This document shows, in pieces, positions 1 through 64,000 of a stretch of 64,000 nt of DNA. Numbering within the stretch: the stretch's first letter is position 1; every line of letters starts with the position of its first letter. A model generated the notes under the pieces. That model ran no database searches. It was not told the origin of the DNA and worked only from the letters and a program-made list of their open reading frames with translations. The position numbers and the translations under genes are program-made. The stretch is from Lutibacter sp. (GTDB lineage: Bacteria > Bacteroidota > Bacteroidia > Flavobacteriales > Flavobacteriaceae), in the NCBI RefSeq assembly GCF_016342705.1, contig NZ_JAEINV010000013.1:1-64000 (forward strand). The letters run 5' to 3'.

Positions 1-62
1 GGTACGCTTCTTAAGCGGTTTCTCTGAATAATACATAATAAGTTGATTTTGTGTCAACTTAT
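1..62. other. Left-edge intergenic DNA with two small hairpins
   Basis: No gene is visible here. Two perfect inverted repeats can be read: CGCTT/AAGCG around a 3-base loop (5-17), and ATAAGTTGA/TCAACTTAT around a 7-base loop (38-62). The first is followed by a short T-rich stretch and could be the end of a transcript entering from the left of the window. The flanking gene lies outside, so neither can be assigned. Confidence 0.3.
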
Positions 63-86
63 TTTAGGACGGGACAGATTAAACAT

Positions 87-118
87 AAAAAAAGCGCTGA
101 TTTCTCAGCGCTTTTTTA
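87..118. terminator. Bidirectional Rho-independent terminator
   Basis: A 10-bp perfect stem AAAGCGCTGA/TCAGCGCTTT (91-100 with 105-114) with a 4-base loop is flanked by A7 on the left and T6 on the right, so it can work on both strands. It ends one base before the stop codon of the minus-strand thioredoxin-like lipoprotein gene, and is its natural terminator. Confidence 0.85.
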
Positions 119-1129
119 TTATATACCTAACTCAGTAAATAATTCTTTTAATTTTGGACTTGAAGGTCGCTCAGCATCAGAGTCAACAATATTTCCATTT
201 GGATCTAGTAAAATAAAACGAGGAATTGCATTAATCCCATAATCTACAATAAATTTAGATTCAAAATTCTTATCTGCATACAATTGAATTCCTCCTAACT
301 CTTCCTTTTTCACCATTTCTTTCCAAGCTTCGTGAAAATCGGGCATATCAACTGAAATACTTACAAATTGAATATTTTTCCCATGATATTCCTTTTCCAA
401 AGTTTTTAAAAATGGAATTTCAGCTTTACAAGGCGCACACCAAGTAGCCCAAACATCAATATAAACATATTTCCCTTTTAAATCAGATAATGAAGTTTTA
501 CCTCCATTAAAATTTTCATAATTTTCAAAGGTTGGAGATACTTTGCCTTTTGCAAAACGCATTATATCCTCATGCATTTTTTCATAATTAGATTCTATAT
601 ACCCAAAAAACATTTCATCATTCCTAAGATCCATAGCATTAATTAATGAATCTAAATCTTTAACTTCACTTTTAAACCCAGTTAATTTTGATTTTGCCTC
701 AGCCATTCTTGCATCAAATGCTTCTTTTTCTAGCGTAAAATATGTTTTAGGATTTGCATAATCACTCATGAAAAAATTACGCTTATTTTCCATAAAGTTA
801 TTAGTTTCTGATCCTACACCAGAAAATTTAATTCCATCCATTAAAGCTTTTCCTTTAAAATCAAGTTTTAAATCGTACCCATTTTTTAAATATAATGTAA
901 TTCTGTCCGATCCGTTTGAAATTGCATGAACTCCATCGGTAACCTTTAATGTGTCTGAAAAAGTTCCATCTGCATTCACACTAATTTCTTTTATGAAATT
1001 TTTACCCTGAACTGTTAATTTTTCAATGCCTTCTGCATTTAATTTCCCTTCCAATTTTACATAGTCAGTTACTTCTTTTTTACAAGAAACAATTAAAAAC
1101 AATCCAAATAGTACTATTAATTTCTTCAT
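119..1129 (-). CDS. TlpA-family thiol-disulfide oxidoreductase, lipoprotein
   Basis: A 336-residue periplasmic thioredoxin-fold protein. The N-terminus is a lipoprotein signal with the lipobox cysteine at residue 16 (LIVSC), so it is probably membrane anchored. Residues about 20-110 resemble the DUF4369-type beta domain common in Bacteroidota TlpA proteins, residues 115-195 are a helical linker, and residues 198-336 form the AhpC/TSA-thioredoxin domain. The redox motif WCAPC (Cys231 and Cys234) is intact, and the cis-proline IPRF is present near the C-terminus. The expected role is disulfide reduction or haem/cytochrome maturation, but the substrate is unknown. It is the second gene of a pair: the upstream paralogue stops 10 bases before its start, so the two are probably co-transcribed. 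Confidence 0.9.
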   Translation of the reverse strand: MKKLIVLFGLFLIVSCKKEVTDYVKLEGKLNAEGIEKLTVQGKNFIKEISVNADGTFSDTLKVTDGVHAISNGSDRITLYLKNGYDLKLDFKGKALMDGIKFSGVGSETNNFMENKRNFFMSDYANPKTYFTLEKEAFDARMAEAKSKLTGFKSEVKDLDSLINAMDLRNDEMFFGYIESNYEKMHEDIMRFAKGKVSPTFENYENFNGGKTSLSDLKGKYVYIDVWATWCAPCKAEIPFLKTLEKEYHGKNIQFVSISVDMPDFHEAWKEMVKKEELGGIQLYADKNFESKFIVDYGINAIPRFILLDPNGNIVDSDAERPSSPKLKELFTELGI

Positions 1130-1139
1130 TGTTAAACTT

Positions 1140-2513
1140 TTATATATTTTGTTTATTAAATAATTTTTCTAGTTTTATATCAGACGGTCTTGGTGCGTCT
1201 GCATCAATAATGTTTCCGTCCATATCAATAAAAATAAAACGAGGAGGAAATAAAATTGCATAGTTTTTTATAAAATCAGAATCTTTTCCTTTATCTGCAA
1301 TTATATGAAGTCCTTTAAAACCTTCCTTAATTATAGCTTCTTTCCAACCATCTTTATTTGAAATTCTATCGATGCTTAAAGCTACAAATTCAATGTTTTT
1401 AGAACTATATTTGTTTTGAAGTTCATTAAAAGATTTGATTTGCTCTGTACTTGGACTAAATGATGATGACCAAACATAAATATAAACAAACTTACCTTTT
1501 AAATCACCTAAAGAAACTTTACTTCCATCCATTTTCTCATAATCTGAAAATATTGGAGAAGGTTTTCCTTCAGAAATAATTTCATATTTATTATATAATT
1601 CAGTTATTATTTTATTGTTTTCTTCATTAGTTGAAGCTGCTAAAAATGCCTTATAAAAACTATCTTTCTCTTTTGCTCTATTAAACATTGTATTTGCATA
1701 ATTAAACAACAAACCATTTTTAATAGTTTCATTTGAAATTGTACTTACAGTATTAATAAAAGACAATTCTACGGAGGTTGCTTTATCTTTTAAATTTTCA
1801 AAAGATTGTTTTCTATAATATCCTAATAAAAGGTTTCTATATTCAGAAGAGAATAAAAAATCTTCTTCATTATCATACTTTACATCTTTTACTTCCTTTA
1901 AAAAATCTTCAGAAACTTTATACTCAGGATTTTTAGTTAAAAAAGAGTGATATACTTTATAATTTTCAAGTTTATTAATATAAGCATAATTTAAATTTCT
2001 TTCTTCTTTAGTTTTAAAACTTCTTGAAACTCCATCTGTACTATTTAAAATTGTTTCTAATGATTTATTAACTTCTTTTAGAAAATCTTTAAATTCTTTT
2101 TCTGGCATCTCATAAACTTTCATATCATCTATTTTTGCCTCTTTTATCTTTTTCCCTTTTGCAAACACATAAGCACTTTCTCCACTTCCATCACCTAAAA
2201 AAGTTAACGTATTTTCAAAATCTTTTGCATCAAAATTTACAGTTAAATTATTTCCTCCTTCAAAATACAACTGTGCTCTATTTCTACCATAATTAAGCAT
2301 GTACACACCATTACTTACATAAAGCGTATCTATAAAACTACCATCCTCTAAAAGCTTAATACTTTCATTTACAGCGTTATCTATGCCTTTTATTGTAATT
2401 TCCTTAGATCTACTATTTGTTACTTTTCCTGATAAAATAACAAAATTAAGAGTTGAATCATTTTCGCAAGAAACAACTATAACAAGCGCTAAAAGCAACC
2501 ATATTTTTTTCAT
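1140..2513 (-). CDS. TlpA-like lipoprotein lacking the redox cysteines
   Basis: A 457-residue paralogue of the following gene, with the same layout: lipoprotein signal (MKKIWLLLALVIVVSC), N-terminal beta domain, a longer helical middle region and a C-terminal thioredoxin fold. At the place where the neighbour reads WCAPC this protein reads SFSPS, so both active-site cysteines are gone; the cis-proline region (PPRF) is kept. The only cysteine is the lipobox. I chose the start at 2513 rather than the in-frame ATG at 2546 because it places the signal peptide at the N-terminus. It cannot do thiol chemistry and more likely binds a partner or substrate. It is the first gene of a two-gene operon. 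Confidence 0.85.
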   Translation of the reverse strand: MKKIWLLLALVIVVSCENDSTLNFVILSGKVTNSRSKEITIKGIDNAVNESIKLLEDGSFIDTLYVSNGVYMLNYGRNRAQLYFEGGNNLTVNFDAKDFENTLTFLGDGSGESAYVFAKGKKIKEAKIDDMKVYEMPEKEFKDFLKEVNKSLETILNSTDGVSRSFKTKEERNLNYAYINKLENYKVYHSFLTKNPEYKVSEDFLKEVKDVKYDNEEDFLFSSEYRNLLLGYYRKQSFENLKDKATSVELSFINTVSTISNETIKNGLLFNYANTMFNRAKEKDSFYKAFLAASTNEENNKIITELYNKYEIISEGKPSPIFSDYEKMDGSKVSLGDLKGKFVYIYVWSSSFSPSTEQIKSFNELQNKYSSKNIEFVALSIDRISNKDGWKEAIIKEGFKGLHIIADKGKDSDFIKNYAILFPPRFIFIDMDGNIIDADAPRPSDIKLEKLFNKQNI

Positions 2514-2598
2514 ATTTTTTATTCTAAATTTTAAATTAATGGCCAAAGATAAAACATAAAAGAATACAAATAATAATTGCTAATACTTTAACAAATTA

Positions 2599-2630
2599 TT
2601 TGCATATGTTATTAGTATTAATCAATTTTG
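2599..2630 (+). promoter_or_regulatory. Putative hutH promoter, Bacteroidota type
   Basis: TTTG (2599-2602) and CAATTTTG (2623-2630) are separated by 20 bases, close to the Bacteroidota consensus of TTTG at -33 and TAnnTTTG at -7. A transcript would begin about 2636-2638, which favours the ATG at 2649 as start codon over the TTG at 2628 that lies inside the -7 element. Confidence 0.45.
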
Positions 2631-2648
2631 AACAACCAAATATATATT

Positions 2649-4154
2649 ATGAATTCAATCCATTTTATAACTTCTGAAATAGTAGATTTTAATATTTTAA
2701 ATGAAATAATTGTTTCAAATAAAAAATTAAAACTTTCAGAAGAAGTAATTAAAAACATTAATAATTGTCGATCCTATTTAGATGAAAAAATTAAACGTGA
2801 TAAGTCGCCAATTTATGGTATTAACACAGGTTTTGGTTCTTTATGCAACGTTAAAATAGATAACAACAACTTACAACTTTTACAAGAAAACTTAGTCATG
2901 AGCCACGCGTGTGGTACAGGTAGCGAAGTACCTAAAGAAATTGTAAAATTAATGCTCTTTTTAAAAATTCAATCTTTAAGCTATGGCCATTCAGGTGTTC
3001 AACTCATTACTGTAGAAAGGCTCATTGACTTTTATAATAATGATATTTTACCAATTGTTTATACACAAGGCTCTTTGGGCGCGTCGGGAGATTTAGCGCC
3101 CTTGGCTCATTTATCATTACCATTAATTGGAAAAGGAGAAGTTTATTATAAAAATGAACGAATTACTGGTGAAGAATTATTGAAAGAATTAAATTGGAAT
3201 AAAATAGAATTAAAATCTAAAGAAGGTTTGGCTCTTTTAAATGGAACGCAATTTATGAGTGCTTACGGAGTGCATTTAATTTTAAAAGCATTAAAACTCT
3301 CTTATTATGCAGATTTAATTGGCACATTATCTTTAGAAGCTTTTGATGGTAGAAATTCACCATTTAACCCATTAATTCATAAAGTTAGACCACATAAAGG
3401 ACAAATAAAAACCGCACAAAGAATAAACCAATTTTTACTAGACAGTGAACTAATACAACAACATAAAGAGCACGTGCAAGATCCATATTCTTTTAGATGT
3501 ATGCCACAAGTTCATGGAGCCAGTAAAGATGCCATTGAATATTGTCAAAAAGTGTTTTTAACAGAAATAAACTCTGTTACTGATAACCCAAATATTTTTA
3601 TTGAAGAAGACGAAATTATTTCTGGCGGAAATTTTCATGGACAACCATTGGCTTTCGCATTTGATTTTTTAGGAATTGCAATGGCTGAATTAGGAAGTAT
3701 TTCTGAAAGAAGAACCTTTCAATTAGTTTCTGGACTACGTGGTTTACCACCTTTTTTAGTTAAAAACCCTGGTTTAAATAGTGGTTTTATGATTCCTCAA
3801 TATACCGCAGCAAGCATTGTTAGTCAAAATAAACAATTAGCTACACCTTCTTCCGTAGATTCCATAGTATCAAGTAATGGACAAGAAGATCACGTTAGTA
3901 TGGGAGCTAATGGAGCAACAAAAGCGTATCAAATTGTAAATAATATTGAAACAATTTTAGCCATAGAATTATTAAATGCTTCACAAGCATTACATTTTAG
4001 ACTTCCTTCAAAAACTTCTAATTTTTTAGAATCATTTTTAAAAATTTATAGAAATGAAGTTCCCTTTATTGAAAATGATACTGTTTTAAATCTAGAAATT
4101 AATAAAACTATAGCCTTTTTACAAAATTTAAGTATTGAATTTACCGAATTATAG
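2649..4154 (+). CDS. hutH: Histidine ammonia-lyase
   Basis: A 501-residue member of the aromatic amino acid lyase family, which eliminates ammonia from L-histidine to give urocanate, the first step of histidine catabolism. The Ala-Ser-Gly tripeptide (about residues 145-147, inside GSLGASGDLAPLAHL) that cyclises to the MIO cofactor is intact, as are the N-terminal YGINTGFG and the downstream DNPNIF and GGNFHG motifs. The length is normal. No other hut gene is in the window, so it stands alone here. A tyrosine or phenylalanine lyase of the same family cannot be fully excluded by eye, but the length and motifs fit HutH best. A strong terminator follows directly. Confidence 0.9.
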   Translation: MNSIHFITSEIVDFNILNEIIVSNKKLKLSEEVIKNINNCRSYLDEKIKRDKSPIYGINTGFGSLCNVKIDNNNLQLLQENLVMSHACGTGSEVPKEIVKLMLFLKIQSLSYGHSGVQLITVERLIDFYNNDILPIVYTQGSLGASGDLAPLAHLSLPLIGKGEVYYKNERITGEELLKELNWNKIELKSKEGLALLNGTQFMSAYGVHLILKALKLSYYADLIGTLSLEAFDGRNSPFNPLIHKVRPHKGQIKTAQRINQFLLDSELIQQHKEHVQDPYSFRCMPQVHGASKDAIEYCQKVFLTEINSVTDNPNIFIEEDEIISGGNFHGQPLAFAFDFLGIAMAELGSISERRTFQLVSGLRGLPPFLVKNPGLNSGFMIPQYTAASIVSQNKQLATPSSVDSIVSSNGQEDHVSMGANGATKAYQIVNNIETILAIELLNASQALHFRLPSKTSNFLESFLKIYRNEVPFIENDTVLNLEINKTIAFLQNLSIEFTEL

Positions 4155-4159
4155 CAATA

Positions 4160-4189
4160 AAAAAGCGATAGGAAAACTTATCGCTTTTT
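4160..4189 (+). terminator. Rho-independent terminator after hutH
   Basis: An 11-bp perfect stem AAAAAGCGATA/TATCGCTTTTT (4160-4170 with 4179-4189) with an 8-base loop and T-rich end starts 5 bases after the hutH stop codon. Confidence 0.88.
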
Positions 4190-4477
4190 ATTAATTCAAA
4201 TAATTTATAATGTTATTTCTTTATTATACTTAATATGAGTATTTCGTATATTTAATTCACAATTAAAAGACTTAATAGACTTTTTAATATTTAAAAAATT
4301 TGCAAGGCTTCAAAAATTAAAATCACTATTCTTTTTCTGTTTCAATAACTGTACAAATTTATAATTTTTTTAATTTACCACAATGCATAATTTATATTAT
4401 TTACATTTTTTTAACATTTAAAAAACTATTTGTTGATATTTTTACATTTATACATATATCAAATTACACATTTAATA
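4190..4477. other. AT-rich intergenic region, no feature recognised
   Basis: About 290 bases between the hutH terminator and the end of the convergent Mpo1-like gene. It is very AT-rich, with no credible open frame, RNA gene or long inverted repeat. I see no clear terminator for the minus-strand gene. Confidence 0.5.
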
Positions 4478-4801
4478 TTATTGTTCATTTTTAGCATTTA
4501 AACTTATTCTACCAGATAAAATATCAAAATACATTTTAAAATCATCCCTTAAGCTCCATAATGGATATTGAAATGTAGCCGGTTTATTTTTTTCAAAAAA
4601 GAAATGGCCAACCCATGCAAATCCATAACCAGCAATAGGAACAAATATCCATAATCTGTGATTGCCATGATAAATTGCAGTTATAGCCAATGCAAAAACA
4701 ATTGTAGTACCAATTACATGTAATAGTCTACAAATTTTATTGCTATGTTGCTTTAAATAAAACGGATAAAACTCATAAAATGAATTAATTTTTTGTTCCA
4801 T
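4478..4801 (-). CDS. Mpo1-like (DUF962) small membrane protein
   Basis: A 107-residue protein with several hydrophobic segments (about residues 32-50 and 55-75). The DUF962/Mpo1 signature is visible: His19 and His28 in the N-terminal FYLKQHSN...LLHVIG stretch, and GHFFFEKNKPATF near the middle, with histidines placed to bind iron in the membrane. The yeast relative Mpo1 is a dioxygenase that alpha-oxidises 2-hydroxy fatty acids; the bacterial substrate is not known. It is a lone gene between hutH and a TonB receptor. The family call is firm, the activity is inferred. Confidence 0.85.
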   Translation of the reverse strand: MEQKINSFYEFYPFYLKQHSNKICRLLHVIGTTIVFALAITAIYHGNHRLWIFVPIAGYGFAWVGHFFFEKNKPATFQYPLWSLRDDFKMYFDILSGRISLNAKNEQ

Positions 4802-4872
4802 AACTTTAATTTAAATAACAATTTTCAAATAATTAATTTTAGGAAATGATTTACACTCCTATACTACTAAAA

Positions 4873-6675
4873 TTAATAAACTTTATAGGCAACACCAAAC
4901 ATTACATTGCCTTTTGGCATTGGCACTAAACCTACTTCAATATAATTTGTATTAAATATATTATTTGCATTTAATGAAAAATTTATCTTATTCATTTGTG
5001 CACTAACCTTTGCATCAACTAAATTATAACTATTACCTCTTGTTCTTTCAACATATCTATAAGAAATAGTTTGATTTACATATTTAAAAAACTGAGTATT
5101 TAAACTAGTGGTGAATTGGTGTTTTAAACTATTTAAAGAGTAACGAGCAAAAGCTACATTCTGATCTTGTATTTTATCATCAATAAAATTATAACTTAAA
5201 TCAAATCGTTGATTAAAATTAGCTAGTTTAAATGTGTAATTGACCGATGTTTCAAAACCCTTAGTTTCTACAGCACTAAAATTTTGAGCTTTCCATTTTT
5301 CAGTAGTAGAATTTCTCGTCCAATCAATTAAATTACTAGAATTTCTATTAAATAAAGACAATGTAAAGTTAAATGAATCTGTTAAGTACTTAATTCCAAT
5401 TTCTTCTGAAATTGCAGATTCTGGCTGTAATTCAGAGTTTCCTTCATTTCCCGGATCAGAATAATATAAATCTGTGTACGTTGGAACTCTGTAGGTATAA
5501 CCAACATTTCCAAATATTTTCAAATTATCATTAATATCATAACCTAAATCTAAACCAGGTAAAAATTGTGTTTTAAAATCTGAAAAAGAACTAATTGCAA
5601 CACCTAATGTAACATCAAACTTTTCTAAATTATCAAATCGTTGCTCTAAAAAAGAATTAAACATTAAACGATCTCTATCACCTAAATTATTGCTGCTTAA
5701 ATAAACTTTTGCGACATCAATACCAAAACCAGTTTTTCCCAATTTAGAATTGTACACTATATTTGTTTCAACGCCAAATTTATTTGAAATATGTAAATTT
5801 CTATAAAAAGAAGGATCTTCTCGTTTTAATAAAAACATATCTTGATTTCTTTTCCAATAAACTCTTGGTTTAATCAAAAAATTACCTGTGGAATGAGATG
5901 AAGTTATAGCTATTAAACTGTTCTGAGTTTCTTCATATTCTTTAAAATTGGGATTTGAAGTATAAAAATTTTCAGCACCGAATTTTCTATCATTAAAAGA
6001 TGCTATTAAAGTATAATTTTTTATTTGAGATTTTATAAAAGCAGAAGTGTTTTTAAAATCTGAATTCACTCTATAACCATCAGACTCTTGTTTTTCTATA
6101 TGTGCTAAAATTGAAGCATCATCAGAAAACTTTTCTTGAATTCCAATAGAAGCTTTTTTATTACTAAAAGAACCGTACCCAAGTTTTAAATTTAAAGAAT
6201 CATCCGTAATTTTTTTAGTGACAATATTAATTGCACCAGCAAATGCATTCTGCCCATAAATACGTGCAGCTGGCCCCTTAACAATCTCAACACTTTCAAT
6301 ATTATCTAATGATAAAATAGCATTCATTGTATGATGGCCTGTTTGAGAATCATCCATTTTCACACCATCAATTAAAACTAATGTTTGATCAAAATTACCA
6401 CCTCTTATATATAAGTCCGACTGCATACCATCAGTTCCTCTTCTTCTAATATCAATTCCTGCAACTGACTGCAACAAATCCGATAAATTAGTAGCTGGTG
6501 AACTTTTTATCATATCACTACTTATAAAGGAAATTGTTTTAGAATCTTCTGAAATTGGAAGAGATATTCTATTTCCAGAAACAATTACTTCCTTTAATCT
6601 AATGGTGTCATTTTGAGCATTTAATGATATTGTGGTGAAAACAAAAAATATCATTACTTTAATTGAAATTTTCAT
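4873..6675 (-). CDS. TonB-dependent outer-membrane receptor
   Basis: A 600-residue receptor: signal peptide (about residues 1-20, ending SLNAQ), TonB-box-like EVIVSGN, plug domain (about 40-150, with DLLQSVAGIDIRRRG and VEIVKGPA-type motifs) and a 22-strand-type beta barrel to the C-terminus, which ends in an aromatic-rich strand. The size and plug resemble the BtuB/vitamin-type receptors rather than the larger SusC type; there is no SusD partner. The start at 6675 was chosen because the upstream in-frame ATG (6741) would run through the predicted promoter and delay the signal peptide. It is divergent from a MocR-type regulator that probably controls it; the ligand is unknown. Confidence 0.93.
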   Translation of the reverse strand: MKISIKVMIFFVFTTISLNAQNDTIRLKEVIVSGNRISLPISEDSKTISFISSDMIKSSPATNLSDLLQSVAGIDIRRRGTDGMQSDLYIRGGNFDQTLVLIDGVKMDDSQTGHHTMNAILSLDNIESVEIVKGPAARIYGQNAFAGAINIVTKKITDDSLNLKLGYGSFSNKKASIGIQEKFSDDASILAHIEKQESDGYRVNSDFKNTSAFIKSQIKNYTLIASFNDRKFGAENFYTSNPNFKEYEETQNSLIAITSSHSTGNFLIKPRVYWKRNQDMFLLKREDPSFYRNLHISNKFGVETNIVYNSKLGKTGFGIDVAKVYLSSNNLGDRDRLMFNSFLEQRFDNLEKFDVTLGVAISSFSDFKTQFLPGLDLGYDINDNLKIFGNVGYTYRVPTYTDLYYSDPGNEGNSELQPESAISEEIGIKYLTDSFNFTLSLFNRNSSNLIDWTRNSTTEKWKAQNFSAVETKGFETSVNYTFKLANFNQRFDLSYNFIDDKIQDQNVAFARYSLNSLKHQFTTSLNTQFFKYVNQTISYRYVERTRGNSYNLVDAKVSAQMNKINFSLNANNIFNTNYIEVGLVPMPKGNVMFGVAYKVY

Positions 6676-6697
6676 AAATATTAATTTAAAAACGCTG

Positions 6698-6758
6698 CAA
6701 AAGTAGTAATTTTCCGGACTACTAATATAGGCCAGTTCCAAAATGAAAGATAGTCCGG
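6698..6758. promoter_or_regulatory. Divergent promoter region with candidate regulator sites
   Basis: On the minus strand TACTTTTG (6698-6705) is a full match to the TAnnTTTG -7 element, placing transcription of the receptor gene at about 6691, 16 bases before its ATG. An inverted repeat CCGGACTA (6714-6721) / TAGTCCGG (6751-6758) brackets the centre, and AGTAGT (6702-6707) / ACTACT (6718-6723) forms a second, smaller one. The first arm lies between the -7 and -33 positions of the receptor promoter, a place where a bound regulator would block or shape transcription. The second arm lies inside the start of the regulator gene. Confidence 0.5.
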
Positions 6759-8242
6759 TAAATACTGTTTTTAAACAATTAATTAGTTTAGATAAATCTA
6801 AATCACAACCTATATATTTACAAGTCTCCGGACAAATTGTAAATGCTATACAACGCAGCTATTTAACCAAAGGAACAATTCTACCAGGAACCCGTGTATT
6901 AAGTCAATTATTAAAAGTCCATAGAAATACTGCAGTTGCAATTTATGAAGAGCTAGCTTCACAAGGTTGGGTTGAAATTATACCAAATAAAGGGACATTT
7001 GTATTAGAACCAAAGCATTCAACAGTAAAAATAAAAGCAACTTCTCAAAAAATAAATGAAGCATATACCTATGCTAAAACAACAGGGTTTCCTTTTCAAA
7101 AGTCATTTAATTTAATATCAACTGATGAATTTACAAGTGCAAAGTATACTATTAACGATGGTAAACCAGATTTACGCTTACATCCTGTACACCAATTTAC
7201 ACGGTGGTATAGTGCTGCCATGAAACGAAAGACATTGGTGAATAAATGGAACAGAACAGCCGATTTTTTCAACTCTAAATTTCAAACACAGCTATGTAAT
7301 TACTTAAATGCAACAAGAGGTTTTCATATTAATCCTACTAACCTCATTAATACGCGTAGTTCAGAAATGAGTTTATATATAGTATCTCAACTCATAATAA
7401 AACCAAATGACATTGTATTAGTAGGGCAATTAAGTAATTATGCATCTAATATGATTTTTCAACAAACAGGTGCACGTATAAAAACCGTTCCTATTGATGC
7501 TGATGGGTTAGATATTGAGTATATAAAAAAGCATTTTATTAAACATAGTATTAGATGTGTGTATATAAGCGCCCATAGAGATTATCCTACAACGGTAAAA
7601 TTAAGTACAGAACGTCGTTTAGAGCTACTGAAACTTTCTAAAGAGTATGGATTTGCAATTATTGAAGATGATTTCGATTACGATTTTCAGTATGAAGGTT
7701 CAGCAATGTTACCTATGGCAAGTGCAGATGCAAACGGTATGGTAATTTATTTAGGAAAAATTGGGCAGTCTTTATTTCCAAGTTTTCAAACAGGATTTGT
7801 AGTAGCTCCAGAAAATCTGATTTCAGAAGCTAAAAATTATTTAGAATTACTTGACAAACAAGGTGATTTAATTCAAGAACAACTACTCTCAGAATTAATT
7901 AATGAAGGCGAAATATACCGCCTTATGAAAAAGAATATTGTCATATATAAAAGAAGAAGAGATTTTTTATGTAACCTTTTAACAAAATATTTTTTAGAAA
8001 CTGCGCAATGGGAAATTCCTTCAGGAGGATTAGCCATTTGGTTACAATTTCATCCTAAAATATCGATCCTAAAACTAGCAAAAGAAGCCGAAAAAAACGA
8101 TTTACATTTACCAAAAACAATTCTATATCAGGATAAAAATATTTGTGCCATTCGTTTTGGTTTTGGACATTTAAATGAAGAAGAAATAGAACTTGTTATT
8201 AAAAAATTAAAACGAGCTTATAATACGGTGATTTTTAAATAA
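6743..8242 (+). CDS. MocR-type GntR/aminotransferase regulator with degenerate PLP site
   Basis: A 499-residue protein. Residues about 14-90 are a GntR winged helix (QPIYLQVSGQIVNAI, LPGTRVLSQLLKVHRNTAVAIYEEL), and residues about 130-499 have the fold-type I aminotransferase domain of MocR regulators; the IIEDDFDYDFQYEG motif is kept. At the position where MocR proteins have S-x-S-K (the lysine that holds PLP) this protein reads KIGQ: the lysine is Gln342, the usual arginine after it is Gln349, and the phosphate-binding region (RSSEMSL) lacks the usual glycine/serine pattern. It may therefore sense something other than covalently bound PLP. It is divergent from a TonB receptor, its likely target. 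Confidence 0.88.
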   Translation: MKDSPVNTVFKQLISLDKSKSQPIYLQVSGQIVNAIQRSYLTKGTILPGTRVLSQLLKVHRNTAVAIYEELASQGWVEIIPNKGTFVLEPKHSTVKIKATSQKINEAYTYAKTTGFPFQKSFNLISTDEFTSAKYTINDGKPDLRLHPVHQFTRWYSAAMKRKTLVNKWNRTADFFNSKFQTQLCNYLNATRGFHINPTNLINTRSSEMSLYIVSQLIIKPNDIVLVGQLSNYASNMIFQQTGARIKTVPIDADGLDIEYIKKHFIKHSIRCVYISAHRDYPTTVKLSTERRLELLKLSKEYGFAIIEDDFDYDFQYEGSAMLPMASADANGMVIYLGKIGQSLFPSFQTGFVVAPENLISEAKNYLELLDKQGDLIQEQLLSELINEGEIYRLMKKNIVIYKRRRDFLCNLLTKYFLETAQWEIPSGGLAIWLQFHPKISILKLAKEAEKNDLHLPKTILYQDKNICAIRFGFGHLNEEEIELVIKKLKRAYNTVIFK

Positions 8243-8243
8243 A

Positions 8244-8270
8244 AAAAGCCGAACATTTTGTTCGGCTTTT
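8244..8270. terminator. Shared bidirectional terminator
   Basis: A 12-bp perfect stem AAAAGCCGAACA/TGTTCGGCTTTT around a 3-base loop lies between the convergent MocR-type gene and the DUF3467 gene. A/T runs on both sides let it end both transcripts, including the long ribosomal-RNA polymerase operon. Confidence 0.9.
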
Positions 8271-8275
8271 AATTT

Positions 8276-8590
8276 TTATGCTTCTCCGGTGGGTCCAAAA
8301 TTCATTGGAATCGGATACTGTTCGTAATCTTTAATTTCACCATTACTTTGTTCAAACTTATGAACATTTTCTGCCAAAGCTTTCGCTAAGCGTTTTGCGT
8401 GTTGAGGCGTTAAAATTATTCTTGACTTTACCTTAGCTTTTGGTTGCCCAGGCATTACACTTATAAAATCAACTATAAATTCTGAAACCGAATGATTAAT
8501 AATAGCTAAATTGGAATACGTTCCTTCAGCTGTTTTGTCATCAAGCTCAATATTTAATTGCCCATCATTTTTTGGTTTCTGGCTACTCAT
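8276..8590 (-). CDS. DUF3467 domain protein
   Basis: A 104-residue soluble protein of the DUF3467 family (LNIELDDKTAEGTYSNLAIINHSVSEFIVDFISVMPG). The family is found directly after rpoC in many Bacteroidota, as here (3 bases after the rpoC stop), which suggests a role connected with transcription or ribosome assembly, but no function is established to my knowledge. It is the last gene of the rpoBC operon. Confidence 0.88.
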   Translation of the reverse strand: MSSQKPKNDGQLNIELDDKTAEGTYSNLAIINHSVSEFIVDFISVMPGQPKAKVKSRIILTPQHAKRLAKALAENVHKFEQSNGEIKDYEQYPIPMNFGPTGEA

Positions 8591-8593
8591 AAA

Positions 8594-11500
8594 TTATAAC
8601 TTTGAATCCATTTCTTCTTTAGATCCTACAATAATATTATCATAAGCTCTCATACCTGTACCTGCTGGAATTCGTTTTCCAACAATAACATTCTCTTTCA
8701 ATCCTTCTAAATCATCAACTTTACCACTTACAGCAGCTTCATTTAATACTTTAGTTGTTTCTTGGAACGATGCCGCAGAAATAAACGATTTTGTTTGTAA
8801 AGAAGCTCTTGTAATTCCTTGAAGAATTTGTTCAGCTGTAGCTGGATTTGCATCTCTGGCAACAACTAATTCTTTATCTTCTCTTCTTAAAACAGAATTT
8901 TCATCTCTTAACTGACGTGGAGTTACAATTTGACCTTCTTTAAGAACTTTTGAATCTCCAGCAGCTTCAACAACTTTCATTCCGTAAATTTCATCATTTT
9001 CTTCAATAAAGTCATTTTTATGAACTAATTGATTTTCTAAGAATAATGTATCTCCAGAATCTATAATTCTAACTTTACGCATCATTTGACGAACTACAAC
9101 CTCAAAATGCTTATCATTAATTTTCACCCCTTGCAGCCTATATACCTCTTGAATTTCGTTTACTAAATATTCTTGAACTTTTCCAGGTCCTTCAATATTT
9201 AATATATCATTTGGTGTAACAGCTCCTTCTGAAAGTGGCATACCCGCTTTAATAAAATCGTTTTCTTGAACTAAGATTTGATTAGAAAGTTTAATTAAAT
9301 ACTTAGTAACTTCTCCTAATTTAGATTCAACAATTATTTCTCTATTTCCACGTTTAATTTTCCCAAAAGAAACAACACCATCAATTTCAGAAACTACTGC
9401 TGGATTAGAAGGATTACGAGCTTCAAATAATTCTGTTACTCTAGGTAAACCTCCTGTAATATCACCTGCTTTACCAGATTTACGAGGAATTTTTACAACA
9501 ATTTTACCTGCTTCAATTTTTTCTCCATCTTCAACAATTAAATGTGCTCCAACTGGTAAATTATAAGATCTAATAACTTCATTATTTTTATCTTTCAATA
9601 ATAATGTTGGAATTGTTTTTTTGTTTTTAGATTCAATTATAACTTTTTCTTGGAAACCAGTTTGCTCATCAATTTCTACCAGATAGTTAATCCCTCTTTC
9701 AATACTTTCAAACTCTATTTTTCCGCCAAATTCAGATACAATAACACCGTTAAATGGATCCCATTTACATATTACATCACCTCTTTTAACTTTATCTCCA
9801 TCTGCAAAATAAATTATAGATCCATAAGGTATATTGTTAGTACTTAAAGTTAAGCCTGTTTTTTCATCAACAACTTTAATTTCTGAAGTTCTTGAAATAA
9901 CAATATTAATTTGATTTCCATCATTATCTTTACCTTGAACAGTTTTTAAATCGTCAATGTTAGCAATACCTGAGAATCTAGTTTTTAAATTATTTTCTTC
10001 AGAAATGTTACCAGCTACCCCTCCAACGTGGAAAGTCCTTAATGTTAACTGCGTACCAGGTTCACCAATAGATTGTGCCGCAACAACCCCCACTGCTTCT
10101 CCAATTTGAACCATTTTTTTAGTTGATAGACTGTGTCCATAACATTTAGAACAAATTCCTTTTTTAGATTCACAAGTTAATGCGGATCTAACTTCAACTG
10201 CCTCTACTGCAGATTTCTCTATTAATTTTGCAATATCACCAGATATTTCTTCTCCAGCCTTAATTAAAACTTCTTCAGTAATTGGATCAATTACATCATA
10301 TAAAGTTACACGACCTTCAATTCTTTCACTTAATGATTCAACAATTTCGTCATTCTTTTTAAGTGCTTCAACATTTAAACCTCTTAATGTACCACAATCA
10401 AATTCATTGATAATAACATCTTGAGACACATCAACTAAACGACGTGTTAAATATCCTGCATCGGCAGTTTTTAAAGCCGTATCCGCTAAACCTTTACGTG
10501 CACCGTGAGTAGAAATGAAGTACTCTAAAATTGATAAACCTTCCTTAAAGTTCGATAAAATTGGGTTTTCAATAATTTCTCCACCACTTGATGTAGATTT
10601 TTTAGGTTTCGCCATTAATCCACGCATACCTGTTAACTGACGAATTTGTTCTTTTGATCCCCTTGCACCAGAATCTAGCATCATAAATACTGAGTTAAAT
10701 CCTTGTTGATCTTCACGCAAACGTTTCATTGACAGTTCAGTTAAACGGTTGTTTGTTGATCCCCAAATATCAATTACCTGATTGTAACGCTCTTTATTAG
10801 TTAACATACCCATATTATAGTTTGCTATAATATTATCAACTTGCTCATTTGCATCAGCAATCATCTTATGCTTTTCTGGTGGTATAATAATATCACCCAA
10901 ACTAAATGAAAGACCTCCTTGGAATGCAAATTTGTATCCCATATCTTTCATTTCATCTAAGAATTTTCCTGTAGTTGGAACATCGGTTAATTTTAAAATT
11001 TCACCAATAATATCTCTTAATGACTTTTTATTTAATACTTCGTTAACGTACCCAGCTTTTTCAGGAACAACTTCATTAAATAAAACTCTACCTACAGTTG
11101 TTTCAATAATTTTAGAAACTAATTTTCTTTCTTCATTAAAATCTTTAGTTCTAACTTTAATAACAGCATTCAAGTCAACAGCTTTTTCATTAAAAGCAAT
11201 TGTAACTTCTTCTGGAGAATAAAAAGTCAATCCTTCTCCTTTAACAGGAACTTCAGGAGTTGATCTTCTTTCTTTGGTCATATAATATAAACCAAGTACC
11301 ATATCCTGAGATGGCACAGTAATAGGAGCACCATTTGCAGGGTTTAAAATATTGTGAGAAGCTAACATTAATAACTGACACTCTAAAATAGCCTCAGGTC
11401 CTAATGGTAAATGAACCGCCATTTGATCCCCATCAAAATCCGCGTTAAACGCTGTACAAACTAATGGGTGTAGTTGGATTGCTTTTCCTTCAATTAATTT

Positions 11501-12868
11501 TGGTTGGAAAGCTTGAATACCCAATCTGTGTAATGTAGGAGCACGGTTTAACATTACAGGATGTCCTTTTAATACATTCTCTAATATATCCCATACAACT
11601 GGTTCTCTTTTATCTATAATTTTCTTTGCAGATTTTACTGTTTTCACAATCCCTCTTTCAATTAATTTTCTAATAACAAAAGGTTTGTATAATTCAGCTG
11701 CCATATCTTTTGGCAATCCACATTCGTATAATTTTAATTCTGGTCCAACAACAATTACAGAACGAGCAGAATAATCTACACGTTTTCCTAAAAGGTTTTG
11801 ACGGAAACGTCCTTGTTTACCTTTTAATGAATCTGATAATGATTTTAATGGACGGTTTGATTCAGTTTTTACTGCTGAAGATTTACGAGTGTTATCAAAT
11901 AATGAATCTACTGATTCTTGCAACATACGTTTTTCATTACGTAAAATTACTTCTGGAGCTTTTATTTCAACCAATCTTTTTAAACGATTGTTTCTTATAA
12001 TTACTCTTCGGTATAAATCATTTAAATCTGAAGTTGCAAATCTACCACCATCTAAAGGCACTAACGGTCTTAATTCTGGTGGAGTCACAGGTATCACTTT
12101 CATAATCATCCATTCAGGACGATTTTCTCTATTTTTACTTGCATCTCTAAAAGCTTCAACAACATTTAATCTTTTTAAAGCTTCAGTTTTACGTTGCTTA
12201 GATGTTTCTGTATTTGCTTTATGACGTAATTCATAAGATAACTCGTCTAAATCAATTCTATTAAATAAATCGATTAAACAAGACGCACCCATTTTAGCAA
12301 TGAATTTATCTGGATCGTTATCGTCTAAATATTGATTTTCAATAGGGAAACTATCTAGAATATCTAAATATTCTTCTTCTGTTAAAAAGTCCATTTTTTG
12401 TAATGGTTCACCAGCTGCATTTTTTGCACCTGCTGGTTGAATTACTACGTATCTTTCATAGTAAATAATCATATCTAACTTTTTAGATGGCAAACCTAAA
12501 AGGTATCCCATTTTGTTAGGTAATGATTTAAAGTACCAAATATGAGCAACAGGAACTACTAAATTAATATGCCCTACTCTATCTCTACGTACTTTCTTTT
12601 CTGTAACTTCAACACCACATCGATCACAAACAATTCCTTTATAACGGATTCTTTTGTATTTACCACAGGCACATTCATAATCTTTGATAGGACCAAAAAT
12701 ACGCTCACAAAATAATCCATCTCTTTCAGGTTTATGTGTTCGGTAATTTATAGTCTCTGGTTTTAAAACTTCACCGTTAGATTTCTCAAGAATTGCTTCT
12801 GGAGATGCCAAACCAATTGAAATTTTATTAAATTTTTTTACAGTGTATTTATCGCTTTTAATTGCCAT
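8594..12868 (-). CDS. rpoC: RNA polymerase subunit beta'
   Basis: A 1424-residue catalytic subunit of RNA polymerase. The N-terminal zinc ribbon ([20 protein letters not shown]), the active-site [12 protein letters not shown] motif that binds catalytic Mg, the bridge-helix region, the second zinc site ([13 protein letters not shown]) and the trigger-loop [13 protein letters not shown] are all present. The length is typical of Bacteroidota. It follows rpoB after 78 bases that include a strong hairpin, and DUF3467 follows 3 bases after its stop. Confidence 0.99.
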
Positions 12869-12906
12869 AATAATGATGGATAATTTAAAAATGTAAAAAT
12901 ATATTG

Positions 12907-12938
12907 AATAGTAAGGAGGTGAAATCCTCCTTACTATT
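12907..12938 (-). promoter_or_regulatory. Intercistronic hairpin between rpoB and rpoC
   Basis: A perfect 13-bp stem (AATAGTAAGGAGG/CCTCCTTACTATT) with a 6-base loop lies between the rpoB stop and the rpoC start. On the transcript strand it is not followed by a long T run, so it is more likely a processing, stability or partial attenuation site than a full terminator. One arm contains a Shine-Dalgarno-like AAGGAGG held in the stem, about 40 bases from the rpoC start. Confidence 0.65.
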
Positions 12939-12946
12939 TTTAGTTA

Positions 12947-15900
12947 TTATTCTTCTAATCTAACGTCTAAACCTAAACCTTTTAGTTCATGCATTAATAC
13001 GTTAAATGATTCTGGTAAACCTGGCTCAGGCATTGAATCTCCTTTAACAATTGCTTCGTATGTTTTTGCTCTACCAAGAACATCATCCGATTTCACTGTT
13101 AAGATTTCTCTCAATGTACTTGATGCGCCATATGCTTCAAGTGCCCAAACTTCCATTTCCCCAAAACGTTGACCTCCAAATTGTGCTTTACCACCTAATG
13201 GTTGTTGTGTAATTAAAGAATATGGTCCAATAGAACGAGCATGCATTTTATCATCAATCATATGACCTAGTTTAATCATATAAATAACACCCACAGTTGC
13301 AGGTTGATCAAAACGCTGTCCAGTTCCTCCATCATATAAATAAGTATGACCAAATCTTGGAATTCCAGCTTCATCAGTTAATGCATTAATCTGATCGATA
13401 GTTGCTCCATCAAAAATTGGTGTTGCATATTTTCTACCTAAATTCTGACCAGCCCATCCAAGTACTGTTTCATAAATCTGACCAATGTTCATACGTGATG
13501 GTACCCCAAGCGGATTTAATACAATATCAACAGGTGTTCCGTCTTCTAAGAAAGGCATATCTTCAGCTCTAACAATTCTTGCAACAATACCTTTGTTACC
13601 ATGACGACCCGCCATTTTATCACCAACTTTTAATTTACGTTTTTTAGCAATGTAAATTTTAGCTAATTTTAAAATACCTGCTGGTAATTCATCTCCTACA
13701 GAAACCGTAAATTTCTCACGACGCAAAGAACCTTGCAAGTCATTTACTTTAATTTTATAGTTGTGAATTAACTCAGCTACAAGAACATTAATATGATCAT
13801 CAGTTGTCCAAACACCCTTTGTTAAATAGCTGAAATCTGGTACAGCATTTAACATTTTTAAAGTGAATTTTTTTCCTTTTTGAAGAATTTCTTCACCTAA
13901 ATCATTTATAACCCCTTGAGAAGTTTTCCCACTAATAAGCGTGAAAAGTTTATCAATTAAAACAGTTCTTAAATCTTCTAATTTAGCAGTATATTTGCTT
14001 TCTAAATTAGCTAAACTAATTTTATCTTGAGCTCTTTTAGATTTATCTTTTACAGCTCTTTCAAATAATTTTTTATCAATTACTACACCTCTTAAAGATG
14101 GAGAAGCTTTTAATGATGCATCTTTTACATCACCTGCTTTATCACCAAAAATAGCTCTTAATAATTTTTCTTCAGGTGTTGGATCAGATTCGCCTTTTGG
14201 AGTAATTTTACCTATTAAAATATCTCCAGGCTTCACTTCTGCACCAATACGAATCATTCCATTTTCATCTAAATCTTTAGTAGCTTCTTCTGAAACATTT
14301 GGAATATCGTTGGTTAATTCTTCAGCACCTAATTTAGTATCTCTAACTTCTAATGAATATTCATCAATATGAATAGATGTAAAAATATCTTCTTTTACAA
14401 CTTTTTCTGAAATTACAATTGCATCCTCAAAGTTATATCCTTTCCAAGGCATAAAGGCAACCTTCATGTTTCTTCCTAAAGCTAATTCACCTTTTTGAGT
14501 TGCATATCCTTCACAAAGTACTTGTCCTTCTTCAACTCTATCTCCTTTTTTAACAATTGGTTTTAAGTTAATTGAAGTTCCTTGGTTTGTTTTTCTAAAT
14601 TTAATTAAGTCGTATGTTTTGCTATCGCTATCAAAACTAACCATTCTATCTTCTTCGGTACTATCATATTTAATAATGATGGTATTTGCATCAACATACT
14701 CAACAACTCCAGCTCCTTCAGCATTCATCAAAATACGAGAGTCTTTTGCAACTCTACGTTCTAAACCTGTACCAACAATTGGTGATTCTGGTTGTAATAA
14801 TGGAACTGCCTGACGCATCATGTTAGACCCCATTAATGCACGGTTCGCATCATCATGCTCTAAAAATGGAATAAGTGATGCTGAAATTGAAGCTATTTGA
14901 TTAGGAGCAACATCCATAAAGTTTACCAAAGTAGGGTCTACAACAGGATAATCTGCTTCTTCACGAACAATAACTTTTTCCGCAACAAACCTACCCTCAT
15001 CCGTTAATGGCAGGTTAGATTGTGCAAATTTCATTCCTTCTTCTTCTTCAGCGCTTAAATATCTAGGCTCATCAGTAATATTTACATTACCATCAACAAC
15101 TTCTCTATAAGGAGTTTCAATAAAACCTAAATTGTTAACTTTTGCGAAAACAGCTAAAGACGAAATCAAACCAATGTTTGGTCCCTCTGGAGTTTCAATT
15201 GGACATAAACGACCGTAATGCGTATAGTGAACGTCACGAACCTCAAATCCTGCTCTTTCACGAGATAAACCTCCAGGTCCTAATGCTGACAACCTTCTTT
15301 TGTGCGTAATCTCAGCTAACGGATTTGTTTGATCCATAAATTGAGATAACTGGTTTGTACCAAAGAATGAGTTAATAACAGATGATAACGTTTTGGCGTT
15401 AATTAAATCAATTGGAGTAAATACCTCATTGTCACGAACATTCATTCTCTCACGAATAGTACGAGCCATACGAGATAAACCAACACCAAACTGACTTGCT
15501 AATTGCTCACCAACTGTACGTACACGACGATTAGATAAATGGTCAATATCATCAACTTCAGCTTTAGAATTTACTAATTTTATCAAATTCTTGATAATAG
15601 TAATAATATCTACTTTTGTTAAAACTTTTTCATCCATATCGATTGAAAGTTCTAACTTTTTATTCATTCTATAACGACCAACTTCACCTAAATTATAACG
15701 TTGCTCTGAAAAGAATAATTTATCAATAATTCCTTTTGCAGTTTCAAAATCTGGTGGTTCCGCGTTACGTAATTGTCTATATATATGTTCAACAGCCTCT
15801 TTTTCAGAGTTTGTTGGATCTTTTTGTAATGTATTATGAATAATTGCATAATCAGCCATTTCATTATCTTCCTTATGAAGCAAGATAGTTTTTGCGCCTG

Positions 15901-16762
15901 AATCAACAATTTCATCAATTTGTTCTTTTTCTAAAATAGTATCACGGTCTAATACAATTTCGTTTCTTTCAATTGAAACAACCTCACCAGTATCCTCATC
16001 TACGAAATCCTCAAACCAAGTTTTTAAAACACGTGCAGCTAATTTTCTACCAATATATTTTTTAAGACCACTTTTAGAAACCTTAATCTCTTCTGCAAGA
16101 TCAAAAATTTCTAAAATATCTTTATCTCTCTCATAACCAATTGCTCTAAACAATGTTGTTACAGGTAATTTTTTCTTTCTATCGATATACGCATACATCA
16201 CTTGATTGATATCGGTAGCAAATTCAATCCAAGAACCTTTAAATGGAATTACTCTTGCTGAATATAATTTAGTTCCATTTGCATGGAAAGACTGTCCGAA
16301 GAATACTCCAGGCGAACGATGTAATTGAGATACAACAACTCTTTCTGCACCATTAATTACAAAGGTACCACTATGAGTCATGTAAGGAATTGTACCAAGA
16401 TAAACATCTTGTACAATTGTTTCAAAATCTTCGTGTTCAGGATCAGTACAGTAAAGCTTTAATCTAGCCTTTAATGGAACACAATACGTTAAACCTCTTT
16501 CAATACATTCTTGTATAGAGTATCGCGGAGGGTCAACAAAGTAATCCAAAAACTCTAATACAAATTGATTGCGAGTGTCTGTAATTGGGAAATTATCTAA
16601 GAAGGTTTTGTACAATCCTTCCGTACTTCGTTCGTCAGCTTTTGTTTTTAATTGGAAAAAATCTTGAAAAGATTTTACTTGAATATCTAAAAAATCAGGA
16701 TATTCAGTTACCAATTTAGCTGATGCAAAGTTTATTCTTTCGGTAAATTTTTTTGTTGCCAA
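12947..16762 (-). CDS. rpoB: RNA polymerase subunit beta
   Basis: A 1271-residue subunit that with beta' forms the polymerase active centre. The rifampicin-binding region ([34 protein letters not shown]) is intact and has the wild-type sensitive residues for the usual positions. The GRHGNKG and [22 protein letters not shown] motifs near the C-terminus are present. It lies between rplL (121 bases upstream, with a hairpin) and rpoC, the conserved bacterial order. Confidence 0.99.
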
Positions 16763-16822
16763 TGGACAAAAACTTTAGGTTAAAAAACTATTAAAATATA
16801 AGAACGAATATATATGCAAAAT

Positions 16823-16858
16823 GGTTTAGGTCTTAAGGGTATACCTAAGACCTAAACC
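16823..16858 (-). promoter_or_regulatory. Intercistronic hairpin between rplL and rpoB
   Basis: A 13-bp stem GGTTTAGGTCTTA/TAAGACCTAAACC (16823-16835 with 16846-16858) can be extended by GG/CC pairs with one bulged A. On the transcript it is followed by ATTTTGC, a short T run. The position matches the known rplL-rpoB attenuator of other bacteria, where a partial terminator sets the lower output of polymerase relative to ribosomal protein; the function here is inferred. Confidence 0.65.
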
Positions 16859-16883
16859 TTAAATTGATTTTGCGATTGAGAGC

Positions 16884-17261
16884 TTACTTAATCTCAACCT
16901 CAGCTCCAGCTTCTTCTAATGAAGCTTTTAAACCTTCAGCTTCGTCTTTAGTTACACCTTCTTTAATTGGTGCTGGTGCGCTATCAACAATTTCTTTAGA
17001 TTCTTTTAATCCTAAACCAGTTAATTCTTTAACTAATTTTACAACTGCTAATTTAGAAGCACCTGCTGCTTTTAAGATTACATCAAATTCAGTTTTTTCA
17101 TCAGCTGCATCATCTCCTCCAGCTGCTGCTGGACCTGCTACTGCTACTGCAGCTGCTGCTGGTTCAATACCATATTCGTCTTTTAAAATCTTAGCTAACT
17201 CGTTTACTTCTTTAACTGTTAAGTTAACAAGTTGTTCTGCGAAATCTTTTAAATCTGCCAT
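16884..17261 (-). CDS. rplL: 50S ribosomal protein bL12 (L7/L12)
   Basis: A 125-residue acidic stalk protein. The N-terminal dimerisation helices ([23 protein letters not shown]), the alanine-rich hinge (about residues 35-53) and the C-terminal factor-binding domain ([34 protein letters not shown]) are all clear. It follows rplJ after 45 bases, as usual, and recruits elongation factors to the ribosome. Confidence 0.99.
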
Positions 17262-17306
17262 TTCTCTTTGTTTAAATTTTATTATTTAGTTTATTAGTGC
17301 ACTTAT

Positions 17307-17822
17307 TTATTTCTCTGATAATGTTTTAATAATACCAGACAATTTGTTACCACCTGACTGTAATGCTGAAATAACATTTTTAGCTGGCGATTGTAATAAG
17401 GTAATGATATCTCCAATTACCTCTTCTTTTGATTTTAAACCTACTAATGCTTCTAATTGATCATCTCCAATATAAATTGCTTCTTCAATATAAGCTCCTT
17501 TCAATAAAGGAATAGTAGATTTCTTACGAAAATCTTTAATTAATTTAGCTGGCGCATTACCAGTCTCTGAAAACATTAAGGCTGTATTTCCCTTCAACGC
17601 TGATGGTAAATCACCAAAATCTTTATCAGATTTCTCCATTGCTTTTGCAAGCAAAGTATTTTTAACAACTGCTAATTTTATATTAGCTTTAAAACAAGCT
17701 CTACGTAAATTAGAAGTGCTTAGAGCATTTAATCCTGAAATATCTGCTAAATAAACAATATTTTCTTCGCCTAATTGAGTTGTTAAAACTTCTATTACTT
17801 TTGATTTTTCTTCTCTCGTCAT
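17307..17822 (-). CDS. rplJ: 50S ribosomal protein uL10
   Basis: A 171-residue stalk base protein that holds bL12 dimers through its C-terminal helix. The N-terminal MTREEKSKVIEVLTTQL and the KVVKNTLLAKAM-type rRNA-binding region are present (AVVKNTLLAKAM). Only 22 bases separate it from rplA, so the extended L10 leader known from Enterobacteria has no room here; any autoregulation must use a different or smaller element. Confidence 0.98.
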   Translation of the reverse strand: MTREEKSKVIEVLTTQLGEENIVYLADISGLNALSTSNLRRACFKANIKLAVVKNTLLAKAMEKSDKDFGDLPSALKGNTALMFSETGNAPAKLIKDFRKKSTIPLLKGAYIEEAIYIGDDQLEALVGLKSKEEVIGDIITLLQSPAKNVISALQSGGNKLSGIIKTLSEK

Positions 17823-17844
17823 AATTACTAAGATTTAACTATAA

Positions 17845-18534
17845 TTAAACTGTTTTAGGATCAATACCTATACTAGGACTCATAGTACTAGAAAGGTAAA
17901 TACTCTTAATATATGTTCCTTTTGAAGCAGTTGGTTTCATCTTCACTAAAGTTTGGATAATTTCGTGGGCATTATCAACAATCTTATCAGCATCAAATGA
18001 TGCTTTTCCAATTGCAGCATGAATAATACCTGTTTTATCAACTCTAAAGTCAATTTTACCAGCTTTTACTTCTGTAACAGCCTTTGCAACATCCATTGTT
18101 ACCGTACCAGTTTTAGGGTTAGGCATTAATCCTCTAGGACCTAAAATACGTCCTAATGGTCCTAACTTACCCATAACACTAGGCATTGTAATAATAACAT
18201 CTACATCAGTCCATCCTTCTTTAATTTTTTGAAGGTATTCATCCAACCCAACATAATCCGCACCAGCTTCTTGAGCTTCTGCTTCCTTATCAGGAGTTAC
18301 CAATGCTAAAACTTTAACATCTTTACCAGTACCATGAGGTAATGTAACTACACCTCTAACCATTTGATTCGCCTTACGAGGATCTACTCCCAATTTAACA
18401 GCTATATCAATAGATGCATCGAAATTTACATTAGTAATTTCTTTTACTAAAGCAGAAGCATCCTTTAAAGAATAAGCTTGATTATGATCAACCTTAGCGT
18501 GCGCTTCCTTTTGCTTTTTAGTTAATTTTGCCAT
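17845..18534 (-). CDS. rplA: 50S ribosomal protein uL1
   Basis: A 229-residue protein of the L1 stalk, which helps release deacylated tRNA from the E site. The signature [15 protein letters not shown] and the [20 protein letters not shown] stretch are present. It follows rplK by 15 bases. In other bacteria uL1 represses its own operon through the mRNA; I did not recognise the target structure here. Confidence 0.98.
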
Positions 18535-18549
18535 TTTTTAATAACTGTT

Positions 18550-18993
18550 TTATTGTTTTTTTGGAGCAACTCCACTTACTTTAATACCCATTGAACGTGC
18601 TGTACCAGCCATCATTAGCATTGCAGACTCTACAGTAAATGCATTTAAATCTACCATTTTGTCTTCTGCTATTGTTTTCAATTGATCCCAAGTAACTGAG
18701 GCTACTTTTTTACGATTAGGTTCTGATGAACCTTTTTTTACTTTAGCTGCTTCTAGAATTTGAACAGCCGCTGGAGGAGTTTTTACAACAAACTCGAAAG
18801 ATTTATCCTTATATACAGTAATTGCAACAGGTAAAATTTTCCCTTGTTTATCCTGAGTTCTAGCATTAAACTGCTTACAGAACTCCATAATATTAACTCC
18901 GGCAGCACCTAAAGCAGGTCCAACTGGTGGCGATGGGTTAGCAGCGCCTCCTTTAACTTGTAATTTTACTACTTTACTAATTTCTTTTGCCAT
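18550..18993 (-). CDS. rplK: 50S ribosomal protein uL11
   Basis: A 147-residue protein of the GTPase-associated centre. The N-terminal domain ([19 protein letters not shown]) and the C-terminal rRNA-binding domain ([12 protein letters not shown]) are complete. It is 72 bases downstream of nusG; that gap contains a small ATTGTTA/TAACAAT hairpin (19047-19066) overlapping the nusG stop codon. Confidence 0.98.
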
Positions 18994-19065
18994 CTTTTAA
19001 TCTTAAAATTAGATATTATATAATCTTGGAAGCGTTATACAATATCATTGTTATTCATGTAACAA

Positions 19066-19617
19066 TTATGAAATTTTATCTACTTGCATATAACTTAATT
19101 CTAACGGTGTCTTTCTTCCAAAAATTTTCACCATAACTTCAAGTTTACGCTTTTCTTCATTTATTTTCTCAATAGTTCCATCAAAACCATTGAAAGGTCC
19201 ATCAATTACTTTTACTGTTTCTCCAACAATGTAAGGTATCGCCACATTATCATTTTGAACTGATAACTCATCAACTTTACCTAACATACGGTTTATTTCA
19301 GATTTTCTCATTGGTACAGGATCTCCACCCTTCACTTCACCTAAAAATCCAATTACCCCAGTAATTGACTTAATTATATGTGGTAATTCACCACTTAAGT
19401 TTGCTTCTATCATTACATAACCAGGAAAATAAACTCGTTCTTTGTTAATTTTCTTTCCATTACGTACTTGAATAACTTTTTCTGTTGGAACAATTACTCT
19501 GTCTACATAGTCTGTCATACCTAAACGGGCAATTTCATTTTCAATATAGGTTTTCACCTTATTTTCTTGTCCACCTATAGCTCTAACTACGTACCATTTT
19601 TTCACAGAATCAGTCAT
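19066..19617 (-). CDS. nusG: Transcription antitermination/elongation factor NusG
   Basis: A 183-residue protein with the NGN domain (about residues 5-115, KKWYVVRAIGGQENKVKTYIE, YFPGYVMIEANL) and a C-terminal KOW domain (GETVKVIDGPFNGFDGTIEKI). It links RNA polymerase to Rho or ribosomal uS10. It lies between secE (15 bases upstream) and rplK, as in most bacteria. Confidence 0.98.
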   Translation of the reverse strand: MTDSVKKWYVVRAIGGQENKVKTYIENEIARLGMTDYVDRVIVPTEKVIQVRNGKKINKERVYFPGYVMIEANLSGELPHIIKSITGVIGFLGEVKGGDPVPMRKSEINRMLGKVDELSVQNDNVAIPYIVGETVKVIDGPFNGFDGTIEKINEEKRKLEVMVKIFGRKTPLELSYMQVDKIS

Positions 19618-19632
19618 AAGAAACTTCTATAA

Positions 19633-19821
19633 TTAAAATAATTTAAAATATTCAGTTAAACCTGTTTGAAAGAATTTATCTACAGCAAAAACCGCTAATG
19701 CAAATAATACTGTAAAAACAGCAACAACAACTGTAGATTTTTGAGCCTCTTCCCAAGAAATCCATGATACTTTATTGCGTAACTCTTCAAATGAGTCTTT
19801 TATATAATTAACTAAATTCAT
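19633..19821 (-). CDS. secE: Preprotein translocase subunit SecE
   Basis: A 62-residue single-span form of SecE: a short amphipathic helix (ELRNKVSWISWEEAQKSTVVV) followed by one membrane helix (about residues 32-52). It clamps SecY in the translocon. The frame is open further upstream, but that part is the tRNA-Trp gene read as protein, so I start at the ATG at 19821, just 14 bases after the tRNA 3' end. Confidence 0.95.
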   Translation of the reverse strand: MNLVNYIKDSFEELRNKVSWISWEEAQKSTVVVAVFTVLFALAVFAVDKFFQTGLTEYFKLF

Positions 19822-19835
19822 TTTTTCAAATTTTG

Positions 19836-19908
19836 CACGGGCGGAGAGACTCGAACTCCCGACACCTGGTTTTGGAGACCAGTGCTCTACCAACTGAGCT
19901 ACGCCCGT
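19836..19908 (-). tRNA. tRNA-Trp (anticodon CCA)
   Basis: A 73-nt cloverleaf: acceptor stem ACGGGCG/CGCCCGT, D arm, anticodon stem CTGGT/ACCAG with loop CTCCAAA and the T arm GTTCGAG. CCA is not encoded. It sits between tuf and secE, the common position in bacteria. Confidence 0.97.
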
Positions 19909-19915
19909 AAACACA

Positions 19916-19941
19916 AGGTGCCCCTCTATAAAGAAGCACCT
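19916..19941 (-). other. Hairpin between tuf and tRNA-Trp
   Basis: AGGTGC/GCACCT arms (19916-19921 with 19936-19941) form a hairpin in the tuf-tRNA spacer. There is only a weak T run on the transcript strand, so it may be a processing signal or a leaky terminator. Confidence 0.4.
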
Positions 19942-19976
19942 AATATTGTTATATAATTTATTTTAGTTGTAAAAAA

Positions 19977-21164
19977 CTAGTCTAACATTTCTGTTACCTG
20001 ACCCGCTCCAACTGTTCTACCACCTTCACGGATTGCAAAACGTAAACCAACGTTTAATGCAATTTTTTGGTGTAATTCCACATTAATTGTCAAGTTATCA
20101 CCTGGCATTACCATCTCAACACCTTCTGGCAACATAATTGTTCCTGTAACGTCAGTTGTACGAACGTAGAATTGTGGACGATAATTATTATGGAATGGAG
20201 TATGACGTCCACCTTCTTCTTTTTTAAGGATATAAACCTCAGCTTTAAATTTAGCGTGTGGAGTTACAGAACCTTTTTTACAGATTACCATACCTCTTTT
20301 TATATCTTCTTTTGCAATACCTCTTAATAAAAGACCTACGTTATCTCCAGCTTCACCTCTATCTAATATTTTACGGAACATTTCAACACCAGTAATAGTA
20401 GATGCTAACTTTTCAGCTCCCATACCAATGATGTCAACAACATCTCCAGTGTTAGCAACACCAGTTTCAATACGACCTGTTGCAACAGTACCACGACCAG
20501 TAATTGAGAATACATCTTCAACTGGCATTAAGAAATCCTTATCAACATCACGCTTTGGCAACTCAATCCAAGTATCCACAGCATCCATTAATTCCATAAT
20601 TTTCTCCATCCACTTTGGTTCTTTATTTAAACCACCTAAAGCAGATCCTAAAATCACAGGAGTGTTATCACCATCATACTCATAGAATGATAATAAATCT
20701 CTAATTTCCATCTCAACTAATTCTAATAATTCTTCATCATCAACCATATCCACTTTATTCATGAATACAACTAATCTTGGAATACCTACCTGACGACCCA
20801 ATAAGATGTGCTCTCTTGTTTGAGGCATTGGACCATCTGTTGCAGCTACAACGATGATTGCTCCATCCATTTGCGCAGCACCAGTTACCATGTTCTTAAC
20901 GTAATCCGCGTGACCTGGACAGTCAACGTGAGCGTAATGACGATTAGCAGTTTGATATTCTACGTGTGCAGTATTAATTGTAATACCTCTTTCCTTTTCT
21001 TCAGGTGCATTATCGATTTGATCGAAATTCATTATCTTAGAAAGTCCCTTTTCTGCCAATACAACAGTAATAGCAGCTGTTAGGGTTGTTTTACCGTGGT
21101 CAACGTGTCCAATAGTACCAATGTTTAAATGCGGTTTTGAACGATCGAAGGTTTCTTTTGCCAT
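19977..21164 (-). CDS. tuf: Elongation factor Tu
   Basis: A 395-residue GTPase that brings aminoacyl-tRNA to the ribosome. GTP-binding motifs [16 protein letters not shown] and NKVDMVD are intact, followed by domains 2 and 3 ([29 protein letters not shown]). It lies after a four-tRNA cluster in the classical order, with which it probably forms one transcript. Confidence 0.99.
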
Positions 21165-21221
21165 GATTATTTAATTTTTAAATCTTAGTTATATATAGTG
21201 TTAATTTCAATTCTACTTTTG

Positions 21222-21293
<72 letters not shown>

Positions 21294-21303
21294 CAAAAAA
21301 AAG

Positions 21304-21376
21304 AGCGAGAGACCGGGCTCGAACCGGCGACAGTCAGCTTGGAAGGCTGAAGCTCTACCAACTGAGCTACTCTCGC
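21304..21376 (-). tRNA. tRNA-Gly (anticodon TCC)
   Basis: A 73-nt cloverleaf with acceptor arms GCGAGAG/CTCTCGC, anticodon stem TCAGC/GCTGA and loop CTTCCAA. Only 10 bases separate it from tRNA-Thr(GGT). Confidence 0.96.
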
Positions 21377-21426
21377 AATATTTTTTTTTCAATTCCATAT
21401 TAATTCATATCTCTATAAATTAATTG

Positions 21427-21507
<81 letters not shown>

Positions 21508-21526
21508 ATTCTTTTTCAAAGACCTG

Positions 21527-21600
21527 AGCCGATAGAGGGACTCGAACCCACGACCTGCTGATTACAAATCAGCTGCTCTAGCCAGCTGAGCTACATCGGC
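21527..21600 (-). tRNA. tRNA-Thr (anticodon TGT)
   Basis: A 74-nt cloverleaf with acceptor arms GCCGATG/TATCGGC, anticodon stem GCTGA/TCAGC and loop TTTGTAA. It is the first tRNA of the Thr-Tyr-Gly-Thr-tuf cluster, about 35 bases after the predicted transcription start. Confidence 0.96.
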
Positions 21601-21618
21601 ATTTTACTCCATAAAAGA

Positions 21619-21640
21619 AGTCCGCTATTTCTAACGGACT
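21619..21640 (-). terminator. Probable hpf terminator at the tRNA operon start
   Basis: Arms AGTCCG/CGGACT, extended by GT and TA pairs, form a 9-bp stem followed on the transcript strand by TCTTTT. It would end the xerC-hpf transcript, but it also overlaps the predicted start of the tRNA-tuf transcript. Confidence 0.6.
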
Positions 21641-21641
21641 G

Positions 21642-21672
21642 CAAATGTATTAAAGTTTTATATTTAAACAAA
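21642..21672 (-). promoter_or_regulatory. Promoter of the tRNA-tuf operon
   Basis: On the minus strand TTTG (21669-21672) and TACATTTG (21642-21649) are 19 bases apart, an excellent match to the Bacteroidota -33/-7 consensus. The transcript would start near 21635 and run into tRNA-Thr(TGT). Confidence 0.75.
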
Positions 21673-21694
21673 ACTTTTCTAATTATTTTTTTAA

Positions 21695-21994
21695 TTATTT
21701 AACTTTTACTTTTTCTTTTACCTTTTCTAACGATCTTTTAAGAGAATCTATCGCTAACATAGTACCTTCTTCAAATGTCTTGCATTGTTTTTTTACAACA
21801 ATATCATTTCCAGGTACATTTAGCTTAATTTCAACCGTTTTATTTTCCTTTTCACTAGTTTGCTGTACTTTTAAATACACTTCAGAATCCACTATTTTAT
21901 CATAAAATTTTTCTAAACTATTTAGTTTTTTTTCTATAAATTCAATTAAACTTTTGTCTGCATTAAAATTAACCGATTGTACGTACACTTTCAT
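21695..21994 (-). CDS. hpf: Ribosome hibernation-promoting factor, short form
   Basis: A 99-residue RaiA/HPF-family protein (MKVYVQSVNFNADKSLIEFIEKKLNSLEKF) consisting of the single ribosome-binding domain without the dimerising C-terminal extension of long HPF. It binds the decoding region of idle ribosomes. It starts 6 bases after the XerC-type gene and is surely co-transcribed with it. Confidence 0.93.
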   Translation of the reverse strand: MKVYVQSVNFNADKSLIEFIEKKLNSLEKFYDKIVDSEVYLKVQQTSEKENKTVEIKLNVPGNDIVVKKQCKTFEEGTMLAIDSLKRSLEKVKEKVKVK

Positions 21995-22000
21995 AATAAA

Positions 22001-22888
22001 TTAGTTTTTATCGCTCCTTGGGTGAGCTTGATTATATATTTCCTTTAACTTACCCAAACTACTATGGGTGTAAACTTGAGTTGATGCTAAACTAGAATGC
22101 CCAAGCAATTCTTTAACAGAGTTTAAATCCGCTCCTTCATTTAATAAATGTGTTGCAAAAGAATGTCTTAAAATATGCGGGCTCTTTTTTTCTTTTGACG
22201 ACACACAACTAAAATAATTATTTATTATTCTATAAACAAGTGTATCATATAATTTTTTTCCTTGTTTGGTAATAAATAAATATGGTTCGTTGTTTACAAT
22301 TTCAGTTCTAATTTCAATATATTTTTTTAAAGATATTTGAACTGATTTTATTAACGGAATATACCTTTCTTTATTCCTTTTTCCTAACACTTTAACAGTT
22401 TCATTAACCATATCAATATCTGTTAATTTAATATTGACCAATTCTGCTCTTCTCATTCCAGTTGAGTAAAAAAGTTCAACAATTAATTTATTCCTAACCA
22501 ACTCAAAATCAAAACTATCTTCAACTAAATTTAACACCTCTTTAATTTCTTTTTCAGAAAATGGTATTTGAATTTTTTTTGAAATTTTTAGCGCTTTATG
22601 CTTTACCATAGGGCTAATTTCTATTTGTTTTGTTTTTTGAAGAAATTTATAGAATGATTTTAATGCAGAAAGTTTCCTGTTTATACTTCTATTAGAAATA
22701 TTTGAATTCACTAACCTAATAATCCAACTTCTAATTTGGGCATAATTAATATTTATAATATTACTTGAATCAAATTCAGTTAAACAAAATTCTTGAAAGG
22801 TGTTTAAATCATTTTTATAAGCTGTAACTGTATGTTGAGAATATTTTTTCTCTAAAGCTATATAATTTAAAAAAGAATTTATAGGCAT
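22001..22888 (-). CDS. XerC/D-type tyrosine recombinase
   Basis: A 295-residue integrase. The N-terminal SAM-like core-binding domain (about residues 1-90) is followed by the catalytic domain with Arg in STGMRRAEL, Lys in LGKRNKERYIP, HxxR in HILRHSFATHLL, His in LLGHSSLASTQVYTH, and the tyrosine in VYTH. The size and position (rpsU-xer-hpf) are those of the chromosomal dimer-resolution recombinase of Bacteroidota rather than a phage integrase. The start at 22888 places MPINSFLNYI at the N-terminus; an upstream in-frame ATG would begin inside the rpsU terminator. Confidence 0.9.
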   Translation of the reverse strand: MPINSFLNYIALEKKYSQHTVTAYKNDLNTFQEFCLTEFDSSNIININYAQIRSWIIRLVNSNISNRSINRKLSALKSFYKFLQKTKQIEISPMVKHKALKISKKIQIPFSEKEIKEVLNLVEDSFDFELVRNKLIVELFYSTGMRRAELVNIKLTDIDMVNETVKVLGKRNKERYIPLIKSVQISLKKYIEIRTEIVNNEPYLFITKQGKKLYDTLVYRIINNYFSCVSSKEKKSPHILRHSFATHLLNEGADLNSVKELLGHSSLASTQVYTHSSLGKLKEIYNQAHPRSDKN

Positions 22889-22943
22889 AAAAAAACCGTT
22901 AGTACACAAATTTACGAATTGTAATTTGTATTAACTAACGGTT
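22889..22943 (-). terminator. rpsU terminator containing the xer promoter
   Basis: Arms AACCGTTAGT/ACTAACGGTT (22894-22903 with 22934-22943) plus inner arms ACAAATT/AATTTGT form a long hairpin followed on the minus strand by T7 (22889-22895). The T run ends directly at the ATG of the recombinase gene. Inside the hairpin, TAAATTTG (22907-22914, minus strand) is a perfect -7 element, so the next gene's promoter is folded into this terminator. Confidence 0.75.
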
Positions 22944-22963
22944 CTAATTTTATTAACTAAAAA

Positions 22964-23161
22964 TTAAGCTTGCTCTTCTGCAGTTCTCAATTTTTGTACA
23001 TAATTAGCTTTAATGTTTTGAGCGCGTTTTACAACTGAAGGTTTATTGAATTGTTTACGATTACGTAAATTTTTCATAGTTTTCGTACGATCAAATTTTC
23101 TCTTATAACGCTTTAAGGCTCTATCGATATTTTCTCCGTCTTTTACTGGTATGATTAACAT
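22964..23161 (-). CDS. rpsU: 30S ribosomal protein bS21
   Basis: A 65-residue basic protein (MLIIPVKDGENIDRALKRYKRKFDRTKTMKNL is its conserved N-terminal half, read in two parts: ...GENIDRALKRYKRKFDR, and TKTMKNLRNRKQFNKP). In Bacteroidota bS21 takes part in hiding the anti-Shine-Dalgarno end of 16S rRNA. The gene is preceded by a near-perfect Shine-Dalgarno sequence, which is exceptional in this phylum and points to autoregulation. Confidence 0.96.
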   Translation of the reverse strand: MLIIPVKDGENIDRALKRYKRKFDRTKTMKNLRNRKQFNKPSVVKRAQNIKANYVQKLRTAEEQA

Positions 23162-23168
23162 ATTTTGG

Positions 23169-23178
23169 CACCTCCTTT
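23169..23178 (-). promoter_or_regulatory. Strong Shine-Dalgarno sequence of rpsU
   Basis: On the minus strand AAAGGAGGTG stands about 7 bases before the rpsU ATG. It matches the 16S anti-Shine-Dalgarno sequence almost completely, while neighbouring genes have no such site. Published work on Flavobacterium johnsoniae connects this feature with bS21 autoregulation. Confidence 0.85.
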
Positions 23179-23207
23179 CAAGTTGTTCTATTTTAAATTT
23201 TGGATTG

Positions 23208-23237
23208 CAAATATACTATTAAATTTCAAAATCCAAA
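23208..23237 (-). promoter_or_regulatory. rpsU promoter
   Basis: TTTG (23234-23237) and TATATTTG (23208-23215), read on the minus strand, are 18 bases apart and match the -33/-7 consensus. Predicted transcription start is near 23201, giving a leader of about 40 bases that contains the strong Shine-Dalgarno site. Confidence 0.7.
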
Positions 23238-23252
23238 CAATTAAGTAATTAT

Positions 23253-24422
23253 TTATTCAGTAATTGGTTTGTATTCTTTTTTATCAATAATAATTTTTGC
23301 AATTATCTCTCTCAAAATCTCTGAAGTTCCCCCGCCAATTGGACCTAATCTGCTATCTCTAAACAAACGCGCCATTGGATATTCTTCCATATAACCGTAA
23401 CCACCAAGCAACTGTAAACATTGGTAAATTACTTCATCTGCAATTTTTGTAGCTACTAATTTAGACATTGTTGCTTCTTTTACAACATATTCGCCCTTAT
23501 TTAATCTATATATAACAGAGTAATTAAATTCTTTACACATTTCAACCTCACTAGACATATCTGCTACTTTATGGCGTAATGCTTGAAATTTATCTATTGT
23601 TTTTCCAAAAGCAGTTCTTTCTGACATATACTGGATGGCATATTCTAAAGCAAACTCAGCTCTAGCATGTGCATTTATTCCCATAACAATACGCTCTAAT
23701 GCAAAGTGCTGCATAATATATGGAAAACCCTTTCCTTCTTCACCCAATAAATTTTCACTTGGAACAATTACATTATCAAAAGCAATTTCAGCTGTATCAG
23801 AGGCTTTCCAACCTAACTTTTCAAGATTTGTTGATGAAATTCCTATTGTCTCCCTATCAACTACAAAAATGCTCATTCCCTTATTTCCCAAATCAGCATT
23901 TGTTTTTGCAGAAACCACTAAATAATCTGAATAAACCCCATTAGTTATAAATGTTTTAGATCCATTTATAACATATGAATCTCCATTTCTTACCGCCGTG
24001 GTGCGCATTCCTGCAACATCAGAACCTCCAAATGGCTCAGTTATACATAAGCATCCAACTTTTTCACCGTGAATACTTGGGGTTAAGTATTTCTCTTTTA
24101 TAAACTGACTTCCTTCTTTTTCAAGATGTGTCATTGCTAAATACACATGTGCCCACATTGCAGCTGCAAATCCACCAGAATTAACTTTTTGTAATTCTTC
24201 TAAAAAAATAGTTGTATAAAATAAGTCTAAATTTAAACCTCCATATTCTTCTGGATAGTTTAAACCAAAATAGCCCATTTCTCCAAACTTCTTCCATATT
24301 TCTTTATCTACAAAACCTTGCTTCTCCCATTTATCAACATTAGGGACAACTTCTTTCTGTAAAAAATCTCTAAAACTTTGGCGAAACGCATTGTGTTCTT
24401 CTGTAAAATACATGCTGCTCAT
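23253..24422 (-). CDS. Acyl-CoA dehydrogenase
   Basis: A 389-residue FAD enzyme that makes the alpha-beta double bond in acyl-CoA. N-terminal helical, middle beta (CITEPFGGSDVAGMRT, GSKTFITNG) and C-terminal helical domains are complete. The QLLGGYGYMEEYPMARLFRDSRL motif near the C-terminus carries the glutamate region of the short/medium-chain and isovaleryl groups. The acyl chain it prefers is not readable by eye. It follows the ComEA-like gene by 14 bases. Confidence 0.92.
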   Translation of the reverse strand: MSSMYFTEEHNAFRQSFRDFLQKEVVPNVDKWEKQGFVDKEIWKKFGEMGYFGLNYPEEYGGLNLDLFYTTIFLEELQKVNSGGFAAAMWAHVYLAMTHLEKEGSQFIKEKYLTPSIHGEKVGCLCITEPFGGSDVAGMRTTAVRNGDSYVINGSKTFITNGVYSDYLVVSAKTNADLGNKGMSIFVVDRETIGISSTNLEKLGWKASDTAEIAFDNVIVPSENLLGEEGKGFPYIMQHFALERIVMGINAHARAEFALEYAIQYMSERTAFGKTIDKFQALRHKVADMSSEVEMCKEFNYSVIYRLNKGEYVVKEATMSKLVATKIADEVIYQCLQLLGGYGYMEEYPMARLFRDSRLGPIGGGTSEILREIIAKIIIDKKEYKPITE

Positions 24423-24436
24423 TTAGGCTTACTTTA

Positions 24437-25309
24437 TTATTTAGCTTGCAAATATAGGGCTATTCTATTAAATTTTTCTAAAGGAAAGTCATCAATTTTT
24501 TTCAATTCTTCAATCGACTGAATTTCAGCCACTTCATCTCTATATTGAAAAATCTTTTTTGTTAATTCATAATCTAAATAAGGAATAGATAACACCTCTT
24601 TAAAAGTAGCTTTATTTACATTTATTTTATTGATTACCGGCTTTTTAAGAACTTTAAAATTTACCAATACTTTATCTGCTACTTCTTTCTCTAAATACCA
24701 AACTTCAAATAACTGATCATCAAAAGTAAATCCTTGTAATTTTGTTCTGTAACTAATAATTCTTTGGCCTAATTTATCTCCTATTCCATTAATACATTTT
24801 AATTCCTCAAGTGTTGCAGTATTAATATCTTTAATTATTGCAGAAGATTTTGTTTCTGAAATAATTTTCTTACTTGCGTTTTTAGCAGCAGTAGTAACCC
24901 ATTGAGGAAATTTAAAATATGGGGAAATAATATTGAGCAAACTATCATTAACTCCTGTTACTTGTTGAAATTGTTTTGTAGAATTTATAAACGTACCCGA
25001 TTTTCTAAATTCTAATAATTTATCTATTTCTGCAACACTCATTCCTAACTGATACCCTTTATAATCGGTTATATAATTTGGGTTAAAAGGATAAATTTTA
25101 GGTTTACTATTTTCAATTTTAATTTCTTGCAATGAATCAACTTCTTTTAAAAACGAAGTCATTTCATTTGAATAATCTTTTGATTCATTTTTAGGTGAAA
25201 AATCAATAAAAAAATAGGCTATTTGAAATGCTACAATTAAAAATAATAAAAAGAAAATCCCATTTCGTTGCCGTTTATTGTAACTGAAATGGGATTTAAA
25301 TATGTTCAT
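24437..25309 (-). CDS. ComEA-like helix-hairpin-helix membrane protein
   Basis: A 290-residue protein with one N-terminal membrane helix (about residues 16-34, GIFFLLFLIVAFQIAYFFI) and two helix-hairpin-helix units: INTATLEELKCINGIGDKLGQRIISYR (in two parts, about 160-190) and INVNKATFKEVLSIPYLD (about 228-290). In ComEA these motifs bind DNA outside the cell membrane for uptake. A role in competence is possible but unproven here. It is between an AGCS symporter (10 bases) and acyl-CoA dehydrogenase (14 bases). Confidence 0.82.
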   Translation of the reverse strand: MNIFKSHFSYNKRQRNGIFFLLFLIVAFQIAYFFIDFSPKNESKDYSNEMTSFLKEVDSLQEIKIENSKPKIYPFNPNYITDYKGYQLGMSVAEIDKLLEFRKSGTFINSTKQFQQVTGVNDSLLNIISPYFKFPQWVTTAAKNASKKIISETKSSAIIKDINTATLEELKCINGIGDKLGQRIISYRTKLQGFTFDDQLFEVWYLEKEVADKVLVNFKVLKKPVINKINVNKATFKEVLSIPYLDYELTKKIFQYRDEVAEIQSIEELKKIDDFPLEKFNRIALYLQAK

Positions 25310-25319
25310 TATAAAAATT

Positions 25320-26924
25320 CTATTTTATTAAAGTCAATTTTATTTTAATTGCTTTCAAGTATTTAATTAATTCAGTTCTAACAATTGGAAATAAAAATAA
25401 TAAACCAATCATATTTGGAAATACTAAAGCTAAAATCATTGCATCAGAAAAATCAAATACGGCTTTCATGGAAGCAGCTGCACCAATTACAATAAATGCA
25501 ATAAATAATAATTTATAAGTTATATCTGCCAATTTGCTTCTTCCGAATAAGAATTTCCACGATTGCAATCCGTAATAAGACCAAGAAATCATTGTTGAAA
25601 TTGCAAATAGTACAACAGCCAAAGTTAATACATAGGGAAACCAAGGTATTACAGCTTCAAAAGCCATAGATGTTAAATTAACACCACCAACCGCAACGCC
25701 ATCAATTATTACAGAACCTGCTCCATCACCACCATAAACAAATAATCCATCGCTATTATAAAAAATAATTACCAAAGCGGTCATTGTACAAATTACTACT
25801 GTATCAATAAATGGTTCTAGTAGAGATACAATTCCTTCAGATGCTGGATATCTAGTTTTTACTGCTGAATGTGCAATTGCAGCTGAACCAGCACCTGCTT
25901 CGTTAGAAAAAACGGCTCGTCTAAATCCTGTTATTAAAACCCCAAAGAAACCTCCCAAACCAGCACTTGGACTAAATGCTTCTCTAAAAATTAATGCAAT
26001 AGCATCATCAATATATCTCCAATGTGCAAACATTACAATTAAACAAGCAAGTATATAAATTACAGCCATAAATGGCACAATTTTTTCTGTAACAGAAGCG
26101 ATCCTTTTAATACCTCCAATAATTACAAAACCAACAATTATAGCTATTCCAACACCTATAATGGTTCCACTATAACCGCCATGCATACCTAACATCCCTG
26201 CTATTTGTTCAGCTGCTTGATTTGATTGCACAGCATTTCCTCCTCCAAAAGATGCTCCAACACATAAAATTGCAAAAAGAACCGCCAACACCTTTCCTAG
26301 TTTTACATAACCTCTTTCCGCCATTCCCTTTTTTAGGTAATACATTGGACCTCCATAAACCGTTCCATCAGGACCAACATCTCTATATTTCACTCCTAAG
26401 GTACATTCCACAAATTTAGTTGACATACTTAATAAACCTGCTACAACCATCCAAAATGTAGCTCCAGGTCCTCCAACTGAAATTGCTAAAGCAACACCTG
26501 CTATATTTCCCAAACCTACAGTACCCGAAACGGCTGTAGCTAACGCTTGAAAATGGCTAACTTCACCTTCCTGGCTTTCATCTCTTATTGTATCTACAAT
26601 GTCTCCATCAACAATATTAACTTCAGCCTTTTCAACACCGTGACTTTCAACTGCATCGTGTTTTCCTCTTACTACATTTATTGCAAGGGTAAAACGTCTT
26701 AAATTTATAAACTTAAAATATACTGTGAAAAATACCGCTCCTAAAACCAATAGTATTACAACTAACGGAACTCCGGTTCCCGGAACAATCCAAAAAACTA
26801 TGCCCTCCCATTTTGCCGTAATTGGTTCAAACCAATCATTAATTCTTTCATCTAAACCTTTTTCTTGTGCATTTGAGGCGAATGTTACCAATAAAAGCAA
26901 CATTGACAGGAGTTTTTTATTCAT
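25320..26924 (-). CDS. Sodium/alanine symporter (AGCS family)
   Basis: A 534-residue transporter with about ten membrane segments. AGCS signatures GTVGLGNIAGVALAISVGGPG, GGPMYYLKKGM and FSNEAGAGSAAIAHSA are clear, so it moves alanine or glycine with sodium. Unusually it begins with a signal-peptide-like stretch (MNKKLLSMLLLLVTFASNAQ) before the first true membrane helix, and has an acidic insert of about 30 residues ahead of the GLGNIAG core. I chose the start at 26924 because it gives this N-terminus directly; an earlier in-frame ATG adds 13 residues. Confidence 0.93.
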   Translation of the reverse strand: MNKKLLSMLLLLVTFASNAQEKGLDERINDWFEPITAKWEGIVFWIVPGTGVPLVVILLVLGAVFFTVYFKFINLRRFTLAINVVRGKHDAVESHGVEKAEVNIVDGDIVDTIRDESQEGEVSHFQALATAVSGTVGLGNIAGVALAISVGGPGATFWMVVAGLLSMSTKFVECTLGVKYRDVGPDGTVYGGPMYYLKKGMAERGYVKLGKVLAVLFAILCVGASFGGGNAVQSNQAAEQIAGMLGMHGGYSGTIIGVGIAIIVGFVIIGGIKRIASVTEKIVPFMAVIYILACLIVMFAHWRYIDDAIALIFREAFSPSAGLGGFFGVLITGFRRAVFSNEAGAGSAAIAHSAVKTRYPASEGIVSLLEPFIDTVVICTMTALVIIFYNSDGLFVYGGDGAGSVIIDGVAVGGVNLTSMAFEAVIPWFPYVLTLAVVLFAISTMISWSYYGLQSWKFLFGRSKLADITYKLLFIAFIVIGAAASMKAVFDFSDAMILALVFPNMIGLLFLFPIVRTELIKYLKAIKIKLTLIK

Positions 26925-27028
26925 AATTTTAAATTTGTTTGAAAAGTGTACGCAATATGGCAAAAAAATGAAGTTGGAGCAAATAAATAAATAACTAAAT
27001 GATAAAAATGTTGGTTTTTAATCAATTT

Positions 27029-28024
27029 TTAAAAATGTTCGCGTAATTTTAGTATTTGATCTTTGTTTCCTAGTACAATTAAATGAGTATCTTTTTCTAA
27101 TTTTGTTTTTGAATCTGGATTTATTAAATATTCACCTTCCTTAGTTTTAAAACCAATAACATTACATCCTGTTTTTTTGCGTAAATCCATATCTAAAATT
27201 GTTTTTGATAAGTACTCATCAGGAAGTGAGTTTACAGAAATCTCTTCTAAATTAGCATTGGTAGTTCCAGCAATGGTAAGCCTATCAACAAATTCAACTA
27301 AATCAGGTGTAACAACTAAGGACGCCATATGAGCTCCACCCAATTTATCTGGCATAATAACATTGGTGGCTCCAGCAAATTTTAATTTTCCGTAGGAAGA
27401 TTCATTTGATGCTCTACTTATAATTGTAAAATCTTTATTGAATTGCCTTGCAGACAAAACAACAAATAAATTATCGGCATCTGATGGTAATGCTGTTATT
27501 AAACTCTTGGCTCTTTCCAAACCTAATTTCTTTAAATCATCATCATTCGTTGCATCCCCTTCAATATATAATATATTATCACGTTCTAAATCTGCAATTT
27601 CATCTTTTCGCTTTTCAATAACTATACAAGGCTGATTAAATTGTTTTAATTTAGCAACGGCTTGTTTCCCATTTCGTCCATAACCACATACCACTGTATG
27701 ATTTTTTAAACTTTGAATTTCTTGTTGCACCTTTTTTATTTTTAAAATTTGAAAAATGTTTCTATTTGCAAAATATTCTGTTAACGCTGTAACAGAGTAA
27801 CCGTAAACTATGATACTAAATATGATTAAAAAAACTGTAAATAATTTTTCGGTTTGATTTAATTCGTGAAGTGTACCAAATCCAACGGTAGACATGGTAA
27901 TTATGGTCATATACAACGAATCAACAAAAGATTCATTTGAAATAAACATAAAACCACCAATTCCAATAACTAAAACTGTTGTTAAAAGAACACTTGAAAT
28001 ATATAATTTAGATTTTGCTACCAT
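27029..28024 (-). CDS. Two-TM potassium channel with RCK (TrkA) domains
   Basis: A 331-residue protein: two membrane helices (about 9-28 and 61-82) around a pore loop with the K+ selectivity filter TVGFG (46-50), then a TrkA-N/RCK domain (VVCGYGRNGKQAVAKL, about 113-230) that binds NAD or another nucleotide and a TrkA-C domain (about 245-331). It is a ligand-gated K+ channel of the MthK type. It lies 3 bases after the small PspC-domain gene, with which it forms an operon. Confidence 0.93.
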   Translation of the reverse strand: MVAKSKLYISSVLLTTVLVIGIGGFMFISNESFVDSLYMTIITMSTVGFGTLHELNQTEKLFTVFLIIFSIIVYGYSVTALTEYFANRNIFQILKIKKVQQEIQSLKNHTVVCGYGRNGKQAVAKLKQFNQPCIVIEKRKDEIADLERDNILYIEGDATNDDDLKKLGLERAKSLITALPSDADNLFVVLSARQFNKDFTIISRASNESSYGKLKFAGATNVIMPDKLGGAHMASLVVTPDLVEFVDRLTIAGTTNANLEEISVNSLPDEYLSKTILDMDLRKKTGCNVIGFKTKEGEYLINPDSKTKLEKDTHLIVLGNKDQILKLREHF

Positions 28025-28027
28025 AAA

Positions 28028-28255
28028 TTATAAATCAAAAACTGAACTTCTTTTGGTGTAAATCATATCTTTTAATCGCAATAAAAAAGCCAATGTTAAA
28101 TAAATTCCGAATGAAAAGCCTAAGGTTACAAATGAAATATAAATAAAAAACAAGCGCACATTTGAAACGCTAATTCCCAGTCTATCTGCAAATCTGGAAG
28201 ATACTGCAAAACCGTGTTTTTCAAAAAAATGTCTTAAGGAGTGAATCCAATTCAT
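28028..28255 (-). CDS. PspC-domain small membrane protein
   Basis: A 75-residue protein with the PspC pattern (FEKHGFAVSSRFADRLGISVSNVRLFFIY) and two hydrophobic segments (about 34-63). PspC proteins sense envelope stress in Proteobacteria; free-standing forms in Bacteroidota have no fixed role. It is the first gene of the pair with the K+ channel. Confidence 0.8.
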   Translation of the reverse strand: MNWIHSLRHFFEKHGFAVSSRFADRLGISVSNVRLFFIYISFVTLGFSFGIYLTLAFLLRLKDMIYTKRSSVFDL

Positions 28256-28334
28256 TAGCTAAAATATTTCAACGCAATATACTAATTTTCAAAATAAGAT
28301 ATTGAACTACAGTTAAATTGTGATTACATTTTTT

Positions 28335-28342
28335 TAACTTTG
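28335..28342 (+). promoter_or_regulatory. uvrA -7 promoter element
   Basis: TAACTTTG is a full match to TAnnTTTG, 20 bases ahead of the uvrA ATG. The -33 region (AGTT at 28311-28314) is weak. Confidence 0.5.
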
Positions 28343-28361
28343 CAACTTTCCAAATTTTCTT

Positions 28362-31187
28362 ATGGCTAAAAATGAAGAATTTATAGAGGTTTTAGGAGCG
28401 CGAGTTCATAATTTAAAAAATATTGATGTTAAAATTCCTAGAGAAAAACTAGTTGTAATTACAGGTTTAAGTGGTAGCGGAAAATCATCGTTGGCTTTTG
28501 ATACAATTTATGCTGAAGGACAGCGACGCTATATTGAAACTTTTTCAGCATATGCTCGTCAATTTTTAGGCGGATTAGAACGTCCAGATGTTGATAAAAT
28601 TGATGGATTATCTCCTGTAATTTCTATTGAACAAAAAACTACCAATAAAAGTCCGCGCTCAACAGTAGGAACCATAACAGAAATTTACGATTTTTTACGA
28701 TTATTATACGCTAGAGCTTCTGATGCTTACTCTTATAATACCAATCAAAAAATGGTAAGTTATACCGATGAGCAAATAAATGAACTTATTTTGGAGGAAT
28801 TTGATGGCAAAAAAATTATAATTCTGGCGCCGTTAATTAAATCGAGAAAAGGACATTACAGAGAGCTATTTGAACAAATTGCCAAACAAGGTTTTATAAA
28901 AGTTAGAGTTGATGGAGAAATTGTTGATATTGAAAAAGGAATGCGCCTTGATCGTTATAAAACACATGATATTGAAATAGTTATAGATCGTTTATTAGTA
29001 TCAAAAGATGCAGAAAAAAGATTAACAGAAACTATTACAACGGCATTATATTCTGGAGATAATATATTAATGGTTTTAGAACATGAAACCAATACGCCAC
29101 GTTATTTTAGTAGAGATTTAATGTGTCCGGTTTCTGGAATTTCCTATCCTAATCCTGAACCTAACACCTTTTCATTTAACTCACCAAAAGGTGCTTGCGA
29201 AACTTGTAATGGTTTAGGAAAAATACACAAAGTTAATATTGATAAAATAATTCCAAATCCTGAAATTTCAATTAAAAAAGGAGGAATTGCACCCATTGGT
29301 GAACAAAAAAATAGTTGGATTTTTAAACAATTACAATTAATTGCTGAACGCTACAAATTTGAACTAACCGATCCAATTTCAAAAATTCCGGAAGAAGCTT
29401 TAAATATTATATTAAATGGTGGAAACGAAAAATTTGAAATCATTTCTAAAACAGTTGGAGTTACTAGAACGTATGAAATTGATTTTGAGGGAATTACAAA
29501 CTTCATTCAAAATCAATACAATTCAACAGAATCTACTTCAATTAAGCGTTGGGCAAAAGATTTTATGGACGATGTTGTTTGTGAAACTTGTGAAGGAAAA
29601 CGTCTAAAAAAAGAAGCGTTATATTTTAAATTAAACGAAAAAAATATTTCGGATTTAGCTCAAATGGACATAACCGAACTTGCTGATTGGTTTTCGGATA
29701 TTGAATCTAAATTATCAGAAAAACAATTACAAATTGCATCCGAAGTTTTAAAAGAAATTAGAACCAGAATTCAATTTTTAGTAGATGTTGGTTTAGACTA
29801 TTTAAGTTTAGATAGAAGTTCTAAATCACTGTCCGGTGGTGAAGCGCAACGAATTAGACTAGCAACACAAATTGGTTCTCAATTGGTTGGAGTACTTTAT
29901 ATTTTAGATGAACCAAGCATTGGATTACATCAAAGAGACAATGCAAAACTCATTAAATCACTTATAAATTTACGTGATATTGGAAATTCCGTGATTGTAG
30001 TTGAACATGATAAAGACATGATTGAACACGCTGATTTTGTGTTAGATATTGGTCCCGGAGCAGGAATTCACGGAGGAGAAATTGTAAGTGAAGGAACCTT
30101 TAATGAATTAAAAACACATAAAACTTTAACTGCCGATTATTTAAATGGTACAAAAACTATAGAAATTCCTAAAAAAAGAAGAACTGGGAATGGAAAATCA
30201 ATAATACTTTCTGGAGCAACTGGAAACAATTTAAAAAATGTTACGGTTGAATTTCCTTTGGGTAAATTAATTTGTGTTACCGGCGTTTCAGGTAGTGGAA
30301 AATCAACTTTAATAAATGAAACCCTATACCCTATTTTAAATCATCATATTTATAGAGGTGTAAAAAAACCCATGCCATTCAAAAAAATTGAAGGATTAGA
30401 ACATATTGATAAAGTTATTGATATAGATCAATCACCTATTGGAAGAACACCACGCTCAAATCCAGCAACTTACACTGGTGTTTTTAGCGAAATCAGAAAT
30501 TTATTTGCCAAAACAAGTGAAGCAGCAATTAGAGGCTATAAACCAGGAAGATTTTCTTTTAACGTTAAAGATGGAAGATGCGAAACTTGTGAAGGTGGAG
30601 GAGTTAGAGTTATTGAAATGAATTTTTTACCTGATGTGCATGTAGAATGTGAAACCTGTCAGGGAAAACGTTTCAACAGAGAAACTCTAGAAATTAGATA
30701 CAAAGGAAAATCTATTTCCGATGTTTTAAATATGACTATTGAAGAATCGGTTGAGTTTTTTGAAAACATTCCAAAAATAAATAGAAAATTAAAAACTATT
30801 AAAGATGTTGGTTTAGGATATATTACTTTGGGTCAGCAATCTACAACGCTTTCTGGAGGTGAAGCGCAACGTATAAAATTGGCTTCAGAATTATCTAAAA
30901 GAGATACTGGAAACACTTTTTATATTTTAGACGAACCAACCACTGGTTTACATTTTGAAGACATTAGAGTTTTAATGCTAGTTTTAAATAAATTAGCTAA
31001 TAAAGGAAACACCATTTTGGTAATTGAACACAATATGGATGTTATTAAATTAGCAGATCATATTATTGATATTGGTATGGAAGGTGGCAAAAATGGCGGT
31101 GAAGTTATTTGCTTTGGTACTCCTGAAGATATAATTAAAAATAAAAAAAGCTATACTGCCCAATTCTTAAAAAAAGAATTAAATTAG
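28362..31187 (+). CDS. uvrA: Excinuclease ABC subunit A
   Basis: A 941-residue DNA-damage sensor with two ABC ATPase halves. Walker A motifs GLSGSGKSS (about 35-43) and GVSGSGKST (about 644-652), the signature LSGGEAQRI in both halves, and the C-terminal zinc finger CETC...CETC are present. The first zinc-binding site is reduced: where Escherichia coli has two cysteines in the first pair this protein reads CPVS, with CETC as the second pair. This may be normal for the clade. Uracil- or UV-type lesion recognition is otherwise as in the family. Confidence 0.98.
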
Positions 31188-31237
31188 GCCAATAAATTCC
31201 TTTAAAAAAATTGAAAAAATAAAAATACAATAGATTT

Positions 31238-31948
31238 ATGACTCCAAATGAAGATAGAAAAATAAGAGAAAAATTTAAACAAAAAACTTGGAACGAAATT
31301 AAAACTAACGATTCTTGGGCAATTTTTAAAATAATGGCCGAGTTTGTTGAAGGCTATGAACGATTAGGAAAAATAGGTCCTTGTGTAACAATTTTTGGAT
31401 CTGCTAGAACAAAACCAGAAGATGAATATTACATTTTAGCAGAAAATATTGCTTATGAATTAACCCAAAGTGGTTACGGAATAGTTACAGGAGGCGGACC
31501 AGGAATTATGGAAGCAGGAAACAGAGGTGCACATAGAGGTAAAGGAACATCAGTTGGTTTAAATATTAAATTGCCTTTTGAACAACACGACAATCCTTAT
31601 ATTGACCCTGATAAAAGTTTAGATTTTGATTATTTCTTTGTTAGAAAAGTAATGTTTATGAAATATTCTCAAGGTTTTATAGTAATGCCAGGTGGTTTTG
31701 GAACTATGGATGAACTTTTTGAAGCAATTACTTTAATTCAAACAAAAAAAATAGGAAAGTTTCCTATTGTACTTGTTGGAAGAAAATTTTGGTCAGGTTT
31801 AATAGATTGGATTAAAACAACACTTGTTGAAGAAGGCAATATTAGTCCTGAAGATTTAGACCTTATTTCTATAGTTGATACTGAAGATGAAGTTTTAGAA
31901 GTTATTGATACTTTTTATAAAAAATACAGTTTAAGCCCTAACTTCTAA
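31238..31948 (+). CDS. LOG family (TIGR00730) Rossmann-fold protein
   Basis: A 236-residue protein with the motifs GGGPGIMEAGNRGA and PGGFGTMDELFEA that define the LOG/lysine-decarboxylase-like family. Members studied hydrolyse nucleoside 5'-monophosphates such as cytokinin riboside monophosphate. The natural substrate here is unknown. It starts 50 bases after uvrA and 12 bases before the next gene, so it is probably in one transcript with both. Confidence 0.92.
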   Translation: MTPNEDRKIREKFKQKTWNEIKTNDSWAIFKIMAEFVEGYERLGKIGPCVTIFGSARTKPEDEYYILAENIAYELTQSGYGIVTGGGPGIMEAGNRGAHRGKGTSVGLNIKLPFEQHDNPYIDPDKSLDFDYFFVRKVMFMKYSQGFIVMPGGFGTMDELFEAITLIQTKKIGKFPIVLVGRKFWSGLIDWIKTTLVEEGNISPEDLDLISIVDTEDEVLEVIDTFYKKYSLSPNF

Positions 31949-31960
31949 CCATTAATTTCA

Positions 31961-34771
31961 TTGAAAAAATATATTATATTCATATTCTTTTTATGCGTCA
32001 TCTGTTCAAAAAAAACATATGGGCAAAATAATACTATTGATATAATATCCGTTTTTAAACCTGAATCTAATGAACTTAAAGTTACTCAAGTAATAAATTA
32101 CTATAATAGTTCAAATACCGTTTTAAATGAAATTTATTTACATAATTGGCCAAATGCTTATAGAGATAAAAACACTCCTTTAGCTAAACGATTTATTGAA
32201 AATTATTCTAAAAGTTTTCATTTTGCAAAAGATAAGCACAGAGGATTTGGAAAAATTAATAGTATTTCTGTAGATTATGAAATAGCAACTTGGGAAGTAA
32301 CAGAAAAGAATCCAGATTTTTTTAAAATTATTTTAAATAAACCGCTACAACCTAAAGAAAACGCAAAAATTAGCGCAACATATGTTGTGAGACTTCCAAA
32401 AGATAAATTTACCAAATATGGTGTAAACACTGTTGATTTTAATTTAAGGTATTGGTATTTAACACCTGCTATATTTAACAATAAATGGAATGTTTATAAT
32501 AATTTAGATTTAGACGATTTATACGTTGATTTTTTTGACTACAATATCAACCTCATTTTACCTATTTCTTATAAAATAAATACTGATCTTAACGTAAGTA
32601 AAGATACCATTAAGGACGTTATACGTTATAATTTAACTGGTAAACACAAAACTGATATTGAACTTAATATTACACAAGAAAATAGTTTTATTGAATTTCA
32701 ATCAGAGCCGGTTGCAATAATTACCAATTTAACTTCAGAAAAATTGAACACCAACGTTCAAACAGATATTTTAAACCGAGAATTACTATTTATACAATCA
32801 TACTTAGGCGATTTTCCTCACGAAAAACTTTTAATAAACAAAATTGAATACGACAAAAATCCCGTGTATGGATTTAATCAACTGCCTTCATTTTTAGCAC
32901 CTTTCAGTGATACTTTTGAATGGGATATTCAATTTTTTAAAGTATTATCTAAAAAATATATTGAAAATATCTTTGTTTTCAATCAAAGAGAAGATGCTTG
33001 GCTTGCTGATGCCATACAAACATTTTTAATGATAAAATATGTTGAAAAATATTATCCTGAAATAAAAGCCATTGGAAATGTTTCTAAAATTTGGGGAATC
33101 AAAAATTTCAATTTAGCTAAATTAGGTTTTAATGATAAATATCCATTTTTGTATCAATTTGCAACACGAAAAAACATTGACCAAGCACTTAATGAAAATG
33201 CTGCTTCACTCTCAAATTTCAACCGTAAAATTGTAAATAAATATAAAGCAGGTTTAGGCTTAAAGTTTCTTGAAAGCTATTTGGGAGATTCAATTGTTAA
33301 ACAAGGAATTGTTGATTTTGCTAAAATAAACTCTGGTAAATTATCCCATAGCTCAACTTTTATTCAAAACTTAAAAACAGATAAAGATCTCACTTGGTTT
33401 GAAAATGACTATTTAAAAACCAATAAAAAAATAGATTATACTATTAAAAAAATTCATAAAACAAAAGATTCAATTGAAGTTACTATTTTAAACAAACGCC
33501 ATTTTACAGCTCCCATTCAATTATATGGCTTAAAAGACAACGAAATAAAATTTAAAAAATGGCTTACTGGAATTGATTCTATTTCAACCATAAAAATTCC
33601 TCAAAACGGATTTGATAGATTATCACTTAATTATGATTTTGAACTACCTGAATATAATTTGAAGAACAATTGGAAAAATGTTGAAAGAAAACTTTTAAAT
33701 AAACCTGTTCAACTAAAATTTTTAAAAGATGTGGAAAACCCATATTACAATCAACTTTTTTACACACCTGTGTATAGGTTTAATTATTATGATGGTCTTG
33801 TATTAGGGATGGCTATTTCAAACAAAACAATTTTAGAAAAAAGTTTTCAATATAAACTAACACCATCTTACAGTACAAAAAGCAATACTTTTTCCGGTTC
33901 TTACTCCTTTATTTATGAATACCTACCTGAAGATAATAATATAAATAAATTTGTAATTGGCGCCGGAGGAAGTAGTTTTCTTTACGCACCAGATTTAACA
34001 TATAATTCATTAACTCCTTTCGCTTTAATTCAATTTAAAAGAAAAAACTTAAGAGATGTTAGCAATAAAGTTTTGGCGGCTTCTTTAGTTACTATAGATA
34101 AAGAAAAATCATTAACTCAAACCCAACATCCTGAAACAAACAAATACAGTGTTTTTAATTTAGAATTTGGATATTCTAAACCAGATATTATTGATGATGT
34201 ACGCTTTTCAACAGGATTAGAAGTATCTAGTAAATTTAGTAAATTATCAGTTACTGCCCAATTTAGAAAATTAACAGATACAAACAGGCAATTTGATTTT
34301 AGGTTTTTTGCTGGAGCATTTTTAAACAATAATACAGAAACAAATTATTTTAGTTTTGCTTTAGATAGACCAACTGATTATTTATTTCAATATGATTATT
34401 TAGGAAGATCTGAAACTTCAGGAATTTTTAGCCAACAAATAATTATTAACGAAGGAGGTTTTAAATCTAAATTACCCGTACAATATGCAAATCAATTTTT
34501 AACCACCTTAAACACAAGTATTGGATTATGGCGTTGGTTTGAAGTATATACTGATGTTGGTTTTGTAAAAAACAAAAATGAAAGAGTCTTTTTTGCTCAT
34601 GAAAATGGAGTTCGATTAAATTTTGTCCAAGATATTTTAGAAGTTTATTTCCCATTACACTCTAATTTAGGTTGGGAAATTACAGAACCAAACTACAGTT
34701 CAAAAATTAGATTTGTATTGGTTATAAAACCAAAAAAAATATACAACTTTATAAAACGAGGATTTTATTAA
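31961..34771 (+). CDS. M1-peptidase-like exported protein with C-terminal barrel region
   Basis: A 936-residue exported protein starting with TTG; the signal peptide (about residues 1-22, MKKYIIFIFFLCVICSKKTYG) supports this start. Residues about 25-450 follow the layout of M1-family aminopeptidases, including a beta-sandwich with NEIYLHNWPNAY and the DAWLADAIQTFLMIKYVEKYYP helix where active enzymes have the third zinc ligand. No HExxH zinc motif can be found and the WLxEG motif is WLADA, so it should be inactive as a metallopeptidase. Residues about 630-936 show alternating aromatic beta strands like an outer-membrane barrel, ending KKIYNFIKRGFY. The function is not known. Confidence 0.75.
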   Translation: MKKYIIFIFFLCVICSKKTYGQNNTIDIISVFKPESNELKVTQVINYYNSSNTVLNEIYLHNWPNAYRDKNTPLAKRFIENYSKSFHFAKDKHRGFGKINSISVDYEIATWEVTEKNPDFFKIILNKPLQPKENAKISATYVVRLPKDKFTKYGVNTVDFNLRYWYLTPAIFNNKWNVYNNLDLDDLYVDFFDYNINLILPISYKINTDLNVSKDTIKDVIRYNLTGKHKTDIELNITQENSFIEFQSEPVAIITNLTSEKLNTNVQTDILNRELLFIQSYLGDFPHEKLLINKIEYDKNPVYGFNQLPSFLAPFSDTFEWDIQFFKVLSKKYIENIFVFNQREDAWLADAIQTFLMIKYVEKYYPEIKAIGNVSKIWGIKNFNLAKLGFNDKYPFLYQFATRKNIDQALNENAASLSNFNRKIVNKYKAGLGLKFLESYLGDSIVKQGIVDFAKINSGKLSHSSTFIQNLKTDKDLTWFENDYLKTNKKIDYTIKKIHKTKDSIEVTILNKRHFTAPIQLYGLKDNEIKFKKWLTGIDSISTIKIPQNGFDRLSLNYDFELPEYNLKNNWKNVERKLLNKPVQLKFLKDVENPYYNQLFYTPVYRFNYYDGLVLGMAISNKTILEKSFQYKLTPSYSTKSNTFSGSYSFIYEYLPEDNNINKFVIGAGGSSFLYAPDLTYNSLTPFALIQFKRKNLRDVSNKVLAASLVTIDKEKSLTQTQHPETNKYSVFNLEFGYSKPDIIDDVRFSTGLEVSSKFSKLSVTAQFRKLTDTNRQFDFRFFAGAFLNNNTETNYFSFALDRPTDYLFQYDYLGRSETSGIFSQQIIINEGGFKSKLPVQYANQFLTTLNTSIGLWRWFEVYTDVGFVKNKNERVFFAHENGVRLNFVQDILEVYFPLHSNLGWEITEPNYSSKIRFVLVIKPKKIYNFIKRGFY

Positions 34772-34876
34772 TTTTTTGTTACTAATAACTAAAAAAAATA
34801 CATTTATTTCAATATATCATATTGAATCAATGATTTTTAACAAATTTCGCTAATTATATGCAACAAATAGCATCTA

Positions 34877-34908
34877 TTTTTAAGTATCATTAAAATTGAG
34901 TAAGTTTG
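34877..34908 (+). promoter_or_regulatory. Promoter of the E1 dehydrogenase gene
   Basis: TTTT (34877-34880) and TAAGTTTG (34901-34908) are 20 bases apart; the -7 element is a full match. The ATG follows 24 bases downstream. Confidence 0.6.
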
Positions 34909-34932
34909 CAGTACTAAAAAAATCAAATAAAT

Positions 34933-37383
34933 ATGAATGTAAAAACTTCAGCTACCAGTAAAGAACAACTCTCTTTCAACCAATTTAAATCAGAAGTATT
35001 AAACGATTATAAAATTGCAGTTATAAGCAGAGAATGCAGTTTACTTGGCCGAAGAGAAGTTTTAACAGGAAAAGCTAAATTTGGTATTTTTGGTGATGGA
35101 AAAGAAGTTCCGCAATTAGCCATGGCAAAAGCCTTTAAAAAAGGTGATTTTAGATCTGGATATTACCGTGATCAAACATTTATGATGGCAATTGGTGAAC
35201 TAACACCACAACAATTTTTTGCTGGCCTATATGCGCATCCCGATTTAAAAGCTGATCCAATGTCGGCTGGAAGACAAATGGGTGGTCATTTTCAAACACA
35301 CAGTTTAGATGAAAACGGTCAGTTCAAAAATTTAACAGAACAATACAATTCAAGTTCAGATATTTCCCCGACAGCTGGTCAAATGCCAAGAATGTTAGGA
35401 ATAGCTCAGGCTTCTAAAATGTTTAGAAATTTACCTGAATTAAAAAACCCAAAATTATCTAACAACGGAAATGAAATTTCTTGGGGAACCATAGGAAATG
35501 CAAGTACTTCTGAAGGTGTATTTTTTGAAACATTTAATGCCGCTGGAGTATTACAAGTTCCAATGATTATTAGTGTTTGGGATGATGCTTATGGCATTTC
35601 TGTCCCTGCTAAATTTCAAACAACGAAAGAGAATATTTCTGAAATTTTAAAAGGATTTCAAAGAGATGAAAAAAATAAAGGCTACGAAATTTTTGTAGTG
35701 GAAGGTTACAACTATGCAAAATTAGTAGACACCTACAATAAAGCTGCAAAAATTGCCAGAGAAGAACACGTTCCTGTATTAATTCATGTAACAGATTTAA
35801 CACAGCCACAAGGGCATTCTACTTCTGGTTCTCATGAACGCTATAAATCTAAAGAACGTTTAATTTGGGAAAGACAACACGATTGTATTTCAAAAATGCG
35901 TGATTGGATTATTGAATTTGAATTAAATGATGGTGAGGGAAATAGCCTGAAATTTGTGCATTCTGAAGATGAATTAATAAGAATTGAGAAAGAAGCAAAA
36001 AAAACGGTAAACCAAGCAAGAAGAGAAGCTTGGACCGATTTTTTAAACCCAATAAAAGAACAACGAAGTATTTTGCTGCAACTACTTGAAAATGTAGCTT
36101 CTAAAAGTAAAAACAAAGCGTTTATTTTAAAATTAAAAAATGATTTAGCTGAAATTCCAGACCCTTCAAGAAAAGATAATTTATCAACAGCAAGGAAAGT
36201 AACCGTCTATATTAGAGATGAAGAAAGTTACGAAAAAACACAACTTCAAAAATGGATCACAACATATTCAAGTACAGAACAATATAGATATAGCTCTCAT
36301 TTATATAGCGTTACAAAACAAAATGTCTTTCATGTTAAAGAAGAATTGCCAAGTTATAGTGAAAATGCAGAATTGGTTGATGGTAGAATTATAATTAAAG
36401 ATAACTTTGATAAATTATTCTTAAAACATCCTGATTTATTCATTTTTGGTGAAGATTCAGGAAATATTGGTGATGTAAATCAAGGCTTAGTTGGTTTACA
36501 AGAAAAATATGGTAAACTAAGAGTTTCAGATACTGGAATTAGAGAAGCAACCATAGTTGGTCAAGGAATTGGAATGGCTTTAAGAGGACTTCGACCAATT
36601 GCCGAAATTCAATATTTAGATTATTTATTGTATGCTATTCAAATTTTAAGTGACGATTTAGCAACATTGCACTATAGAACTTCTGGCACACAAAAAGCAC
36701 CATTAATTGTTAGAACAAGAGGTCACAGACTAGAAGGTATTTGGCATTCTGGATCACCAATGGGCGCTATTGTTCATATGCTTAGAGGTATGCATATTTT
36801 GGTTCCAAGAAACATGACAAAAGCAGCAGGTTTTTACAATACGTTGTTAGAATGTGATGAACCTGCATTAATTATAGAAAACCTAAATGGCTATAGATTA
36901 AAAGAAAAATTACCTAATAATTTAGGTGAATTTAAAACACCTATTGGAGTTGTTGAAACCATTAAAATGGGTAAAGATATTACAGTTGTATCCTACGCGT
37001 CAACATTAAAAATTGTAGAAGATGTTGTAAATTCTTTAGCCCAAGTTGATATTGATATAGAAATTATTGATGTTCAATCTTTACTCCCATTTGATATTAA
37101 TCATGATATTGTGAAAAGTATTGAAAAAACAAACAGGTTAATTATAATTGATGAAGACGTACCGGGTGGTGCTTCTGCATATATTTTAAATGAAATACTT
37201 GGTAAACAAAACGCATATCAGTTTTTAGATAGCAAACCCATAACTTTAACAGCAAAAGACCATAGAACAGCCTATGGCACTGATGGAGATTATTTTTCAA
37301 AACCTAATACTGAAGATATTTTTGAAACAATTTATAAAATTATGCAAGAAGTAAATCCTTTAAAATACAAACCACTTTATTAA
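34933..37383 (+). CDS. Fused alpha/beta E1 component of 2-oxoacid dehydrogenase
   Basis: An 816-residue thiamin-diphosphate enzyme in which the alpha subunit (about residues 1-440, with GGHFQTHS and GNASTSEGVFFETFNAAGV around the TPP site) is joined to the beta subunit (about 470-816, EDSGNIGDVNQGLVGL, GIREATIVGQGIGMALRGLRP in two parts). It decarboxylates a 2-oxoacid, probably a branched-chain one, and passes the acyl group to lipoyl-E2. The fused form is common in Bacteroidota. E2 and E3 are not in the window. The next operon encodes a ferredoxin-linked enzyme for the same kind of substrate. Confidence 0.9.
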   Translation: MNVKTSATSKEQLSFNQFKSEVLNDYKIAVISRECSLLGRREVLTGKAKFGIFGDGKEVPQLAMAKAFKKGDFRSGYYRDQTFMMAIGELTPQQFFAGLYAHPDLKADPMSAGRQMGGHFQTHSLDENGQFKNLTEQYNSSSDISPTAGQMPRMLGIAQASKMFRNLPELKNPKLSNNGNEISWGTIGNASTSEGVFFETFNAAGVLQVPMIISVWDDAYGISVPAKFQTTKENISEILKGFQRDEKNKGYEIFVVEGYNYAKLVDTYNKAAKIAREEHVPVLIHVTDLTQPQGHSTSGSHERYKSKERLIWERQHDCISKMRDWIIEFELNDGEGNSLKFVHSEDELIRIEKEAKKTVNQARREAWTDFLNPIKEQRSILLQLLENVASKSKNKAFILKLKNDLAEIPDPSRKDNLSTARKVTVYIRDEESYEKTQLQKWITTYSSTEQYRYSSHLYSVTKQNVFHVKEELPSYSENAELVDGRIIIKDNFDKLFLKHPDLFIFGEDSGNIGDVNQGLVGLQEKYGKLRVSDTGIREATIVGQGIGMALRGLRPIAEIQYLDYLLYAIQILSDDLATLHYRTSGTQKAPLIVRTRGHRLEGIWHSGSPMGAIVHMLRGMHILVPRNMTKAAGFYNTLLECDEPALIIENLNGYRLKEKLPNNLGEFKTPIGVVETIKMGKDITVVSYASTLKIVEDVVNSLAQVDIDIEIIDVQSLLPFDINHDIVKSIEKTNRLIIIDEDVPGGASAYILNEILGKQNAYQFLDSKPITLTAKDHRTAYGTDGDYFSKPNTEDIFETIYKIMQEVNPLKYKPLY

Positions 37384-37420
37384 AAGGATACAATTGTTAC
37401 AATTTCAAATTTCATAATAA

Positions 37421-37447
37421 AAACGCCATTTCGAGCGTTTTTTTTTA
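37421..37447 (+). terminator. Terminator after the E1 dehydrogenase gene
   Basis: AAACGC/GCGTTT arms (37421-37426 with 37435-37440), supported by flanking A and T runs, end in T9. It lies 38 bases after the stop codon. Confidence 0.75.
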
Positions 37448-37473
37448 TTTAAACCTTTTAATTTTTAAAAATT

Positions 37474-37515
37474 AACTATGACAAATATCAATGATTGATA
37501 TTTGTCATAGTTTTT
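37474..37515 (+). promoter_or_regulatory. Perfect 17-bp palindrome upstream of the kor operon
   Basis: AACTATGACAAATATCA (37474-37490) and its exact complement (37496-37512) flank a 5-base loop ATGAT, followed by T5 (37511-37515). It lies after a complete terminator and just before the predicted promoter of the oxidoreductase operon, touching its -33 region. It can be read as a second terminator or as an operator for a dimeric regulator. Confidence 0.6.
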
Positions 37516-37530
37516 ACAATGAAATAGCCA

Positions 37531-37538
37531 TAAATTTG
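37531..37538 (+). promoter_or_regulatory. kor/vor operon -7 promoter element
   Basis: TAAATTTG is a full TAnnTTTG match; a transcript would start about 37545, 40 bases before the ferredoxin gene. No clear TTTG is found at the expected -33 position, where the palindrome ends instead, suggesting dependence on a regulator. Confidence 0.5.
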
Positions 37539-37584
37539 AGAATAATAGAATTACTAGTTAATAATAACACTTAAAATTATTAAA

Positions 37585-37815
37585 ATGGCAAAAGTTAAAG
37601 GAGCTATAGTAGTTGACACAGAAGCTTGTAAAGGTTGTGAAGTTTGTATACCTGTTTGTGGTGAAGATGTTATAGGAATGACAGCTGATGTTAACCGAAA
37701 GGGTTATCACTACGCATATATGAAAAATCCAGAAGCTTGTACAGGTTGTACTAATTGCGGTATAGTTTGCCCAGATAGAGCAATCTCTGTATATAGAGTT
37801 AAAGTATCTGCTTAA
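37585..37815 (+). CDS. 2-oxoacid:ferredoxin oxidoreductase, ferredoxin (delta) subunit
   Basis: A 76-residue protein with two CxxCxxCxxxC motifs (CKGCEVCIPVC and CTGCTNCGIVCP) for two [4Fe-4S] clusters. It passes electrons from the TPP-containing core to ferredoxin. It is the first of four genes in the order delta, alpha, beta, gamma, with 17 bases to the next. Confidence 0.93.
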   Translation: MAKVKGAIVVDTEACKGCEVCIPVCGEDVIGMTADVNRKGYHYAYMKNPEACTGCTNCGIVCPDRAISVYRVKVSA

Positions 37816-37832
37816 TTAATAAAAATCTTAAA

Positions 37833-38912
37833 ATGTCAGAATTAAAGTTAATGAAAGGTAATGAAGCATTGGCTGAAGCAGCTATTAGAGCTGGAGCTGA
37901 TGCTTATTTTGGGTATCCAATTACACCACAATCAGAAGTCATTGAATATTTAATGACCGAACAACCTGAAAAAAGAACAGGAATGGTTGTTTTACAAGCA
38001 GAAAGTGAAATTGCTGCAATTAATATGGTTTATGGAGCTGCAAGTACTGGTAAAAAAGTATTGACTTCATCATCAAGTCCAGGTATTTCTTTAAAATTAG
38101 AGGGGATTTCCTATTTAGCTGGAGCAGAGTTACCTGCAGTTATTGTAAATGTAGTTCGCGGTGGTCCTGGTTTAGGAACTATTCAGCCTTCACAAGCAGA
38201 TTATTTCCAATCTGTTAAAGGTGGCGGACACGGAGATTATAAATTATATGTTTTAGCACCCGCATCAGTTCAAGAAATGTCAGATTTTGTTGAAGATGCT
38301 TTTGATATAGCATTTAAATATAGAGCCCCCGTTTTAATTCTTTCTGATGGTTTGATAGGTCAAATGATGGAAAAAGTACAATTAAAAGATCAAAAACCTC
38401 GTTTGACTGATGAACAACTTATTGAAAAAAACGGAAGTTGGGCAGTAACTGGTAGAAAAAATAGAGAAAGAAATATTATTACTTCTTTAGATTTAGAATC
38501 TGAAAAAATGGAGAAAAGAGTTCATAGATTAATGAAAAAATATGAACAAATGGAAAAAGAAGATTTACGATACGAAAAAATTCTATGTGATGATGCCGAA
38601 TACTTAATTGTTGCCTACGGATCAAGTGCACGTATCAGTCAAAAAGCAGTAGAATTAGCAAGAAAAAAAGGAATAAAAGCTGGTTTATTAAGACCTATTA
38701 CTTTATTTCCATACCCAAAACAACAATTATTAGAATTAGCCGACCAAGTTAAAGGTATTTTAAGTGTTGAATTAAACGCTGGTCAAATGATTGAAGATGT
38801 ACAACTTTCAGTTCAATTTAAAGTTCCTGTTGAACATTTTGGACGAACTGGCGGAATTATTCACACTCCTGAAGAAGTTTTAGAAGCTTTAGAACAAAAA
38901 ATTATAAAATAA
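37833..38912 (+). CDS. 2-oxoacid:ferredoxin oxidoreductase, alpha subunit (KorA/VorB-like)
   Basis: A 359-residue subunit. The N-terminal pyrimidine-binding domain (MKGNEALAEAAIRAGADAYFGYPITPQSE, in two parts) and the C-terminal transketolase-like domain are clear. It belongs to the KorA/VorB group that acts on 2-oxoglutarate or branched-chain 2-oxoacids; the two are not separable by eye. Its TAA stop overlaps the ATG of the beta subunit (TAATG), which suggests translational coupling. Confidence 0.92.
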   Translation: MSELKLMKGNEALAEAAIRAGADAYFGYPITPQSEVIEYLMTEQPEKRTGMVVLQAESEIAAINMVYGAASTGKKVLTSSSSPGISLKLEGISYLAGAELPAVIVNVVRGGPGLGTIQPSQADYFQSVKGGGHGDYKLYVLAPASVQEMSDFVEDAFDIAFKYRAPVLILSDGLIGQMMEKVQLKDQKPRLTDEQLIEKNGSWAVTGRKNRERNIITSLDLESEKMEKRVHRLMKKYEQMEKEDLRYEKILCDDAEYLIVAYGSSARISQKAVELARKKGIKAGLLRPITLFPYPKQQLLELADQVKGILSVELNAGQMIEDVQLSVQFKVPVEHFGRTGGIIHTPEEVLEALEQKIIK

Positions 38913-39685
38913 TGGATATAGCCGACATTATAAAACCACAGAATCAAGTATTTTGTAAAACAAAATTAATGACAGACACTGCGCTGTCATATTGTCCAGG
39001 ATGCGGTCACGGAACAGCTCATAATTTAACAATGGAAGTAGTGGATGAAATGGGAATTTCTGAAGAAACCATTGGTGTTGCTCCCGTTGGGTGCTCTGTT
39101 TTAGCATATGATTTCATGAATATTGATATTACACAGGCCGCTCACGGTAGGGCTCCTGCAGTTGCAACCGCAATTGCGAGAACTTGGCCAGAAAAATATG
39201 TTTTCACCTATCAGGGTGATGGAGATTTAGCAGCTATTGGTACCGCTGAAACAATTCACGCTTGTAACAGAGGAGAAAACATAGTTATCATTTTTGTAAA
39301 TAATGGTATTTATGGAATGACTGGTGGACAAATGGCTCCAACTACATTAGAAGGTATGGTTTCTTCAACTTCACCTTATGGTAGAGAAATAAAATCAATG
39401 GGATCTCCATTAAAAATGACTGAATTAGTAGCTAATTTACCTGGTGTATATTATGTTACTCGTCAATCTGTACATACACATAAACACGCTAGAAAAGCAA
39501 AAAAAGCAATTCAAAAAGCATTTGAAAATACTCGACTAAAAAAAGGATTATCATTTGTTGAAATTGTTTCAAACTGTAATTCAGGATGGAAAATGACTCC
39601 AAATGAATCTAATATTTGGATGGAAGAACATATGTTTCCATATTTTCCTTTAGGTGATATTAAAGTTGATGGAATATTAAAATAG
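38912..39685 (+). CDS. 2-oxoacid:ferredoxin oxidoreductase, beta subunit (TPP-binding)
   Basis: A 257-residue subunit with CPGCGHG near the N-terminus, GDGDLAAIGTAETIHACNRG and the NNGIYGMTGGQ stretch that completes the TPP-Mg site. Together with the alpha subunit it forms the catalytic core that splits CO2 from the 2-oxoacid and forms acyl-CoA. Confidence 0.94.
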   Translation: MDIADIIKPQNQVFCKTKLMTDTALSYCPGCGHGTAHNLTMEVVDEMGISEETIGVAPVGCSVLAYDFMNIDITQAAHGRAPAVATAIARTWPEKYVFTYQGDGDLAAIGTAETIHACNRGENIVIIFVNNGIYGMTGGQMAPTTLEGMVSSTSPYGREIKSMGSPLKMTELVANLPGVYYVTRQSVHTHKHARKAKKAIQKAFENTRLKKGLSFVEIVSNCNSGWKMTPNESNIWMEEHMFPYFPLGDIKVDGILK

Positions 39686-39690
39686 AAATT

Positions 39691-40257
39691 ATGACAGAAG
39701 AAATTATTATTGCAGGATTTGGTGGACAAGGTGTGCTATCAATGGGTAAAATATTAGCATATTCTGGCATTATGCAAAATCAAGAAGTAAGCTGGATGCC
39801 ATCATACGGACCAGAAATGAGAGGTGGAACTGCTAATGTTACCGTTATTTTAAGTGATGAAAGAATCAGTTCTCCTTATTTAAAACTTTTTGATACTGCC
39901 ATTATTTTAAACCAACAGTCTATGGATAAGTTTGAAAATACCGTTAAACCTGGAGGAATATTAATTTATGATCCCAACGGAATTTCTGTTCATCCTGTTA
40001 GAAAAGATATTAAAATATTTCAAGTTGAAGCTACTAAATTAGCCGCTGAAATGGGAAATAAAAAAATATTTAATATGATTATTTTAGGCGGTTTCTTAAA
40101 AGAAAAGCCCATTGTAAAATTAGAAAATGTAATTGAAGGATTAAAAAAATCATTATCTGAACGCTATCATTTTTTAATACCTTTAAATGAAGAAGCTATA
40201 AATAAAGGAATGGAATCCATTACTCCTTATAAAATGAAAGAAAAAGTTATTGAATAG
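39691..40257 (+). CDS. 2-oxoacid:ferredoxin oxidoreductase, gamma subunit
   Basis: A 188-residue subunit (IAGFGGQGVLSMGKILAYSG, WMPSYGPEMRGGTANVTVILSD in two parts) that closes the CoA-binding part of the complex. It is the last gene of the four-gene operon (5 bases after the beta subunit) and is followed by a very strong terminator. Confidence 0.93.
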   Translation: MTEEIIIAGFGGQGVLSMGKILAYSGIMQNQEVSWMPSYGPEMRGGTANVTVILSDERISSPYLKLFDTAIILNQQSMDKFENTVKPGGILIYDPNGISVHPVRKDIKIFQVEATKLAAEMGNKKIFNMIILGGFLKEKPIVKLENVIEGLKKSLSERYHFLIPLNEEAINKGMESITPYKMKEKVIE

Positions 40258-40283
40258 TTAGATATTAGTTGTTAAACATATTT

Positions 40284-40330
40284 AAATTCGCTTATTTTAT
40301 AGTACATTTCTATAAAATAAGCGAATTTTT
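40284..40330 (+). terminator. Strong terminator of the kor/vor operon
   Basis: A perfect 19-bp stem (AAATTCGCTTATTTTATAG, 40284-40302, with 40310-40328) around a 7-base loop, followed by T5 that ends 4 bases before the next ATG (40335). This excludes a longer N-terminus for the following gene. Confidence 0.88.
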
Positions 40331-40334
40331 ATTT

Positions 40335-41237
40335 ATGGCATCAATTTTAGTGACTGGCGGAACAGGCTTAATAGGTAAACATCTTTGTAATCTTCTTTCA
40401 AAAAAAGGACATAAAGTTTTAATTTTAAGTAGAAATTCATCTAACAATCCCAATGTATTTAAATGGGATATTGAAAATAATTATATTGACGAAAATGCTA
40501 TTAAAAATATAGATTTTATCATTCACTTGGCTGGAGAAGGAATTGCTGACAAACGCTGGACTTCGGATAGAAAGAAACTTTTAATTAAAAGCAGAGTTGC
40601 ATCAGCCAATTTATTATTTAAAAAAGTAAAAGAGCTAAACCCAAATCTAAAAGGGTTTATTTCAGCATCTGGAATAGGTTATTACGGAGCAATTACTTCA
40701 GAAGAAATTTTTGATGAAAATAGTGCTTCTGGAAATGATTTTTTAAGTACTATATGTGTACAATGGGAAGAAGCATCACTTCAATTTAATTTATTAAATA
40801 TTAGAACAGTATTATTAAGAACTGGCGTTGTTCTTACAAAAAAAGGTGGTGCTTTAGAAATAATAATAATGCCTATAAAATTTGGTTTGGGTGCAGCTTT
40901 AGGAAGCGGAAAACAATATATGCCTTGGATTCATATTGATGATTTATGTGAAATGTATTTACAAGCAATTGAAAATACAAAACTTAAAGGAATTTATAAT
41001 GCTGTGGCTCCAGAACATTGTACAAATAATACTTTATCAAAAGCCATTGCTAAAGTGTTAAACAAACCTTTCTTCCTTCCAAATATTCCTGCTTTTTTAT
41101 TAAAAATTGTGTTGGGTAAATTATCATGTATTTTACTTGAAGGTAGCAAAGTATCTTCAAAAAAAATAGAGGAAACAGGCTTTAAATTTCAATTTTCAAA
41201 TTTAAATGATGCACTAAAAAATTTATTAAACAATTAG
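40335..41237 (+). CDS. TIGR01777 family NAD-dependent epimerase/SDR
   Basis: A 300-residue extended short-chain dehydrogenase. The N-terminal ILVTGGTGLIGKHL dinucleotide site, IHLAGEGIADKRW, SASGIGYYG and the PWIHIDDLCEMY motif define TIGR01777 (YfcH-like). The substrate is unknown. The ATG at 40335 is chosen because the in-frame extension upstream would cross the kor terminator. It ends by overlapping 4 bases with the convergent NDH-2 gene. Confidence 0.9.
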   Translation: MASILVTGGTGLIGKHLCNLLSKKGHKVLILSRNSSNNPNVFKWDIENNYIDENAIKNIDFIIHLAGEGIADKRWTSDRKKLLIKSRVASANLLFKKVKELNPNLKGFISASGIGYYGAITSEEIFDENSASGNDFLSTICVQWEEASLQFNLLNIRTVLLRTGVVLTKKGGALEIIIMPIKFGLGAALGSGKQYMPWIHIDDLCEMYLQAIENTKLKGIYNAVAPEHCTNNTLSKAIAKVLNKPFFLPNIPAFLLKIVLGKLSCILLEGSKVSSKKIEETGFKFQFSNLNDALKNLLNN

Positions 41238-42523
41238 AAAGATTCTTTGTTTTTATTTTTGAAAGGCCTAATTATCAATCTAGTCTCTCTATCAAACCAA
41301 ATATAATTATATACCCAATTGAAAAATACAACTGCTTTATTTCTAAATCCAATTAATGATATTAGATGAACAAACATCCAAACAAACCAAGCAAAAAATC
41401 CTTGAAATTTCCATATATCTAAATCTACAACTGCCTTATTTCTTCCAATTGTTGCCATAGAACCCTTGTCTTTATATTTAAATGGTTTCATTGGCTTATT
41501 ATTTAAAACTGCAATAATATTCTTAGCTAATTGAGTTCCTTCTTGTATAGCAGGTTGCGCCATCATTGGAAGTCCTTTTGGAAATTTAGAAGTTACCATA
41601 TTTGAAACATCTCCAACTGCAAAAATATTCTTATAGCCTTTTACACAATTAAATTCATCAACTTGAATTCTATTTACTCTTTCAACAACACATCCTTCAC
41701 TTAACCCATTTACAGGAGCTCCTTTTACACCAGCCGCCCAAACTACTGTAGAAGAATTAAATGATAAATCTTTATTTGTTGAAACTAAAAAACCATCGTA
41801 ATTAGTAATGTTAACATTTTTCCATATTTGTACTCCTAATTCAACTAAAAAATCTTCGGCCTTAACAGAAGCCTTTTCACTCATTGAATTTAACAATCTA
41901 TCACTTCCTTCAACAATATTAATTTGCATTTGCCGAATATCTAAATCAGGATAATCCTTTGGTAAAATTGCTTTTTTCATTTCAGCTAAAGCACCAGCTA
42001 GCTCAACGCCCGTAGGTCCGCCGCCAACAATCACAAAATTCATTAAGGCATTTCGCACTTCAAAATTTGAAGTCAACAAAGCCTCTTCAAAATTTTCAAT
42101 TATTAAACTTCTTAGATTTAAAGATTGTGGAACATTTTTCATGGCCATACTGTAGCGTTCAATAAAAGTATTTCCAAAATAATTTGTTTTTGAACCAGTT
42201 GCAATTACTAAATAATCATATTTTAGTTTGCCAATAGTAGAATGAATTTCATTATTTTCAGCATCTATATTAAGTACTTTAGTTAATCTGAAAAAAAAAT
42301 TAGGGATGCTTTTTATTATTTTACGCAAAGGAAAAGCAATAGAATCTGGTTCCAAACCACCCGTTGCTACTTGATACAATAATGGTTGAAAGGTGTGATA
42401 ATTGTGCTTATCTAGCAATACTACTTGAATTTCTTTATTTTTTAATCCTTTTGCTAAAGCAATTCCAGCAAATCCTCCGCCAATAATTACAAGTCTTGGA
42501 AAACTTGTTTTAGGTATATTCAT
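41234..42523 (-). CDS. Type II NADH dehydrogenase (NDH-2)
   Basis: A 429-residue flavoprotein with FAD-binding LVIIGGGFAGIALAKGL, the quinone-facing HNYHTFQPLLYQVATGGLEPDS (in two parts), the NAD site FVIVGGGPTGVELAGALAEM and the FAVGDVSNM motif. A hydrophobic C-terminal stretch (about 365-415) anchors it to the membrane. It oxidises NADH to quinol without pumping protons. Its stop overlaps the convergent epimerase gene by 4 bases, leaving no room for a terminator between them. Confidence 0.93.
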   Translation of the reverse strand: MNIPKTSFPRLVIIGGGFAGIALAKGLKNKEIQVVLLDKHNYHTFQPLLYQVATGGLEPDSIAFPLRKIIKSIPNFFFRLTKVLNIDAENNEIHSTIGKLKYDYLVIATGSKTNYFGNTFIERYSMAMKNVPQSLNLRSLIIENFEEALLTSNFEVRNALMNFVIVGGGPTGVELAGALAEMKKAILPKDYPDLDIRQMQINIVEGSDRLLNSMSEKASVKAEDFLVELGVQIWKNVNITNYDGFLVSTNKDLSFNSSTVVWAAGVKGAPVNGLSEGCVVERVNRIQVDEFNCVKGYKNIFAVGDVSNMVTSKFPKGLPMMAQPAIQEGTQLAKNIIAVLNNKPMKPFKYKDKGSMATIGRNKAVVDLDIWKFQGFFAWFVWMFVHLISLIGFRNKAVVFFNWVYNYIWFDRETRLIIRPFKNKNKESF

Positions 42524-42608
42524 TTCTTTTAATTAGTTCATGCAAACTTACAATTTATAGGATGACTTTACCAAAAAATTTATGTTATAAATTATTGGGT
42601 AAAATTGC

Positions 42609-43559
42609 CTATTTAATTAATTTTAAAACAATTTCACTCACTGGTAAAATGGAATTAGTATGTTGAATACTAGGGCCAGCAACCCAAACAGTTTTATAAG
42701 TAGCTTTTGTAGCTGCTTTCTCAGTTGCTTTCATACCAATTGAAAAACGAATCATTTTCACCCATTTTTTTAATTTTTTGTTTTTATTTAAAACACCTTC
42801 AATCCAGGTTTGTTTTGTTCCAATTTTTTGAACATAAGGAGTATTGATTACTGTACAAGGAGTTCCTGAAATTCGCTCAGTCATTACAATATCATCTGCT
42901 CCATAATGCACACAAGCTTCTTTATACTCTTTTGTAACGCTCGCTTCTATAGAAGCGATAAATGGACTCCCAACAGAAACACCGGCTGCACCAAAATTCA
43001 TCATCTTATCTACATCTTTCTTACACCCTACTCCTCCAGCAGAAATGACCGGAATATTACAATTTGCAACTAATTCAGTAATTAATTCCTTAGGACTATT
43101 ACCTCCTCTATGTCCACCCGCTTCATTATTAACAGCTATAATAGCGTCCGCACCTAAACTTTCAACTTTTTTAGCAAAATTTAAATCCGTTACATCACAA
43201 AAAACTATAATATTATGTTGATGAGCTTGTTTAATTGTTTCTTCTGGACTTCCTAAAGATGTGATGATAAAATCAACACCTTCTTCACAAAAAACAGCTA
43301 ATTGCCCCATATACTTAATGTTAGATTTGTTTACAATTAAATTAAATCCAAAGGCACCACCTTCAATTTTTGCAGCTTTTAATTCTTTAATTGCAGTTCT
43401 TAATTCTTCATTAGTTCTATAATTTAACGCTGGAATACAACCTGCAATTCCACTTTTCATTCCTTCAATAACCATTTTAGTATTAGATACTAAAAACATT
43501 GGCGCTTGTATTATTGGGTATTTAATATTAAGTAGTTGAGTTAATTTTACTGAATTCAT
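42609..43559 (-). CDS. Nitronate monooxygenase-like FMN enzyme
   Basis: A 316-residue TIM-barrel flavoprotein of the 2-nitropropane dioxygenase/NMO family (YPIIQAPMFLVSN, NNEAGGHRGG, ISAGGVGCKKDV, GAAGVSVGSPFIAS). The reaction on its natural substrate is not certain; relatives include FabK-type and nitronate oxidising enzymes. I place the start at 43559 because an upstream ATG at 43577 lies inside the predicted -7 element. Confidence 0.9.
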   Translation of the reverse strand: MNSVKLTQLLNIKYPIIQAPMFLVSNTKMVIEGMKSGIAGCIPALNYRTNEELRTAIKELKAAKIEGGAFGFNLIVNKSNIKYMGQLAVFCEEGVDFIITSLGSPEETIKQAHQHNIIVFCDVTDLNFAKKVESLGADAIIAVNNEAGGHRGGNSPKELITELVANCNIPVISAGGVGCKKDVDKMMNFGAAGVSVGSPFIASIEASVTKEYKEACVHYGADDIVMTERISGTPCTVINTPYVQKIGTKQTWIEGVLNKNKKLKKWVKMIRFSIGMKATEKAATKATYKTVWVAGPSIQHTNSILPVSEIVLKLIK

Positions 43560-43574
43560 TGTATTGATTTTTCT

Positions 43575-43582
43575 CAAATATA
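43575..43582 (-). promoter_or_regulatory. -7 element of the nitronate monooxygenase-like gene
   Basis: TATATTTG on the minus strand is a full TAnnTTTG match with a start expected near 43568, about 9 bases before the ATG at 43559. Confidence 0.5.
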
Positions 43583-43620
43583 GTAAATATTATGCACGCA
43601 TAATAAATATTTTTAAACGA

Positions 43621-43650
43621 AAAACGCACCCAAATTGGGTGCGTTTTTTT
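43621..43650. terminator. dnaK terminator (bidirectional shape)
   Basis: An 11-bp stem AAAACGCACCC/GGGTGCGTTTT around AAATT, with A and T runs on both sides, lies 18 bases after the dnaK stop codon and ends that minus-strand transcript. Confidence 0.88.
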
Positions 43651-43667
43651 ATGTATTTAGAATATTA

Positions 43668-45575
43668 TTATTCTTTTACTTCTTCAAAGTCTACATCTTC
43701 AACATTGTCACCTTCTTTTTTAGGATTTGCATTACCTGCATCTCCAGTTGGTGCACCTTGAGGTTGCGCTTCTTGTTCTGCTTTGTACATTTCCTCACTT
43801 GCAACTTTCCAAGCTTCATTTATCTTTTCCATTGCAGCATCAATTTGTGCAATATCTTTAGATTCATGCGCTTTTTTCAATTCAGCAAGTGCTGCTTCAA
43901 TTGGATCTTTTTTATCAGCTGATAATTTTTCACCAAATTCTTTCAATTGTTTTTCTGTTTGGAAAATCATAGAATCAGCTCCATTAATTTTCTCAGCAGT
44001 TTCTTTTGCTTTTTTATCTAAATCAGCATTTGCTTCTGCATCTGCTTTCATTTTTTTGATTTCATCTTCAGTTAAACCAGAAGAAGCTTCAATTCTAATA
44101 TCTTGCGTTTTACCTGTAGCTTTATCTCCTGCAGTTACATGAATAATTCCGTTAGCATCAATATCAAAGGTAACTTCAATTTGTGGAGTTCCTCTTTGTG
44201 CTGGTGGAATACCATCTAAATGGAAACGACCAATTGTTTTGTTATCAGCTGCCATTGCACGTTCACCTTGTAATACATGAATTTCTACTGATGGTTGATT
44301 ATCCGCTGCCGTTGAGAATACTTGTGACTTTTTAGTTGGAATTGTAGTATTAGCCTCAATTAGCTTAGTCATAACATTACCCATAGTTTCAATTCCTAAA
44401 GATAACGGTGTAACATCTAATAACAATACATCCTTAACATCACCGGTTAAAACTCCACCTTGAATAGCTGCTCCAATTGCAACAACCTCATCTGGATTTA
44501 CACCTTTTGAAGGTACTTTTCCAAAGAATTTTTCAACAGCTTCAACTACTGCAGGAATACGAGTTGAACCACCAACTAAGATGACTTCATCAATATCTCC
44601 AGTTGTTAAACCAGCACCTTTTAATGCAGTTTTACAAGGCTCAATAGTTCTTTTTATTAAATCATCAATTAATTGTTCAAACTTAGCTTTCGTTAAACTA
44701 CGTACTAAATGTTTTGGTCCTGAAGCAGTTGCCGTAATATAAGGCAAGTTAATTTCAGTTGTTGCTGAAGATGACAATTCAATCTTCGCTTTTTCAGCAG
44801 CTTCTTTTAAACGTTGTAAAGCCATAGGATCTTTACGTAAATCCATGTTTTCTTCAGCTTTAAACTCATCAGCTAACCAATCAATAATTTTTTGATCCAC
44901 GTCATCACCACCCAGGTGTGTATCTCCATCTGTTGATAACACTTCAAAAACACCATCTCCCAACTCTAATATAGAAACATCATGTGTTCCACCACCAAAG
45001 TCAAAAACAACTATTTTTTGATCAACTCCTTTTTTATCCATTCCATAAGCCAAAGCAGCTGCAGTTGGCTCATTTATAATACGACTTACTTTTAAACCTG
45101 CAATTTCACCAGCTTCTTTAGTTGCTTGACGTTGTGCATCATTAAAATAAGCTGGTACAGTTACAACAGCTTCTGTTACTTCAGTTCCTAAATAATCTTC
45201 TGCAGTTTTCTTCATTTTTTGAAGAATCATTGCTGAAATTTCTTGAGGAGTGTATAATCTTCCGTCAATATCAACACGAGGTGTATCATTATCACCTTTT
45301 ACAACTTTATAAGGTATACGGTCCGCTTCCATTTTAGACTCAGAATATTTGTTCCCCATAAAACGTTTTATTGAATATATTGTTTTTAATGGATTTGTAA
45401 CGGCTTGACGTTTAGCAGGGTCACCTACTTTTCTTTCGCCACCTTCAATAAATGCAACAATAGAAGGTGTTGTTCTTTTTCCTTCTGCATTAGGAATTAC
45501 CACCGGTTCGTTCCCTTCCATTACAGAAACACACGAGTTTGTAGTTCCTAAATCTATTCCTATAATTTTACCCAT
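43668..45575 (-). CDS. dnaK: Chaperone DnaK (Hsp70)
   Basis: A 635-residue Hsp70. ATPase motifs [21 protein letters not shown] (with His where many have Phe) and [13 protein letters not shown] are intact, followed by the substrate domain ([20 protein letters not shown]) and the lid, ending in the acidic tail [13 protein letters not shown] typical of EEVD-like ends. DnaJ and GrpE are not in the window; the gene stands alone with its own terminator. Confidence 0.99.
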
Positions 45576-45794
45576 AATAGTATATTTTTTTGTTCTTAAT
45601 TTTTTTTAAACTTACATATTGAATTAGACAATGATTATGCCATTTAACTTTTTATGTCAAGTTGTCATAAAAATATTTTTTATTCATTTTTTTTGACAAA
45701 TTTTCAAATTATAATATTTTAATAAATTCATGATTTTAAGAAAAATATTTTTTCAAAAACATATATTTACAATCTAAAAATAATTAAGAGTATA

Positions 45795-47219
45795 ATGGAG
45801 TGTATTTCTATTTTTGATATGTTAAAGATTGGTATAGGTCCTTCAAGTTCACACACTTTAGGACCTTGGCGTGCGGCTGAACGTTGGATAAATCATCTTA
45901 AAAAAGAAAATAATTTTGAAGGAATTACAGCAATTAAAGTTAATTTATATGGCTCATTGTCATTAACAGGAAGAGGTCATGCTACAGATTTGGCTGTTAT
46001 TTTAGGTTTGGCCGGACAAGACCCAGAGTATATATCCGTTACTGAAATTCAACCTTTAGTAGACAACGTAAAAAACTTACACAAAATTAAGTTTGGAAAT
46101 AGGTATTTTATAGATTTCAATTCTTCAACATCAATTATATTTAATAGAGAGTTTCTTCCTTTTCATGCAAATGCCATAAAGTTTACTGCTTTTAAAAATA
46201 ATATAGAAATTTCAAATGACACATATTATTCAATTGGTGGAGGATTTGTAGTTCGGGAAGAATTAATTCATGCTAAAGAAAATAGAGAAATTCATAAAAC
46301 CTTTCCTTATCCGATACAAAAAGCAAAAGAACTGGAAAACTATTGTAAAGAAACCAAACTTAAAATTTCGGAAATTGTTTTAGAAAACGAAAGATCTCTC
46401 AGAACAGATACCGGAATTGATATTGAAATTAAACGAATTTGGGATACAATGTTAGAATGCATGTATATTGGTTGCCATACAGAAGGAACTTTACCTGGCG
46501 GGTTAAACGTTCGACGTAGAGCTTTTGACATGCACAAAAAATTAAAAGGTGAGTTAGAATATAATTCACCTAAAGAATGGTTAAATACTATCCGAAAAAC
46601 TGAAGTAAAGTTTCGAGAAATCTTAAAATGGGTGAGTTGTTTTGCTCTAAGTGTAAATGAAGTAAATGCATCTTTAGGCAGAGTTGTAACTGCTCCAACC
46701 AATGGAAGTGCAGGTGTAATTCCGGCAGTTTTAATGTATTATATGGTATTGGAAAATCACGAAGCTAGTTTTACAGATATAAAACAATTTTTGTTAGTAG
46801 CTGGCGAAATTGGAAGCATTTTTAAAAAAGGAGCTACTATTTCAGCGGCAATGGGCGGATGTCAGGCAGAAATTGGCGTGTCATCGGCAATGGCTGCTGG
46901 AGCCCTAACGGAATTATTAGGAGGAACACCAGAGCAAGTTTTAATGGCTAGTGAAATTGCTATGGAGCACCACTTAGGTATGACTTGTGATCCAATTGGG
47001 GGCTTGGTTCAAGTACCTTGTATTGAGCGTAATGCAATGGGAGCTATAAAAGCAATTAATGCTGCAGAATTAGCTTTAGAAAGTAATTATTTAAATGCTA
47101 AAGTACCGTTAGATATGGTTATCTCTAGTATGTGGGAAACTGCTAAAGATATGAACAACAAGTATAAAGAAACCTCGGAAGGTGGATTAGCTGTTGGTGT
47201 AAATCTATCTGATTGTTAA
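45795..47219 (+). CDS. sdaA: L-serine ammonia-lyase (fused form)
   Basis: A 474-residue iron-sulfur serine dehydratase that converts L-serine to pyruvate and ammonia. The N-terminal beta domain (SIFDMLKIGIGPSSSHTLGPWRAA in two parts) and alpha domain (TNGSAGVIPAVLMYY, MGGCQAEIGVSSAMAAGALTELLGG, GMTCDPIGGLVQVPCIERNA in two parts) are fused. The conserved cysteines for the [4Fe-4S] cluster are present. Confidence 0.95.
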   Translation: MECISIFDMLKIGIGPSSSHTLGPWRAAERWINHLKKENNFEGITAIKVNLYGSLSLTGRGHATDLAVILGLAGQDPEYISVTEIQPLVDNVKNLHKIKFGNRYFIDFNSSTSIIFNREFLPFHANAIKFTAFKNNIEISNDTYYSIGGGFVVREELIHAKENREIHKTFPYPIQKAKELENYCKETKLKISEIVLENERSLRTDTGIDIEIKRIWDTMLECMYIGCHTEGTLPGGLNVRRRAFDMHKKLKGELEYNSPKEWLNTIRKTEVKFREILKWVSCFALSVNEVNASLGRVVTAPTNGSAGVIPAVLMYYMVLENHEASFTDIKQFLLVAGEIGSIFKKGATISAAMGGCQAEIGVSSAMAAGALTELLGGTPEQVLMASEIAMEHHLGMTCDPIGGLVQVPCIERNAMGAIKAINAAELALESNYLNAKVPLDMVISSMWETAKDMNNKYKETSEGGLAVGVNLSDC

Positions 47220-47249
47220 AATAAATTTATATATACAAATATTATTCTT

Positions 47250-47257
47250 TATATTTG
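47250..47257 (+). promoter_or_regulatory. -7 element of the DUF2853 gene
   Basis: TATATTTG is a full TAnnTTTG match 42 bases ahead of the ATG. No clear -33 element is seen. Confidence 0.45.
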
Positions 47258-47299
47258 ATACATTGAACTCTATTATTAATAAAAAAAAATTCGTTACTC

Positions 47300-47635
47300 A
47301 TGAGTAAATTCGATGAAAAAATAGCACTATATCAAAGTGAAATGAACAAATTAGGTCTAAAATTTGACGCTGATTTATTAACAAAGGTTACTAAAGGATT
47401 GGGACCTTCAATTTATAAAGCTGACGCTGAAACTGTTTCAGGATCTGATAAAAAAGAATTAGCAACTGTTAAGAATAATTTCTTAATTAAAAAACTTGGT
47501 TTAACTGATGGACCTAAATTAGATAGCGCAATTGATGCAGTTATTGAAAAGGTTGGAAAATCTAACAGAAATAAATACAGAGCTATTGTTTATTATTTAT
47601 TAGTTAAAGAACTTAAACAAGAATCTAAATATTAA
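47300..47635 (+). CDS. DUF2853 family protein
   Basis: A 111-residue soluble helical protein (FDEKIALYQSEMNKLGLKFD, VTKGLGPSIYKADAETVSGSD in two parts) of the DUF2853 family, which has a known fold but no known function. It stands alone with its own promoter and terminator. Confidence 0.88.
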   Translation: MSKFDEKIALYQSEMNKLGLKFDADLLTKVTKGLGPSIYKADAETVSGSDKKELATVKNNFLIKKLGLTDGPKLDSAIDAVIEKVGKSNRNKYRAIVYYLLVKELKQESKY

Positions 47636-47655
47636 TTAGATTTTTAGTACAAAAT

Positions 47656-47690
47656 AAAAAAGCCACAATAATTTGTGGCTTTTTTGTTTT
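47656..47690. terminator. Bidirectional terminator after DUF2853
   Basis: An 11-bp stem AAAAGCCACAA/TTGTGGCTTTT (47658-47668 with 47673-47683) around TAAT, with A and T runs on both sides, lies between DUF2853 and the end of the convergent polyamine operon. Confidence 0.88.
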
Positions 47691-47705
47691 CTATATTTTT
47701 TCTAA

Positions 47706-48002
47706 TTAATCTTCCTCAGTGTCTTCATCTGGAATTTCATCTAAATCTCCATCAGAATCATATACATCATCAAAGTTATCTTCATCTGCATCATAATCTT
47801 CCATTGTTTCTTCCAATTTAAGACTTATTTTTACTAAATACATAGTATCTTCAGTACTTACTTCTACTGCTCTCACGGTTTCACCCTGCGCATTTTTAAA
47901 AGTAATAATATCTTTATAACCATATCCATTCGGATATTTATCAACCAACATATTAAGAATATCTTCAGTTAATTTACTATAATCTACAATAACTCTTTTC
48001 AT
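47706..48002 (-). CDS. Small protein with a strongly acidic C-terminal tail
   Basis: A 98-residue protein of a family I do not recognise. Residues 1-62 look folded (RVIVDYSKLTEDILNMLVDK, YGYKDIITFKNAQGETVRAVEV in two parts); residues about 65-98 are almost only Asp and Glu with a few others. It is the last gene of the speA operon, 11 bases after the deoxyhypusine-synthase-like gene. The tail is similar in style to the extra C-terminal tail of the agmatinase-like protein, and could bind polyamines or a basic partner; this is inference. Confidence 0.75.
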   Translation of the reverse strand: MKRVIVDYSKLTEDILNMLVDKYPNGYGYKDIITFKNAQGETVRAVEVSTEDTMYLVKISLKLEETMEDYDADEDNFDDVYDSDGDLDEIPDEDTEED

Positions 48003-48013
48003 TTAAACTTCAA

Positions 48014-48988
48014 TTACATATTTAATAAATAGGCGAAAATTAATGGCGCAACAATTGTAGCGTCACTTTCAATTATATATTTTGGAGTATCAATATCTAA
48101 TTTACCCCAAGTTATTTTTTCATTTGGAACCGCTCCTGAATATGAACCGTAACTTGTTGTTGAATCTGATATTTGGCAGAAATAACTCCAAAATGGCGTG
48201 TCAGTTCTTTCCATATCTTGATACAACATTGGCACTACGCATATTGGAAAATCTCCAGCAATACCTCCTCCTATTTGAAAAAATCCAATTCCTTCTTTAG
48301 AATTAGCTGTGTACCAATCTGCTAAGAATGTCATATATTCAATTCCAGATTTCATAGTACTAGCTTTTAATTCTCCTTTTAAAACATAAGAAGCAAATAT
48401 ATTACCCATTGTACTATCTTCCCATCCTGGAACAACCATTGGTAAATTAGCTTCTGCAGCAGCAATCATCCAGCTGTTTTTTGGATCAATTTCATGATAT
48501 TGATCTAAAACTCCTGAAAGCAATAATTTATACATAAATTCATGTGGAAAGTAACGCTCACCTTTATCCTCTGCATCTTTCCAAATTTTATAAATATGTT
48601 CTTGTAATCGTCGGAATGCTTCTTCTTCTGGAATACAAGTATCTGTAACTCTATTTAAACCTTTTTCTAATAAATCCCATTCTTCTTTTGGAGTTAAGTC
48701 TCTATAATTTGGAACTCTTTTGTAGTGAGAATGTGCAACCAAATTCATAATGTCTTCTTCAAGATTTGCTCCTGTACATGATATGATTTGAACTTTATCT
48801 TGTCTGATAATTTCTGCAAATATTTTTCCTAATTCAGCAGTACTCATGGCTCCAGCTAATGAAACCAACATTTTTTTACCTGATGCTAATTGATTTTCAT
48901 ACTCTTTTGCTGCATCAACAACTGTTGCGGAGTTAAAATGTAAATAGTATTTTTCAATAAATTGGGAAATTGCTCCTTTTTTACTCAT
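48014..48988 (-). CDS. Deoxyhypusine synthase-like enzyme
   Basis: A 324-residue member of the deoxyhypusine synthase family. The NAD-binding layout (MLVSLAGAMSTAELGKIFAE, ISCTGANLEEDI) and the WGK motif with the catalytic lysine (Lys296) are kept. Bacteria lack the eIF5A substrate, and characterised bacterial members move the aminobutyl part of spermidine to a small amine, for example giving homospermidine. Which acceptor it uses here is unknown. The ATG at 48988 overlaps the stop of the agmatinase-like gene (ATGAGTAA); the longer frame upstream is that gene's tail in another frame. Confidence 0.88.
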   Translation of the reverse strand: MSKKGAISQFIEKYYLHFNSATVVDAAKEYENQLASGKKMLVSLAGAMSTAELGKIFAEIIRQDKVQIISCTGANLEEDIMNLVAHSHYKRVPNYRDLTPKEEWDLLEKGLNRVTDTCIPEEEAFRRLQEHIYKIWKDAEDKGERYFPHEFMYKLLLSGVLDQYHEIDPKNSWMIAAAEANLPMVVPGWEDSTMGNIFASYVLKGELKASTMKSGIEYMTFLADWYTANSKEGIGFFQIGGGIAGDFPICVVPMLYQDMERTDTPFWSYFCQISDSTTSYGSYSGAVPNEKITWGKLDIDTPKYIIESDATIVAPLIFAYLLNM

Positions 48989-49916
48989 AATCTTCGTCTT
49001 GGAATTTTGATGTTTTATTATTTGGCTCTGAAAAACCACTTTCGTTTTCATAATCATCTTCATCTGCATTATCAAACTTATAACTTAACATTTTGTAGTA
49101 AAGTTTTGAAGCTAAATAACTAGAAGCTTTATCATTTTCATTTGGGCAAAGATCTGTTAAATCTAGACCAACAACATTTTTTTCTTTAAATAATTTTTTA
49201 AGAAATTCTAATGTTTCATACCAGAATAAACCTCCTGGTTCTGGATAACTTGTAGATCTAACTAAAGACATATCTAATGCGTTCAAGTTAAATGACAAAA
49301 ACACATTGTTTGTCATTAAATCAATCGCATTTTCCATCCAATAGTCATCACTTACCATTTCATGAGCATAAAAAGTTTTGTCTTCATCAACAATAGTTTT
49401 TTCAATAGCATCCATACTACGAATACCAATTTGAATTAAATTTGTTGTTTGACTAGCATCTGAAAGTGCACAAGCATTATTATAGCTTGATCCGTCAAAT
49501 TCTGCTCTTACATTTGCGTGTGCGCCAATATGAACAACTGTTAAATTATCAAAACATTCATTAAATGCTCTTATTGAACCAATTGAAACAGAGTGTTCAC
49601 CGCCAACAAGTGTTACAAATTTGTTTTTTCTGATATATTCTTTGGTAGTTGCATGAACAGATCTAACCATTTTTTCTGCAGTAGCAGTTTCAATAACATC
49701 ATCTGCTAAAAATATACCGCTTTTATAAACTTCAGAATCAGTTTCTATGTCATACAATTCCATATTTTCTGAAGCATCTAAAAAGGCTTTTGGACCATTC
49801 ACTGCTCCTTTTTCCCAATTTACTGTTCCATCAAAAGGAACAGGAATTAATACTACTTTAGAAGTATCAATTTTAGCATATTTTTCAGGTATTCCTGCGT
49901 AAGTTCTTTTATTCAT
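48981..49916 (-). CDS. Agmatinase/ureohydrolase homologue lacking most metal ligands
   Basis: A 311-residue protein of the arginase/agmatinase family with normal length and GGEHS (His108) intact. The usual HxDAHxD motif reads HIGAHAN, so two Mn-binding Asp residues are Gly131 and Asn135, and the usual DxD motif reads NLN (Asn210, Asn212). The glutamate usually found near GxDxVE is Asp255. Only two histidine ligands of six remain, so no normal ureohydrolase activity is expected. Residues about 282-311 form an acidic tail absent from the normal enzyme. It overlaps speA by 8 bases and the downstream gene by 8 bases, so it is translated as part of the operon and is not decayed: the frame is fully open. 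Confidence 0.88.
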   Translation of the reverse strand: MNKRTYAGIPEKYAKIDTSKVVLIPVPFDGTVNWEKGAVNGPKAFLDASENMELYDIETDSEVYKSGIFLADDVIETATAEKMVRSVHATTKEYIRKNKFVTLVGGEHSVSIGSIRAFNECFDNLTVVHIGAHANVRAEFDGSSYNNACALSDASQTTNLIQIGIRSMDAIEKTIVDEDKTFYAHEMVSDDYWMENAIDLMTNNVFLSFNLNALDMSLVRSTSYPEPGGLFWYETLEFLKKLFKEKNVVGLDLTDLCPNENDKASSYLASKLYYKMLSYKFDNADEDDYENESGFSEPNNKTSKFQDEDYE

Positions 49917-51306
49917 AACCTAATATCTTTAAAAAGTCGCTTGCTGTTTGTTTTTCTTTAAATACTTTATATTCTAGTTTTCCTTCGTTATTCTTTGATA
50001 TAATCACATGTTTTGGTTGTGGAATTAAACAGTGTTGTAAACCTCCATAACCTCCTATTGATTCTTGATATGCACCCGTATTAAAAAAGCCTAAATACAA
50101 TGGTTTTTCTTCTTTGTATGCTGGTAAATAAATAGCATTTATATGTTGTTCGGAGTTGTAATAATCATCACTATCACAGGTTAAACCTCCTAATAGAACT
50201 CTTTCATAAACATCATTCCAACGATTTAAAGGTAATAAAATAAATCGTTTATTTATAGCCCAACTATCTGGTAATGTTGTAATAAACGAAGAATTTATCA
50301 TATTCCATCGTTCTCTATCGTTTTGTTTCTTTTGATATAATACTTTATAAATTGCACCTCCACTTTCACCTACAGTATAACTACCAAACTCAGTAAAAAT
50401 ATGTGGCACTTGCACTTCAGCATCTTCACAAGCATCTTTAATTTGGCATATAATTTCATCCACCATATAGTCATAATCGTAATTAAAGCCTAACGAGTTT
50501 TTTATTGGAAAACCACCACCTATATTTAAACTGTCTAATGATGGGCAAATACGTTTTAAACTAATGTAAACTTTCATGCATTTACTTAATTCATTCCAAT
50601 AATAGGCATTATCTTTAATACCTGTATTAATGAAGAAATGCAACATTTTAAGGTTTACCTTATGATTATCTTTTACTTCTCGTCTGTAAAAGTCTACAAT
50701 GTTTTTATAACCAATTCCAAGACGTGATGTATAAAACTCAAATTTTGGCTCTTCTTCAGATGCTATCCTAATTCCAATATTAATTTTTTTCTTTACACCT
50801 TCAGTTAGTAAACCAATTTCCTCATAATTATCAATAATTGGAATGCAATTTTTATGTCCACTATTAATTAGATTTTGAATTTTAGTAACGTATTCTTCCC
50901 GTTTAAAACCATTACAAATAATATAGTTTTTATCGGTAATTTTACCATCTCTTTTAAGATTTTCAATAATATCAATATCAACTGCCGAAGAAGTTTCAAT
51001 ATGTATATCATTTTTTAAGGCCTCATCTAAAATGTGTTTAAAATGAGAACTTTTTGTGCAATAACAGTAGTTATATTTAGCTTTATATTTATGCTTTTTC
51101 ATTGCTTTTTCAAACATTGATTTAGCATTTTGAATATTCTCACTAATTTTTGGTAAGTATGTAAATTTTAATGGGGTTCCAAATTCTTCTGCCAACTTCA
51201 TGGTATCAATATCATGAAAATGTAAATTTTTGTTGGAATCTATTTTAAATTCTTCTTGAGGAAAATCGAAAGTTTGATTTATTAAATCAATATATTTTGT
51301 ATTCAT
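49909..51306 (-). CDS. speA: Biosynthetic arginine decarboxylase (short form)
   Basis: A 465-residue PLP enzyme of the alanine-racemase fold that makes agmatine from arginine. The PLP lysine is Lys85 in CYCTKSSHF; the phosphate-binding GGGFP, TEFGSYTVGESG and the catalytic CDSDD motif are present. It is shorter than the 630-residue proteobacterial SpeA, as normal for Bacteroidota. It is the first gene of the polyamine operon, with a leader region of about 270 bases. Confidence 0.93.
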   Translation of the reverse strand: MNTKYIDLINQTFDFPQEEFKIDSNKNLHFHDIDTMKLAEEFGTPLKFTYLPKISENIQNAKSMFEKAMKKHKYKAKYNYCYCTKSSHFKHILDEALKNDIHIETSSAVDIDIIENLKRDGKITDKNYIICNGFKREEYVTKIQNLINSGHKNCIPIIDNYEEIGLLTEGVKKKINIGIRIASEEEPKFEFYTSRLGIGYKNIVDFYRREVKDNHKVNLKMLHFFINTGIKDNAYYWNELSKCMKVYISLKRICPSLDSLNIGGGFPIKNSLGFNYDYDYMVDEIICQIKDACEDAEVQVPHIFTEFGSYTVGESGGAIYKVLYQKKQNDRERWNMINSSFITTLPDSWAINKRFILLPLNRWNDVYERVLLGGLTCDSDDYYNSEQHINAIYLPAYKEEKPLYLGFFNTGAYQESIGGYGGLQHCLIPQPKHVIISKNNEGKLEYKVFKEKQTASDFLKILGYE

Positions 51307-51608
51307 TTAGTTGTTTTAATTTAACATTTAATAACGCAACCAATTATGGCTTTTATTAAGTTCTTTACAGCAAGGTTCTACCTACACTCTTATCACCAAA
51401 TAAGTTTTTTTAAACCTTACAGCTTTTAACGGGCTGTATAACTTTAAAATGTAGTTAAAAGAAGTCATTAAATCTTTTAATCTTCGTTGTTATATATTAT
51501 TAAATTCCTTTTAAAAAACTGAAAATCAATAAGTTGAATTTTTCACGTTTATACTCTTAAAATGTTTACAAAAACACGAGGCAAACATATATAAAAAATC
51601 AATACAAA
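51307..51608 (-). promoter_or_regulatory. Long speA leader with alternative RNA arms and promoter
   Basis: Between yaaA and speA. On the minus strand TATGTTTG (51582-51589) is a full -7 match, with a weakly spaced TTTG at 51605-51608, so the transcript would start near 51575. The leader has arm ACAGC (51433-51437) that can pair with either of two GCTGT copies (51419-51423 or 51367-51371), arms AAGGTT/AACCTT (51413-51418 with 51372-51377), and a small CTTAT/ATAAG hairpin between them. These overlap a 28-codon reading frame, the arrangement expected of a translation-coupled attenuator. No known riboswitch class was recognised. Confidence 0.5.
51382..51468 (-). CDS. Candidate 28-residue leader peptide upstream of speA
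   Basis: ATG at 51468, 28 codons and TAG at 51382-51384; the stop is 75 bases before speA. The peptide is basic and rich in hydrophobic residues: it starts MTSFNYILK, has the middle YSPLKAVRFKK and ends LVIRV. Its codons 11-19 form one side of the arms of the predicted RNA structure, and its stop codon lies in the enclosed loop. Leader peptides that sense arginine, ornithine or polyamines occur before such genes in other bacteria. Coding is inferred only from position and composition. Confidence 0.42.
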   Translation of the reverse strand: MTSFNYILKLYSPLKAVRFKKTYLVIRV

Positions 51609-51625
51609 TTGAAAAAAATATGTAT

Positions 51626-52384
51626 TTATCTTGTAAAAACTAACTGGTTTTCCGAAGATAAATTTGAATCGAAAGCGTATCCTTCGCTATTAAATCCTTT
51701 CAAATCTTCAATTTTTTCAATTGAATTGTCAATAATATACCTGACCATTAAACCTCTGGCCTTTTTAGAAAAAAAACTAATTATTTTAAGTTTTCCATCT
51801 TTATAATCTTTAAAGACTGGAGTAATTACTTTTGCTTTTAATAATGTAGGTTTAATCACTTTAAAATATTCATTACTTGCTAAGTTAATAAAAACCTCAT
51901 TATCAGACAACTCTGCATTAAGCTCATTTGTTATTTTTTTATCCCAAAACTGATACAAATCTTTTTTTACACCAATTTTTAGTTTTGTTCCCATTTCCAA
52001 TCTATATGGCTGCATTAAATCTAACGGCTTTAATAAACCATATTGACCAGATAATATTCTTAACTTATTTTGAAGTTGATTTATTTTTTCTTCATTTAAT
52101 GTATATGCATCCAAACCAATATAAACATCGCCTTTAAAAGCATAAATTGCTTGACGTGCATTTTCTAATGTAAAAGGCAATTGCCAATCTTGATTTCGCT
52201 GCCAATTTAATTCTCCTAAATTTGAAGAAATACTCATTAATTCACTTAACTTTTTAGGCGATTTACTTTTTAATACACTATTTATTTTAGCTGCTTCTTC
52301 TAAAAAAAGACCTTGTGTATATTTATTTATAGGAAGTTGAGTTTCAAAATCTAATGATTTTGCAGGTGATATAACTATTTTCAT
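51626..52384 (-). CDS. yaaA: Peroxide stress protein YaaA family
   Basis: A 252-residue YaaA/DUF328 protein (MKIVISPAKSLDFETQLP, LFLEEAAKINSVLKSKSPKKLSELM in two parts, FSKKARGLMVRYIID). In Escherichia coli YaaA reduces free iron and DNA damage under peroxide. The pattern is complete and of normal length. Confidence 0.93.
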   Translation of the reverse strand: MKIVISPAKSLDFETQLPINKYTQGLFLEEAAKINSVLKSKSPKKLSELMSISSNLGELNWQRNQDWQLPFTLENARQAIYAFKGDVYIGLDAYTLNEEKINQLQNKLRILSGQYGLLKPLDLMQPYRLEMGTKLKIGVKKDLYQFWDKKITNELNAELSDNEVFINLASNEYFKVIKPTLLKAKVITPVFKDYKDGKLKIISFFSKKARGLMVRYIIDNSIEKIEDLKGFNSEGYAFDSNLSSENQLVFTR

Positions 52385-52409
52385 TTTAATTTCTTTTTCA
52401 ACTTTAAAA

Positions 52410-53039
52410 TTAACTTAATTCATTTATAAAAGCTTGCATTTTTTCAAATAATAACGCTGCATGATAACCATCCATTAATGCGTGATTTACTTCTACTGAA
52501 AATGGTATTTTTTTTGTTTCATTTTCTACAAATACTTTTCCAAATATTATTTTTGGAATTCCGTTCCCTGCTTCATCTCCTTTTCTAGCATGTTTAATTC
52601 CTGTAAAAGAAATCCAAGGTAATGTTGAGCAATGTATGATACCAAATAATTCTTCTTTTGGTTCAAAAATCATTCCTTTTTTATGATTTTCTATTACCTT
52701 TTTTCCTTGGGTATCAAATTCAAAAATGGATGATTTGTTTTCAAAATAACAAAATGAAAAAGTTTTGTTATCATTTAATATGGTTGAACCAATATTAACA
52801 GTATCAAACAAATAAACTTCTTCATTAAAAATACGCAATTTAAATTCCTGAATTTCATTCATGCATTTAAGTGCAATATATATACACGCTAATGAGAATG
52901 ATAAATTATGTTTTTTACAGTAAGTGTATAAATTGCTTACTTCAATAGTTGCTGTAATATTAAAAAATGGATCTTCGTAGCTTTTAAAAAAATCATACTG
53001 CGGTTTTCTAATCCAATTTTCAACATCAAATTTATGCAT
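52410..53039 (-). CDS. Chloramphenicol acetyltransferase-like protein
   Basis: A 209-residue protein of the CAT fold. The C-terminal NHALMDGYHAA matches the HHAxxDG motif with the catalytic His at about residue 186, and LPWISFTGIKH is the usual substrate-pocket region. Chromosomal members in Bacteroidota are widespread and mostly not tested; drug resistance should not be assumed. The alternative start 9 bases upstream (53048) is equally open; both overlap the rluD stop, suggesting coupling. Confidence 0.85.
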   Translation of the reverse strand: MHKFDVENWIRKPQYDFFKSYEDPFFNITATIEVSNLYTYCKKHNLSFSLACIYIALKCMNEIQEFKLRIFNEEVYLFDTVNIGSTILNDNKTFSFCYFENKSSIFEFDTQGKKVIENHKKGMIFEPKEELFGIIHCSTLPWISFTGIKHARKGDEAGNGIPKIIFGKVFVENETKKIPFSVEVNHALMDGYHAALLFEKMQAFINELS

Positions 53040-54072
53040 TATGGTCATCTGGTTGATTAATTGTATACGTTCTCCATTTCTCTAAACAATCTACCATATC
53101 TTGCGGAATTTCAGAATTAAACCTTAAAAATTCTTTGGTAGTTGGATGTTCAAATCCTAATGTTTTTGCGTGTAAAGCTTGTCTTGGCAAAACTTTAAAA
53201 CAGTTTTCTACAAATTGTTTGTATTTTGTAAAGGTGGTTCCTTTTAAAATGGCATTTCCACCATATCGTTCATCATTAAAAAGTGTATGTCCAATATGTT
53301 TAAAATGCGCTCTAATTTGATGCGTTCTACCGGTTTCTAATTTACATTGCACAAGCGTTACATAGTTAAAACGCTCAATTACTTTAAAATGCGTTATTGC
53401 AGCTTTCCCGAATTCGCCATCAGGAAAAACATCCATTTGTAAACGATTTTTTAAACTTCGTCCAATATGACCTTCAATTCTACCTTCATCTTCATCTATA
53501 TTTCCCCACACCAACGCATAATACAAACGTTCGGTAGTTCTATCAAAAAATTGTTTTGATAAATGCGCCATCGCAAATTCTGTTTTGGCAACAACTAACA
53601 ATCCACTTGTATCTTTATCAATTCTGTGCACCAAACCAGGTCTTTCGTTAGAATTGGTTGGTAAATTTTCAATATGATGAATTAAACCATTTACCAAAGT
53701 TCCGCTGTAATTTCCATGACCAGGATGCACAACCATTCCGGGTGGTTTATTTACAACAATTACATCGTTATCTTCAAAAATAATATCTAAAGGAATATCT
53801 TCAGCAACTAATAAATTTTCGTGTGGCGGATGCGCTAAAACAACTCTAACAACATCTTTGGGCTTTACTTTATAATTAGGTTTTACAGGAATATCGTTTA
53901 CTAAAACGTTTCCGGCTCTTGCCGCTTGTTGTACTTTATTTCTGGTTGCATTTTCAATAAAATTCATTAAAAATTTATCTACACGTAAAGGCTCTTGCCC
54001 AACATTTGCAACATATTTAAAATGTTCGTAAAATTCTTCCTGATCAACTAATTCTTCTGTATCATTCATCAA
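53032..54072 (-). CDS. rluD: Large subunit pseudouridine synthase RluD
   Basis: A 346-residue RluA-family enzyme: N-terminal S4 RNA-binding domain (about residues 28-80), then the catalytic domain with HRIDKDTSGLLV (catalytic Asp152) and NKPPGMVVHPG. It makes pseudouridines in helix 69 of 23S rRNA. It follows the PASTA gene by one base. Confidence 0.95.
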   Translation of the reverse strand: MMNDTEELVDQEEFYEHFKYVANVGQEPLRVDKFLMNFIENATRNKVQQAARAGNVLVNDIPVKPNYKVKPKDVVRVVLAHPPHENLLVAEDIPLDIIFEDNDVIVVNKPPGMVVHPGHGNYSGTLVNGLIHHIENLPTNSNERPGLVHRIDKDTSGLLVVAKTEFAMAHLSKQFFDRTTERLYYALVWGNIDEDEGRIEGHIGRSLKNRLQMDVFPDGEFGKAAITHFKVIERFNYVTLVQCKLETGRTHQIRAHFKHIGHTLFNDERYGGNAILKGTTFTKYKQFVENCFKVLPRQALHAKTLGFEHPTTKEFLRFNSEIPQDMVDCLEKWRTYTINQPDDHNA

Positions 54073-54073
54073 T

Positions 54074-54679
54074 TTAAAATGCTATTTCTTCAGAATCTTC
54101 TTCTGAGTTTTCTGTTTGGAATTCACCTTCATTTCCATCACCCAATTTTAATTTAATCATTGAATTTTTTGGAATTTTATCACCTGTTTTAATTAAATTT
54201 CCATTTAATAATAAACCACGCACCACATCTTTGGCTATGTCTTTTACATAAACTGCAGAAGTATCTACTCTAAAACCGATGGCTAATAATTGTGATAACG
54301 CCTGTCTTTTTGTTTTTCCGTAAAGATCTGGCATTTCAATATTTGGATATCTTGATGGGTTTAAAGTTAAATATATTTTTCTATTTTCTTTTACAAACTG
54401 TCCAGCTTCTGGGCTTTGTTCAATTACAGATTTTGCTGGATACTCTGGGTTAAAACTCGCAGAATCTATAACTTCTAAGTTTAAATCAATATTTTGCAAC
54501 ACAATTTCAGCTTCGTTCAAACTCATTTTTTCTAAATTTGGAACTTCTATTTTTTGGTTATGGTTAGTTGAAAACTTTAACCATTGTACAACCGCAACTG
54601 CGAAAATCAAAAAAGCAACAAGCGCTAAAATTAGCTGTTTTAAAAAAGTTTTTGATTTAATAAATTGAATGACACTCAT
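54074..54679 (-). CDS. PASTA-domain membrane protein
   Basis: A 201-residue protein with one N-terminal membrane helix (about residues 14-30) and two PASTA repeats (about 40-108 and 112-183), ending in an acidic tail. PASTA repeats bind cell-wall fragments or beta-lactams in serine kinases and penicillin-binding proteins, but this one has no enzyme domain. Its place next to ddl and rluD is common in Bacteroidota and fits a role at the cell wall. Confidence 0.87.
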   Translation of the reverse strand: MSVIQFIKSKTFLKQLILALVAFLIFAVAVVQWLKFSTNHNQKIEVPNLEKMSLNEAEIVLQNIDLNLEVIDSASFNPEYPAKSVIEQSPEAGQFVKENRKIYLTLNPSRYPNIEMPDLYGKTKRQALSQLLAIGFRVDTSAVYVKDIAKDVVRGLLLNGNLIKTGDKIPKNSMIKLKLGDGNEGEFQTENSEEDSEEIAF

Positions 54680-54791
54680 TTTATAGTTTTATTTTTAGGC
54701 AAAGATACTTTTTTTTGAATTGTTTAAATATTTTATCGTTGAATTATGAATTAGTTTTAATAGCATTTCGCTATTTGCCATTTTAAAAAAC

Positions 54792-54823
54792 TTTCAAACT
54801 TTCAACTTTTAATAGTAAGTTTG
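54792..54823 (+). promoter_or_regulatory. Promoter of ddl-coaD
   Basis: TTTC (54792-54795) and TAAGTTTG (54816-54823) are 20 bases apart; the -7 element is a full match and the ATG follows 23 bases downstream. Confidence 0.6.
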
Positions 54824-54846
54824 TATTTTATAGAACATAACTGAAA

Positions 54847-55830
54847 ATGAAAAAAAATATTGCCATAATAATGGGTGGCTACTCTTCTGAAGTAGAAATT
54901 TCTTTAAAGAGTGGAAATGTTGTTTATGAAAATTTACCTAAAGAAAAATACATTTCTTATAGGGTTCATATACTTAAGAATAAATGGATTGCTTTAGACC
55001 ATTTAAACAATGAATTCCCCATTAATAAACACGATTTTTCTTTTGAATTAAATGGTGAAAAAATAAAATTTGATTGTGTTTTTAATGCAATTCATGGAAA
55101 TCCGGGTGAAGATGGAACCATTTTAGCTTATTTTAATTTAATTGGCTTAAAACAAACTTCAGCTCCATTTTACCAAATGGCATTAACTTTTAACAAAAGA
55201 GATTGTTTAAGTGTTGTAAAACAATATGGCATAAAAACAGCAACTTCATATTATTTAGATAAAGGAAATACTATAAATGTTGATGAAATTATTGCCAAAG
55301 TTGGCTTACCTTGTTTTGTAAAACCAAATAACGCTGGCTCAAGTTTTGGAATTTCTAAAGCAAAAACTAAAGAAGAAATTTTACCAGCAATTGAAAAAGC
55401 ATTTAAAGAAGATTCACAAATTTTAATTGAAGCCTTTTTAGATGGACCCGAAATTACTATTGGAGTTATTCAATATAAAGGTGAAACAAAAGTATTGCCA
55501 ATGACAGAAATTGTTTCTGAAAATGACTTTTTTGATTACGAAGCCAAATATTTAGGGAAATCTCAAGAAATTACGCCTGCAAGAATCTCCGATGAATTGC
55601 ACAAAAAATTAGAAAAAACTGCCAAAAAAGTATACGAAATATTAAATATGAGCGGTTTTTCTAGAAGCGAATATATTATTGTAAATAACGAACCTCATTT
55701 TTTAGAAATGAATACAGTTCCTGGATTAACTTCTGCAAGTATAATTCCACAACAAGCTGCCGCCGCAGGTATAACTTTGCCAGAACTTTTTGATAACGCT
55801 ATTGAAATGGCATTAAAAAACGAAATATGA
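54847..55830 (+). CDS. ddl: D-alanine--D-alanine ligase
   Basis: A 327-residue ATP-grasp enzyme that joins two D-alanines for peptidoglycan. The GGYSSEVEISLKSG start, GNPGEDGTI, the FVKPNNAGSSFGISK ATP site and EMNTVPGLTSAS are complete. It overlaps coaD by 4 bases (ATGA). Confidence 0.96.
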   Translation: MKKNIAIIMGGYSSEVEISLKSGNVVYENLPKEKYISYRVHILKNKWIALDHLNNEFPINKHDFSFELNGEKIKFDCVFNAIHGNPGEDGTILAYFNLIGLKQTSAPFYQMALTFNKRDCLSVVKQYGIKTATSYYLDKGNTINVDEIIAKVGLPCFVKPNNAGSSFGISKAKTKEEILPAIEKAFKEDSQILIEAFLDGPEITIGVIQYKGETKVLPMTEIVSENDFFDYEAKYLGKSQEITPARISDELHKKLEKTAKKVYEILNMSGFSRSEYIIVNNEPHFLEMNTVPGLTSASIIPQQAAAAGITLPELFDNAIEMALKNEI

Positions 55831-56282
55831 GATGCGCAATTTTCCCAGGATCGTTTGATCCAATTACTTTAGGACACGTTGATATTATAAACAGAGCCTT
55901 ACCTTTATTTGATGAAATAATTATTGCAATTGGTATAAATTCAGATAAATCGTATATGTTTTCTTTAGAAGACAGGATTCGGTTTATTAAAGAAAATTAT
56001 GCCAACGAACCAAAAATTACTGTTGAAACTTATACGGGTTTAACTATTGATTTTTGTAAAAAAATAAATGTCGATTTTATTTTAAGAGGTTTAAGAAATC
56101 CCGCAGATTTTGAGTTTGAGAAAGCCATTGCGCAAACCAATAGAAAATTATCTAATATTGAAACTGTGTTTTTGCTAACTTCTGCAAATACTTCATTTAT
56201 AAGTTCAAGTATTGTACGAGATATTATAAGAAATGGTGGCGATGCTACTGGTTTTGTACCCGATAGTGTTTTAAAAAAATAA
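55827..56282 (+). CDS. coaD: Phosphopantetheine adenylyltransferase
   Basis: A 151-residue enzyme of coenzyme A synthesis. The nucleotidyltransferase motif FPGSFDPITLGHVDII, RGLRNPADFEFE and the C-terminal SSSIVRD are intact. It is coupled to ddl by a 4-base overlap. Confidence 0.97.
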   Translation: MRCAIFPGSFDPITLGHVDIINRALPLFDEIIIAIGINSDKSYMFSLEDRIRFIKENYANEPKITVETYTGLTIDFCKKINVDFILRGLRNPADFEFEKAIAQTNRKLSNIETVFLLTSANTSFISSSIVRDIIRNGGDATGFVPDSVLKK

Positions 56283-56283
56283 T

Positions 56284-57102
56284 TTGTTAGACTTAGACTC
56301 AAAAAATATTCAATTACAATTTGAAGGATTTTGCAAAACGCCTTCACTTTGGAAAAATGCAACTATTTTTGAATTACAACAATTTGATTTAAAAATTACT
56401 TCAACAACAACTTTTGAAGGTGAACTTCCAAAATATTTACGACTTGGAAAACGCGTAGAACGTTTTGTTGCACATCAACTGAAACAAGATACTACTATTT
56501 CAATTTTAGCGGAGACTATTCAAATTCAACAAGAAAAAATAACCGTTGGCGAAATTGATTTTCTGCTAAAAGAAAACCAAACACCAATTCATTTAGAAGT
56601 AGTTTACAAGTTTTATTTATATGATGAAACTATTGGAGAAACAGAAATTGAGCACTTTATTGGCCCTAATAAAAAAGATAGTTTATTGCAAAAGTTACAA
56701 AAATTGCAACAAAAACAATTGCCACTTCTTTATAATACCAACACACAAAACTTATTGAATAAATTAAGTTTAGAAGTTACTGAAATTGAACAAAAAGTAC
56801 TTTTTAAAGCGCAACTATTTTTACCCTACAATGGTAAAACAGCAAAACTAAAACAGGTAAATTCAGATTGTGTAAAAGGTTTTTATATTTCTTTTAATGA
56901 TCTACAACTGTTTTCCAAATGTAAATTTTACATTCCATCAAAAATAAACTGGTTACAAGAAATTCAAACTCAAGTAAACTGGTTAACATTTCAACAATTT
57001 AATTCAAAAGTTAAAATTACTATTGAACAAAAAACTTCTCCACTGTGTTGGATAAAACAACCAAATGGAGAAGTTCAAAAATTCTTTATTGTTTGGTGGT
57101 AA
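56284..57102 (+). CDS. DUF1853 family protein
   Basis: A 272-residue protein, probably starting with TTG one base after the coaD stop; no better ATG exists. LGKRVERFVAHQL, GEIDFLLKENQTPIHLEVVYKFYLYD (in two parts), and FIGPNKKDSLLQKLQKL match the DUF1853 family, whose E-x-K-like residues suggest a PD-(D/E)xK nuclease-like fold. No function is established. It converges with the next gene, separated by 7 bases. Confidence 0.82.
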   Translation: MLDLDSKNIQLQFEGFCKTPSLWKNATIFELQQFDLKITSTTTFEGELPKYLRLGKRVERFVAHQLKQDTTISILAETIQIQQEKITVGEIDFLLKENQTPIHLEVVYKFYLYDETIGETEIEHFIGPNKKDSLLQKLQKLQQKQLPLLYNTNTQNLLNKLSLEVTEIEQKVLFKAQLFLPYNGKTAKLKQVNSDCVKGFYISFNDLQLFSKCKFYIPSKINWLQEIQTQVNWLTFQQFNSKVKITIEQKTSPLCWIKQPNGEVQKFFIVWW

Positions 57103-57109
57103 CTACTTG

Positions 57110-57589
57110 TTATTTAGGCCAATCAATAGTATCATCATCTATAAAAAAAGGCGACCATTGAATTTCATCTAAAGTATCATCAATCAACCAAAAATTAATG
57201 GATTTTTCTTCAACTTCAATTACTTTTTGTTCATCACTTCCTAAATCGGAACAATCTTCTAAATCTAATTCTCCTAGGTTCATTGTTTCTAATTTCTTTA
57301 AAAGCTCTTTTTCTTTTAAACCAATAAGTGAAACACCATTTAATTCATAAAAATCTGAAGTCACAGAAATCATAATTAACTTCCATTTTTCTTCTTCATC
57401 AAAACTAATTGACAAACCTAAATCTTCATATTCCCATGATTCCGTTAAATCTTCTGCAGAATCTGAATGAGAATATTTATCAATAAAAGAGGGTTCTCCA
57501 AGCATTAATTTTGCTTCGGCTCTTGTCATTCCAAATTTTAAATTTCCCAACCCATAACCAGGTTTTATTTCCTTTAAAGCTTTTTTCAT
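57110..57589 (-). CDS. Uncharacterised acidic protein
   Basis: A 159-residue acidic cytosolic protein with no signal peptide. Near its N-terminus the stretch LGNLKFGMTRAEAKLMLGEP looks like the helix-turn of SmpA/BLIP-fold proteins, and the rest alternates short beta strands and acidic loops. I do not recognise a family with certainty and propose no function. It lies between the convergent DUF1853 gene and lpxD, 52 bases from lpxD. Confidence 0.75.
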   Translation of the reverse strand: MKKALKEIKPGYGLGNLKFGMTRAEAKLMLGEPSFIDKYSHSDSAEDLTESWEYEDLGLSISFDEEEKWKLIMISVTSDFYELNGVSLIGLKEKELLKKLETMNLGELDLEDCSDLGSDEQKVIEVEEKSINFWLIDDTLDEIQWSPFFIDDDTIDWPK

Positions 57590-57641
57590 TTTATTCTACT
57601 TTTTATAAAGTAAATTTACTTTATAAATTATTATTAATTGT

Positions 57642-58634
57642 TTACTTTTTTATTAAATTTCTTAACGCAGACCATTGCCTAAGCATATCTCTTGAATCTG
57701 CTGCTGGATATCCTAATACCGATTTTCCAGCCTCAATATCTCCCATAACTCCTGATCCTCCACCAATAACAGCTCCAGACCCAATAGTTACGTGATCTTT
57801 TATGGAGGCGCTTCCGCCAATAATTACGCCATCGCCCAAAGTTACAGAACCTGCTAAACCACTGCTTCCTGCCATAATACAAGAACGACCTAACACGCAA
57901 TTATGCGCAATTTGAACTAAATTATCAATTTTGCAACCATCTCCAATAATTGTTGAACTAAATTTAGCACGATCTACCGTTGTATTGGCCCCAATTTCAA
58001 CATAATTTCCAATAATTACGTTTCCTATTTGTGGAATTTTCACCAAACCTCTTCCGTCATCACTTGGTCTATACCCAAAACCATCGGCTCCAATACTTAC
58101 ATTTAAATGAAAAATACAATGGCTCCCAATAATACTTCTTTCTCTAATTACGGTACCTGACCAAATTACGGTATTATTTCCAATGGTTGAATCATCAAAA
58201 ATGGTGACATTTGGGTAAATTAGTACGCTATCGCCAATAACTACATTTTTTCCAACATAACAATTTGCACCAATTTTACAACCTTTTCCTATAACTGCAG
58301 TTAAATGAATTACTGCATTTGGATGAATTTCTTCTTCTAACTCAGGCATTGGCGGACTAAAAGCTTCCAGTAATTTTGCCATAGCCAAATCAGCATTTTT
58401 AACTTTTATAAACGCTTTATTTTCGCCAGGTTGCAAATCTATTTTATCGCTAATTATAGCTGCACAAGCATTTGAACTCTCCCAAAACTTACAATATTTC
58501 TGACTCCCAATTAAACTGATTTGATTGTTTTTCGCTTTCCTAATTTCTTCTGGCCCTTCAATTTTTACATCAGTAAAACCAATAAGTTCCCCATTTAATA
58601 GGCTATTTATTTCTTCAATTGAATATGATATCAT
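57642..58634 (-). CDS. lpxD: UDP-3-O-acylglucosamine N-acyltransferase
   Basis: A 330-residue lipid A enzyme: N-terminal uridine-binding domain (about residues 1-95), then a left-handed beta helix of hexapeptide repeats (about 100-300) with the catalytic His in [12 protein letters not shown] and the usual GSSGLAGSV. It adds the second acyl chain to UDP-acylglucosamine. Many Bacteroidota carry a second LpxD-like gene, so the exact copy is not certain. No other lpx gene is nearby. Confidence 0.9.
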
Positions 58635-58772
58635 TCTTTAATTTTTAACCTCATTAATTTTATGAGAAGCTTATTTACTTTTGATAAATATATTACTTTA
58701 AATTAATTAATGTAATTAAAATTGAAATGAAAGTTTGTATTCCTAAAAAATAAATGAAAACTATAGAATTTA

Positions 58773-60509
58773 CTATTTTCTATGCTGTTGTAAATAACCT
58801 AAAACATATATAGCAGGAGCATTCCAATTTAGGCAAACTTCATTTGATGCATAGCTAGCTTCTACATCTACATATGCTTTTGCTGGAAAACTTGAAAGGT
58901 ATTTAACTTCATTACTATCTTGTTTATCTTTATTTGGACCGCCAACAATAAATCCAGGTATTGGGTTTTCAACACCATCTGCTCCACTTATTCTATGATG
59001 TGGAAACTTTACTTGTTTTGAACCATACCCAGTTAAAAAGCTATATCTAGTGGCATTTTTACCAAAAATATAATCGTTTATTTGCTCAGCACCAATTAAA
59101 TACTTTTCGTCATTAGATAATTTATGAGCAAAACAAAGAATCATTGCCTGATTTAAAATATCGCTATTTGATCCCCATTCAAATGTTTCTAAGGCAATTT
59201 TATATGGATTTTTTGATATTTTTTCTAATATTTCATCGGCTAATTTAATTTGACCTTTAGTTACATATAATTTTAACTCTTCATTTAAATTTTCTTTATT
59301 TTCTATCAACGAATGAAATGCATTATTTCTAACAAAAAATTTCCAACTATTAGTTAATTGATGAATATATTCTTCCTTATTTTCTAGTAAATAATTTAAA
59401 TAAATTTCATTTCTTGTTGTCAAATATAATTCTGTTGCTGCCCAATAAAAATCATCTGAAAATAATATATCATCATAAGGACCTGTAACAACATCCTCAG
59501 GATTTTTATATGCTAATTTTGGATTTTTTACAGCCCATTCCCAAGCTTTTTCAGCAGCAATCAAAGCTTTTTGTGACCATTCAGGATTTTTTGCGGATTC
59601 CAATCTTACGGCTTGTGCCAAAACAGCAGCAAAATTAAGTGTTGCAGCCGTTCCTTTTCCAATAATCATCCGCTGTAAATTATAAGCTTCAGGCATAATA
59701 AAACCACTGAAATTTTTTGCTGTTAATTTATGATATACACCTCCATCGGTGTCTTGCATTGTCAAAATCCAGTTTAATTCATATTTTAACTCATTCATTA
59801 AATCACTTTCTCCATTTCCACTTTCTGGAATATTTAATTGTCCGTCTGCAATTAAATTAGGGTATTCTTCTACCAAATGAAGCATTTGACCAACGGAAAA
59901 GCTAGCGTTTACAACATATTTCCCATAATCACCAGCATCAAACCATCCACCTGGAGAATTTAAACTACCTACAGAATGTCCAGATGAAGGGTGAAATAAA
60001 CAATTATCATCTAACATTCCAGCTTTTCGGCTATAAACCCCGCCATATTGTTCCTCAATTGGCATAGATGCTCTTTGAAAATAAAAACTTTTTATTGCCG
60101 CATTTAAGGCATCTGTATAAATTTCTTTTTTTATTTGAAATGAATATGATTTTAATTTATTATCTATCAAAATATAATATTTTCCTTCAGAAATAACTGA
60201 ACTAAAATCTCCTAAAAAAACCTGTTCTCCAGAAATATTCCAAATTCCCTTATTTATCAATTTTCCAGTATAAACAACTTCATCTTTCTCATTTACAACA
60301 GCAAAAGTTTCAACTTGAACATCTGCAACAACAAATTGCTTTACTGAATTTGGGTAAAATCCAATTTGATTTATCCTAATCGCATCACTAAACTCTGGTT
60401 CTGCTTTTTTTGAATTGCACGACACCAATGAAATACACATTAACAGTATTAATAAATTTAAATGTTTATTTATATTTACTTTTGAAAATTCTAATATTTC
60501 CTTATTCAT
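58773..60509 (-). CDS. Glycoside hydrolase family 9 lipoprotein
   Basis: A 578-residue lipoprotein (lipobox LVSC, cysteine about residue 31) with an N-terminal Ig-like CelD_N domain (about 40-125) and a GH9 (alpha/alpha)6 catalytic domain (about 130-575). GGWFDAGDYGKYV holds the base, FPHHRISGADG and the C-terminal ASYASNEVCLNWNAP the acid glutamate. It cleaves beta-1,4-glucan-type chains; cellulose, mixed-linked glucan or chitosan-type substrates are all possible. It is a lone gene without a SusCD pair. Confidence 0.9.
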   Translation of the reverse strand: MNKEILEFSKVNINKHLNLLILLMCISLVSCNSKKAEPEFSDAIRINQIGFYPNSVKQFVVADVQVETFAVVNEKDEVVYTGKLINKGIWNISGEQVFLGDFSSVISEGKYYILIDNKLKSYSFQIKKEIYTDALNAAIKSFYFQRASMPIEEQYGGVYSRKAGMLDDNCLFHPSSGHSVGSLNSPGGWFDAGDYGKYVVNASFSVGQMLHLVEEYPNLIADGQLNIPESGNGESDLMNELKYELNWILTMQDTDGGVYHKLTAKNFSGFIMPEAYNLQRMIIGKGTAATLNFAAVLAQAVRLESAKNPEWSQKALIAAEKAWEWAVKNPKLAYKNPEDVVTGPYDDILFSDDFYWAATELYLTTRNEIYLNYLLENKEEYIHQLTNSWKFFVRNNAFHSLIENKENLNEELKLYVTKGQIKLADEILEKISKNPYKIALETFEWGSNSDILNQAMILCFAHKLSNDEKYLIGAEQINDYIFGKNATRYSFLTGYGSKQVKFPHHRISGADGVENPIPGFIVGGPNKDKQDSNEVKYLSSFPAKAYVDVEASYASNEVCLNWNAPAIYVLGYLQQHRK

Positions 60510-60697
60510 TATAAAATAATTTTGTTAACTACTTCAAAAATACAATTCATAGGAAAATTTAATTAATACTATTTTGTCATATTATAAAACTAAAAAAGTT
60601 ACTATAATTTAATTTCAGTATCCTTTTTTTAGACTTCTATTATTGCTTAAAATCAATCAAATTTTAGTATTTTGCAACGCTTCTAAAAAGAAAAAAA

Positions 60698-63001
60698 ATG
60701 AAAGTTTGTATTGCCGAAAAACCAAGTGTAGCTCGTGAGATTGCTTCCGTATTAGGAGCAACAACTAAAAGAGATGGTTATTTTGAAGGAAACGGATATG
60801 CTGTAACTTATACTTTTGGCCATTTATGCACACTTTTTGAACCAAACGATTACAAACCACATTGGAAAAGTTGGGATTTGAATAATTTACCAATGCTTCC
60901 TGAAAAATTTGAAACCAAGGTTGTTGCCAATTCTGGAATACAAAAGCAATTTAAAATTGTAAAAAGTTTATTTGATAAGGCTACAGAAATTATAAATTGT
61001 GGTGATGCCGGCCAAGAAGGAGAATTAATTCAGCGTTGGGTGATAAACCAAGCAAATTATAAAGGTGAAGTTAAACGTTTGTGGATTTCTTCACTTACAA
61101 CAGAAGCAATAAAAGAAGGATTTGAAAATTTAAAACCATCCAAAAACTACGATAATTTATTTTATGCCGGATTTTCACGTGCCATTGGAGATTGGTTACT
61201 GGGAATGAACGCTACCAGATTGTACACCGTAAAACACGGAGGTTATAAACAAGTTTTGTCTGTTGGAAGAGTTCAAACGCCAACATTGGCAATGGTGGTG
61301 AACAGATTTAAAGAAATTGAAAATTTTGTACCTCAACCGTTTTGGGAATTACAAACTTTGTATAGAGAAACAATTTTCAACTGCGAAGAAGGACGATTTC
61401 TAAAAAAAGAAGATGGTGAAATTTTAGCGAATAAAGTAAAAGAAGCTGAATTTGAAATTGTATCTAATACCAAATCAAAAGGAAAAGAATACGCACCAAA
61501 ACTCTTCGATTTAACTGGTTTACAAGTGTATTGCAATAATAAATTTGCATTTTCTGCAGAAGAAACATTAAACATTGTTCAAAAATTATATGAACAAAAA
61601 GTAGTTACGTATCCAAGAGTTGATACCACATTTTTACCAAATGATATTTACCCAAAAGTTCCGGGAATATTAAAAAACTTAACCAATTATTCCAACTTAG
61701 TTCAACCTCTTTTAGGTAAAAAAATAAAAAAATCATCTAAAGTTTTTGATGATAAAAAAGTAACCGATCACCACGCAATTATTCCAACTGGAGTTCAAAC
61801 AAACTTACAGTACAATCAGCAACAAGTGTATGACATTATTACAAAACGCTTTATTGCTGTTTTTTATGATGAATGTAAAGTATCTAACACCACTGTTATT
61901 GGAAAAGCAAGTGACGTAACTTTTAAAACTACTGGAAAAGAAATTTTAGAAAAAGGTTGGCGCGTTGTTTTTGAAAATCCAGATTCACCAGAAAAAAAAG
62001 AATCAGGGATTTTACCAAATTTTGTAAAAGGTGAAAAAGGTCCACATGAACCTTCTTTTTTAGAAAAACAAACAAGTCCACCAAAAATATATACTGAAGC
62101 AACATTGCTAAGAGCTATGGAAACTGCTGGTAAACAGGTAGATGATGATGAAATGCGTGAGTTAATGAAAGAAAATGGCATTGGAAGACCATCAACCAGA
62201 GCAAACATTATTGAAACGCTTTTTAAAAGAAAATATATTGAGCGTAAAAAGAAATTATTGTACCCAACAAGTACTGGAATTCAGTTAATTGACACCATTC
62301 AAAATGAATTATTAAAGTCAGCTGAACTTACCGGTTTATGGGAAAAACAATTAAAAGAAATTGAAAAAGGAACATTTAATGCTGCACTTTTTATAAAAAA
62401 TATGAAAAGTATGGTTGAAAATTTGGTGTACGAAGTTCGGTCAGAAACTGTGAGAGCTAATATTTCCCACGTTACAACTATTTCAAAAAATGAAAATAAT
62501 TCATCAGAAAAAAAGGTTAAAAAAACAAAAGGAATAACTGCTGAAAAATGCCCAAAATGCAATAACGGGACTTTGCTAAAAGGCTCATCTGCCTATGGTT
62601 GTAGCAACTATAAAAACGGTTGTAAATTTATTTTACCATTCACTTTTTTAGACAAAAAAATATCAGAAAATCAATATATCAGACTTTTAAAGAAAGGTTG
62701 TACCGTTAACTTAAAAGGTTTCAAAAGCAATAATGAAGAAGTTGAAGGTTTGGTACGTTTTAATGATGATTACAATTTAGTTTTTGAGCCTAAAAAAACA
62801 GTAAAAAAATTGGATGTATCAGATAAAATTCCGTGTCCAAAATGTAAAAAGGGAACGGTTTTAAAAGGAAAAACAGCGTATGGTTGTAGCGAGTATAAAA
62901 ACGGTTGTAATTTTCTTTTTAGTTTTGATGATATCAGAAAAAAAGCTGGTGAAAAACCATTGACTAAAGAATTAGTTCTTTCAATATTAAAAGGAAATTA
63001 A
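60698..63001 (+). CDS. topB: DNA topoisomerase III
   Basis: A 767-residue type IA topoisomerase: TOPRIM domain (MKVCIAEKPSVAREIASVLG, NCGDAGQEGELIQRW), catalytic Tyr305 in VTYPRVDTTFLP, LSVGRVQTPTLAMVV and GIGRPSTRANIIETL. Two C-terminal four-cysteine ribbons (CPKCNNGTLLKGSSAYGC and CPKCKKGTVLKGKTAYGC, each completed by a later Cys) bind zinc or single-stranded DNA. It decatenates replication and recombination intermediates. It ends 4 bases before the next gene. Confidence 0.95.
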   Translation: MKVCIAEKPSVAREIASVLGATTKRDGYFEGNGYAVTYTFGHLCTLFEPNDYKPHWKSWDLNNLPMLPEKFETKVVANSGIQKQFKIVKSLFDKATEIINCGDAGQEGELIQRWVINQANYKGEVKRLWISSLTTEAIKEGFENLKPSKNYDNLFYAGFSRAIGDWLLGMNATRLYTVKHGGYKQVLSVGRVQTPTLAMVVNRFKEIENFVPQPFWELQTLYRETIFNCEEGRFLKKEDGEILANKVKEAEFEIVSNTKSKGKEYAPKLFDLTGLQVYCNNKFAFSAEETLNIVQKLYEQKVVTYPRVDTTFLPNDIYPKVPGILKNLTNYSNLVQPLLGKKIKKSSKVFDDKKVTDHHAIIPTGVQTNLQYNQQQVYDIITKRFIAVFYDECKVSNTTVIGKASDVTFKTTGKEILEKGWRVVFENPDSPEKKESGILPNFVKGEKGPHEPSFLEKQTSPPKIYTEATLLRAMETAGKQVDDDEMRELMKENGIGRPSTRANIIETLFKRKYIERKKKLLYPTSTGIQLIDTIQNELLKSAELTGLWEKQLKEIEKGTFNAALFIKNMKSMVENLVYEVRSETVRANISHVTTISKNENNSSEKKVKKTKGITAEKCPKCNNGTLLKGSSAYGCSNYKNGCKFILPFTFLDKKISENQYIRLLKKGCTVNLKGFKSNNEEVEGLVRFNDDYNLVFEPKKTVKKLDVSDKIPCPKCKKGTVLKGKTAYGCSEYKNGCNFLFSFDDIRKKAGEKPLTKELVLSILKGN

Positions 63002-63005
63002 TTGA

Positions 63006-63581
63006 ATGGAACATCAACATTTTGTTATTTTTAAACCTTTTGGATATTTAAGTCAGTTTGCCAATAATGATATTAGTAAGCACAAAAAAAAGTTATTAGG
63101 TGAGTTTTACAATTTCCCTGAAAATATAATGGCTATTGGACGATTAGATGAAAAATCCGAAGGATTGTTATTTTTAACTACCGATGGAAATATGAGTGAA
63201 TTGGTTAGAAGTAGCCATTTTGAAAAAGAATATTATGTTCAAGTTGATGGAGATATTTCACCTGAGGCAATTACAGAATTACAAAATGGGGTTGAAATTG
63301 GTATTCACGGAACAAAATATATGACCAACAATTGCTCGGTTTATAAATTAACTAAAACTCCTCAATTTCCTGATAGGGGAAAAAAAATTAGAGATGACAG
63401 ACACGGACCAACAAGCTGGATTTCAATTACTTTAACTGAAGGAAAATTTCGGCAAATTAGAAAAATGACTGCTGCAGTTGGGTATCCAACATTACGGCTG
63501 GTTCGCGTTAGGATTGGTTCTCACTCTATTGATTTAATGAAAGTTGGAGAAGTAAAAGAGATAGTTTCTTTTATAAAATAA
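63006..63581 (+). CDS. rluE: RluE-type 23S rRNA pseudouridine synthase
   Basis: A 191-residue RsuA-family enzyme without the S4 domain, with the catalytic Asp in GRLDEKSEGLLFLTTDG and the C-terminal GKFRQIRKMTAAVGYPTLRLVRVRIG (in two parts). It follows topB by 4 bases and is co-transcribed. RluE of Escherichia coli modifies U2457; the site here is inferred. Confidence 0.9.
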   Translation: MEHQHFVIFKPFGYLSQFANNDISKHKKKLLGEFYNFPENIMAIGRLDEKSEGLLFLTTDGNMSELVRSSHFEKEYYVQVDGDISPEAITELQNGVEIGIHGTKYMTNNCSVYKLTKTPQFPDRGKKIRDDRHGPTSWISITLTEGKFRQIRKMTAAVGYPTLRLVRVRIGSHSIDLMKVGEVKEIVSFIK

Positions 63582-63709
63582 AGGCAATTTTTAACAATTT
63601 AATTGTTCATCGCATAATACAGTTATAAATAAGGTTAAACCAAACATATTAAAAAGTTCTTTTTCAAAAAAATACTTATCTTGTAATTCAAATTTAAACT
63701 ACTAACAAA

Positions 63710-64000
63710 ATGATCACACTTCAAATAAACGGCAAATCTCACTCTATTGATGTTGACCCAGAAATGCCTTTGCTTTGGGCAATTAGAGATGTTATTGGAC
63801 TAACTGGCACAAAATATAGTTGCGGTATTGGAGTTTGTGGCTCTTGCAAAGTGCTGCTAGATAATTCCCCTGTTCAATCTTGCATGATTCCGGTTGCTGC
63901 TGCAGAAGGCAAAAGTATTATTACCGTTGAAGGTACATCTAAAAACTTACAATTATTACAAGAATCTTGGATGGAATTAAACGTTCCTCAATGTGGTTTT
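63710..64000 (+). CDS. [2Fe-2S] molybdoenzyme subunit, cut by the window edge
   Basis: The first 97 codons of a plant-ferredoxin-type [2Fe-2S] protein. CGIGVCGSCKVLL (about residues 38-50) and the next cysteine SCMIPV bind the first cluster, and the frame is open to the window end at CGF, where the second cluster domain begins. This layout is that of the small subunit of xanthine-dehydrogenase-type molybdoenzymes such as isoquinoline 1-oxidoreductase IorA. The large subunit is expected just downstream. Confidence 0.85.
   Translation, partial: MITLQINGKSHSIDVDPEMPLLWAIRDVIGLTGTKYSCGIGVCGSCKVLLDNSPVQSCMIPVAAAEGKSIITVEGTSKNLQLLQESWMELNVPQCGF

Follow-up and report, generated by a model that had tools for sequence, protein, structure and literature searches.

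An operon agmatinase orthologue of Lutibacter has lost its aspartate metal ligands and remains under purifying selection

Organization of the polyamine locus

We analyzed a stretch of 64,000 nucleotides (the window) from Lutibacter sp. (Flavobacteriaceae; RefSeq assembly GCF_016342705.1, contig NZ_JAEINV010000013.1, positions 1 to 64,000). The minus strand of the window carries an operon in which an arginine decarboxylase-like gene is followed by an agmatinase-like gene and then by a deoxyhypusine synthase (DHS)-like gene (Table 1). The decarboxylase-like protein, which was matched in 30 of the 38 genus genomes, has the biosynthetic arginine decarboxylase models as its nearest NCBIfam models, with scores below the cut-offs. 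For the DHS-like protein, the best NCBIfam model was the homospermidine biosynthesis protein PRK00770, again below the cut-off, and by this nearest model the protein is placed near the SpeY/homospermidine synthase type. According to PMC9992855, DHS homologues of the SpeY kind convert putrescine to homospermidine.

The agmatinase-like reading frame contains no internal stop codon. An earlier, sequence-only reading of this DNA had described the frame as open and as overlapping each neighbour by eight bases, and the coordinates agree with that description; the overlap with the DHS-like gene assumes that this gene starts at the ATG at 48988, the mechanical ORF start being a TTG at 49075. Eleven bases beyond the 3' end of the DHS-like gene, likewise on the minus strand, a gene (47706-48002) encodes a protein of 98 aa whose C-terminus is strongly acidic; searches of Pfam and NCBIfam gave no match for this protein, and its gene may be part of the polyamine operon.

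Table 1. Features of the polyamine locus, in coordinates of the window
Feature	Position	Strand	Basis
Arginine decarboxylase-like protein, PLP-dependent, 465 aa, upstream gene	49909..51306	-	Pfam PF02784
Overlap of 8 bases, decarboxylase stop and agmatinase start	49909..49916	-	ORF coordinates
Agmatinase-like predicted pseudoenzyme, SpeB orthologue, 311 aa	48981..49916	-	Pfam, TIGR01230, alignment
GGEHS, first metal His H108 kept	49590..49604	-	alignment
HIGAHAN (129-135): D131G, D135N; H133 kept	49512..49532	-	alignment
H147N, equivalent of SpeB H163	49476..49478	-	alignment
NLN (210-212): D210N, D212N	49281..49289	-	alignment
G223S and T224Y; T224 equivalent to SpeB T244; aromatic (Phe) in G020 too	49245..49250	-	
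E255D, equivalent of SpeB E274	49152..49154	-	alignment
Acidic C-terminal tail (282-311), low-confidence from 285 on, conserved Lys-Phe at 304-305	48984..49073	-	
Overlap of 8 bases, agmatinase stop and DHS-like start	48981..48988	-	ORF coordinates
Deoxyhypusine synthase (DHS)-like protein, 324 aa, downstream gene	48014..48988	-	Pfam PF01916

Loss of the active site in a conserved fold

The agmatinase-like protein matches Pfam Arginase with an E-value of 1.3e-47, this being the only Pfam domain found, and passes the cut-off of the curated agmatinase model TIGR01230 (179.3 vs 174.3 bits). We assigned active-site positions by alignment to two agmatinases of known structure, 3lhl and 3pzl. In E. 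coli SpeB, the metal ligands are H126, H151, D149, D153, D230 and D232, and residues H163, T244 and E274 have been proposed as guanidinium contacts (PMC8049259). Seven of these nine active-site residues are replaced in the Lutibacter protein (D131G, D135N, D210N, D212N, H147N, T224Y and E255D). All four aspartate ligands are gone and the two histidines (H108 and H133) are retained, i.e., no carboxylate is present at any of the six ligand positions, and the His/Thr/Glu set of guanidinium contacts now reads N147, Y224 and D255. Six of the seven replacements change the type of side chain, the remaining one, E255D, being to a shorter acid.

The sequence-only reading had placed GGEHS, HIGAHAN, NLN and D255 on metal or catalytic positions and had concluded that four of six metal ligands are lost while the fold is kept; the alignment to 3lhl and 3pzl confirms both statements. 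Its list of losses was right for the ligands and for E255D, and overlooked H147N and T224Y. It had also expected no hydrolysis of agmatine and, judging from the residues present, such activity is indeed very unlikely: the protein is very probably dead as an agmatinase. It should be noted, as a warning, that the curated agmatinase model still labels this protein an agmatinase.

An AlphaFold2 model of the protein (pLDDT 81.5, pTM 0.84) has the ureohydrolase fold, with close structural matches to E. coli agmatinase 7lol (Z 31.9, rmsd 2.6, 274 residues aligned), to 3pzl (Z 33.3, rmsd 2.5, 278 aligned) and to metformin hydrolase 8ryi (Z 33.4, rmsd 2.2, 280 aligned; tied for top). An intact Lutibacter control, folded with the same sequence set, gave a pLDDT of 83.3 and a pTM of 0.86. 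The C-terminal tail is of low confidence in the altered and intact models alike; pLDDT falls below 50 at residues 145-148 in the altered protein only, a difference from the control that is too small to rely on. Among the structure-comparison matches was the H141N variant of rat arginase, the structure of which is solved; we take H141 to be the same histidine as SpeB H163.

Distribution of the altered protein among relatives

The protein of the closest named relative, Lutibacter maritimus DSM 24450, is 94% identical, and the same seven changes are found in this isolate and in a MAG of a third Lutibacter species. Read error is excluded because both of these carry the same residues, which are thus identical in three species including an isolate. 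The sequence-only reading was to be given up if relatives proved intact and the codons proved to be read errors; although the majority of relatives are intact, three species have the changes in common, and that objection fails.

We aligned 111 rows, duplicates between collections included, most of them being the best 80 of at least 581 matches. The full ligand set at the tabulated positions was found in 102 rows, the pattern of the window in six (three species), D135N alone in two (one species, G034), and D131G, D135N and D212A in one (G020). Counted as distinct sequences, there are 97: 92 intact, three fully altered, G020 and G034. Another 80 agmatinase loci from the family and order were all intact at ten positions; these loci were hand-picked, with 68 taken from the higher-scoring matches listed in a search of the family that matched 254 of 397 genomes and 11 of the other 12 from other families of the order, and some possibly represent the same species as aligned rows.

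The altered agmatinase was found only in Lutibacter, in five of the 28 genus genomes in which the gene was read; the other 23 are intact. Among the ten remaining genus genomes, the gene of G029 is divided between two contigs, G027 has a weak match and eight have no match. Intact orthologues from Lutibacter and other Flavobacteriaceae show about 61-74% identity to the agmatinase-like protein, usually share its operon and the tail motif considered below, and, unlike the altered protein, possess the full HDHDDD ligand set together with H147, T224 and E255.

Three further observations concern individual genomes. In G034 (L009, L037), which carries the AguA and AguB genes described below, D135N is the sole change at the nine active-site positions and may represent an early stage on the same route. 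In two Lutibacter genomes, G007 and G012 (99% complete), none of the three operon proteins (decarboxylase, agmatinase and DHS-like) was matched, so the pathway is apparently dispensable in some species. Two 0.6-Mb genomes of the order (G086 and G095; L173 and L177) have a ligand-intact agmatinase and a non-adjacent DHS-like gene, and the match in G086 spans one TAA.

A likely second loss in G020

We defined 138 near-invariant columns, with conservation of at least 98.5% in the intact sequences, and found 17-19 of them changed in the three altered species and 15 in G020, compared to 0-2 in the intact Lutibacter rows listed. Residues common to the three altered species and absent from 25 comparison genomes numbered 21 in the agmatinase, whereas the DHS-like protein and the decarboxylase have a single such residue each (for the decarboxylase, 24 comparison genomes, G021 being left out).

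Genome G020 has K40N, D131G and D135N like the three-species clade. It has also lost H147, D212, P216 and T224, differently replaced (by Arg, Ala, His and Phe, respectively), and has kept D210 and E255. Position 224 is aromatic in both lineages, Tyr in the three-species clade and Phe in G020. The best trees separate G020 from the clade, the closest relatives of which are intact species, and the AU test rejects a grouping of G020 with the clade when the decarboxylase and DHS-like genes are taken together (p 0.043 for DNA and 0.012 for protein). The same grouping was not rejected for the agmatinase gene (0.48; 0.43 without the nine changed codons), for rpoB (0.21), for rpoB with the decarboxylase and DHS-like genes (0.29), and for rpoB plus rpoC (0.38 for DNA and 0.36 for protein); G021 was left out of the later trees using the decarboxylase gene. 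Because the trees separate the two lineages and the AU test rejects their grouping for one gene set only, the loss of the active site in G020 is likely, short of proof, to be independent of that in the three-species clade.

The composition of the altered pocket bears on the idea that the protein became a metal-free sensor of agmatine (or of arginine or a polyamine), in which the pocket would bind the ligand and signal to a partner without hydrolysis. Such a sensor would fit the retention of both histidines, the polar character of the pocket (Gly, Asn and Asp), the sameness of most new residues in the three species, and the position of the gene between presumed agmatine-making and agmatine- or putrescine-using genes. 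However, the proposed guanidinium contacts (SpeB H163, T244 and E274) are all replaced, the site is probably filled by the Tyr or Phe that stands in place of Thr, and Arginase remains as the single Pfam domain, so that we regard a sensor as unlikely.

Selection on the altered protein

Selection was assessed in 11 genomes with a codon branch model implemented in our own Python code rather than an established program; in this model, deep branches have dS above 1 and the stem omega reaches its bound. For the agmatinase, omega was 0.024 in the altered clade, 0.041 in the background and 0.056 on the G020 branch. The neighbouring genes showed the same proportional drop between background and clade, from 0.024 to 0.014 for the decarboxylase and from 0.018 to 0.011 for the DHS-like gene. 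An omega of 1 within the altered clade is rejected (2dlnL about 498, i.e., about 249 log units). Because the clade omega is below the background in all three genes (2dlnL 6.1, 7.1 and 3.2), we read the low clade value as selection that is no weaker, and not as stronger selection; part of the decrease may be a clade-wide or saturation effect. On the stem branch, the omega of the agmatinase differs from the background (2dlnL 8.6) and does not differ from 1, and this acceleration may be either relaxation or adaptation. The DHS-like gene, with its one clade-specific residue, is also slightly faster on the stem (2dlnL 5.6).

Pairwise comparisons were made for hand-chosen pairs and not for all pairs. 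Within the clade, the cleanest pair, G000-G035, gave an omega of 0.053 at a dS of 0.57, and the two pairs with G014 gave 0.080 each at a dS of about 1.3; seven pairs outside the clade (dS 0.55-0.89), one of which includes the D135N genome G034, gave 0.044-0.140. Agmatinase omega in pairs crossing the stem or involving G020 was 0.133-0.167, higher values that are expected because of the accelerated branch. Eight positions are fixed in the three species, and four of these vary silently: Gly131 is encoded by GGC, GGA or GGT, and the codons of N210, N212 and Y224 differ at the third base. The other four (N135, N147, S223 and D255) have one codon each in the three altered species.

A pseudogene is expected to lose purifying selection; instead, an omega of 1 is rejected and the pairwise values in the clade are 0.053-0.080. 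The codon pattern points to a protein that has changed and is still important rather than to a decaying one, and the sequence-only statement that this is not a decaying gene is borne out both by a clade omega within the range of intact agmatinases and by the silent codon changes. That the altered agmatinase is still functional as a protein is, in our estimate, very likely. We also considered a dispensable relic, the frame of which would be kept only for translation of the overlapping DHS-like gene. The 8-base overlaps on both sides and the presence of AguAB are consistent with a relic, as is the larger amino-acid change across the stem (71.1% identity for G000-G013) than between intact lineages (80.4% for G013-G026). 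Coupling, however, would protect the frame and not the residues, whereas 250 of the 311 residues are identical in all three altered species and the clade omega is far below 1; a pseudogene or relic kept by its overlaps is therefore largely refuted by the codon evidence, and we consider it very improbable.

A burst of change focused on the pocket and followed by strong constraint, with two histidines remaining, could also indicate a new enzyme, i.e., a remodelled pocket with other chemistry or with one- or no-metal hydrolysis, perhaps of another guanidino compound. This appears improbable in view of six ligand positions without a carboxylate and of G020, in which the replacements differ (Arg147, Ala212 and Phe224) and D210 and E255 are kept. 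Because G020 uses different replacements, loss fits better than one shared new chemistry.

AguA and AguB as a candidate bypass

A second agmatinase or an agmatine deiminase elsewhere in the genome had been suggested as a check on the sequence-only reading, and the genome of the window indeed has adjoining AguA- and AguB-like genes (L133:5943-6983 and 6986-7873). The nearest model of the AguA-like protein is agmatine deiminase (240.9 of 381.8 bits) and that of the AguB-like protein is N-carbamoylputrescine amidase (329.5 of 410.25 bits), both scores being below the equivalog cut-offs. The deiminase together with N-carbamoylputrescine amidohydrolase constitutes one of three known routes from agmatine to putrescine (PMC12283126).

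Strong matches to AguA and to AguB occur in the same 13 of the 38 genus genomes: all five genomes with an altered agmatinase, seven of the 23 with an intact one, and G029, in which the agmatinase is split over contigs. The association between AguAB and the altered agmatinase has a Fisher p of 0.008, a value that ignores phylogeny and rests on about three independent events, so that it lends modest support. Weaker PF04371 matches (E about 1e-24 to 1e-32) in G002, G012, G023 and a second copy in G034, which form another subfamily by score, were not counted as AguA, and one weak match in G017 (32% identity) was not counted as AguB. Because seven AguAB genomes keep an intact agmatinase, AguAB alone does not bring about the loss of agmatinase; AguAB is probably a permissive bypass.

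The presence of AguAB also bears on the substrate of the DHS-like enzyme. If this enzyme coupled agmatine directly, the altered Lutibacter would have dropped the ureohydrolase step, guanidinated homospermidine would be the product and the dead protein would be a leftover or a chaperone of the DHS-like enzyme. There is a precedent in the caldomycin synthase of Thermus, where agmatine homocoupling is followed by a ureohydrolase (PMC10981699). For the Lutibacter protein, however, the homospermidine model scores higher (111.8 vs 88.6 bits, both far below cut-off), and AguAB, which would divert agmatine to putrescine, is found in every altered genome; direct coupling is accordingly the reading to which we give least credence.

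The C-terminal tail and possible partners

The tail comparison covered 158 distinct agmatinase genes that contain a YKF anchor; 11 genes without this anchor or without a stop within the stretch were left out. The tail is 25-39 residues long in 156 of them, and 144 of the 158 have Lys-Phe in the last 14 residues, compared to a mean of 11.8 and a maximum of 21 after shuffling. Lys-Phe is kept in all five altered species; it is missing in 10 of 11 loci from other families of the order, some of which have the adjacent genes, and in G060 of the same family. It is unlikely that the motif is merely the start region of the DHS-like gene, as it persists without an adjacent DHS-like gene: Lys-Phe is present in six loci with a non-adjacent DHS-like gene (L046, L056, L077, L081, L088 and L095) and in 45 of the 48 tails that a simple rule classed as having no overlapping ATG. 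The Phe codon is TTT in 96 cases and TTC in 48; because Lys is encoded by AAA in 140 of 144, a constraint at the DNA level is also possible. We regard the Lys-Phe tail as a possible docking element.

In a set of 100 genomes that includes the genome of the window, a close agmatinase orthologue (E-value of 1e-74 or better) is present in 53, and every one of these has a DHS-like gene. The DHS-like protein does not always need agmatinase, because four of the 58 DHS-like-positive genomes have no close orthologue; in a fifth, G027, the DHS-like gene is a fragment and the agmatinase match is weak. A search of the genome of the window for PF00491 proteins at E-values up to 1 found two only, the agmatinase-like protein and one other that reads Q/D/K/D/D/S at the ligand positions, and thus neither a hidden second agmatinase nor an active partner from the arginase family.

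This second arginase-family protein (386 aa, formimidoylglutamase-like; G000:C10, L134:4998-6158, minus strand) is encoded between topA and a gldK/gldL-like pair, and has relatives in 88 of the 100 genomes, mostly of the same genus and order. We inspected 50 loci (30 from Lutibacter and 20 hand-picked, the most distant rows, near 30% identity, being uncertain). The six ligands are complete in none of the 50, Q/D/K/D/D/S is the commonest combination (28 of 50), and a gldK-like neighbour and a topA neighbour are each found in 47. This protein appears to be a pseudo-ureohydrolase, conserved over a deep evolutionary range, that is encoded next to genes for type IX secretion.

Discussion

In PMC11271267, MetCb of the Ni-dependent metformin hydrolase MetCaCb is described as a subunit of the ureohydrolase family that has lost the metal ligands, and metal-free ureohydrolases, whose functions had been elusive, are cited from eukaryotes and prokaryotes. 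The Lutibacter protein resembles MetCb in the loss of ligands; MetCb persists as a protein binder, a role that is putative here. MetCb, however, is a paralogue beside the active MetCa, whereas the Lutibacter protein is one orthologue in a genome where we found no active family member.

Other dead proteins of these families are known from the literature. Hai et al. 2015 reportedly described an arginase-like protein of Trypanosoma brucei without a Mn cluster; that protein likewise has no metal cluster and is eukaryotic, and the Lutibacter case adds the surrounding operon, evidence of selection at the codon level and a pathway that may serve as a bypass. Fusobacteriaceae are said to have an arginase-family fused domain without a metal centre, with loss of function; that is a domain of a fusion, whereas the Lutibacter protein is a free agmatinase orthologue. 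The deoxyhypusine synthase pseudoenzyme paralogues of trypanosomatids are reported to be dead proteins with an activator role, which is again a case of a dead polyamine-pathway protein being kept, but as a paralogue of its own active enzyme. A search of open-licence papers found none on Lutibacter agmatinase or on such a single-copy pseudo-agmatinase. Ureohydrolase pseudoenzymes are already known; a single-copy operon orthologue without an active partner looks new.

On balance, we lean toward the following explanation: the single-copy operon agmatinase turned into a pseudoenzyme in one Lutibacter branch, with AguAB as the bypass and a pre-existing non-catalytic role retained. This conversion would have proceeded in three steps: (i) in an ancestor with AguA and AguB, agmatine would have been converted to N-carbamoylputrescine and then to putrescine, and hydrolysis by agmatinase would have become dispensable; (ii) the metal site would have been dismantled on one branch, with the Asp cluster replaced by Gly and Asn, which may remove charge repulsion in a metal-free fold, and with the guanidinium-binding His, Thr and Glu also replaced, Thr by a bulky aromatic residue that would alter binding; (iii) the new protein then came under the strong purifying selection seen in the codon analysis. 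The selected trait would most likely be a non-catalytic function that the intact agmatinase already had, i.e., to hold or regulate a partner, for which the flanking decarboxylase or DHS-like synthase is the most likely candidate, possibly via the Lys-Phe tail. A role as partner or scaffold in the polyamine operon seems to us to have somewhat less than an even chance. The proposal of the sequence-only reading, a structural partner or a sensor, is compatible with these results, which support that reading in part. More tentatively, flavobacterial agmatinases in general could be bifunctional and, besides hydrolysing agmatine, organize or regulate the decarboxylase/DHS-like polyamine machinery, with the Lys-Phe tail as docking element; after takeover of the chemistry by AguAB, selection would then repeatedly strip the metal site while the second function is kept.

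The best-described dead ureohydrolase of bacteria, MetCb, is a duplicate, whereas here a single-copy enzyme of a core pathway has apparently been converted within one genus. Species with intact, single-mutant, partially lost and fully lost sites exist side by side, and AguAB is likely to be permissive, which makes the roles of the enzyme other than its reaction addressable. If flavobacterial agmatinases are indeed bifunctional, Lutibacter would represent a natural separation-of-function series, from intact through D135N only and partial loss to full loss.
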